Assembly (NCBI GenBank): GCA_003963305.1
Contig: RXJR01000021.1
Location: 1-37,500, forward strand
Source of the DNA: Candidatus Melainabacteria bacterium
GTDB lineage: Bacteria > Cyanobacteriota > Vampirovibrionia > Obscuribacterales > Obscuribacteraceae
Reading direction: 5' to 3'
DNA: 37,500 nucleotides
Part shown: positions 1-37,500 of the stretch, one piece after another
Layout of the letters: each line of letters begins with the position of its first letter
Numbering within the stretch: the first letter of the stretch is position 1
The notes under the pieces: generated by a model
Told to the model about the DNA's origin: nothing
The model's input: only the letters and a program-made list of their open reading frames with translations
Database searches by the model: none
Position numbers and translations under genes: made by a program

Positions 1-62
1 GCCATCAAACTGTGTAGAAGACTTTCACCTCCGAGTTGTTGAACATGCCCAGCGCACAAGCA

Positions 63-90
63 AAAGTCCCGGTCTTTCGACCGGGACTTT
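63..90. terminator. Perfect 12-bp stem-loop, rho-independent-like terminator
   Basis: The arms AAAGTCCCGGTC and GACCGGGACTTT are perfect reverse complements around a TTTC loop. The hairpin lies about 55 nt beyond the stop of the minus-strand RRM gene, and read on the minus strand it is followed by TTTTG. It can end that transcript, and possibly also one arriving from the left edge on the plus strand. No gene is recognisable in bases 1-60. Confidence 0.7.
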
Positions 91-145
91 CTAATTGCTT
101 TACATGTTCTATAGAGAACTGTTCAGCGAGCAGGTGTCGGTAAAA

Positions 146-430
146 TTACCAACGACCTCTGCCACCACCACCACCGTCTTTCGGCTTTGGAGTGGAAACG
201 TTAACGGCGATCTGACGACCATCGAGGTCGCGACCGTTGAGCGCTTTGATAGCAGCTTCGGCGTCAGCCTGATTTGCCATCTCAACGAACGCGAAACCGC
301 GCTGTCTTCCGGTTTCACGATCTTGCGGAATCGCGACCGAAACAACCTCACCGTATTCAGCGAAGAGATCTTGCAATCCTTGCTGAGTCGTTTTGAACGA
401 GAGATTCCCTACAAACAATTTGTTATTCAT
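146..430 (-). CDS. RRM-domain RNA-binding protein (cyanobacterial Rbp type)
   Basis: A 94-residue protein with one RNA recognition motif followed by a short Gly/Arg tail. The RNP2 motif is LFVGNL (residues 4-9) and the RNP1 motif is RGFAFVEM (about residues 43-50), both with the aromatic residues that stack on RNA. The length and the Gly-rich end match the small cold-responsive Rbp proteins common in cyanobacteria, which bind single-stranded RNA in the cytoplasm. I start at the ATG at 430, because AAGG lies 5 nt upstream; a TTG five codons earlier is also in frame but has no such site. The gene is monocistronic with a strong hairpin downstream. The family role in RNA metabolism is known; the particular targets are not visible. 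Confidence 0.9.
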   Translation of the reverse strand: MNNKLFVGNLSFKTTQQGLQDLFAEYGEVVSVAIPQDRETGRQRGFAFVEMANQADAEAAIKALNGRDLDGRQIAVNVSTPKPKDGGGGGRGRW

Positions 431-822
431 GTGCCTTATTCTCAACCTATTTTCGACCGCAAAATCTCAAAGCATTGAGAACCTTGGTCTGAATTGTACG
501 CCTCTAGTATGGCATCTCTTGCGACTTTAGTCAGTCCATTTTCGAGGCTTTTTTGTCAAATCTAATTTGGCGCCCGGGAGGATTTTTTGGGAGCCGCAAA
601 AAACGTGTGTTTCAGCCGACCCGACGAAGATAAAATTTTTTCGTAATCAGAGTTCCGCGCCAAATGAAAAAACTTATAAGAAACATCTTGCAATCATTGT
701 ATGCCTGCCCCTGTCCCCCAAACAACGGTTGAGCCGGAACTGGCAGGACATACATAGATTGTCAATCAATTATCCAACCGATATCCTGATGAACGATTTT
801 ACATTCCCAGGAGGAATAGGCG
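431..822. other. Intergenic region between divergent rbp and mmsA-like genes
   Basis: This 392-base stretch holds the two divergent upstream regions. I see no convincing coding frame: the one long open frame (567-836, plus) has no ribosome binding site, looks unlike a protein and runs into the start of the dehydrogenase gene. A TTGACA on the minus strand (559-554) could be a -35 box for the RRM gene, but I find no good -10 at the right distance. The plus-strand promoter is listed separately. Confidence 0.5.
759..787 (+). promoter_or_regulatory. Sigma70-like promoter for the dehydrogenase gene
   Basis: TTGTCA (759-764), a 17-nt spacer and TATCCT (782-787) match the sigma70 consensus at 5/6 and 4/6 positions. 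The start of transcription would be near 794, leaving a leader of about 30 nt that contains the AGGAGG site at 809-814, 8 nt before the ATG at 823. Confidence 0.45.
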
Positions 823-2349
823 ATGGCTGTGGCTGAAAGTAAAGCCGTGAATACGCTAAAGCTGCTCGTTGGCGGCGAATGGGTAGACTCCGGCGCGACG
901 GAATTCGGTGATATCAATAATCCATCTACTGGCGATTTGATCGCAAAAGTGCCGATGGGGGGAAGCCAGGACGTCGACAAAGCCGTTCGAGCCGCACAGG
1001 AAGCTTATTTCGACTGGTCTGAAACACCTGTCGTTGAGCGCGCCCGCGTCATGTTCCGCTTTAAAAACCTGCTCGAATCACGCTACGAGGAGATAGCCAG
1101 GTGTGTTGTTCGCGAGCACGGCAAGACCTTTAATGAAGCCAAAGCTTCCGTACAAAGAGGCATCGAAGTAGTTGAATTCGCTTGCGGTATACCGAGCTTG
1201 TTGACAGGCGACTGCCTGGAAAACATCGCCCGCAACGTTGACTGTGAGACGATGCGCCACCCGCTCGGGGTCTGCGCCGGCATCACTCCATTCAACTTTC
1301 CGGCCATGGTGCCGCTCTGGATGTACCCGATCGCCATTACCTGCGGCAATACATTTGTATTGAAGCCATCCGAAAAAGTGCCTATGAGCAGCATGCTGAT
1401 CGCCGAGTGCTTAATGGAAGCGGGACTGCCTAAAGGCGTTTTCAATATCGTTCACGGCGGCAAAGACTGCGTCAACGCACTGCTGGAACACCCTCTAATC
1501 AAAGCCATCTCTTTTGTCGGCTCAACTCATATCGCCAAATATGTGTACGAGAAAGGCACACAAAACGGCAAGCGTGTACAGGCTGCCGGCGGCGCCAAAA
1601 ATCACATCATCATCATGCCTGATGCCGACATGGACCACACCGTACAAGCCCTGCAAGCCTCTGCCTTCGGTTGCGCCGGGGAACGCTGCATGGCAGGCAG
1701 CCTGGCTGTGCCAGTCGGTAAAGCGGCAGAAGAGTTGATGCCTCGCTTGCTCGAATCGACAGCAAAGATGAAAGTAGGACGCACCGATGATGGTGGCAAT
1801 CCCGACATGGGACCACTGGTATCAGCAGATCACCTGAAGAAAGTAAAAGGCATGATCGACAAAGGTGCGGATGAGGGCGCCAAAGTAGCACTGGACGGCA
1901 GAACGCTCAAGGTGCAAGATGCGCCCAAAGGCTACTTCCTCGGACCAACAATTTTCGACCACGCCAAGCCTGAGATGAGCATTGTCAAAGACGAAATATT
2001 TGGACCGGTACTGTCTGTGGTGCGGGTGGAAAATATCGAAGATGCGATTTTGCTCGGCAAACAGAGCCCATATGGCAATGGCGCTGTCATCTATACGAAT
2101 AGCGGTCGCTCGGCGCGTGAATTCAAACGCCACTTCAACGCAGGCATGATCGGCATAAATGTCGGCGTTCCCGCCTCTATGGCATGGTTCCCCTTCACAG
2201 GCTGGAACAATTCATTCTATGGAGACCTGCATATTCAGGGCAAAGAAGGAATTCAGTTCTATACACAGCAGAAGATGACAATGACGCGCTGGTTCGGTGA
2301 ACCAATCTCCAAGCAGTACGTCGATCCTGTCTGGAAGCCTAAAGCCTGA
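823..2349 (+). CDS. mmsA: CoA-acylating methylmalonate-semialdehyde dehydrogenase
   Basis: A 508-residue aldehyde dehydrogenase. It should oxidise (methyl)malonate semialdehyde with NAD+ and CoA to propionyl-CoA or acetyl-CoA, a step in valine, beta-alanine and inositol breakdown in the cytoplasm. The family signature is clear: ITPFNFPAMVPLWMYPIA (about 154-171) and FGCAGERCMA (282-291) with the catalytic Cys at 289. The size is normal for the family. The start is set by AGGAGG 8 nt before the ATG. No other valine or inositol catabolic gene lies beside it, so the physiological substrate is open. The subfamily call is strong; the alternative symbol iolA describes the same family. Confidence 0.93.
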   Translation: MAVAESKAVNTLKLLVGGEWVDSGATEFGDINNPSTGDLIAKVPMGGSQDVDKAVRAAQEAYFDWSETPVVERARVMFRFKNLLESRYEEIARCVVREHGKTFNEAKASVQRGIEVVEFACGIPSLLTGDCLENIARNVDCETMRHPLGVCAGITPFNFPAMVPLWMYPIAITCGNTFVLKPSEKVPMSSMLIAECLMEAGLPKGVFNIVHGGKDCVNALLEHPLIKAISFVGSTHIAKYVYEKGTQNGKRVQAAGGAKNHIIIMPDADMDHTVQALQASAFGCAGERCMAGSLAVPVGKAAEELMPRLLESTAKMKVGRTDDGGNPDMGPLVSADHLKKVKGMIDKGADEGAKVALDGRTLKVQDAPKGYFLGPTIFDHAKPEMSIVKDEIFGPVLSVVRVENIEDAILLGKQSPYGNGAVIYTNSGRSAREFKRHFNAGMIGINVGVPASMAWFPFTGWNNSFYGDLHIQGKEGIQFYTQQKMTMTRWFGEPISKQYVDPVWKPKA

Positions 2350-2370
2350 GCAAAAGCTCGACAGACTTAA

Positions 2371-2400
2371 AAGGAGCACCGACTGATGTTGGCGCTCCTT
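2371..2400 (+). terminator. Hairpin terminator after mmsA-like gene
   Basis: AAGGAGC (2371-2377) pairs with GCTCCTT (2394-2400), and the inner CCGAC (2379-2383) pairs with GTTGG (2388-2392) around TGAT. One A/C mismatch separates the two helices. The downstream sequence is T-rich but has no unbroken T-run, so termination is likely rather than certain. Confidence 0.5.
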
Positions 2401-2453
2401 CTGTCATTTTCAGTTTTGATTACCGCTTCTTCTTGCTTGCAGTTTTGTCTCGC

Positions 2454-3365
2454 TTATTCCTGATTGACAAAAACCGGCTCAGAAGCAGTATCGAAGTTGA
2501 ACGGAGACTCAACAGGAGTGTTGGCGCTTGCACCGACACGGCGCCCCATCAAATGTTTAGGCGGTCGCACAACAGCGCTTGCCAGTCCAACTTTCTCAAG
2601 CAACCAGACGGCATACCAGGTGACATCTAATTCGAACCACTCCATGCCGTGACGTGCTGACTTCGGAACAGCATGATGATTGTTGTGCCAGCCTTCACCG
2701 AGAGCGAGCAACCCGACCCACCAGACGTTGCGGCTCTGCTCACGGGTATTGTGTGATCTGTAGCCAACATTGGGAAGATGACAGACAGCATTGACGAGCT
2801 GCGTGCTCCAAAAAATTGTGAACGTGGCAAGTATGTTCGCCACCAGCGCAATCGGTCCAAGCGCAAAGAAAATCAGGACGCGGAAGGCGATACAAAGCCC
2901 GAGACAAAGTTGTGCTTGAGTGGGCGAGTGGTCATCACCAAGCTTGCGGAATAGAGGATCGGCCATCAACTCAGGCACCTGAGCACGCATCTCTTCATCA
3001 GATTGAACAGAACGCATGTCAAACATCCACTCATAAAGAGCGTGTTTGAAACCATCTTTGGGTGAATGCGGATCTCCGTCCTGGTCTGACTTCTGATGAT
3101 GCAGACGATGTACACCGACCCAGACGATTGGCGACCCCATCAATCCGAAATAACCACCCGAAACGATGACATACATGAGCCATTTCGGAACTTTCAGAGA
3201 CTTATGGGTTAACAGTCGATGATAACCAAGCGTTATTCCGAGTCCATGATACAAGTAGAAAACTACGAACCACAAAGCGAATGAAAGTCCGGCCCACAAA
3301 TTCGCCTCACTAAAGATTCCCAAAGTATGTGTCCCCCACGTTGATGTAATCGCCGCACCCGGCAA
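2454..3365 (-). CDS. Acyl-CoA/acyl-lipid delta-9 desaturase, DesC-like
   Basis: A membrane di-iron desaturase of 303 residues that should insert a cis double bond into saturated acyl chains and so set membrane fluidity. All three histidine boxes are present: HRLLTH (HX4H), HRLHH (HX2HH) and, near the C-terminus, GEGWHNNHHAVPKSARHG (HX2HH). The sequence around them (LGITLGYHR, SPIVWVGVHR) is close to cyanobacterial DesC. Hydrophobic segments flank the boxes as expected. The start is uncertain: the first in-frame candidate is a TTG at 3365 with only a weak ribosome site. The reading frame stays open upstream of it for about 38 more codons without a normal start codon. The usual first membrane helix before the first box looks short here. 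Confidence 0.88.
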   Translation of the reverse strand: MPGAAITSTWGTHTLGIFSEANLWAGLSFALWFVVFYLYHGLGITLGYHRLLTHKSLKVPKWLMYVIVSGGYFGLMGSPIVWVGVHRLHHQKSDQDGDPHSPKDGFKHALYEWMFDMRSVQSDEEMRAQVPELMADPLFRKLGDDHSPTQAQLCLGLCIAFRVLIFFALGPIALVANILATFTIFWSTQLVNAVCHLPNVGYRSHNTREQSRNVWWVGLLALGEGWHNNHHAVPKSARHGMEWFELDVTWYAVWLLEKVGLASAVVRPPKHLMGRRVGASANTPVESPFNFDTASEPVFVNQE

Positions 3366-3367
3366 TG

Positions 3368-3439
3368 TTACAGGCTTACATTTATAGCACGCAATATCAC
3401 TGGAGCAGTAAGAGCAACTATAAACAAAGTATTCAGCAT
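3368..3439 (-). other. 23-codon hydrophobic upstream ORF before the desaturase
   Basis: An ATG at 3439 opens a 23-codon frame that begins MLNTLF and continues hydrophobic to a TAA at 3370-3368, only 2 nt before the TTG start of the desaturase and in another frame. It resembles the NTLF-containing first helix of acyl desaturases, so it may be a shifted N-terminus, a leader peptide, or chance. Its ribosome site (GGGA) is weak. Confidence 0.3.
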
Positions 3440-3466
3440 TCCCGACACTATCTACATCCTCACACC

Positions 3467-3514
3467 ATCAGTTAATCAACCGTTTGTCGCTCAGATGAAA
3501 AGTGATTAACTGAT
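3467..3514. promoter_or_regulatory. 12-bp inverted repeat between divergent desaturase and patatin genes
   Basis: ATCAGTTAATCA (3467-3478) and TGATTAACTGAT (3503-3514) are exact reverse complements separated by 24 bp. The pair sits between the two divergent starts (3365 minus, 3605 plus). The arms are AT-rich and have no T-run beside them, which fits a pair of operator sites better than a terminator. Confidence 0.45.
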
Positions 3515-3604
3515 ACAAAATTTGTTCGGCAGTTGAGCGAACGGCTTACGACAGTTTTCGTGGCGTATACTCTCGCTGGATCTGACATTTACCAAGGAAA
3601 CACC

Positions 3605-4717
3605 GTGATCAAATTACCCTGGGCGCACGCATTTTTACTCACGTTCGCTTTTTTACTCACGTTCGATCTTCCTTCGCTAGCCCTTGAAGATACGGCTCAA
3701 CTGCATGGTGCGACTCAAACCACAGCCGAAGAACAAGCGACAGAAAGAGGGTCCGAGAAAGCGTCCGAGAAAGGAATAGAAAAAGCGTCAGAAGAAAAGA
3801 CAGAAAAAGGGATAGAAACGGGGACGGGAAAAGCCTCAGAGAGAGCTGCACGCAAGCTAAAAATCGCCCTAGCGTTAGGAGGCGGCGGCACCAGAGGATA
3901 CGCGCACATCGGTGCGTTGCGAGTTTTCGTCCGCGAAGGTATTCCAATCGACATGATCGCAGGAACCAGCATGGGAGCCATCGTCGGAGGCATGTACTGC
4001 GCCGGGTTGAGCCCTGACGAAATCGAAAAGCGCATGCTGAAAAGATCTTTTGCCCACTCCTATTACACTGTACCGATTCCAGTAAGAGTGGCTGTCATTC
4101 CTATTTTTATTGTGCCGCACTTGTTTGGTTACCACCCGTACGATGGACTTTACGTTGGCAACCGATTCGCTAAATATATGAACAACTCGTTGCCTGCCAC
4201 TCGTCGCGATATCGAAGAGTTGAAGCTTCCATTCTGCGCAGTAGCAGCAAACCTGCTCGATGGAAAGGCCTACTCAATCAAAACAGGTAACATGGGACGC
4301 GCTATACAAGCCAGTTCCGCGGTGCCGGAGCTGCGCCGACCGGTCCCCATCGACGACAAGCTGTTCGTGGATGGTGGCATCGCCGCAAACTTGCCGGTGC
4401 GGCAGGCCAAAGAAATGGGAGCAGATCTCGTTATCGCCGTCGACGTCGACGGAAAGTTCGACGCTAAGCCCCATGATTTCCGAAAGATTTTGAGCGTGGG
4501 CAACCAGGTGATCAATATGATTTTGAGCAAAATCGATGAAGACCAGGCAAAAATGGCAGACATTTTGATTGAACCTGATGTAACCGGCATCCACCTGCTG
4601 TCAAGCAAACCGGCAGACGGCATCCGCGCCATCAAGGCCGGAGAAGAGGCCGCCGAGGCAGCCTTGCCTGAAATCCGCAAGCGCATCGAATCTGCCGGCC
4701 TGGCTACGAACCACTGA
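3605..4717 (+). CDS. Exported patatin-like phospholipase (RssA type)
   Basis: A patatin-family serine hydrolase expected to release fatty acids from glycerolipids. The start chosen is GTG at 3605, because AAGGAA lies 5 nt upstream and the protein then opens with a clean signal peptide (hydrophobic core AFLLTFAFLLTF, cleavage after SLA near residue 26). A TTG at 3533 would add 24 residues and bury the signal. After it comes a Lys/Glu/Gly/Ala/Ser low-complexity stretch (about residues 40-85), then the catalytic domain: oxyanion motif GGGGTRG (92-98), nucleophile elbow GTSMG with Ser122, and DGG with Asp256 completing the Ser-Asp dyad. It lies divergent from the desaturase, so both may act on membrane lipids; that link is inference. 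Confidence 0.88.
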   Translation: MIKLPWAHAFLLTFAFLLTFDLPSLALEDTAQLHGATQTTAEEQATERGSEKASEKGIEKASEEKTEKGIETGTGKASERAARKLKIALALGGGGTRGYAHIGALRVFVREGIPIDMIAGTSMGAIVGGMYCAGLSPDEIEKRMLKRSFAHSYYTVPIPVRVAVIPIFIVPHLFGYHPYDGLYVGNRFAKYMNNSLPATRRDIEELKLPFCAVAANLLDGKAYSIKTGNMGRAIQASSAVPELRRPVPIDDKLFVDGGIAANLPVRQAKEMGADLVIAVDVDGKFDAKPHDFRKILSVGNQVINMILSKIDEDQAKMADILIEPDVTGIHLLSSKPADGIRAIKAGEEAAEAALPEIRKRIESAGLATNH

Positions 4718-4888
4718 GAAAGCTTGGTTTTATTTAGCTTGCCGGAACACAAAACTTTCCCTAAAGTAATGTTTTAAGCAGCGGCTCCGGCCGTCTGACG
4801 CTTCTACTTAGCCATCTGCAACGTTGCAATGTGCCGAGGCGATGTGAAGCAGGCTCACTAATAACATTCACGCACGGATGACCGAAGC

Positions 4889-5500
4889 ATGAGAGCAGTG
4901 ATCACTGGTGGACCGTCAGTAGGAAAGACGACGATCGTCAGCATGCTCGGCGCGCTCGGATATCCGATAGTGCAAGAGTTCGCAACTGCGATCATCAAAG
5001 AGGGTGAATTCCTGCCCTGGGTAGACAGAGCTGCCTTTCAAGCGGAAGTGCTCAGACGCCAGGTAGCGGCCGAGCAAGCATTGCAGGATACCCACGAGCC
5101 GATTTTCTTAGACCGGGGATTATTCGACGGCGAAGCCTATTACATATACGACCAGCTCGAAATTCCAAAAGCATTCTCGACTCTCGATGCCTCAAAATAT
5201 ACAGTCGCTTTTCTCGTGGAAGAGCTTCCATTTTTCGAAGTCAACCACGTTCGCCGCGAAAATCTTTCCTTCACCAAAGAAATAAGTGTCATTCTGGAAA
5301 GGTGTTACACCAGCCGGAACGTAGAGGTGATTCGCGTACCGGCGATGCAACCGCAAGAAAGAATCGACTTCGTACTCGAGGAAGTAAAACGATTGCAAAG
5401 GCGCGAACTGCAAAAGAAGCTGTCAGTAGTGCCGGGTATGTCCGTCGTTATGACAACCGATTTGCAAGCCACCGTTGCTCCAGCTTTTGCAGCCGGCTAA
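4889..5500 (+). CDS. P-loop ATPase of the AAA_28 type
   Basis: A 203-residue cytoplasmic nucleotide-binding protein. Walker A is GGPSVGKTT (residues 7-15). A strand ending in FLDRG followed by FDGEAYY (about 74-86) resembles the second conserved motif of AAA_28/NadR-like kinases. The conserved fold ends near residue 170; a Lys/Arg-rich segment and a hydrophobic end follow. Family members include NadR kinase domains and uncharacterised small ATPases, so a kinase or nucleotide-dependent switch is possible, but the substrate cannot be read from the sequence. It lies 100 nt before the OPT transporter on the same strand and may be co-transcribed. The ribosome site is weak (GGATGA about 10 nt upstream). 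Confidence 0.75.
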   Translation: MRAVITGGPSVGKTTIVSMLGALGYPIVQEFATAIIKEGEFLPWVDRAAFQAEVLRRQVAAEQALQDTHEPIFLDRGLFDGEAYYIYDQLEIPKAFSTLDASKYTVAFLVEELPFFEVNHVRRENLSFTKEISVILERCYTSRNVEVIRVPAMQPQERIDFVLEEVKRLQRRELQKKLSVVPGMSVVMTTDLQATVAPAFAAG

Positions 5501-5600
5501 TACGTAATGTGCTTTGAGCCGACAGAGCATACAATGAGCTCTCACATTGATGCGGTTGTCATGGCTGGAGGCAGATTTGAACGAGAACGAAAAGGAGTCG

Positions 5601-7526
5601 ATGCAGACTCCCTTAGACGCTGAGAAGTCCATTGTTGCAGGCGAAGGCGTTGGTGTTTCGACTGCGGCTAGCGCCATCAAAGAATCCGATCCAAACGCCA
5701 TATTGCACGAAAAACTAACGGATGAAGAGTGGTATCGCACCGTCTACCAGGGAGATAGAGTTCCGCAGCTGACAGTGCGCGCAGTGCTGATGGGCGGCAT
5801 CCTCGGTTCGCTCATGTCGGTATCGAATCTCTACACTTCGATCAAGGTCGGCTGGGCCTTCGGTGTTGCCATTACAGCCTGCGTTCTATCGTTTGTGATT
5901 TGGAACAGTCTGCGGGCGGTGCTCGGAAAAGTGGGCGTCAAACTAACGCCCATGTCCATTCTCGAAAACAATTGCATGCAGTCGACAGCATCAGCCGCCG
6001 GGTATTCTACCGGCGCCACCGTTGGCACCGCATTTGGTGCCTTGCTTCTGATTACTCGCGTGCACATGGATTGGAAAATCCTTCTTGCCTGGACCTTAAT
6101 CACGGCAGCACTGGGGGTCTTCCTGGCTGTGCCGATGAAACGGCAGATGATCAATCACGAGCAGCTACCTTTCCCGAGCGGAATCGCCGCTGCCGAGACT
6201 CTGAAAAGTCTCTACAGTGAAGCAAAAGAATCTATTCAACAAGCACATTCGCTCGTCTACGCTCTTATTGTCGGCTTGATCGTGGGCTTTTTCGGCAAAG
6301 GCGAGTTCAAATGGATTGAAACGTTCAAGCTCAAAATTCCCGAGCTAATTCCATTCAAACTGACAATGAACAATGTCAAACTCAACGAACTGCCAGGGTT
6401 CGGATTCGAACCGAGCGTGCTGCTTATCGGCGCAGGCATGATTGTCGGGCTGCGCGTATCGATTTCGATGCTTATCGGTGCCTGCGTCCTATATTTCTGG
6501 GTTGGTCCTTACATGATCAACATCCACGAAATCACAGAACCAGCCAAGTTGCTCAAGTGGTCGCTCTGGTCGGGAACAGCCCTCATGGTGACATCAGGGC
6601 TGACCGCTTTCGCCATGCAGTGGAAAACCATTTTGAAAGCCCTGACTTCTGTAAAGAAAGCTGGAACGACCGAAAGCATCGACGACAAGTTGGCTGAAAT
6701 AGAAGTGCCAATGCGCTGGTTGCTCATCGGTCTTATACCGCTGGCAATTGGTATGGTGGCGCTGCAATATGTAGCTTTTTCGATCTCACCTCCGCTTGGG
6801 CTACTGGCTGTCGTGATGAGCTTCTTTCTGGCCCTCGTCGCCTGCCGGGCCACGGGCGAGACCGACGTCACACCAATCGGAGCGATGGGCAAGCTCACTC
6901 AGTTGACCTATGCAGTCCTCGCACCCTCCAATATCACAACCAATCTTATGGCAGGAAGCGTCACTGCCAATATCGCCTCCAGCTCTGCTGATTTGTTGAC
7001 CGATCTCAAAAGCGGCTATCTTCTAGGCGCCAACCCTCGCAGGCAGTTCATTGCCCAATTCGTCGGGTTGTTCTTCGGAACTATCGCCATCGTTCCAGCC
7101 TGGTACATGATGATCCCCACCGTGGAAGCCATGGAAAAATACAACGCGCCTTCCGCCAACATGTGGAAAGCCGTTGCTGAAGCGCTTTCGCACGGCATCA
7201 GCTACGTGCCCATACATGCCCGTTACGGACTTCTGATAGGCGGAGTACTGGGCATTTTGCTCAGCATCGCCGACGCCTACGCTCCCAAGAAACTGAAGCC
7301 TTACATGCCTTCAGCGATGGGTCTGGGGCTGAGCTGGGTGATGAGCTTCTCCAACTCGTTTTCTTTCTTTGTGGGCGCACTGCTCGCTTTCATCTGGTCA
7401 AAAATCGACAAACGCTCGGCCGACTTATTCACCATCCCAGTCGCTTCGGGCGCCGTCGCAGGAGAATCACTGATCTGTGCGCTACTGGCTATGTATAACG
7501 CGGCGCTGGCTGTGAGCGCACATTAA
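5601..7526 (+). CDS. OPT-family oligopeptide/metal-chelate transporter
   Basis: A large polytopic inner-membrane protein of about 640 residues, with a hydrophilic N-terminus of about 55 residues and then many hydrophobic segments to the C-terminus. It matches the prokaryotic OPT family by length and by segments such as the one around NLYTSIKVGWAFG and the Gly/Ser-rich motif GSVTANIASSSADLLTDLKSGY. Family members import oligopeptides or metal chelates using the proton gradient. Two starts are plausible: ATG at 5601 (AGGAG only 3 nt upstream) and TTG at 5577 (GGAGG 5 nt upstream); I give the ATG. The gene is isolated from other transport genes, so the substrate is unknown. Confidence 0.88.
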   Translation: MQTPLDAEKSIVAGEGVGVSTAASAIKESDPNAILHEKLTDEEWYRTVYQGDRVPQLTVRAVLMGGILGSLMSVSNLYTSIKVGWAFGVAITACVLSFVIWNSLRAVLGKVGVKLTPMSILENNCMQSTASAAGYSTGATVGTAFGALLLITRVHMDWKILLAWTLITAALGVFLAVPMKRQMINHEQLPFPSGIAAAETLKSLYSEAKESIQQAHSLVYALIVGLIVGFFGKGEFKWIETFKLKIPELIPFKLTMNNVKLNELPGFGFEPSVLLIGAGMIVGLRVSISMLIGACVLYFWVGPYMINIHEITEPAKLLKWSLWSGTALMVTSGLTAFAMQWKTILKALTSVKKAGTTESIDDKLAEIEVPMRWLLIGLIPLAIGMVALQYVAFSISPPLGLLAVVMSFFLALVACRATGETDVTPIGAMGKLTQLTYAVLAPSNITTNLMAGSVTANIASSSADLLTDLKSGYLLGANPRRQFIAQFVGLFFGTIAIVPAWYMMIPTVEAMEKYNAPSANMWKAVAEALSHGISYVPIHARYGLLIGGVLGILLSIADAYAPKKLKPYMPSAMGLGLSWVMSFSNSFSFFVGALLAFIWSKIDKRSADLFTIPVASGAVAGESLICALLAMYNAALAVSAH

Positions 7527-7567
7527 GACAGGCGTGCCCGTTTTTCCAGGGAGCAGCCAATATTGGA

Positions 7568-7573
7568 TATAAT
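7568..7573 (+). promoter_or_regulatory. Consensus -10 box upstream of the winged-helix membrane protein
   Basis: A perfect TATAAT at 7568-7573 lies 36 nt before the ATG at 7610, in the short gap after the OPT gene. The region 16-18 nt upstream has only a weak -35 match (TTCCAG/TCCAGG). It suggests that the next gene has its own start of transcription. Confidence 0.4.
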
Positions 7574-7609
7574 TCCGCATGTAAGCTCATATCCGGCTCC
7601 ACCAACCAG

Positions 7610-9073
7610 ATGTCCACAACTGAAAAAGATCAAATAATCAAGGCGATCAATGACCTCGGCAGGCGCGTAACGGCAGCCGACGTGGCCACAAAAACCGGTC
7701 TGCCTCTGCTCAAGGCAACTTCAGAGCTGAACAAAGTTGCAGCAGAGACAAACGGGCACTTGCAGGTTAGCACCGCGGGCGATATCGCATACACTTTCGA
7801 CGCAGGATTTCAAAACGCATATTTAGCGCAAGGCATGAAGAAAACGATCAAGGAGATTGGCGACAAAATCTTCAAAGTCGGTTTCTTCCTGCTGCGCATT
7901 TCCTTTGGTGTCGGTCTGATTCTCTCCTTTCTGGTGATCGTAGTTCTGATCATTGCCGCAATTTTCTTCGCTCAGCGTGGCAGTGACAGCGACAGTGACA
8001 GCGACAGTGATAGCGGCTACGGCGGCGGCTTTGGAGGCTTCGACTTCTTCGACTGGATGTTGCTTCGCAATTTCTTCTACTGGGGTCCGACCTATCCAGT
8101 CTACGTACCGTACGACTACAACGATTACGGTCGCAACTACGACCTGTACGACAAACCAACGACTCGCCAGCCTGAGACGAACAACAACTTCATTATGAAC
8201 TGCTTTTCGTTCTTGTTTGGAGACGGTCCACCCAACCTCAATCTGGAAGAACGCAAGTGGCAGTTGATTGCGCAGACGATCAAACAACACAACGGTGTTG
8301 TCACAGCAGAACAACTGGCACCATTTACAGGCGCCGACCCTGCCAACGAAGACGGCGTTTTGCCTGTGCTGGTGCGCTTTGACGGCAAGCCCGAAGTGAC
8401 CGAGTCCGGCAACATTGTTTACACATTTCCAAATTTGCAAGTAACAGCAAAATCAATGTCATTTGCGCCTCTGCCTCCCTTTTTAAAAGAGTTCGAATGG
8501 GAGTTCACCAGCGTTCCGGCATCGGCGCTCGTGCCTGTGTTCATTTTGGCCGGGCTCAACTTTTTCGGTGCCATTTTCCTCGTCACTCATTTATGGATTC
8601 CGGTACTGCATGCCTTTGCCGGCTTGATTCATGGACTGATGCTCTACGGCACTCTCTTCCTGGCTGTACCGACGATTCGATACGCCGTGATCCGCTGGTT
8701 GAACGGCAATATTCAGGACCGCAACGCTCAACGCAGCAAATATGCAGAAGTCTTGCGCAATCCGCCTGCGACAGTGGTCAAGAAACTCGCCGAAGCAAAT
8801 CAGTACCGCATCGGTGAAAAGCGAGTGAGGGCAGATGATCTGGTTTACAGCACAGAACGCGATGTGATCGACCAGGACTTCAATCACGAAGACCGGAAGT
8901 TCGACGAAGAGCTTCGCAAAGGCGCACAGCAACAAAAGCAGCATCAACCGCCAAAGCACCAACCACCGCAAATCACTCAGGATGCTCAAAATCAGCCGGA
9001 CCACATAATTTCCCTTAACCCCAAAGAGAAATCAGAGGTGAAACCAATCAAGTCCAAACGTCCATGGCAATAA
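7610..9073 (+). CDS. Conserved membrane protein with two winged-helix-like modules (cyanobacterial/plastid type)
   Basis: A 487-residue protein of unknown function. An N-terminal module (about 6-65) has a winged-helix look and ends in GDIAYTF. A membrane helix (about 90-120) and an (Asp-Ser)n run (125-135) lead to a Gly/Tyr/Phe-rich segment. A second copy of the module (about 205-275) follows the phrase FSFLFGDG and ends in GNIVYTF. Two more hydrophobic stretches (about 300-365) and a Gln/Pro/Lys-rich tail complete it. The same order and the phrases RISFG, FLFGDG and NLEERKW are what I remember of a conserved cyanobacterial protein with plant homologues; I cannot check this here. Function is unknown; no neighbour gives a clue. 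Confidence 0.82.
   Translation: MSTTEKDQIIKAINDLGRRVTAADVATKTGLPLLKATSELNKVAAETNGHLQVSTAGDIAYTFDAGFQNAYLAQGMKKTIKEIGDKIFKVGFFLLRISFGVGLILSFLVIVVLIIAAIFFAQRGSDSDSDSDSDSGYGGGFGGFDFFDWMLLRNFFYWGPTYPVYVPYDYNDYGRNYDLYDKPTTRQPETNNNFIMNCFSFLFGDGPPNLNLEERKWQLIAQTIKQHNGVVTAEQLAPFTGADPANEDGVLPVLVRFDGKPEVTESGNIVYTFPNLQVTAKSMSFAPLPPFLKEFEWEFTSVPASALVPVFILAGLNFFGAIFLVTHLWIPVLHAFAGLIHGLMLYGTLFLAVPTIRYAVIRWLNGNIQDRNAQRSKYAEVLRNPPATVVKKLAEANQYRIGEKRVRADDLVYSTERDVIDQDFNHEDRKFDEELRKGAQQQKQHQPPKHQPPQITQDAQNQPDHIISLNPKEKSEVKPIKSKRPWQ
7982..8014 (+). repeat. 6-bp tandem repeat coding Ser-Asp dipeptides
   Basis: AGTGAC and AGCGAC alternate for five and a half units inside the winged-helix membrane protein and encode a Ser-Asp run just after its first membrane helix. 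The unit is a multiple of three, so copy-number change keeps the frame. Confidence 0.8.
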
Positions 9074-9141
9074 ATTGGAAGCGATTGCAACAGCAATAGA
9101 AGCGACTCCACGTCCATAACAATTCTGGTAATTCAAGATCA

Positions 9142-9948
9142 ATGACAATAGAAGTAAGTGAACTCAATTTCTATCCGATCAAATCGTGCCGTGGCACCAC
9201 CCTTGATACTGCACAAATCGCCCTGCGCGGCATAGATCACGATCGGGAATGGCTTGTGGTTAACGCAACCACGAACAATTTCATCACACAGCGAGAAATC
9301 GCCAAGATGTGTCTGATTGAGCCTCAAGTCTCAGAAGACGGTAAAGTGCTTACCTTGAACGCGCCCGGAATGGAAAAAATTATAGTACCTGTGACTGATC
9401 AGTTTGGACAGAGACGTGTCACGGTCTGGTCAAACGCCTGTCGAGCCGACGATCAAGGTGACGCCGCCGCACAGTGGTTTTCCCGTTACCTGGGAGAAGA
9501 TTGCAGACTGGTGCGCATGTCGAACACTCATAAACGTCAGGTAGATCAAAGATACGCCAAACGAAAAACGGATCAAGTCGGATTCGCAGACGGATTCCCG
9601 ATTTTATTGATTTCGGAAGAATCACTGAATGACTTGAACAACCGGCTGCCGACGGCACTCCCCATGAATCGCTTCAGACCAAACATCGTCGTAAAAGGCT
9701 GCGATGCCTTTGCAGAAGACAGCTGGAAAACAATAAAGATAGGCGAACTGCTTTTTGATGTCGTCAAACCGTGTGCGCGTTGTGTGATCACGACCATCGA
9801 TCAAAGCTCGGCTGAAAAGAGTCCTGAACCGTTGAAAACGATGAACCTTTTTCGAAACAAAGGCAACAAGCTAATGTTCGGACAAAACATCGTTCACCAC
9901 AGTGCCGGAAAAATCAGCACAGGCGATGTTTTAGAAGTGCTCGACTGA
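9142..9948 (+). CDS. MOSC-domain protein (YcbX/mARC type)
   Basis: A 268-residue protein with the MOSC N-terminal beta-barrel (from residue 3, with LNFYPIKSCRG) and a C-terminal MOSC domain. Conserved Cys211 and Cys214 lie in KPCARCVITTID, where the family carries the cysteine that ligates the molybdenum cofactor. Relatives (YcbX, mARC) reduce N-hydroxylated compounds using electrons from a reductase domain. YcbX of E. coli carries a C-terminal ferredoxin domain; this protein ends without one, so a separate electron donor is implied. Full length, cytoplasmic, weak ribosome site. No cofactor-synthesis genes are adjacent. Confidence 0.87.
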   Translation: MTIEVSELNFYPIKSCRGTTLDTAQIALRGIDHDREWLVVNATTNNFITQREIAKMCLIEPQVSEDGKVLTLNAPGMEKIIVPVTDQFGQRRVTVWSNACRADDQGDAAAQWFSRYLGEDCRLVRMSNTHKRQVDQRYAKRKTDQVGFADGFPILLISEESLNDLNNRLPTALPMNRFRPNIVVKGCDAFAEDSWKTIKIGELLFDVVKPCARCVITTIDQSSAEKSPEPLKTMNLFRNKGNKLMFGQNIVHHSAGKISTGDVLEVLD

Positions 9949-9961
9949 CGACGAGTTGATA

Positions 9962-10009
9962 CACAGTTTTGGCTGTGAGAATTGTTGAAATAAGCAGCGG
10001 TTGGTGCTT
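9962..10009. other. Two small hairpins in a convergent gap
   Basis: CACAG/CTGTG (9962-9977) and AAGCA/TGCTT (9992-10009) are 5-bp stems between the convergent MOSC and heptad-repeat genes. They could help to end transcription on either strand, but neither has a clear T-run. Confidence 0.25.
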
Positions 10010-10022
10010 GATCAGCAAAAGA

Positions 10023-11030
10023 TCAGTGCTCGGAGCGCGAGCCCTTAGACTGCACAGAAGGAACGCGCCTTGCTGTCCAAATGGCTGACCCGATTAACGC
10101 GGAGCTCAAGAAAATCGCAGTTGGAATATTTCGACTCAAACTGTCGAGCGATTGATTAAGTAAGGCGATTTGCGTTTCCAACCTGGAGATGCGCAGATTC
10201 AATTCATTCACAGACGGTGGCAAGCTCGTCAGGGAAGGCTCCAACGCGGCAATTGGACCAGACAACTGACTCAAGGGAGCGGCAATATCACCAATTGGTT
10301 TCTGCAACCCTTTCAATTCCGAATTGACACCGCGAAGCGGTTGCGAAATTCCATCAGTCGATTTCGTCAACTCATGCAATGGTGCGTTCAACTTGTAAAT
10401 CGGCTTTGAGAGTTCGGCGACGCTGCTGCCGACGCCGTTGAGAGGCGTTCGCAAATTGCTTAACGGGTTTTTAAGATTGCCAATCGGTTCTTGCAGTGAC
10501 GAGATAGGCTGCTGCAAATTGTTGATTTGCTGGTGCAGCCCACCGAGAGACGAATCAAGATTGGTAAGGGGATTCTTTAGCTTGTCGATAGGATTGTTCA
10601 GTTGGTAGATGGGGCGATTGAGCGTGCGCACTGAATTGCCCAGAGTGCCTATGTCTTCACGCAAAGCCCGCATCTCAGCCTGCGTTTTGGCTCCCGTCTC
10701 GACGACAGAGCGAATCGGATGCAGCAAACTTTTGCGAATCGAAAACTTATATTCCGGCGAATTCAGATTGATAGTTTGCATTCCCAGCAAAGAAGAAGTC
10801 TTTATGCCCGGTTGATTAAGTGCGTCGTCGTCAGTTTCTGGTTCTTCAATTGAAGTTCGACCGCTACCATGTGAATCGCCTTTCACTTTTTCAGTGGTGG
10901 CTCCTGCAGCGCTCCGTCCAGCGGAGGCGGTAGCGGGCGCGACGTTTGCCGCATTTTCGTCTGCCCTTGCAGGTGCGAAAGCGAGAACAGTCAGAAGAGC
11001 CGTGAGCGATAAAGATATCGAAATTTTCAT
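10023..11030 (-). CDS. Exported protein with about 20 proline-leucine heptads and a C-terminal anchor
   Basis: A 335-residue protein I do not recognise. A signal peptide (cleavage after ARA, near residue 23) is followed by a polar Ala/Thr/Asp-rich region. From about residue 120 to 280 comes a regular seven-residue pattern of the type P-[IL]-x-x-L-x-x (PIYQLNN, PIDKLKN, PLTNLDS, PISSLQE, PIGNLKN, PLSNLRT and so on). A short coiled-coil-like stretch (RISRLETQIALLNQ) and a C-terminal hydrophobic segment (IPTAIFLSSALIG) with a basic end complete it. This suggests an elongated periplasmic or surface rod held in a membrane. The start is the ATG at 11030, which overlaps the TGA of a possible small upstream gene (TGATG). 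No enzyme motif is visible. Confidence 0.75.
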   Translation of the reverse strand: MKISISLSLTALLTVLAFAPARADENAANVAPATASAGRSAAGATTEKVKGDSHGSGRTSIEEPETDDDALNQPGIKTSSLLGMQTINLNSPEYKFSIRKSLLHPIRSVVETGAKTQAEMRALREDIGTLGNSVRTLNRPIYQLNNPIDKLKNPLTNLDSSLGGLHQQINNLQQPISSLQEPIGNLKNPLSNLRTPLNGVGSSVAELSKPIYKLNAPLHELTKSTDGISQPLRGVNSELKGLQKPIGDIAAPLSQLSGPIAALEPSLTSLPPSVNELNLRISRLETQIALLNQSLDSLSRNIPTAIFLSSALIGSAIWTARRVPSVQSKGSRSEH

Positions 11031-11221
11031 CAAATCAACTGTCTGGGGAAGCCAACAGGCAGAGGCATGCTAACACATCCACCTGCAAATAACGTTGAAA
11101 AAATCGAAGAATACGTTACGGAATCTCCACCTGCACTAGCCAAGCTAGCGGCTTGACCGCATACACATATACACTCAGCACTATATCCGGTGACTAAAAC
11201 GTCCATAACGACGTTAGCCAC
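11030..11221 (-). CDS. Possible 63-residue protein translationally coupled to the heptad-repeat gene
   Basis: A GTG at 11221 (or an ATG at 11206) opens a frame whose TGA overlaps the ATG of the next gene by one base, a typical coupling junction. The product is fairly hydrophobic and has three Cys residues close together (AECICVCG). There is no clear ribosome site, and the start codon lies inside an 11-bp palindrome. I do not recognise the sequence, so it may be a leader peptide or a chance frame. Confidence 0.3.
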   Translation of the reverse strand: MANVVMDVLVTGYSAECICVCGQAASLASAGGDSVTYSSIFSTLFAGGCVSMPLPVGFPRQLI

Positions 11222-11240
11222 ACAATCGATGTGTGGCTAA
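11214..11240. promoter_or_regulatory. 11-bp perfect palindrome with 5-nt spacer
   Basis: TTAGCCACACA (11214-11224) and TGTGTGGCTAA (11230-11240) are exact reverse complements around ATCGA. There is no T-run on either side. The palindrome lies between the divergent heptad-repeat and TPR genes and covers the possible GTG start at 11221, so an operator or a start-masking hairpin is more likely than a terminator. Confidence 0.45.
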
Positions 11241-11279
11241 TCGCGTAAAAAGGGCAGAGGCAGTTCGGGATCTCGACAA

Positions 11280-11347
11280 ACTATCGCAGAGGAAGGGGCG
11301 ACTCGGGATTCAAGCCCGCTGGGGTACGTTTCAGTCTCCACGATAGT
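11280..11347 (+). other. Foldable segment upstream of the TPR gene
   Basis: ACTATCG (11280-11286) pairs with CGATAGT (11341-11347) and encloses CGGG/CCCG with a 7-nt loop and a bulged GGGG-ACT/AGT-CTCC helix. It could be part of a structured leader of the TPR gene or a small RNA. The fold is by eye only. Between 11222 and 11484 I see nothing else firm. Confidence 0.25.
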
Positions 11348-11484
11348 CAACGTTTGAGTTGCTGATATTTATATTCCCTGATTTCGAGCTTTAAACTACT
11401 TTCTTTCATTAAAGGGTAGATTTAATAACAGAGGCGGTGGTGAGTGACTGCGGGCAGTGTGAGGCCCCATGTAATGGTCGTCTA

Positions 11485-13053
11485 ATGGACAGCGATTGGG
11501 AAGAAATTCGGTCTGACGCCGAACGAGCCGTGCGGCGAGGCAATTTTGAGGAGGCAAGTCAACTCTGGCTCCAGGCAATCGCGCTTTGCAATGATCTGGG
11601 CAAATACGACCCGCGCCGCATCATCTCGCTTGAAGGTCTGGCAAACGTCTACTGGCGTACCAACCAGTTCGCAGATGCACTGCCGATTCTCGTCAAAACC
11701 TTTTCTCTTCATGAAGATCAACTCGGTCCGGATCACGCAGACATCGGTGTACTGGCGAACAACCTGGCGCGGGTCTATCACACGCTCGAAAAATTTCCAG
11801 AAGCGGAAGCCCTCTATCAACGAGCCTTGCGCATCCGCCGAAAAGTGCTTGGAGTGGAGCACCCCGAAGTTGCCGAACTGATAAAAAACTATGCAAACCT
11901 GCTCGTAGCGGCAGGCCGGGGCTTCGAAGCGGAAGACCTGAAAGCGAGTACCGTCAGCATTAAGTCAGGCATCTGGAACCGGTCTGGACACTTCAACACG
12001 ATAAAAATTGAGAATCCAGACTCTCTTTTCTCGTCCGACCTGGACAACTTGCAGCCGGTTGGTCCAGCAAAAGCACGTTCAGCGCCCCCTCCGCCGCCCA
12101 AGCCGGTGGTCGAACAGCCACAACCAGAACCGGCTGAGCCAGAGACCAGAGCAATCTCGGATGCCGAAATCACGGCTGAAAGCAACGAACTCTCAAATTG
12201 GCTCAGCTCCAGACGTCCAACCACTCAACCAGCACAAGTGGAGCCTCCAGAGCCTCCAGAGCACTGGATGGAGTTACTTTCTAAAGGCATGGAAGCTATG
12301 CAGCAAAACAACACGCTGCAAGCTGAGCAGCTTTTGAAACGTGCGGTGAGAGCGACTGAAACTTTCGATCAGCTCGACCCACGCATTGCCAGCACCCTAG
12401 AACTCTACTCGGAAGTACTGTGGAAAAACGGAAAACTCGCTGAAGCTCAGCCCGTTTGTGAACGAACGCTGCAGTTCTACGAATCGACTTTGCCACCCAA
12501 TCATCAGGACATCGGTGTGATCGCCAACAACCTGGCTATGCTCTACCATGCACTGGAACAACCTGAGCTAGCTGAACCGCTCTACAAGCGAGCCCTGGAA
12601 ATTCGCACAGCCAACCAGGGCACCACGCACCCCGACGTGATCACACTTCTGAACAATTATGCCAATATGCTCTACGTCTGGCACCGCGAGGGTGAAGCAG
12701 TCAACCTGAAGAATTACATCCGCAGTCTCACCTCCGGCAAATGGAATCAAGTCGGCAAGTTCAAAGCCCTTGCGCCTGCACCTTCACAAGAACCGGCTCC
12801 ACAGCCGAAAGAAGACCAGTTTGCCACCTTTTCCAAATTCAAGCCTTCCATGGACCAGGTGGATTGGATTTCACAGTCAAGCGACATAATGCCTGCCTAC
12901 AGCGAGAAACAAAGCGTCAATCAGAAATTCAGCGCCGATAAAAAGCCGGCAGAAAAGGCGAAATCAGCAGAGGACGCCGCATACAGCAACGACGCACGCG
13001 CGGTGCTCAACAAACTAGTGGGAGATCTTCTAAAGAAACCTGGAGAATCGTGA
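11485..13053 (+). CDS. Double-module TPR protein (kinesin-light-chain type)
   Basis: A cytoplasmic-looking protein of 522 residues made of two similar halves. Each half has about three 42-residue TPRs with phrases such as NNLARVYHTLEKFPEAEALYQRAL and then a short closing motif around W-N-x-x-G-x-F (WNRSGHFNTIKI after the first half, WNQVGKFKAL after the second). A Pro-rich linker (about 205-265) joins the halves, and a charged Lys/Ala tail ends the protein. TPRs bind other proteins; no enzyme domain is present. I start at the ATG at 11485 because the paralogue at 35759 begins at the equivalent residue; GTG at 11440 has GAGG 5 nt upstream and would add 15 residues. It is followed after 1 nt by the next gene. 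Confidence 0.85.
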   Translation: MDSDWEEIRSDAERAVRRGNFEEASQLWLQAIALCNDLGKYDPRRIISLEGLANVYWRTNQFADALPILVKTFSLHEDQLGPDHADIGVLANNLARVYHTLEKFPEAEALYQRALRIRRKVLGVEHPEVAELIKNYANLLVAAGRGFEAEDLKASTVSIKSGIWNRSGHFNTIKIENPDSLFSSDLDNLQPVGPAKARSAPPPPPKPVVEQPQPEPAEPETRAISDAEITAESNELSNWLSSRRPTTQPAQVEPPEPPEHWMELLSKGMEAMQQNNTLQAEQLLKRAVRATETFDQLDPRIASTLELYSEVLWKNGKLAEAQPVCERTLQFYESTLPPNHQDIGVIANNLAMLYHALEQPELAEPLYKRALEIRTANQGTTHPDVITLLNNYANMLYVWHREGEAVNLKNYIRSLTSGKWNQVGKFKALAPAPSQEPAPQPKEDQFATFSKFKPSMDQVDWISQSSDIMPAYSEKQSVNQKFSADKKPAEKAKSAEDAAYSNDARAVLNKLVGDLLKKPGES

Positions 13054-13054
13054 G

Positions 13055-13612
13055 ATGACAGGTTCGTGGGTGAGCAGATTGATGGAGGGTTCCGCATTCC
13101 CTGCAGTGGCGTTCCCTGCAGCGGCGTTCCCTGCAGTGGCGTTCGTAATTTTGTGTGCCGCAATGCCGCCTCAAGCTTATGCCGACGGAAAACATCCCTC
13201 CCGTTTCGAGCAAGACTTGAAACGGAGCACAGAAACAATCGATGCGCAGAAAATAGAGCACGCCAAGATGAGCCTGCAACAAGCCGAAAAGAGAGCGCTC
13301 GAAATCAGCAGCGAAGCAGAACGGAAATGCAATGCCATCAAAGAAGAAGAGAACGCAATGATAGGCGATGGCAGAGGACCGGTCTTTCCTTTTCGAGCCT
13401 TTCGAACTGCAAGCTCGTCGGAAATAGAGGAAGCCAAAAAGCCCTACGAAGATCAGATCCAAAGCGTTCATACCGACACGCAAAGGCGCATCAAAGAGAT
13501 TCTAGATGAGGGACAGCAAGCTGTTGATGCCATCGAACAATCTGCGGCACATGTACACAAAGGCGTTCATGAATACGCACCAAATACAGTGCGAAAATTC
13601 AAATCGTATTAA
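13055..13612 (+). CDS. Small exported coiled-coil protein with a repeated signal peptide core
   Basis: A 185-residue protein I do not recognise. Its ATG lies 1 nt after the stop of the TPR gene, so the two are surely co-translated. The N-terminus is a signal peptide whose hydrophobic core is built from FPAVA-FPAAA-FPAVA, encoded by three 15-bp repeats, with cleavage likely after AYA near residue 43. The mature part is rich in Glu, Lys, Ala and Gln and should form alpha-helix or coiled coil (LQQAEKRALEISSEAERK), with a short break around residues 105-120. Its stop overlaps the stop of the convergent M23 gene by 2 bases. A periplasmic helical protein working with the TPR protein is possible, but that rests only on position. 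Confidence 0.7.
   Translation: MTGSWVSRLMEGSAFPAVAFPAAAFPAVAFVILCAAMPPQAYADGKHPSRFEQDLKRSTETIDAQKIEHAKMSLQQAEKRALEISSEAERKCNAIKEEENAMIGDGRGPVFPFRAFRTASSSEIEEAKKPYEDQIQSVHTDTQRRIKEILDEGQQAVDAIEQSAAHVHKGVHEYAPNTVRKFKSY
13096..13140 (+). repeat. Three 15-bp tandem repeats in a signal peptide
   Basis: Units 13096-13110, 13111-13125 and 13126-13140 read (A/G)TTCCCTGCAG(T/C)GGC. Each encodes five hydrophobic residues of the signal-peptide core, so gain or loss of one unit would change its length by five residues without changing the frame. Confidence 0.85.
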
Positions 13613-14505
13613 TAGGTTTCGCCCTGCGTCAAACTGCCAAGATTGCCCTTTTCAGTAGCAAAAACTACAGGATGCGACTTTTCCTTATATCCATCAATCG
13701 GCGTCGTCACACAAAAATGCAGATGCGGACGATCAGCAAAACCAGTCTTACCCGACAATCCGATCTGGTCTCCCTTATGAACAACCTGACCAACTCTGGC
13801 CAGATTGCCACGCGGCTGAAGATGAACATATCGTGCATAACTTCCATCGGCATGTTTTACTGAAACCACATTGGCGCAGAACCCGTACTTCTTGTCGTTG
13901 CCACCAACAGTAGAGTCACCGTAAGAACCAATCACTATGCCGTCACGTGCGGCACAGACCGGTGTTCCCTCAGGCATAACAAAGTCGATGGCATATTCGT
14001 AGTTAGTGCCCTTCTGATGACTGAAATTGCCGAAATACCCTTGCGAAACTTTGTAGTGCTCCCCTTTCTTGTAGGGCAGAGCGTAGACATAAGTGGCGTC
14101 GTGTCGCCCTCCCGGCAAACCAAGGACCCAGTGATATTTCCAGTAGTAATGAAAAGGCGTACCAATATTCTTTTGCGAGAACCTAACGATCTCGATTGGT
14201 CGCTTGTATGAGTAATGCAAACCATCAACAAAATAGTTGAAGTGAGCAGGTTTGGTCGCCGTTGTATTGTCCAGGTTCAGGTCAAAAGTAAGTGTACTCT
14301 CCAGTATCTGTGGAGGCTCCAGAATGACCCGACCGATCTCCCCCACCTTCTCTTGGTGGCAGTAAACAGAATCGCCCTGAGTACAGAGCTTCGGCTGAGA
14401 GTCATCGCATATTGCAGGAAGTGCAAGCCACCAACAATTCGTCAGGACCAGAAAAAACAGGACCCCAAAAAACAACTCCAGGTGTAAGGTCCAGGCTTTT
14501 TTCAT
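13609..14505 (-). CDS. M23-family (LytM-like) peptidoglycan endopeptidase
   Basis: A 298-residue protein with an N-terminal membrane anchor or signal segment (residues 10-32) and a C-terminal M23 domain (about 155-285). The domain shows YEYAIDFVMPEGTPV, YVHLQP and the HLH zinc/catalytic motif in RPHLHF. The first M23 zinc motif is normally HxxxD; here the position four before Asp is Glu (EYAID), as I remember for some YAxDF subgroups. It should cut peptide cross-links of peptidoglycan in the periplasm. It lies 31 nt after the stop of the caspase-like gene on the same strand, so the two are probably one transcript. Confident family; activity less certain because of the changed ligand. Confidence 0.85.
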   Translation of the reverse strand: MKKAWTLHLELFFGVLFFLVLTNCWWLALPAICDDSQPKLCTQGDSVYCHQEKVGEIGRVILEPPQILESTLTFDLNLDNTTATKPAHFNYFVDGLHYSYKRPIEIVRFSQKNIGTPFHYYWKYHWVLGLPGGRHDATYVYALPYKKGEHYKVSQGYFGNFSHQKGTNYEYAIDFVMPEGTPVCAARDGIVIGSYGDSTVGGNDKKYGFCANVVSVKHADGSYARYVHLQPRGNLARVGQVVHKGDQIGLSGKTGFADRPHLHFCVTTPIDGYKEKSHPVVFATEKGNLGSLTQGETY

Positions 14506-14536
14506 TCCGGTTGCACTACCCCACGAGTAGAACCAT

Positions 14537-16240
14537 TTAGTGAGCAGCTTGACCTGGTTTCATACCTTGAGGTTCTGTTTCAAGCCCCGGCGATGGGTTT
14601 ACAGCCGGTGCACCTATAACCAGTTCTGCGCCCTGCCACTTGCTCTTCAAGACAGGCGTCTGCAGGACACCACGCTCACGCAAGACCTCTTCTTGCACCT
14701 TGTTCTTCATGTAGTCGAAAGCTTCTCCAAGATTAGATTTAGCTTTCAATCCTTCCATCAGATACTTCGTGAAGACACTGTTCTGGTCACGCTTAGATTC
14801 CCATGATACCTGGTTAGGCATACTGGAAGAGATGACCAATTGACCGGTGCCCTGGGCGATATCATCGGCATTCACGTTGGAACGACGAGACAGTCCTTTG
14901 CTGTCGGAAACAGTGGTGGCGCCACTATGGCAAGCGTCGAGTACAAGCACGATGCGGTCCGAATGCACGCGTCCTTTAATGATTCGAGTCAAATCTTGCA
15001 TTGGCAGTCCCGATGCATAGAGATTATCAACTTCCGTGTCATGAGCGAGTAAGTAGTTGACACCACCTACGTCCAGATCAGAAGCGCTGCCATGGCTGGA
15101 GATGTAGATAACGACCAGATCGTCTGGGTTGGCTACACGGGGCAGCCACTTGTCACCAAGTTCCGACAAGATGTGAGCGCGTGTCGCTTCTTCATCAACA
15201 AGCAACTTGATATGGTCTCTCTTGAAACCAGCACTGGTGACAAGGAAGTCATAGAAATCTTTGGCATCTTTGGAAGGGTAACGCAAATTCAAAGTAGAGT
15301 CTTTGAATTTACTGATACCTACAATCAAAGCCCATTTATCACGGATCGGGCGATTAGCCGGAGGAGCGGCAGGCTCTTCGGCAACCTGCTCGTCGGCAGA
15401 ATCTTTCTTCGTCTTCGCCACCGACGAATTCTTTTTGCTTTCCTTGAGCAGGCGCTGCTGCTCCAGTTTGGCTGCAGCTAGCTTTTCACGCTCCTGACGC
15501 TCCTTTTCGAGCTTGGCTTCAATAGCAGCTTCACGAGCAGCAAGTTCGGCTTGCTTTTTCTCGAGAAGACGCATCTGTGCGGCAGTCAGCCCACCCTCGG
15601 CAACAGTCGTTGCAGTCGGAGCGGTCGAAACGACCGTAGTAGCAATCACTGTAGGTTTGACGGGAGCCGTATGAACCTTCGGTTTCTTCACCGGCACAGG
15701 TGGATTCAGAGCCAGCTGCTCTGCAGCCAATTTTTCAGCGGCAAGCTTTTCTGCGTCTGCCTTGGCTTTGGCGATTTTTGCCTCTTCTGCCTTCTTCTTA
15801 TCAGCGATTGCTTGAACACAGAATTTCTTGTTCGTCGATGCCATATCGTTGTCAGGATCAAGCCGCAGAGCTGAATCGAAATCTGCTATAGCTTCGTCGT
15901 ACTGATTCTTGTTGGAATACAACAATCCGCGTCCAAGGTAGTATTTGGGATTATTAGAGTCGAGCGCAATGGTCTGATTGAAGTCGGCCAGCGCCTTGTC
16001 TGGCTGCCCGAGACTGTTGTAAGTAACACCGCGCCAGTAATAAGTTTCAGCCGAACGCGAATTTGCATTGATCAGGTCGGTAAACATCATACGAGCTTCA
16101 TCGAAGCGCCCCGACTGATAAGCACGTTTCGCTTTTTCCAGAGTCGAATGCTCGCTTGCATACCATTCAGAGTGCGCCGGAGCCTGCGTTATCGAGATGA
16201 CACACATACTTAAAAGCGTGCTAAGAAAAAAGCGTTTCAT
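14537..16240 (-). CDS. Exported TPR plus caspase-like (C14) peptidase
   Basis: A 567-residue protein with a signal peptide (hydrophobic core FFLSTLLSMCVISI, cleavage near residue 24), then three TPR units (about 34-140), a long Lys/Ala/Glu coiled-coil region (145-290) with a Pro/Thr/Val insert, and a caspase-hemoglobinase fold (about 300-545). The catalytic His383 is in SSHGS and Cys437 in DACHSG, both intact, so it should be an active cysteine peptidase, probably cutting after basic residues as metacaspase-like proteins do. It is predicted to act outside the cytoplasm. The ATG at 16240 has AAAGGA just upstream; a TTG four codons earlier is an alternative. It is the first gene of a pair with the M23 peptidase. 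Confidence 0.88.
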   Translation of the reverse strand: MKRFFLSTLLSMCVISITQAPAHSEWYASEHSTLEKAKRAYQSGRFDEARMMFTDLINANSRSAETYYWRGVTYNSLGQPDKALADFNQTIALDSNNPKYYLGRGLLYSNKNQYDEAIADFDSALRLDPDNDMASTNKKFCVQAIADKKKAEEAKIAKAKADAEKLAAEKLAAEQLALNPPVPVKKPKVHTAPVKPTVIATTVVSTAPTATTVAEGGLTAAQMRLLEKKQAELAAREAAIEAKLEKERQEREKLAAAKLEQQRLLKESKKNSSVAKTKKDSADEQVAEEPAAPPANRPIRDKWALIVGISKFKDSTLNLRYPSKDAKDFYDFLVTSAGFKRDHIKLLVDEEATRAHILSELGDKWLPRVANPDDLVVIYISSHGSASDLDVGGVNYLLAHDTEVDNLYASGLPMQDLTRIIKGRVHSDRIVLVLDACHSGATTVSDSKGLSRRSNVNADDIAQGTGQLVISSSMPNQVSWESKRDQNSVFTKYLMEGLKAKSNLGEAFDYMKNKVQEEVLRERGVLQTPVLKSKWQGAELVIGAPAVNPSPGLETEPQGMKPGQAAH

Positions 16241-16397
16241 TGTCCTTTCCAAATGTCTGAAGTGAGTCGAATCAAGCCGGGCAAGCTGCCCACACCGTAT
16301 CCAAGGATATCTTACTGGATCGCGCTTTCTAATTAGGAGGAGACGCTGCTAAGGTTTCAAGAAACAAACACTTTTAACCTGAAATCGGCTACTATTT

Positions 16398-16447
16398 GGG
16401 CGTCCGACCTGTGTAACAGCGCCGTATCGGCGTTCGGTTTGACGCCC
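16398..16447 (+). ncRNA. Candidate three-way-junction leader RNA upstream of MFS gene
   Basis: GGGCGTC (16398-16404) pairs with GACGCCC (16441-16447), with CGA/TCG (16405-16407, 16434-16436) continuing the helix. Inside are two hairpins, CTGT/ACAG (16409-16419) and CGCCG/CGGCG (16420-16432). The fold is compact and GC-rich and lies 67 nt before the MFS start, so a cis-regulatory RNA is possible. It was found by eye; I do not match it to a known riboswitch class. Confidence 0.35.
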
Positions 16448-16463
16448 CGATTCACCATCCCAA

Positions 16464-16489
16464 CTCCCTGAGCAGCTCTGCGCAGGGAG
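16464..16489 (+). promoter_or_regulatory. 7-bp stem-loop in the MFS leader
   Basis: CTCCCTG (16464-16470) pairs with CAGGGAG (16483-16489), with GCAG/CTGC continuing the stem inside after one mismatch. It lies 25 nt before the ATG, close to the AAGG ribosome site, where a hairpin could affect translation or serve as an operator. There is no T-run. Confidence 0.4.
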
Positions 16490-16514
16490 CACCCGAGAGA
16501 CCCAAGGCTATCCC

Positions 16515-17852
16515 ATGGTTCAAATCAACACCGAGACAGTTTCCCCGCCCAAAAGTGATCTGCGAACAGACGGCAACTATCGTTGGATAATGATCGCGCT
16601 GGGATTTGCCATCACATTGATTTGTTATCTGGATCGCTCGGCACTTTCCTGGGCTATCACTCCAATAAAAAAAGAATTTGGATTTACAGACCAGGATTTC
16701 GGCGCCATTGCGAGCTCCTTCGGCATCGGATACATGATCATGACGGTCGGCGGTGGCATCGTCGTTGACAAATGGGGAGCGCGCAAAGTCTGGCCTGCCG
16801 CAGCCATTCTCTGGTCCGGCTGTACTGCTTTAATGGGATTAGCGAGCAATTTCTGGCTCTTTTATCTCTTCCGCATGATGCTGGGTGTGGCAGAGGGTCC
16901 ACATTTCCCCGCCCTGACTCGGGTTGTGGCAGACTGGCTGCCACTGTCTGAGCGCGGACGGGCTACAGCAATCGGGCTGTCGGCTGTGCCGATATCGATG
17001 GTCATAGGCGCGCCATTGCTTTCGAACATGGTGGCATCATTGGGCTGGAAAGTCATGTTCGGTATTCTTGGCTGCCTTGGTTTTGCCTGGGCGGCTGTCT
17101 GGTACGTAGTCTTTCGCGACTATCCTGAGGAGTGCAAGCTGGTCTCTGACAGCGAACTGAACTATATTCGCGAGGGAAAAGTCGGCGACCGGAAACAATC
17201 ATCCGCCGCGATCAGACATGCTGAGTTGAGCGGGGGCGCGACAACCTGGCGCTTCATGCTATCGAATCCATCGTTGATGTCTAACAATGTCGCCTTCTTC
17301 TCTTTTGGCTACTTATTATTCTTCGCTCTGACGTGGCTTCCCGGCTATCTCGAACAGACGTACCACTTACATGTCAAAGAAGCTGGCATCTACTCAATTG
17401 CTCCCTGGTTGACTGCTGGAATATTATTGCCATCTGCAGGCTGGCTTTCTGACTATCTGCTCAAGAAAACCGGCAGTTATAGAGCATCGAGAACACACAT
17501 GATCTGGATGTGCCAGTTGGCGTCGGCTCTTTGCTTTGTTCCGCTAATGTTCAGCCCATCGCTCGAACTGGCGATTACGATGATTTCACTCGGTCTGGGT
17601 CTGGGATTGATGCCCAACGCCGCATTTTACGCGCTCAATTGCGATCTCGCCAAAGACCGCGTCGGCACCAGCCTTGGTATCATGGACTGCTTTTTCGCAG
17701 TAGCAGGAGTTCTGGCGCCTTGGTTCACCGGTGTCATCGCCACCGCCACGAATAATTTCAGCGCCGCATTCGGTGTGCTGATTGCGTTTACTTTGATATC
17801 GGTTGTCAGCGTAGTTATATTCCAAAAGCCTGATGGCAAAACGTCCAGTTAA
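16515..17852 (+). CDS. MFS transporter, anion:cation symporter (hexuronate/galactonate-like) type
   Basis: A 445-residue inner-membrane carrier with about 12 hydrophobic segments in two halves. The first helix has the phrase YLDRSALSWA (typically DR..ls.A in this family), the loop after helix 2 is DKWGARKV, and helix 4 holds RMMLGVAEGPHFPA, all typical of the ACS family that imports organic anions such as sugar acids with protons. The central loop (about 210-245) is hydrophilic. AAGG 7 nt before the ATG supports the start. No catabolic genes are nearby, so the substrate is open. A foldable leader precedes it. Confidence 0.88.
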   Translation: MVQINTETVSPPKSDLRTDGNYRWIMIALGFAITLICYLDRSALSWAITPIKKEFGFTDQDFGAIASSFGIGYMIMTVGGGIVVDKWGARKVWPAAAILWSGCTALMGLASNFWLFYLFRMMLGVAEGPHFPALTRVVADWLPLSERGRATAIGLSAVPISMVIGAPLLSNMVASLGWKVMFGILGCLGFAWAAVWYVVFRDYPEECKLVSDSELNYIREGKVGDRKQSSAAIRHAELSGGATTWRFMLSNPSLMSNNVAFFSFGYLLFFALTWLPGYLEQTYHLHVKEAGIYSIAPWLTAGILLPSAGWLSDYLLKKTGSYRASRTHMIWMCQLASALCFVPLMFSPSLELAITMISLGLGLGLMPNAAFYALNCDLAKDRVGTSLGIMDCFFAVAGVLAPWFTGVIATATNNFSAAFGVLIAFTLISVVSVVIFQKPDGKTSS

Positions 17853-17896
17853 CCAAGTCTGGGCTGAATCATTGTGTCTCATATACAAATTCGAAC

Positions 17897-17923
17897 ATCC
17901 CTCTGAGAAAATTTCAGAGGGAT
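17897..17923. terminator. 10-bp perfect stem-loop downstream of the MFS gene
   Basis: ATCCCTCTGA (17897-17906) and TCAGAGGGAT (17914-17923) are exact complements around a 7-nt loop, 44 nt after the MFS stop. No T-run follows on either strand, so it may be a transcript-end or stability hairpin rather than a classical terminator. Confidence 0.45.
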
Positions 17924-18007
17924 ACCGCGGCTGCTGGATGTAACCGGCTCAACTGACAGCTAATATCTTGCCAGTTGAAAGCAAAGGCAATCGAGGCGGA
18001 AGCAACA

Positions 18008-18487
18008 ATGAAGGTGAAGATTGAAGTTCTGGCAGAAAATATGGATGAAGCTCGAATCGCTGAAGTAGAACTTGAGCAAATCCTCAGTCTGGTTGCAAGT
18101 AACCACGACGCACCGAGCGACATATTGAATGTCATGAGCAAAGCAAAGTCGACTGGAGTGTTGATGGAAGTAGCAGAAAATCCTAATACTGATTTAGACA
18201 CGTTGGAAAAACTGATCGCCGATAAGAGCCCCGAGGTGAGAGCAGCGGTTGCTCAACACCCGAATGCAATCACATTTGTATGGAAGCTGGCGACAGACGA
18301 AAGTCCGCTGGTGCGTTATTGCCTGGCAATGAATCCAAACTTTCCTGAACACGTCTACCAGACACTGGCAAAAGATGAAAACTATCGAGTGGCTCGCAGA
18401 GCCAAAAGAACGCTATCCAGGGTGAAGGCGGCAGACAGCCTGGTGGCAAATATCGCGCATTTTTTCACCGCACGGAAAGCAAGCTAA
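18008..18487 (+). CDS. LRV/HEAT-like repeat protein
   Basis: A 159-residue cytoplasmic protein of alpha-helical repeats. From about residue 55 the pattern N-P-N-[TA]...L-x-x-L-A-x-D-x-S-P-x-V-R recurs (ENPNTDLDTLEKLIADKSPEVR, then HPNAITFVWKLATDESPLVR, then a degenerate third copy). This matches the leucine-rich-repeat-variant type found in other bacteria. Such repeats bind proteins; no catalytic motif is present. I chose the ATG at 18008; a TTG 11 codons upstream is in frame but has no better ribosome site. It converges on the matrixin gene with only 20 nt between the stops. Confidence 0.72.
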   Translation: MKVKIEVLAENMDEARIAEVELEQILSLVASNHDAPSDILNVMSKAKSTGVLMEVAENPNTDLDTLEKLIADKSPEVRAAVAQHPNAITFVWKLATDESPLVRYCLAMNPNFPEHVYQTLAKDENYRVARRAKRTLSRVKAADSLVANIAHFFTARKAS

Positions 18488-18507
18488 CCAGCCGCTAGAA
18501 GAAGTCG

Positions 18508-20271
<1,764 letters not shown>

Positions 20272-20835
20272 CTAGATATCCTCAATTGGCACAATGGCGA
20301 AGTAATCTTCCGAGTAAACAAATTCTCCTGACTCGAGACCATCAGCAAAATCTCGAATCCACTCTTCAAAACTTTTTGCCTGTATATTCCGCTCCGGCGA
20401 ATCGTGCCACATGGTGATGATTTGACCATTGGAACCGCCTTCAGCCGGGTCGCAGTCGAGGCAAAAATGATTACCACTGCCATCATACGATAAAGGAATC
20501 CATTTAGGATTCCACCAGTCGTTGCGAATTCCTGGATCAGGCTCCGATTCGAAATCGCAAAACATATCTTTGTCTAAAAGATCTTTCCAAACAGACCACT
20601 CCGAATAGATCTGATCCAACTTCAGGAATGTCGTGCCACGCATAAACGAAGGGCTTTCATCATCCTGACCGTTATGAATAGAGTAAAAATCACGCATAGA
20701 CTGCGGGAACTTGACACCCAGTTTTTTCTCAACTTCGTTAATTTCGTCTGATGTCGCACCCGGAAAGAGACCTTCAAGCACATTTGGAGCGTGCTTGCTG
20801 AGCCAATTCTCAAATCTGTTCCACTCTGCTTTCAT
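20272..20835 (-). CDS. SMI1/KNR4 (SUKH) family protein
   Basis: A 187-residue cytoplasmic protein with the SUKH fold: an N-terminal helix with W in ENWLSKHAP, the phrase INEVEKKLGVKFPQSMRDFYSIHNGQ (about 32-58, typical of the family), W-rich strands (WIPLSYDGSGNHFCLD, about 112-128) and a final FEEWIRDFADGLESGE helix. Bacterial SUKH proteins are often immunity partners of secreted toxins, while others are stand-alone regulators. Here no nuclease or polymorphic toxin is beside it; the neighbours are exported proteins of the same operon. AGGAG 6 nt before the ATG supports the start. Confidence 0.85.
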   Translation of the reverse strand: MKAEWNRFENWLSKHAPNVLEGLFPGATSDEINEVEKKLGVKFPQSMRDFYSIHNGQDDESPSFMRGTTFLKLDQIYSEWSVWKDLLDKDMFCDFESEPDPGIRNDWWNPKWIPLSYDGSGNHFCLDCDPAEGGSNGQIITMWHDSPERNIQAKSFEEWIRDFADGLESGEFVYSEDYFAIVPIEDI

Positions 20836-20868
20836 GCCACGCTCCTCTCTGGTAATTCAACGATAACT

Positions 20869-21042
20869 TCACTTCTTCTTGTTGAGAAGATTTTTGAAAC
20901 ACCACCACAACGCAAGCAAGCTGGCTGGCAACATGAAAAGACGAACCTGAATGGGCATGCGGGGATAGACCATCATGAGAAGCATTAGCAATGCGGCTCC
21001 GAGGATGAACCTGGTCACTTTTAGTCGACTGTGTTTTGCCAT
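20869..21042 (-). CDS. 57-residue double-helix membrane protein
   Basis: A small gene whose ATG overlaps the TGA of the YHYH gene by one base (TGATG), showing translational coupling. The product starts with a basic end (MAKHSRLKVTR), has two hydrophobic segments (FILGAALLMLLMMVYP and FMLPASLLALWWCF) with a PRMPIQVR turn between them, and ends in Lys (NLLNKKK). By the positive-inside rule both ends would face the cytoplasm. The SUKH gene starts 33 nt downstream with its own ribosome site. I do not recognise the family; the junction and composition make it a credible gene. Confidence 0.75.
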   Translation of the reverse strand: MAKHSRLKVTRFILGAALLMLLMMVYPRMPIQVRLFMLPASLLALWWCFKNLLNKKK

Positions 21043-22520
21043 CACCTGGATGCCGCTGACGTAGTGAGAGTGTGTTGGCCGCTGTTCGCATCGCCAGAAG
21101 AACCTCGCAGCTGACCACTGTTCGAGTTACTTGCATCAGAATCGTTGACCGGACCACGAGGTGGTCCATTGCTCGGGTCTCCGTTCATTGGATCGCCCAT
21201 AGGACCACGTGGTGGACCATTGTTCGGATCTCCGTTCATTGGATTGCCCATGGGACCACGTGGTGGTCCATTGTTCGGATCTCCGTTTATTGGATTGCCC
21301 ATCGGACCTCGCCTGTTTCCACTACTCGGGTCACCATTCGGCGGACCACCGCGAGGAGGACCTCCATTTGGACCACCCATCGGACCACCGCGCCAGGGCG
21401 GTCGGCCGCCAGGGTCACCATTGGGCCCACCGGGCGGAAAGCCGCCACCTGGTCCACCGCCGGGAGGGAAACCACCCTCACGTCCACCACCCGGTCCGCC
21501 ACCGGGAGGGAAACCACCCTCACGTCCACCACCCGGTCCGCCACCGGGAGGGAAACCACCCTCACGTCCGCCACCACTCCCGGTGTGGCCGTGCCGCAGA
21601 AAACTCGGGTCAGGCTTTCCTTTCCACTGGCGTGGAATGAAGGGAAATGTATCTGTAACGATGTAATGATAAATGCCCTGAGGATATTCATTTGTGGCGC
21701 CAAAGCGACCATTGCACTGATCGAGGTCACCAAGATTAGCGACGTATTCATAATCTTGAACGAAACTGCCATCATATTTACCACCAGGACCAGATGGACG
21801 CGTGCCACCTTTGACCCTGTAACTAGAACGCAGTCTGGTCATTCCAGACCTGGTATTTTTGGCGTCTCTATAACCATACGGCGCATAGATTGGAAAACCA
21901 TCGGCAGCATAACCAATTAGCACCGGATGCGGTGCCTTGGCTAATTTTTCCAACAGTCCGGTCGGCAATCCATGATAATGGTATGCACCATTAGGCTGAA
22001 CATGTGCATTGCTCTGATCTAATCCGAGACTGTGTTTAAACATGGGCTCATACTGCCAACCCGAGTTTCGATCGCGATTCCAAAATTCGTTAGCACCGGG
22101 ATCAAACGGAACACCGTTAACGGCAACACCAAACGGCTCGAGAAACAGCGCCGTCACTGCACTGGCAAAAGTCGGTTCCTTAGCCATTCTCCACTCGTAA
22201 CTTTGTTCCGAAATTGTGTTTGGATTTTCGGCGTTTGGAAACTGTCCGGTCGGATGATTGGGAATTCCGTTTGAATCGATTATGCGATATTGTCCTTGAG
22301 TAAAAATGCGCACGTTGGTCGTGAGCGCATAGGCCGGAGACATTGCAAAGTCGAATAGGTGCCAGGGATCATCATCATGATGGTGCGCACTTTTCTTGAC
22401 AGTCTTTGTGCGAGCTGAATGCTGCTCATCACCCAGGTCATGGTGCGCGAACGCCGGCTGTAAACCAGCAACCAGAAGCGACAGCGATATTGCAACTTCA
22501 ATAAAACGCACTGACATCAT
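21042..22520 (-). CDS. Exported YHYH-domain protein with Gly/Pro-rich repeat tail
   Basis: A 492-residue exported protein: signal peptide (hydrophobic core, cleavage after AFA near residue 25), a His/Asp-rich stretch, and a YHYH domain (about 60-300) with the name-giving motif at 180-183 in NGAYHYHGLP and the phrase PVLIGYAADGFPIYAPYGY. The domain is of unknown function and common in marine and soil bacteria; its His clusters suggest metal binding. From about residue 325 the protein is Gly/Pro/Asn/Asp-rich with 14-residue and 17-residue tandem repeats. It is the first gene of the operon YHYH, small membrane protein, SUKH, matrixin. Two adjacent ATG codons (22520, 22517) follow GAGAGG. Confidence 0.85.
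   Translation of the reverse strand: MMSVRFIEVAISLSLLVAGLQPAFAHHDLGDEQHSARTKTVKKSAHHHDDDPWHLFDFAMSPAYALTTNVRIFTQGQYRIIDSNGIPNHPTGQFPNAENPNTISEQSYEWRMAKEPTFASAVTALFLEPFGVAVNGVPFDPGANEFWNRDRNSGWQYEPMFKHSLGLDQSNAHVQPNGAYHYHGLPTGLLEKLAKAPHPVLIGYAADGFPIYAPYGYRDAKNTRSGMTRLRSSYRVKGGTRPSGPGGKYDGSFVQDYEYVANLGDLDQCNGRFGATNEYPQGIYHYIVTDTFPFIPRQWKGKPDPSFLRHGHTGSGGGREGGFPPGGGPGGGREGGFPPGGGPGGGREGGFPPGGGPGGGFPPGGPNGDPGGRPPWRGGPMGGPNGGPPRGGPPNGDPSSGNRRGPMGNPINGDPNNGPPRGPMGNPMNGDPNNGPPRGPMGDPMNGDPSNGPPRGPVNDSDASNSNSGQLRGSSGDANSGQHTLTTSAASR
21151..21303 (-). repeat. 51-bp tandem repeat (3 units) in the YHYH gene
   Basis: Three 17-residue units of the type GPMGNPMNGDPNNGPPR follow one another near the C-terminus; ends are approximate. 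Confidence 0.8.
21441..21580 (-). repeat. 42-bp tandem repeat (3 units) in the YHYH gene
   Basis: Three almost identical 14-residue units (GGGREGGFPPGGGP) follow the YHYH domain. Near identity at the DNA level suggests recent duplication; ends are approximate. Confidence 0.85.
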
Positions 22521-22590
22521 CCTCTCATCAACTTCTTCAGTATCTCAGCAATTACAAGATGTTTCCACGTAATGTCCCAAAGGGAAAGAA

Positions 22591-22619
22591 TTATTATCCA
22601 TAAGCGATAATGGTATATT
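22591..22619 (+). promoter_or_regulatory. Weak sigma70-like promoter for the TPR gene at 22654
   Basis: TTATTA (22591-22596), a 17-nt spacer and TATATT (22614-22619) would start transcription near 22626, about 28 nt before the ATG. The match is partial. Confidence 0.3.
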
Positions 22620-22653
22620 GGCTTGTCGATTGCAACTACCTGGAGGAATCTCG

Positions 22654-23865
22654 ATGTTTGGCGGCGGTATGGAAATTCCAGAACAGCTGAAGGAAATAAT
22701 TCGCCACTCAAGTGAGGCAGAAGTTGTTGAAATCGTGATGATGTCGCTAAAAGAAGCGATGAGAGATCCTGATGCCTTTGCCAAAGCTGGAAACGTTCCG
22801 CCGATGCTCGCGCAAGGTTTGAAAATGCTTCCGAAGAATGATGAGGCACTCAGACCAATGGCTAAGACAATGGCGCAAATGCTGATCAAGCAAGTAAAGT
22901 CAGGCGCCACCCCGAGCTTTGATGACGTGAAAGATTCTCTCGCCGATGCGGGTTCCTGGATGTCTAACTTCATGGGAGGAATGAACGATGTGCCGGACTC
23001 GGCTCCTGCGATTCCAGACGAAGTGACACGATTGATTGAAGCATCAATTGAATGCAAGAAAAGAGAAGATTTCGAAAAGGCGGAAGAGTTGCTCAAAGAG
23101 GCGCTAAAAATATGTCCGCCCGAAAGTGCCGCTGCCTGTCAGGTGCTCAACAACCTGGCCACGACTCAGCTGATCCTCGATAAGTATGACGAGGCAGAAG
23201 TAAACCTCAAACAGTTCTTGAAACTCTCAGAGAAGCATCTGTCGCCCGACGATCATCACATTGCCAGCTCATATTTCGGACTGGCAATGGTGCGCGAAGC
23301 ACAAAACAAAACGGCTGATGCAGACTTGCTCTACAAGAAGGCACTTTCTATTGCGGAAAAAGCATATGCTAATTCGCCACTGGAACTCGCGCACATGCTT
23401 GAAACGCTGGCGAATTTTTACGAAGGGCAGAAGCTCTGGAGAAAGGCTGATCCTCTTTTTCAACGCGCCTTCATGTTGCGCGAGAAAGCGCTGGGCAACG
23501 AAGATCTGGAAGTCGCAGAACAGTTCGTGCGTTATGCGCTTGTACATGAGAATCGCGAACATTATGCAGAGGCAGAAATGTTTTGCTACAAGTCACTGCA
23601 GATCAAATACAAGTTACTGAAGCCGGATGATGCTGACCTCGCTCGCAATCAAGCGCTTCTGTCCTCGATCTACATAGGGCAGAAAGAATATGCGAAAGCG
23701 GAACCAATATTGAAGCAGGCTTTAGAAGTGCTTGAGCAAAATGGTGATGAGGATGAGCTAATCTATCCGCTCGAAATTTATGAACGCCTTTTGAAGGCGA
23801 CTGAGCGAGAAGATGAAGCCGCGAAAGTCTCAGAAAGGCTTGCAGCCCTTAATACTGAGGAATAG
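22654..23865 (+). CDS. TPR protein with helical N-terminal domain
   Basis: A 403-residue cytoplasmic protein. The start is the ATG at 22654, fixed by GGAGG 7 nt upstream (an in-frame TTG at 22618 is less likely). Residues 1-110 are mostly helical and Met-rich (MFGGGMEIPEQLKEIIRH; MLAQGLKMLPKNDEALRPM) and I do not recognise them. From about 125 to the end come six or so KLC-type TPRs (AEELLKEALKICPPES; ADLLYKKALSIAEKAY; ADPLFQRAFMLREKAL). It should be a protein-binding scaffold. It is divergent from the YHYH operon and followed by a terminator, so it is probably transcribed alone. Confidence 0.82.
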   Translation: MFGGGMEIPEQLKEIIRHSSEAEVVEIVMMSLKEAMRDPDAFAKAGNVPPMLAQGLKMLPKNDEALRPMAKTMAQMLIKQVKSGATPSFDDVKDSLADAGSWMSNFMGGMNDVPDSAPAIPDEVTRLIEASIECKKREDFEKAEELLKEALKICPPESAAACQVLNNLATTQLILDKYDEAEVNLKQFLKLSEKHLSPDDHHIASSYFGLAMVREAQNKTADADLLYKKALSIAEKAYANSPLELAHMLETLANFYEGQKLWRKADPLFQRAFMLREKALGNEDLEVAEQFVRYALVHENREHYAEAEMFCYKSLQIKYKLLKPDDADLARNQALLSSIYIGQKEYAKAEPILKQALEVLEQNGDEDELIYPLEIYERLLKATEREDEAAKVSERLAALNTEE

Positions 23866-23873
23866 TCAAACAT

Positions 23874-23895
23874 TTTCGCGGCGGCGAAACTTTTT
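23874..23895 (+). terminator. Rho-independent terminator after the TPR gene
   Basis: TTTCGC (23874-23879) pairs with GCGAAA (23884-23889) around GGCG, followed by C and five T. The position just after the stop at 23865 fits. Confidence 0.6.
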
Positions 23896-23948
23896 CAAAT
23901 CTCTCGTGTATTGGAGTTTGTACGACCAACAACTCCTGGAGAAACGAG

Positions 23949-24497
23949 ATGGATGCAAAACAATATTTGACCTGGGCACTTGCACTCGGATTTTTGTACA
24001 ACGGCCTGCTCGGGGCTCAGCCCGCTCAAGCCAGACGTGTGTTCGCGCGGGGTGCAAATGGTGCTGCTGGAGCCTTTGCCAGCCAGGGCCAATACGGCAG
24101 CAGAGCAGGCGCTCGTGCGATGGGTTATAACGCCGGGGCAGGCTTCCGCGGCGGTCAATGGCACGGTCCAAATGGCGGATCAGCCGAGGGCGGAGCAGCG
24201 TTCGGATACAAGAAAGGCGTAGGTGGATTTCGCGGCACTCAGTGGCAAGGTCAAACCGCCAACGGCGCCAGCGGCTCGGGCTGGTCGAAAAATGTCTACA
24301 ACGCACAAACCGGACAGGGCACTCGAAGCAGTTCAGAACAAATTCAGACCGCCTCTGGCAAAGATTACGGCTACACAGGCTCGACAAACTACACAAAAGG
24401 ACAGGGTGGTCAAACCACTATCGATACCCAGAACAAAGGTGACTACTCGGTTGATTGGCAAAAAGGACAGAAGCCTGTCGTAACCCAAACACCATAG
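23949..24497 (+). CDS. Gly/Gln-rich exported protein
   Basis: A 182-residue protein of unknown function. A signal peptide (core YLTWALALGFLYNGLLG, cleavage after AQA near residue 28) is followed by a Gly/Ala/Arg-rich segment. Two short imperfect repeats then occur, FRGGQWHGPNGGSAEGG and FRGTQWQGQTANGASG (about 66-110), ahead of a Thr/Gln/Ser/Gly-rich end with Tyr at regular spacing. The composition suggests a flexible surface or matrix protein; there are no Cys residues. GGAG 7-8 nt before the ATG supports the start. Confidence 0.75.
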   Translation: MDAKQYLTWALALGFLYNGLLGAQPAQARRVFARGANGAAGAFASQGQYGSRAGARAMGYNAGAGFRGGQWHGPNGGSAEGGAAFGYKKGVGGFRGTQWQGQTANGASGSGWSKNVYNAQTGQGTRSSSEQIQTASGKDYGYTGSTNYTKGQGGQTTIDTQNKGDYSVDWQKGQKPVVTQTP

Positions 24498-24536
24498 TCA
24501 TCCGTCCTGTACACATTTCCATGAGATGTAACATCA

Positions 24537-25835
24537 ATGTTTGAAGAATCAAAGGCGCTCGCAGTGCCGCTCTTAATTGTCACCCTGACCTGCGTCGCCA
24601 TTGAGATGGCGATTTCGATCAAGCGGGGTCTAAATCTCTATAATCGCAAGGATACGCTCTGCAATCTATCTATTCTGCTCGTCTCGCGAATCAGCCAACC
24701 ACTGTTTCTCGGCTACATTTACGGAACACTGAGATTAGTCGAAGCCATGCGCCCGTATGAGATTCCAGACAATACTGTTTCAACTGTCGGCGCCCTGATT
24801 CTCACAGATTTTGCGTACTACTGGGAACACCGAATGAGCCACACACTGAAACCACTATGGTTCTTCCACGAGGTGCATCACTCGAGTAAAAATTTCAACC
24901 TGTCCACAAGCTTTAGATTACATTGGCTAGGCAGACTGTTAGCGCCGATTATCTTCACCCCTCTTGTGCTAATGGGATTCAGAGCCGAGCAGGTATTTCT
25001 ATTTTTCATAATCAATTTGTTCTATCAGTTTTTCCTGCACACAAAATTAATAGGTCAACTGGGCGTGCTCGAAGGTATTATCAACACACCATCTGCTCAT
25101 CGTGTCCATCATGCTCGCAATCAAATCTATATCGACAAAAATTTTGGTGGCATTCTGATGATCTGGGATCAAATTTTCAGCACCTATCAGCCCGAAACAG
25201 TTGCGCCAAAATTTGGCATACTGGGCAGATTTGAAAGCAATAACCCTTTCACAGTTCAGTTTCACCAGGTGCCGTACTATGCGCAGTTAGCCCGGGCAGC
25301 AAAATCTCTTCCAATCATTTCGACTCTGGTGGCGGTGATTGCTTCAGGTTGTTTTTCCACTGCTGGACTGGCGCAAACGGCGAGCACACGCGAGCAGCCA
25401 TCTGAACTCGCAAAAGGCGCACCACCAGCTTCGTCTCCCGTTCCGGACGATATCACGCCGCTAAAAGGCGCCGTGGAAATTTCGGATGAGAAAGCGCCGG
25501 ATCTTACAGGCACCTGGAAAGGACACGTGCTTGAGTATCACAGGCATCCCAAAATGGAAATAATAGAGCAAAATGGAAGCCAGATAAAAGGCATATACAG
25601 CGGGCTTCTGGGCAAATTTCCCTTGACTGGCTCAGTCGATCTAGTAAACCAGACTGTTCAACTCAATGTTGATTTTTCCAGATCCAGACTGGCTAAATGG
25701 AAGAGAAGAGATACCGTAATAGCAGTCTTCAATGGCACAATCAAAGACGAGGTAATCAGCGGCATAGCGTCGATTCCGGAATTCGGCGACAAATCCGTTC
25801 ACTTCGAAGCAAAGAAACGCCAAAAAACTGATTAA
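24537..25835 (+). CDS. Sterol-desaturase/fatty-acid-hydroxylase family protein fused to an exported-type C-terminal domain
   Basis: A 432-residue protein. Residues 1-240 are a membrane di-iron oxidase of the fatty acid hydroxylase superfamily with four or so membrane segments and the boxes EHRMSH, HEVHH and HRVHH. About residues 258-280 look like a second, internal signal sequence (RAAKS, then LPIISTLVAVIASGC, ending in GLAQT). A Pro/Ser linker (283-325) and a C-terminal domain (about 328-428, LTGTWKGHVLEY, then beta-rich strands) follow; the domain resembles a small beta-barrel or lipocalin-like fold. The oxidase would act on lipid or sterol-like substrates; the fused domain probably faces the periplasm. 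Its stop overlaps that of the convergent LysE gene by 4 bases. No ribosome site is clear. Confidence 0.82.
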   Translation: MFEESKALAVPLLIVTLTCVAIEMAISIKRGLNLYNRKDTLCNLSILLVSRISQPLFLGYIYGTLRLVEAMRPYEIPDNTVSTVGALILTDFAYYWEHRMSHTLKPLWFFHEVHHSSKNFNLSTSFRLHWLGRLLAPIIFTPLVLMGFRAEQVFLFFIINLFYQFFLHTKLIGQLGVLEGIINTPSAHRVHHARNQIYIDKNFGGILMIWDQIFSTYQPETVAPKFGILGRFESNNPFTVQFHQVPYYAQLARAAKSLPIISTLVAVIASGCFSTAGLAQTASTREQPSELAKGAPPASSPVPDDITPLKGAVEISDEKAPDLTGTWKGHVLEYHRHPKMEIIEQNGSQIKGIYSGLLGKFPLTGSVDLVNQTVQLNVDFSRSRLAKWKRRDTVIAVFNGTIKDEVISGIASIPEFGDKSVHFEAKKRQKTD

Positions 25836-26569
25836 AGTCGCAAAGACAGAATCGACCAGAGACCGAATCCGGCAATAATCGCTGCGGAAGAGAAATTTAT
25901 GACTGCCATTCCCTTTCGGTTGAGCAGATGACTAAATCTGGAGACGCTTGCGCTTAACGTAAGCCACCACAATGCAGAACCAGCAAAGACTCCTAGCACC
26001 ACATACAGTGCCTGGAGAGACAGTCTTTCAACTCCAAAAGCGGAGAGTATGGCTGAAAAACTCAAAATCGTCATAGGATTAGTAATAGTCAAAGCAAATG
26101 TCTCAAGAAGAGCCTTGCGAGCGCTGGCAGTGGCATATTCGGTGCCCATTGTGCCAGTATCAGTATCAGTATCAGTGCCAGTATCAGTATCAGTGCCGGT
26201 GCCAGTTCCAGTTCCAGTTCCAGTTCCAGTTCCGGTGCCGGTGCCAGAGTCAGTGCCTCTCTCGACATCAGGACGAAGGTCGGTCTGCTCAGTCGAGCTT
26301 CGAAAGACCTTGAAAGAAATATAAAGCAGCAGCAGACCGCCACCAATATGCAAAGGCAAGGTCAGCGCTGCGAACAATTTTGTCAGGGCAGCCAGTCCGA
26401 CTATGGCAGCAACTGCATACAAGCCGTCAGCCAAAGCTGCTCCCATTCCAGCAGACAAACCAACTTTCCACCCATCCAACAGCGACTTCCGAATGCAAAT
26501 AACGCCAATAGGCCCGACCGGAGCCGCTATGGATACTCCTATCAACAAACCGCGGAAAAACAAATCCAT
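25832..26569 (-). CDS. LysE/RhtB-type amino-acid exporter with a Gly/Asp-Thr repeat insert
   Basis: A 245-residue inner-membrane exporter of the LysE family. The first helix carries GVSIAAPVGPIGVICIRKSL, the classical LysE N-terminal motif. Helices follow at about 38-62, 65-88, 150-175, 183-208 and 220-243. Between the third and fourth segments is an unusual insert (about 104-142) of Gly-Thr and Asp-Thr dipeptides encoded by a 6-bp repeat. Family members export basic or neutral amino acids. It lies 10 nt after an Lrp-family regulator on the same strand, the usual partner that senses the exported amino acid. Confidence 0.86.
   Translation of the reverse strand: MDLFFRGLLIGVSIAAPVGPIGVICIRKSLLDGWKVGLSAGMGAALADGLYAVAAIVGLAALTKLFAALTLPLHIGGGLLLLYISFKVFRSSTEQTDLRPDVERGTDSGTGTGTGTGTGTGTGTGTDTDTGTDTDTDTGTMGTEYATASARKALLETFALTITNPMTILSFSAILSAFGVERLSLQALYVVLGVFAGSALWWLTLSASVSRFSHLLNRKGMAVINFSSAAIIAGFGLWSILSLRL
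26151..26256 (-). repeat. 6-bp tandem repeat encoding Gly/Asp-Thr
   Basis: About 18 units of CAGTAT, CAGTGC, CAGTTC and CCGGTG type (plus-strand view) encode alternating Thr with Gly or Asp in the LysE-like exporter. The unit keeps the frame; the block is hypervariable in appearance. Confidence 0.85.
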
Positions 26570-26579
26570 AATTCAAACC

Positions 26580-27065
26580 TCAAACTTTATCGCCTCTGCT
26601 CACTTTGACCGACAGATTGTTGAGAGGCAGTTTCAAAGTCTCCTTGACAGAAGAGAGCGCAATGATCGTCTGCGTTTTTGCGACTCCACCTGAGTCTTTC
26701 AAATCATTCGAAATCAAGTGCTCCAGTTCAGCGGTGTTTTGACAACGAATCTTGAGCAAGTAGTCATACTCTCCCGTTATGTGGTGACACTCCTGCACCG
26801 CGTCGGCATTGTGCACGAATTCGACGAAAGCAGCCCTGTGTTTCGGGTGCTCCAGAACTACCGCCACAAACGCCAAAAGCGAACAGCCGACCGCATCAGG
26901 ATTGACTACTGCAGCGTAAGATTTGATTGTGCCTGCTTCTTCCAGCTTCTTTACACGGTCGGCTGTACTGGGTCCGGAAAGATTTAAAACGCCGGAAAGC
27001 TCCGACCAGGAAGAACGCCCATTTTCCATCAAATGGTTGAGAGCCATTAAATCCAAATTATCCAT
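26580..27065 (-). CDS. Lrp/AsnC-family transcriptional regulator
   Basis: A 161-residue regulator, the normal length of the family. Residues 1-60 are the winged helix-turn-helix (LDLMALNHLMENGRSSWSELSGVLNLSGPSTADRVKKLEEAGTI in broken phrases), and residues 65-150 form the RAM ligand-binding domain with GEYDYLLKI and the ECHH start of its second strand. The start is the ATG at 27065 with AAGGG 7 nt upstream; the frame stays open 39 codons further but this would give an atypical N-terminus. It should bind DNA as dimer or octamer and respond to an amino acid. The LysE exporter 10 nt downstream is the obvious target and is probably in the same operon. Confidence 0.88.
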   Translation of the reverse strand: MDNLDLMALNHLMENGRSSWSELSGVLNLSGPSTADRVKKLEEAGTIKSYAAVVNPDAVGCSLLAFVAVVLEHPKHRAAFVEFVHNADAVQECHHITGEYDYLLKIRCQNTAELEHLISNDLKDSGGVAKTQTIIALSSVKETLKLPLNNLSVKVSRGDKV

Positions 27066-27257
27066 TCTGCAGCCCTTAAAAACGAAGGAATTTGATCCAA
27101 TTATCCTAGATTTCAAAGGCAATGTCAAGCAATCGCCTTCAATCACGGCACAAACCGTTGCCAACAGGAAATTCGGACTCATGCGTTAGAATGTCGAGTC
27201 TGATTTGATAGGTTCTCTCGTGACAGTACTGGTCTGCATATCAGGAAACGCGTTTAT

Positions 27258-27638
27258 ATGCTAAAAACCATTGGCACCACATTCAGTGCCGCCTTTCTCT
27301 GCACAACGCTCGCCGTTGTAAGCGCAATAGCATCGCCCACGGTCAAAGATTTTTCCGGGAATGCCGACTATTACGCGAACTGCTACCACGGTAAAAAAAC
27401 TGCCTCAGGTGCGCTGCACGACAAAACAAAATTTATGGCAGCGCATAGAACCCTGCCCTTTGGAACGAAAGTGCGCATCACCCATCGCAAAACAAAGAAG
27501 CAATGCGTCGTCGTGATCAACGATCGCGGACCGTTTACAGCAGACCGAGTCATTGACGTCTCTTACGCAGCCGCTCAAGAGCTTGGAATCGTCAGCGGCA
27601 GCAAAATGGTCGATTGCGAAGTCATCGCAGAAGACTGA
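27258..27638 (+). CDS. RlpA-like septal-ring lytic transglycosylase (short form)
   Basis: A 126-residue exported protein with a signal peptide (cleavage near residue 26) and a single double-psi beta-barrel of the RlpA type: GNADYYANCYHGKKTASG, FMAAHRTLPFGTKV and VVINDRGPF with the catalytic Asp. It lacks the SPOR domain of E. coli RlpA. It should cut denuded glycan strands in the periplasm. It lies near mltG, another glycan-cutting enzyme, with one minus-strand gene between. GGAA about 10 nt before the ATG is a weak ribosome site. Confidence 0.85.
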   Translation: MLKTIGTTFSAAFLCTTLAVVSAIASPTVKDFSGNADYYANCYHGKKTASGALHDKTKFMAAHRTLPFGTKVRITHRKTKKQCVVVINDRGPFTADRVIDVSYAAAQELGIVSGSKMVDCEVIAED

Positions 27639-27648
27639 GCCTGGTTCA

Positions 27649-28065
27649 TCACCACTCGACGGTAAGTTCGTCTTCCTGCTTCTTCAAATGTTCTGATTGC
27701 TGGATTTTTGAATGAACCATCAAATATGCCGATAACGCCTTCTCTCGAAGAGGGGTAACGGGACAGTTATCACGCATATGTGCGAACTTTTTACGCGCAT
27801 CCAGATGCCGCCCAGCCATGTAGTAGCTCATGCCAAGATAAAGTTGGGCATCCCACTGGTCGGCAGCGACATTCTGCAAAAGCTCGATGGCCTGGGCATA
27901 GTCCTTATTCTGATAAGCTTCCAGTCCCAGCAGGAACCAATCTTCTTCCATATGTGTAAAAGGATCTGTTAGTAATGACGCTACAGCCAGTGAAGCATAA
28001 TAAGATTTATCGATCAATGTGTTAGCGCGTAGAATCGCATCGAAATTGAAGGCAGTCAAATTCAT
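27649..28065 (-). CDS. Small TPR-like protein
   Basis: A protein of 100 to 138 residues with one or two TPR units (WFLLGLEAYQNKDYAQAIELLQN and AQLYLGMSYYMAGRHLDARKKF) and a charged C-terminus. Its start is not clear. ATG at 28065 overlaps the 5' end of divergent mltG by 47 bases. TTG at 28017 would just avoid overlap, and ATG at 27951 gives the core alone; none has a good ribosome site. The protein has no signal peptide in the shorter forms. It converges on rlpA with 10 nt between the stops. Function unknown beyond protein binding. Confidence 0.6.
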   Translation of the reverse strand: MNLTAFNFDAILRANTLIDKSYYASLAVASLLTDPFTHMEEDWFLLGLEAYQNKDYAQAIELLQNVAADQWDAQLYLGMSYYMAGRHLDARKKFAHMRDNCPVTPLREKALSAYLMVHSKIQQSEHLKKQEDELTVEW

Positions 28066-29335
28066 TCTTTTAATCGCGGTGATCGGCACTCTTTGTGCCG
28101 TTGCTGCCTGTGGCTGGGTCTGGAACGACCTGAACAGTCCAATCGAACATAAAATGGCTGGAAAAACCGTCAATATCCCCATGGGTAGCAGCACTGACCA
28201 GATAGTGCAGAAGCTGCAAGCCGACGGAATTGTTCAGCATGGCTCCACTCTCAAGCTCTACATTAAAATTCAAGGCGTGGGTTCGTTAATCAAAGCGGGA
28301 GACTACCAGTTTCCATCTCCAATTTCGCCCAAAGACGTTGTTCAAAAGTTGGTCGAAGGCGGCGCGGCTGCAAGCAAACTGACCATCATCGAGGGCTGGA
28401 CCCGATGGGATATCGCTCATGCTATGGCGGCCATTCCCACATTGAAACTAAAGAATGCCGAGCAGGCGCTGGCATTAATGAACGACACATCGTCTATAAA
28501 AGATCTTGACCCGACAGCAACCAGCCTGGAAGGTTACATGTTTCCCGACACTTATTTCGTGCAATCGACCACGACTGCCAAACAGTTGCTTGAGAGTAGT
28601 GTCGAACACTTTCATCAAGTCTGGAACAAAGATCTGGCGGCGCTGGCCTCAGCCAGAAAGCAAACACCGCACGAGGTTGTGACCATTGCTTCAATAATTG
28701 AGACGGAAGCCAAACTCGCAAGCGAAAGACCGGTCGTCGCCTCTGTAATTTATAACCGCTTGCGTCAGCGCATTCCCTTGAGTGTCGACTCGACGATCGT
28801 TTATGCATCAAAACTGGCGGGGAAATGGCGAAACAACGGCATCGTCTACCTCAGTGACGTCAATCGCGACTCACCATACAACACACGCAAGGTCACAGGG
28901 CTACCGCCGGGACCAGTGAGCAATCCCGGCTTATCTTCCCTGAAAGCGACTCTGCAGCCGGCAAACACAGGATTCATCTACTACGTTAGAGAGCCATCGC
29001 GCAACGACGGCGCGCATAATTTTTATGTCGATGCAGCTGGATTCGAGCTGGGAGTGCAGGCCCTGAGAAACTGGGAAAAACTGCATCGGGGAACAGTTGC
29101 AACAACATCTTTGAAAACGCTTCGCACTATACCCGGTTCGCCCAAACCGAATGCTTCCGGGTCAAAAGTCAAACCGAAAGACGCAGCGAAAGACGCAGCG
29201 AAAGGCGCAGCGAAACCTGCGCCGAACAAAGCAAAAGCGGCATCAGGCAAGCCATCTCATGCACCAGGCAAAAGTTCAGCGACAACCAAACGCACCTCTT
29301 CAAAACAGAAAAAATCCGCTCGTCGCCATCGCTAA
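28019..29335 (+). CDS. mltG: MltG endolytic transglycosylase
   Basis: A 438-residue inner-membrane protein with one N-terminal helix (FILLIAVIGTLCAVAACGWVW in two halves, residues 15-35), a LysM-like region (48-95) and the YceG domain. The catalytic Glu228 is in ASIIETE; other signatures are LEGYMFPDTY (170-179), LPPGPVSNPG and the final GAHNFY. It ends nascent glycan strands during peptidoglycan synthesis. The last 65 residues are Lys/Ala/Ser/Pro-rich and strongly basic, with a 12-bp repeat; E. coli MltG has no such tail. The GTG at 28019 has no clear ribosome site but gives the proper basic start before the helix. Confidence 0.9.
   Translation: MLARRIASKLKAVKFILLIAVIGTLCAVAACGWVWNDLNSPIEHKMAGKTVNIPMGSSTDQIVQKLQADGIVQHGSTLKLYIKIQGVGSLIKAGDYQFPSPISPKDVVQKLVEGGAAASKLTIIEGWTRWDIAHAMAAIPTLKLKNAEQALALMNDTSSIKDLDPTATSLEGYMFPDTYFVQSTTTAKQLLESSVEHFHQVWNKDLAALASARKQTPHEVVTIASIIETEAKLASERPVVASVIYNRLRQRIPLSVDSTIVYASKLAGKWRNNGIVYLSDVNRDSPYNTRKVTGLPPGPVSNPGLSSLKATLQPANTGFIYYVREPSRNDGAHNFYVDAAGFELGVQALRNWEKLHRGTVATTSLKTLRTIPGSPKPNASGSKVKPKDAAKDAAKGAAKPAPNKAKAASGKPSHAPGKSSATTKRTSSKQKKSARRHR
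29176..29211 (+). repeat. Three 12-bp repeats in the mltG tail
   Basis: GAAAGACGCAGC occurs twice and GAAAGGCGCAGC once, in tandem, encoding KDAA-type units of the basic tail. Confidence 0.8.
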
Positions 29336-29519
29336 ATACATTTCGCTTTTTCTTTTTGCTGCAACTGTCCTGGAATGGACCCGCCACCAGATGCAGTGCC
29401 ATATATACGTCACATGTCTTGCAATATCCCGACCATTTGATATTGTGGTTGGTACATGGTGAAATATTAGGAAATCTGCGATACTGTCGGTTTCAGACAA
29501 TTTCCATGAGATTGCGGCA

Positions 29520-30908
29520 ATGATTGAATCCTTGCAAGACCAAGAACGCGAACAACTGGTGCAGTTTCTGAAAGAACGTTCGATTCTGCGGTTATTAGAC
29601 GACAGAATCATTCACGGGCTGAGTCTCAGCCTGGTCGAAAAGCATTGCGGTCCGGGGCACATCGTCTTCAAAGAAGGTGATCCGGGCGATGGGCTATATA
29701 TCATCAGGCACGGCTCAGTCGAAGTCAAACGAAAAGCAGACGCCAAGCCGATTGCTTACCTGACGGCAGGAGAGTGTTTCGGTGAAATGTCGCTGCTCAA
29801 CAACCAACCGCGCACAGCAACTATTCGAGTGCCGGAAGAGGCTGTGATTCTAAAGCTTTCAAAAAAGGCTTCAATAGACCTGAAGTCCAAATTTCCCGTT
29901 CTTGGAGAGGAACTGGAGAAGCTTGCTGAGCAGCGAGACGGAAAAAGAGCATTCAAAGCGCCGGGTCTGGAGGGAAATACTGCCTTTTTCGACCTGCCCA
30001 CCGTTATTCAGGCGGTCGCTTCGTCGCGCCAGTCAGGCAAATTGAATATTTTTCCAACCCATGCGAATCCTGGTTCAAAACTTGTTTTCGACAGAGGAAA
30101 TCTGATTTCAGCGAACTTCAAGCATTTAACCGGTGACTGTGCCGTTTTTGAACTGCTTGCTGTGCAAGACCCGGCTGATTTCGCCTTTGAGCGCTCCGCC
30201 GACAATGACGGCAAACCAGTTGAATCGACGCTAGATCGTCCAATCGAGCGACTGCTGGTAGAAGGAGCAAGACGTTCAGATGAGATGCCGAAATTGATGG
30301 AGAAGGTAGGCGGAATCAACGCCACCTTCAGTACGCCGCCGCATATTCCGAAATGGAAAGAACTGCCGGATTCAATTCAATCGTTGGCTCCCAAAATTTG
30401 GAAACTGATAGAGCTCGATTTGTCGGTCGAGGAGATTTTGCCGCTGGTGGCAGTCGACAGCTACAGCATATTGCAAACCTTGAGCGAAATGGTCAGTTTG
30501 GAATTGATCAAACCTGTGATTACTGCTGCACCCGAGGCAGACGCACCTGAGGAAGTCGCCTACAGGCGCGGCGACACAGCCGAAATAGATTTGCGGAGAA
30601 TCCTCAAACAATCCACCAAATTAGCCCGCACTCTTTACGCACTAAATATGGTGGCAGCGAACCTGTCAAATATTGTCGATACCGCAACTGTTCAATATTG
30701 CCTCGATGAAGCTTTGCGCGAAACGACCAAGACGTACCCCCAGTTATCATGCCTGAAAGTGCACACCGGCGGCAAAACGCTTGACGTTCGCGGCGCGTCG
30801 TCAGAGTTGTCCAGTCGTGTCAACTCTGCAGAAGCACTGACGATGCTGACAAATAAATTCCTGCAGCTAATGAGCGACAAACAAACGCAGAAGCTGGGCA
30901 AATGTTAG
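29520..30908 (+). CDS. Cyclic-nucleotide-binding plus DUF4388 (PATAN-type) protein
   Basis: A 462-residue cytoplasmic protein. Residues 20-135 form a cNMP-binding domain with the phosphate-binding cassette FGEMSLLNNQPRTATI, including the Glu and Arg that hold the cyclic nucleotide. Residues 150-270 match the DUF4388/PATAN domain (FDLPTVIQAVASSRQSGKLNI; LVFDRGNLISANF), found in gliding and response-regulator proteins of cyanobacteria and deltaproteobacteria. The rest (280-460) is helical and not recognised. No DNA-binding helix-turn-helix is evident, so it is probably a cAMP/cGMP-responsive adaptor. The stop is 4 nt from the convergent asnS stop. Confidence 0.82.
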   Translation: MIESLQDQEREQLVQFLKERSILRLLDDRIIHGLSLSLVEKHCGPGHIVFKEGDPGDGLYIIRHGSVEVKRKADAKPIAYLTAGECFGEMSLLNNQPRTATIRVPEEAVILKLSKKASIDLKSKFPVLGEELEKLAEQRDGKRAFKAPGLEGNTAFFDLPTVIQAVASSRQSGKLNIFPTHANPGSKLVFDRGNLISANFKHLTGDCAVFELLAVQDPADFAFERSADNDGKPVESTLDRPIERLLVEGARRSDEMPKLMEKVGGINATFSTPPHIPKWKELPDSIQSLAPKIWKLIELDLSVEEILPLVAVDSYSILQTLSEMVSLELIKPVITAAPEADAPEEVAYRRGDTAEIDLRRILKQSTKLARTLYALNMVAANLSNIVDTATVQYCLDEALRETTKTYPQLSCLKVHTGGKTLDVRGASSELSSRVNSAEALTMLTNKFLQLMSDKQTQKLGKC

Positions 30909-30912
30909 CTGA

Positions 30913-32328
30913 CTAAAAGTCTGCAGTCTTAGGTGCTCGTGGGAATGGAATGACGTCACGAATGTTGCCCATGCCGGTGGCAAATTGCACAGTACGTTCC
31001 AGTCCCAGACCGAACCCGGCATGCGGCACAGTGCCGAAACGGCGCAAGTCTAGATACCACCAGTATTCTTCAGTGTCGAGCCCAGAATCTTTCATGCGCT
31101 GCTCCAGCACATCAAGGCGCTCTTCTCTCTGACTGCCCCCAATGATCTCGCCCACCTTCGGAACAAGCACATCCATCGCGCGCACCGTCTTTCCGTCTTC
31201 GTTGAGGCGCATGTAGAAGGCTTTGATATCTTTTGGATAATCGCTGACGATGACGGGCTTCTTGAATTTCTTCTCGGTCAAGTAGCGTTCATGTTCCGAC
31301 TGCAAATCGATTCCCCAGGAAACCGGAAATTCGAAGTTCTCACCACACTTGACCAGAATGTCTACAGCTTCAGTGTATGTCAGTCTGACAAAGTCGCTCT
31401 CAACAATGCCTTTCAATGTCTCAATCACTGTTTTATCAATGCGCTCATTGAAAAATTCCATGTCAGTACCACAATTTGTGAGGACATCGTTGAAGATGGT
31501 CTTCAAAAATTCCTCTGCTACAGTCATGTTTCCTTCGAGCGTGCAGAAAGCCATCTCCGGCTCGACCATCCAGAACTCAGCCAGATGGCGGGAAGTATTG
31601 GAATTCTCCGCGCGGAATGTCGGTCCGAATGTGTAGACATTGGATAACGCGGTAGCGTAGATTTCCGCTTCGAGTTGACCACTGACGGTCAAATTTGTTG
31701 GACGTCCGAAGAAATCCTGCTCGAAATCGATGGACTTATCTTCTTTGCGCGGCACATCAAGCAAATCAAAAGTAGTCACTTTGAACATCTGACCGGCGCC
31801 TTCGCAGTCGCTGCCCGTGATGATCGGAGCGTGCACATAGATGAATCCACGCGACTGGAAAAAGTTGTGAATCGATTTGCAAATCTCGTTTCTTACACGA
31901 GCAACTGCGCCGAAAGTATTTGTTCTCGGGCGCAAGTGAGCGATGGAGCGCAGGAACTCCATCGAAGTACCTTTCTTTTGCAAAGGATAATGAGCAGGAT
32001 CGGCATAACCAAATACTTTCACGCTTTCAGCTTTGATCTCGGTTGCCTGCCCTTTACCAGGAGAGGCAACAACTTCACCATAAATTTCCACACTACTGCC
32101 GATACCAATCTGAAGAATCTCGGCTTCGTAGTTAGGCAACTTCGCCTCGGCCAGAACTTGAACGTTCTTTAGCGTCGAGCCGTCGTTTATCTCGAGAAAC
32201 GAGAACCCGCCTTTCGAATCTCGACGCGTTCTGACCCATCCACAGAGCCTAATCGACTTACCAATGCTTTCAGCATTCAGGGCGTCGACAACTTTTGTCT
32301 GTTTCATTTCCTCAAGTTTGGTGCTCAT
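30913..32328 (-). CDS. asnS: Asparaginyl-tRNA synthetase
   Basis: A 471-residue class II synthetase that charges tRNA-Asn. An N-terminal OB fold binds the anticodon ([19 protein letters not shown], about 27-45). The catalytic core has motif 2 with [21 protein letters not shown] (broken here: [11 protein letters not shown], then [10 protein letters not shown]), which separates AsnRS from AspRS, and motif 3 [12 protein letters not shown]. It ends with PRAPKTADF, normal for the family. GGAG 6 nt before the ATG at 32328 supports the start. The O-methyltransferase gene ends 51 nt upstream on the same strand. Confidence 0.96.
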
Positions 32329-32379
32329 ATGTTCTCCGAAGATTCAGTCTCTTTGTGGTTTATACGGTAGTATCGTGTT

Positions 32380-33015
32380 TTACTTCTTGCGAATGAAGAA
32401 GACGCCGTCTCGAATAGTCAACAACACTTTATCAACGCGGTTGTCGCCAGCGACGTGATTATTCAAGGCGTCGATTGCCTTATCATCATCAGTTTTAGGA
32501 TCGAGTACAGCCCCGCTCCACAAAACATTGTCAATCAAAATGATGCCCCCACTCTTTAGTTTGGGCAACACCGCTTCGTAGTAGTTTTTGTAATTTCCTT
32601 TATCGGCATCGATGAAAACCAGGTCGAATGGTCCATCCAGCTGCCTCAATGATTCCAGTGCGGGACCTTCTTTAACAACAATCTTCCTGCCGTGCTCGCT
32701 TCTCTCGAAATATTTTTTGGCAAATTCGATGCATTTCGGATTTATTTCTAGCGTCGTTAGTTTGCCGTCTGCTGGTAAACCTTCCGCCATCGAAAGCGCA
32801 GAATAACCAGTGAACATACCGATTTCCAAAATCGATTTGGCACCAGTGATTTGAACCATCAGTCGCAGAAACGAACCTTCTATAGGTCCAGTCAACATCT
32901 GCGGGTATTCCATGCGCGCGTGTGTTTCTCTGTGGAGTTCGTCCAACAGCGCGTTGGTCGGCTCAGTCTTTGACTGCGCGTATTCTTCAATACCCGGGCT
33001 GGTCAATGTCAACAT
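32380..33015 (-). CDS. O-methyltransferase, caffeoyl-CoA OMT-like
   Basis: A 211-residue SAM-dependent enzyme of the cation-dependent O-methyltransferase family. The SAM site is ILEIGMFTGYSALSMA (about 62-77), with an acidic residue in TTLEIN. The metal site is FIDADKGNYKNYY with the later LIDNVLWSG. Bacterial members methylate catechol-type hydroxyls on many small molecules; the substrate here is unknown. GGAGG 8 nt before the ATG supports the start. It precedes asnS in the same direction and is divergent from the serine dehydratase. Confidence 0.9.
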   Translation of the reverse strand: MLTLTSPGIEEYAQSKTEPTNALLDELHRETHARMEYPQMLTGPIEGSFLRLMVQITGAKSILEIGMFTGYSALSMAEGLPADGKLTTLEINPKCIEFAKKYFERSEHGRKIVVKEGPALESLRQLDGPFDLVFIDADKGNYKNYYEAVLPKLKSGGIILIDNVLWSGAVLDPKTDDDKAIDALNNHVAGDNRVDKVLLTIRDGVFFIRKK

Positions 33016-33234
33016 GCGAATTCCTCCGATCAGACCTTGTTTTATACCAGATCGGAAAAATCAGTCCTTTAATAAGCAGAGCCGCATTGCATCTAAGTCA
33101 ACATTTGGTTATAACTACTCAGCCTCGAACCTATGACATCCTCGTCGTCATCAAAAACGTATAGAGGTAGTACAATCGCCTATACCAGATAAACGGCATC
33201 AGCTGAGCTTCTCATCCATTGACAGCCAGGAGCA

Positions 33235-34635
33235 ATGAATCCCACTCGCGCAGATCAAATTGGTCCTCTGGACATGTTCAAAATCGGTATCGGACCGTCC
33301 AGTTCGCATACCGTCGGACCAATGGTTGCTGCGCTTGAATTCAGGAAATTAGCGCTGAACAATCTGGCGGAGAAAAAATCCTCAGAAAACTTGAAACTGA
33401 AGGTGGAACTGTACGGCAGTTTGTCTGCCACCGGTCGAGGACACGCAACTGACGGAGCGGTCTGCGCTGGGTTGATAGGGCTGCATCCCAAATCTGCCGC
33501 GCCAGCCGAAATCTGGGCGGCAATGCCGGATCTGGAAAGCAATCCGCAGGTCAAACTGGGCGCCGTGACTGCGTATTTCAAACCTTCAGAAGACATCATC
33601 TGGCAAGGTTGGTTTTTAGACGATGGTCCGCTGCCTCATCCCAACACGATTCGATTTCGTTTGTGGCAAGCAGATGAGATTATTGCAGAAGAAATCATCT
33701 TGTCTGTCGGCGGTGGATTCGTCGAGCCGATCGATGCGAAGACCGGTCAAAGACAAGCACCGCAAGCGGCTGATGCGCAAAAACCAGTGCCGTATCCATT
33801 CAACAGTGCGGCAGAATTCGTTGAACAGTGCAATAAAAACAAAATCGCACCATGGCAGTTGGTCATCGCCAACGAAGAAGCGAAAGGTATGAGCGAGTCT
33901 GAACTGCGAAAGAATCTATCACAAATTCTACGCACCTTTGACCAATGCATTGCTGCGGGTCTCAGCGCGGAAGGCATCTTACCAGGCGGGCTGCACGTGA
34001 GGCGGCGAGCTAAGGCCATGTGGGAGCAAATGAAAGCTGGAAAAACGCCTGGATGGGCAGGCAATGATTTACGCCCGTCGGTGTTCGCAATGGCGGTGAA
34101 TGAGGAAAATGCCGCCGGGGGACGCGTCGTCACTGCTCCCACAAACGGCTCATCAGGGCTCATTCCTGCAGTATGGAGAACTCTGCAAGAATCGAATCAA
34201 CTCTCGGAAGAGACGCTGCAAAATGGATTGATGGTTGCCTCCGTAATTGGTGCCCTGGTAAAAACACATGCCTCCATCAGCGGTGCCGAAGTGGGATGCC
34301 AGGGCGAAGTGGGCACATCGTGCGCCATGGCCGCAGCGGGAGCGACGGCGATGCTGGGCGGCACGCCCAATCAGATTGAGAATGCGGCAGAAATCGGCAT
34401 CGAGCATCATCTGGGCATGACATGCGACCCGATTATGGGATTGGTACAAGTTCCCTGCATCGAGCGCAATGCTATGGGCGCGGTGAAAGCATTAAACGCA
34501 ATGTCATTGTCGCTTGCTTCGGACGGGCAACATCTGGTCAGTCTCGACCGAGCCCTCGAAGTGATGAAGCAGACCGGTCTCGATATGAATCAGAAGTACA
34601 AAGAAACGGCGACCGGCGGTCTGGCGCTGGGATAG
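33235..34635 (+). CDS. sdaA: L-serine dehydratase, iron-sulfur type, single chain
   Basis: A 466-residue enzyme that deaminates L-serine to pyruvate and ammonia using a [4Fe-4S] cluster. The N-terminal domain has IGPSSSHTVGPM (19-30). In the C-terminal domain Cys355, Cys397 and Cys408 lie at the spacing of the three cluster ligands of the family (GCQGE; MTCDP; VPCIER). The phrase APTNGSSGLIPAV is also conserved. Alpha and beta parts are fused, as in E. coli SdaA. The AGGAG site lies only 2 nt before the ATG, which is close. The gene is alone; transcription may end at the AT-rich hairpin that overlaps its stop. Confidence 0.94.
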   Translation: MNPTRADQIGPLDMFKIGIGPSSSHTVGPMVAALEFRKLALNNLAEKKSSENLKLKVELYGSLSATGRGHATDGAVCAGLIGLHPKSAAPAEIWAAMPDLESNPQVKLGAVTAYFKPSEDIIWQGWFLDDGPLPHPNTIRFRLWQADEIIAEEIILSVGGGFVEPIDAKTGQRQAPQAADAQKPVPYPFNSAAEFVEQCNKNKIAPWQLVIANEEAKGMSESELRKNLSQILRTFDQCIAAGLSAEGILPGGLHVRRRAKAMWEQMKAGKTPGWAGNDLRPSVFAMAVNEENAAGGRVVTAPTNGSSGLIPAVWRTLQESNQLSEETLQNGLMVASVIGALVKTHASISGAEVGCQGEVGTSCAMAAAGATAMLGGTPNQIENAAEIGIEHHLGMTCDPIMGLVQVPCIERNAMGAVKALNAMSLSLASDGQHLVSLDRALEVMKQTGLDMNQKYKETATGGLALG

Positions 34636-34650
34636 AAAAATTTTTTCTAT
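34632..34650 (+). terminator. AT-rich hairpin after sdaA
   Basis: ATAGAAAA (34632-34639) pairs with TTTTCTAT (34643-34650) and overlaps the sdaA stop codon. It is weak because it is almost all A-T, but it lies just before the next promoter. Confidence 0.3.
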
Positions 34651-34666
34651 TCTTGCAAGATTTCAC

Positions 34667-34695
34667 TTGACATCTTAATTTTTTCCAATTATTCT
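34667..34695 (+). promoter_or_regulatory. Sigma70-like promoter for the TPR/selenoprotein operon
   Basis: A perfect TTGACA (34667-34672), a 17-nt spacer and TATTCT (34690-34695, 4/6) form the best promoter match in the window. Transcription would start near 34702, where AGGAG/CTCCT (34707-34722) can form a small hairpin at the 5' end of the transcript. The remaining bases to 34832 are C-rich and hold no gene. Confidence 0.6.
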
Positions 34696-34832
34696 GAGCT
34701 CACCCTAGGAGTATTATCTCCTCCCCCGGCCCTGCCCCCTTCGCCCAGATCAGCAAACATACTAGTTTCACGCGTCGGTATAGCCCCGGCTGCATTGGCG
34801 TGGAAACGATTTTTAAAACATGGAATCCTTTT

Positions 34833-35642
34833 ATGACATCAGAGCAAGGCGATGAACGCCTATTAGAAATTGAGCCAGCCCAGCGCCAAGATCTAGATCT
34901 CGGCACTCGAGTCGATGGCAACGGCGTAACCACTTACCATGTAATTTCAAGCGACAGACGCATCGGCGTTTTTCTAGAAAAGATATACGACAAAGACCAC
35001 AAGCTGATTCGCTTACAGAAACGGTCACGAGACGGACGTTCAGAAACGTTCTTTGATACCAAAACCGGTGCGATCACACATATCTTCGAAACAGCGGCGC
35101 TGCCTGACGGAGATACACTTACCAAAAACATCGTTTACTTCGACAACGACAGAGCAAGCGAAGACATAATTGTCATCAGCCCCAGCGGCGAACTAGTTCG
35201 ACGTGTGGAAAGAGAAATGATAGGTATTCGCACCATCTTTCAGGGACAGACTGAATACAATTGCGATGGCACTCCTGCCACCACAGTCAATCACCGAATG
35301 GATCCGCACACAGGCAATTTGCTTCATCGGGAGCAAATTCAGTGGCATTCCGAGCAGCAACGTTCAACGACTGAAGAATTCTTTTTCGACAACTCCGGCA
35401 ATCTGATCAAGTACAACAAGATGCTCTTTAATTCAAACAGCAATCCGCTCCTGGAAGAATTACAAACGTTCGACCCAGCCAATCATGCGGTCTTAAAGCG
35501 AGAAATAAAGGGCTATAGTTCGAGCGGCAGACAAAATTGCATAGACACTTTAACCTACCGTTCAGACGGCGAAATCGCCGAACGCCACTCGACCTTTTTT
35601 GACGATCAGGGGAACACAATCGGCTCAAGAGATTGTGTATAA
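34833..35642 (+). CDS. Beta-repeat protein of unknown function
   Basis: A 269-residue hydrophilic protein with no signal peptide or membrane helix. Much of it follows a loose pattern of about 20-25 residues in which a strand ends in YD, FD or FF followed by D/N-G/D-x-L/I/T (IYDKDHKLIRLQKR, FFDTKTGAITHIF, YFDNDRASEDII, FFDNSGNLIKYNK, FFDDQGNTIGS). This recalls the hairpin repeats of RHS/YD or YwqK-like proteins, but I cannot place it in a family. I use the ATG at 34833 (GGAA 8 nt upstream); a GTG at 34800 is also in frame. Its TAA is directly followed by the ATG of the next small gene, so it is the first gene of the operon. Confidence 0.68.
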   Translation: MTSEQGDERLLEIEPAQRQDLDLGTRVDGNGVTTYHVISSDRRIGVFLEKIYDKDHKLIRLQKRSRDGRSETFFDTKTGAITHIFETAALPDGDTLTKNIVYFDNDRASEDIIVISPSGELVRRVEREMIGIRTIFQGQTEYNCDGTPATTVNHRMDPHTGNLLHREQIQWHSEQQRSTTEEFFFDNSGNLIKYNKMLFNSNSNPLLEELQTFDPANHAVLKREIKGYSSSGRQNCIDTLTYRSDGEIAERHSTFFDDQGNTIGSRDCV

Positions 35643-35762
35643 ATGCAAGGAGAAAAATCAAGACAAAGTGATTACGTATTGGACCTAGACGAAAATTCAA
35701 GCTTTCATCTATGCTTTGAAGGTGGAATGATTGGATCTATTGGAGTCTTAGAGCACAAGTGA
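35643..35762 (+). CDS. 39-residue protein coupled on both sides
   Basis: The ATG follows the TAA of the gene before without a gap, and its TGA overlaps the GTG of the TPR gene by 4 bases (GTGA). Both junctions are typical of translational coupling, which makes a real small gene likely. The product is acidic in its first half (DYVLDLDENSSFHLC) and Gly/Ile-rich in its second (GGMIGSIGVLEHK). There is no known motif. It may serve as a linker that passes ribosomes on to the TPR gene. Confidence 0.6.
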   Translation: MQGEKSRQSDYVLDLDENSSFHLCFEGGMIGSIGVLEHK

Positions 35763-36895
35763 ACGCTGATTGGTATCAATATCAAATAGCCGGAGAAGAA
35801 GCTCTGCAGGAGGGTGATTACGCCTGCGCCGAGACAATGTGGTTGGCCGCCTATGAACAAGCCAAGAAGTTCAAGAAGTTCGACGCCCGCTTCGCTGTGA
35901 CATTAGAAGGTCTGGGCGAGGCACTCTGGCATCAGGGTAAGTATGCTGAAGCGACAGCTCTATGCGAGCAAGTGCTTGAGATTTTCAAGATAACTCGTGG
36001 AATTGAACATCCGGATGTGGGTGTGACCGCAAACAATTTAGCAATGCTCTATAAGGCTCAAGGCAAATATGAGCAGGCTGAGGTTTTATATCAACGAGCC
36101 ATCGAAATCATGACGCGCTCACTTGGACCAGATCATCATGATGTCGCTTATCTACTGAGCAACTACAAAGACCTTTTGCGCATTATGGGTCGCTCGTCTA
36201 CGGTAGAATCGCGCGCCTCGGCGCCGGTGACAGCGGAACAACTGACCAAATCAGGACAGTTCAATACAATCACGATCAAGCCGCAAGAAAAACTAAATGA
36301 CACCATGTCTCAAGATCGGTTGATGCCGGTTCAACACGGCGAAATCACCTGGGCGCAATACAGACAGTCCGCAGAACAGGCACTCATGGTTGGAGACTTC
36401 GCCAAAGCCGAAGAGATGTGGCATGGAGCAATGCGTCGTGCCGAACACTTCAAAGAAACAGATCCCCGACTGACAATAACACTTGAAAGTCTGGCAGAAG
36501 TACTATGGAAACAAGGAAAGTACGCTGATGCAGAGGTTCTTTGCCGCAGAACAATGCAGATTTACGAAGACACTCTGGGCTATCATCATCCGGATGTTGG
36601 TATCATCGCCAACAATCTGGCAATGCTTTATCACGCTCAGCGGAAATATGCACAAGCAGAACCGCTATACAAGCGAGCTTTGCCAATACGAACACAAGCT
36701 CTGGGCGCCGATCACCCAGCCGTAAACAACCTTATTTCAAACTATCAAAATCTACTCAGAGCAACTGGAAGATCAGCCGAAGCTGAACGCGTCAGATTCG
36801 AAGCCCAGAGCATTACATCCGGTCGCTGGACACGCTCAGGTTCCTATCAAGCCCTGACTATTCCGCAAGGCGAGAAGCTGCACGAGTTGAATTAA
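35759..36895 (+). CDS. Double-module TPR protein, paralogue of the one at 11485
   Basis: A 378-residue cytoplasmic protein of two similar halves, each with about three KLC-type TPRs (phrases VTANNLAMLYKAQGKYEQAEVLY and IIANNLAMLYHAQRKYAQAEPLY) and a closing motif (LTKSGQFNTITI after half one, WTRSGSYQALTI after half two). Halves begin alike (WYQYQIAGEEALQEGDY; WAQYRQSAEQALMVGDF). It lacks the Pro-rich linker of its paralogue. The start is a GTG inside the GTGA overlap with the small gene. It should be an adaptor; the small membrane protein just after its stop is the natural candidate partner. Confidence 0.85.
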   Translation: MNADWYQYQIAGEEALQEGDYACAETMWLAAYEQAKKFKKFDARFAVTLEGLGEALWHQGKYAEATALCEQVLEIFKITRGIEHPDVGVTANNLAMLYKAQGKYEQAEVLYQRAIEIMTRSLGPDHHDVAYLLSNYKDLLRIMGRSSTVESRASAPVTAEQLTKSGQFNTITIKPQEKLNDTMSQDRLMPVQHGEITWAQYRQSAEQALMVGDFAKAEEMWHGAMRRAEHFKETDPRLTITLESLAEVLWKQGKYADAEVLCRRTMQIYEDTLGYHHPDVGIIANNLAMLYHAQRKYAQAEPLYKRALPIRTQALGADHPAVNNLISNYQNLLRATGRSAEAERVRFEAQSITSGRWTRSGSYQALTIPQGEKLHELN

Positions 36896-36897
36896 CC

Positions 36898-37089
36898 ATG
36901 GAATCTGTGTTCAGCTTTCTGCTTTTCATCGGGATATATCTAGCGCTTCAACTATGGATACTGCCCAGGCTGGGTATCCAAACTTGAATGTCCGGAAGCT
37001 GCTCGGTCGAGCAGAAGGATAAAAAGAAAAACGGACAGCAGACGCTCAAGAATCCAGCCGAAACTGAGATTCAAGAAGACCACATATAA
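36898..37089 (+). CDS. Candidate selenoprotein: 63-residue membrane protein with in-frame UGA
   Basis: An ATG 2 nt after the TPR stop opens a frame with one membrane helix (SFLLFIGIYLALQLW) and then ILPRLGIQT, an in-frame TGA (36985-36987), MSGSCSVEQ and a basic, Lys-rich tail to a TAA at 37087. Reading TGA as selenocysteine gives T-U-M-S-G-S-C, with U30 and C35 as a possible redox pair at the membrane surface. A SECIS-like hairpin lies at the right distance (separate entry). Many other genes here end in TGA, so TGA is not reassigned in this genome. Alternatives are two tiny genes (29 and 33 codons, TGA-ATG junction) or a broken gene. The 3' end overlaps the convergent gene by 19 bases. Confidence 0.6.
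36991..37019 (+). promoter_or_regulatory. SECIS-like hairpin just after the in-frame TGA
   Basis: CTGCTC (36999-37004) pairs perfectly with GAGCAG (37009-37014) around GGTC (37005-37008). TCC (36991-36993) can pair with GGA (37017-37019) below an internal loop. The apical GGUC begins 18 nt after the TGA; in E. coli fdhF the SECIS apical loop is also GGUC, about 19 nt after the UGA. Confidence 0.6.
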
Positions 37090-37500
37090 AGCGAATCCAG
37101 GAATTTGTTTGATTGTAAGGAATAGACGCGTTTTGTTTTTCCAACCACACAAGCAGCCACGATCCGCTTCGTGCGCTGGTCCAGAAACATTCGCATACGA
37201 AATGCATTTCCAGTGTTCTTGAATGTACCTTCGACATATCGGCCAGGGAATGCACCACCACCAAGTCCATCAGGTACTTTATTGGTAATCGTGCCTTTTG
37301 CTCTTGCAATCATGCCTTCGCATTTGGTATCAAGAAATCGCTGCACTGCTACTGGATCCAAACCATATCGTTGAGACACTGCAGCAATGTCACTTTGAGC
37401 AGCGCCAAGCTTTACTCCAGTTTGAGCAGCAGCAAAATACAATGGATCATTTACTGATTGGTTTTCCTTCAGTTCAAGGCCCTGAGAACTCGGAGCCGTG
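37071..37500 (-). CDS. C-terminal part of an unrecognised protein, cut by the window edge
   Basis: The frame is open from the right edge to a TAA at 37071, so the start lies outside; 142 residues are visible. A helical part (YFAAAQTGVKLGAAQSDIAAVSQRYGL in broken phrases, then PVAVQRFLDTKCEGMIARAKG) precedes a Gly-rich beta part (VPDGLGGGAFPGRYVEGTFKNTG; RIVAACVVGKTKRVYSLQ). I do not recognise a family. The C-terminal part looks like a compact globular domain. The 3' end overlaps the candidate selenoprotein gene, which comes from the other side. Confidence 0.65.
   Translation of the reverse strand, partial: TAPSSQGLELKENQSVNDPLYFAAAQTGVKLGAAQSDIAAVSQRYGLDPVAVQRFLDTKCEGMIARAKGTITNKVPDGLGGGAFPGRYVEGTFKNTGNAFRMRMFLDQRTKRIVAACVVGKTKRVYSLQSNKFLDSLYMWSS

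Follow-up and report, generated by a model that had tools for sequence, protein, structure and literature searches.

At the end of the 37,500-nucleotide stretch of Candidatus Melainabacteria DNA analysed here (the window, a term that refers to the whole stretch), a short open reading frame of the forward strand starts with ATG at 36898, meets an in-frame TGA at codon 30 (36985-36987) and continues in the same frame to TAA at 37087-37089. With selenocysteine (Sec) as residue 30, the predicted product has 63 residues, MESVFSFLLFIGIYLALQLWILPRLGIQTUMSGSCSVEQKDKKKNGQQTLKNPAETEIQEDHI. The initial annotation had described an ATG, 29 codons with one membrane helix, the in-frame TGA, the continuing frame to TAA and, 17 nt past the TGA, a 6-bp hairpin closed by a GGUC loop, and each of these elements was recovered, the hairpin at 36999-37014. 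This UGA selenoprotein arrangement at 36898-37089 is confirmed as a real observation. The locus comprises the following features.

35759..36895, + strand: TPR protein gene, its stop 2 nt upstream of the selenoprotein ATG (ORF position)
36898..37089, + strand: predicted selenoprotein gene with Sec as residue 30 (68 UGA loci, its own included, and one Cys homologue)
36901..36972, + strand: predicted single membrane helix, residues 2-25 (AlphaFold2; homologues whose N-terminus is intact are hydrophobic here)
36955..36987, + strand: family motif W-I-L-P-x-x-G-I/V-x-T-U (Pro23, Gly26, Thr29 and Sec/Cys30 invariant in an alignment of 34 diverse members)
36985..36987, + strand: UGA, predicted to be decoded as selenocysteine (conserved across homologues)
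36989..37021, + strand: extended SECIS fold with a predicted lower stem, 36989-36993/37017-37021 (RNA fold alone)
36999..37014, + strand: SECIS apical hairpin with 6-bp stem and GGUC loop (fold, synonymous recoding, covariation)
37000..37002, + strand: codon of the putative partner Cys35, U-x4-C (55 of 69 members have Cys at exactly +5 relative to the Sec/Cys residue)

The TPR gene and the selenoprotein gene are probably co-transcribed. A large convergent ORF (37071-37500 of the window, minus strand) ends within the selenoprotein gene, overlapping its final codons by 19 bp. By itself, an ORF-TGA-ORF arrangement is not rare, as the window holds 53 of similar size, two of them with a comparable G-loop hairpin, so that the significance of the one described here comes from its conservation and from comparative evidence.

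Homologues were searched in three phyla, covering 60 relatives of the window's genome, 345 Spirochaetota genomes and 338 Verrucomicrobiota genomes, and all family sequences derive from genome or MAG assemblies. The family comprises 69 loci in 54 genomes when the window's own is counted, with 23 genomes from the window's order, 28 from Spirochaetota and three from Verrucomicrobiota. At the Sec position the codon is TGA in 68 loci and TGT, encoding Cys, in the remaining one (L083/L027, genome G032), which is collinear with the other members and runs on past this position; equally, the frame is open beyond the site in all 69 loci. Both a conserved in-frame UGA and a Cys homologue, as looked for in a bacterial selenoprotein, are consequently at hand, no homologue ends at residue 30, and a sequencing error, which the initial annotation had considered, is excluded by the same TGA at 68 loci. 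Including the members with Cys at exactly +5, 64 of the 69 carry a Cys within nine residues of the site; two of the other five have a second UGA. Run against 385 further genomes from the same phylum as the window, the family profile gave no hits, which indicates its specificity, and no homologues were found in viral contigs and plasmids. One Spirochaetota match with Ala at the site (G077, 19.8 bits), in a genome with no detected tRNA-Sec, was left out of the count. Some genomes hold several family copies; G022 contains further copies together with two tRNA-Sec genes, and one copy of this genome (L095, identical to L016, on G022:C19), in which a TGA and a TAA interrupt the N-terminal helix region, is probably decaying. 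Matching tRNA-Sec positions and scores suggest that G022, which belongs to the window's family, is the genome of the MAG Candidatus Obscuribacterales SW_5 (L016), and this would put the window in that order.

The machinery for Sec insertion, the presence of which had been posed as a check, is complete in the 7.5 Mb genome of the window. A tRNA-Sec with anticodon TCA was detected with 71.8 bits, together with SelA (529.8 bits), SelB (336.6 bits) and SelD (366.8 bits), the set expected to accompany a bacterial selenoprotein. Furthermore, every genome with the UGA form possesses tRNA-Sec. Among the 60 relatives, 30 possess tRNA-Sec, including all 22 with the UGA form, and among the 345 Spirochaetota genomes 44 do (at about 67 bits or more), including all 28 with the family, although these counts ignore kinship; the three Verrucomicrobiota carriers equally possess it. 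That the Cys form might signify lost Sec machinery was considered and dropped, as genome G032 keeps selA and selD; the absence of tRNA-Sec from this 88% complete assembly may be due to incompleteness. In an Akkermansiaceae MAG, the SelD gene (L148; G062:C106:8706-9632) itself contains an in-frame TGA, and its product is probably a selenoprotein in its own right.

The hairpin, CTGCTC-GGTC-GAGCAG, has its stem 11 nt and its loop 17 nt past the TGA, and the UGA with the subsequent 46 nt is predicted to fold at -14.3 kcal/mol. The GGUC loop has G at its first and second positions and, at 17 nt, falls into the published range of bacterial SECIS elements, stated in PMC13188914 as 16-37 nt from the UGA. 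Compared with synonymously recoded sequences for the same peptide, all 69 loci fold more stably than the average recoding (mean z -1.77), with p < 0.05 in 33 of them, and with the register set by the Cys codon the stem pairing exceeds that of 1000 shuffles. In the set with GGUC loops, 91.7% of cells are paired and 12 cells show changes on both sides versus 2.1 in shuffles, while the respective numbers for both-side changes in the set with UGGA loops are 15 and 5.8; as the sequences are related, these numbers are not to be read as probabilities. The covariation score lies beyond 500 of 500 shuffles for each loop type. Two further measures in the UGGA set, the number of pairs changed on both sides and further pair types, were no higher than in shuffles, in part since some members, with a 6-nt loop, slip register. 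When GGUC and UGGA loops were aligned together, the stems were shifted against each other so that the consensus fold contained no pairs, which was solved by splitting the loop types. A scan of the window with Rfam recovered no family at gathering cut-offs.

Translation beyond the UGA is indicated by two patterns. Between the UGA and the GG of the loop, GGUC members have 17, 20 or 23 nt and UGGA members 17, 20 or 26 nt, with one outlier in each group, and such spacing in steps of three preserves the frame. Furthermore, a comparison of six close relatives gives, for the tail 3' of the hairpin, 138, 41 and 163 differences at codon positions 1, 2 and 3, versus 188, 201 and 190 in the 60 nt past the TAA, so that the coding constraint extends beyond the UGA and ends at the TAA. 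General readthrough or a reassigned code, for example with Trp at UGA, would account for the frame being open beyond the TGA, but is the least credible of all readings given that 6 of the 21 large ORFs of the window end on TGA as an ordinary stop, as the initial annotation had held, that the sole non-UGA homologue among 69 has Cys and none has Trp, and that co-occurrence with tRNA-Sec is strict. Scarcely more probable is a true stop at the UGA, by which the 29 residues with their helix could alone constitute a membrane peptide and the conserved hairpin would function as an RNA element, for example an attenuator; the triplet-only spacing, the codon-position bias that ends at the TAA, the TGT homologue reading on through the site and the restriction of the UGA form to genomes with tRNA-Sec all speak against it. 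Sec insertion at codon 30 of the predicted product is, on these comparative grounds, almost certain. In the proposed mechanism, the hairpin 3' of the UGA would direct SelB and tRNA-Sec to insert Sec at residue 30, and translation would continue to the TAA at 37087. The claim of a selenoprotein with a UGA and a SECIS-like hairpin is supported by homologues, covariation and Sec machinery alike.

With respect to topology, single-sequence AlphaFold2 predicts a helix over residues 2-25 followed by a disordered tail that holds Sec30 and Cys35, in agreement with the small membrane-anchored protein envisaged initially; the mean pLDDT is 66.7, residues 1-20 reaching about 92 and residues 21-30 about 65. 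The mean net charge is -0.4 at the N-terminal and +1.4 at the C-terminal flank of the helix, and this bias would place the tail in the cytoplasm. Sec would lie on a flexible tail a few residues past the helix, with a partner Cys further along (U-x4-C), and Sec30 and Cys35 might form, as a selenosulfide pair, a membrane-tethered selenol/thiol site for redox reactions or chalcogen transfer. For the explanation as a whole, a small single-pass membrane selenoprotein with a tethered Sec site, a probability of about 0.9 is estimated.

A further view on the putative pair is offered by Verrucomicrobiota. In L109 and L110 (oriented UGA positions 8082 and 8076, respectively), a second in-frame UGA follows 12 codons on within SPGGSxUG and is accompanied by a separate GGUC-loop hairpin, 23 nt away in L109 and 20 nt away in L110. 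This second UGA apparently replaces the partner Cys, which L108 of the same phylum keeps, and such an exchange of Cys for Sec would support a redox pair.

Gene neighbourhoods can give a first glimpse on function. In the window's order, 11 loci (L082-L084, L086, L089-L092, L094, L100 and L101) adjoin a gene for a rhodanese and/or a CoA-disulfide reductase-rhodanese, some of them with an ArsR-type regulator in addition and ArsA farther off, and some with a predicted TauE-like permease, read by eye with no specific model match; the rhodanese and CoA-disulfide reductase neighbours suggest a sulfane-sulfur locus. In Spirochaetota, a HesB-like selenoprotein gene, which itself contains a UGA and makes up a two-selenoprotein pair with the family gene, is located directly upstream at 14 loci (L113, L116, L117, L120-L127, L131, L133 and L134), at a distance of about 300 nt (about 470 nt in L125), and is often preceded by a gene for a Lon-like protease, recognised by eye. 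More than half of all family loci have neither sulfur nor HesB neighbours, among them the window's copy, which is preceded by a serine dehydratase gene, an unknown gene and the TPR gene.

These neighbourhoods can be accommodated in different ways. The same selenoprotein could be a subunit or anchor of a membrane complex with its main partner genetically unlinked and Sec as a redox sensor, as many copies, the window's included, have no conserved neighbour and some genomes encode several copies; the recurrence of sulfur-linked neighbours in a large subset is at odds with this possibility, which seems improbable, if by no means negligible. Somewhat better placed, yet still unlikely, is a partnership with the HesB-like (IscA-type) selenoprotein in membrane Fe-S or metal delivery rather than in sulfane-sulfur detoxification, for which the 14 Spirochaetota loci speak, whereas a search for HesB-like genes with this motif around the copies in the window's order found none, rhodanese and CoA-disulfide reductase genes occurring there instead. 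A role of the membrane-tethered selenoprotein in sulfane-sulfur/persulfide or Fe-S chemistry, as judged from gene neighbourhoods, can be put forward tentatively, at odds somewhat short of even. With similar reserve, a near-obligately selenium-dependent, membrane-tethered selenol carrier might be proposed for at least three phyla, with a selenosulfide pair at the cytoplasmic face (a diselenide in some Verrucomicrobiota) that acts in persulfide/Fe-S chemistry. If true, such a carrier would represent a class of membrane selenoproteins overlooked by discovery based on Cys pairs.

The initial annotation had, furthermore, proposed the selenoprotein as a candidate new one, which agrees with the comparison with current resources. 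Pfam and NCBIfam models gave chance-level matches only with 24 members, and no entry fits among the 119 prokaryotic selenoprotein families in Table 1 of PMC13188914 (2026 list), where the comparison was limited to name and motif for entries that have no model. The family has apparently not been described before, an unnamed earlier listing being possible among the groundwater MAG candidates and in the supplementary tables of PMC13188914, which lie outside this comparison. With Sec in 68 of 69 members, methods that require Cys homologues can miss the family. In fact, the authors of deep-Sep state that candidates without Cys homologues may be filtered out, GrdA having been the only such protein known before (PMC12013277), and this filter is the likely reason why the family was missed earlier. 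The family apparently extends the prokaryotic selenoproteome, with annotation expected to cut the gene at the UGA to a 29-residue peptide; its small size and single helix provide a direct test case for the contribution of selenium to a membrane thiol site.

Several known systems can be compared. In the YeeE/YedE selenoprotein (GUxSG motif) and the UGSC-containing protein, Ser/Gly residues come soon after Sec (PMC13188914), as in the new family; however, these proteins have their own models, PF04143 and NF041046, neither of which matched any of the 24 members. The HesB-like selenoprotein (TIGR01911, NF038090), equally UGA-bearing and a neighbour at the 14 Spirochaetota loci, is a distinct protein from the IscA/HesB family; the neighbour analysed scored below the curated cut-offs of both models. 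With the coding-region SECIS of the E. coli FdhF type, the family shares a UGA presumed to be decoded via SelB and tRNA-Sec, a hairpin directly 3' and a G that opens the apical loop, but differs from FdhF-type selenoproteins as a new family without a Pfam/NCBIfam match or a fitting listed family. In eukaryotes, SELENOK and SELENOS are likewise small, cross the membrane once and carry Sec in a flexible tail; for SELENOS, this build is described in PMC3628699. The resemblance would be one of architecture only, and no homology between them and the new family is known. Sec is located next to the C-terminus in SELENOK and SELENOS, whereas it is predicted to lie near the membrane in the bacterial protein.
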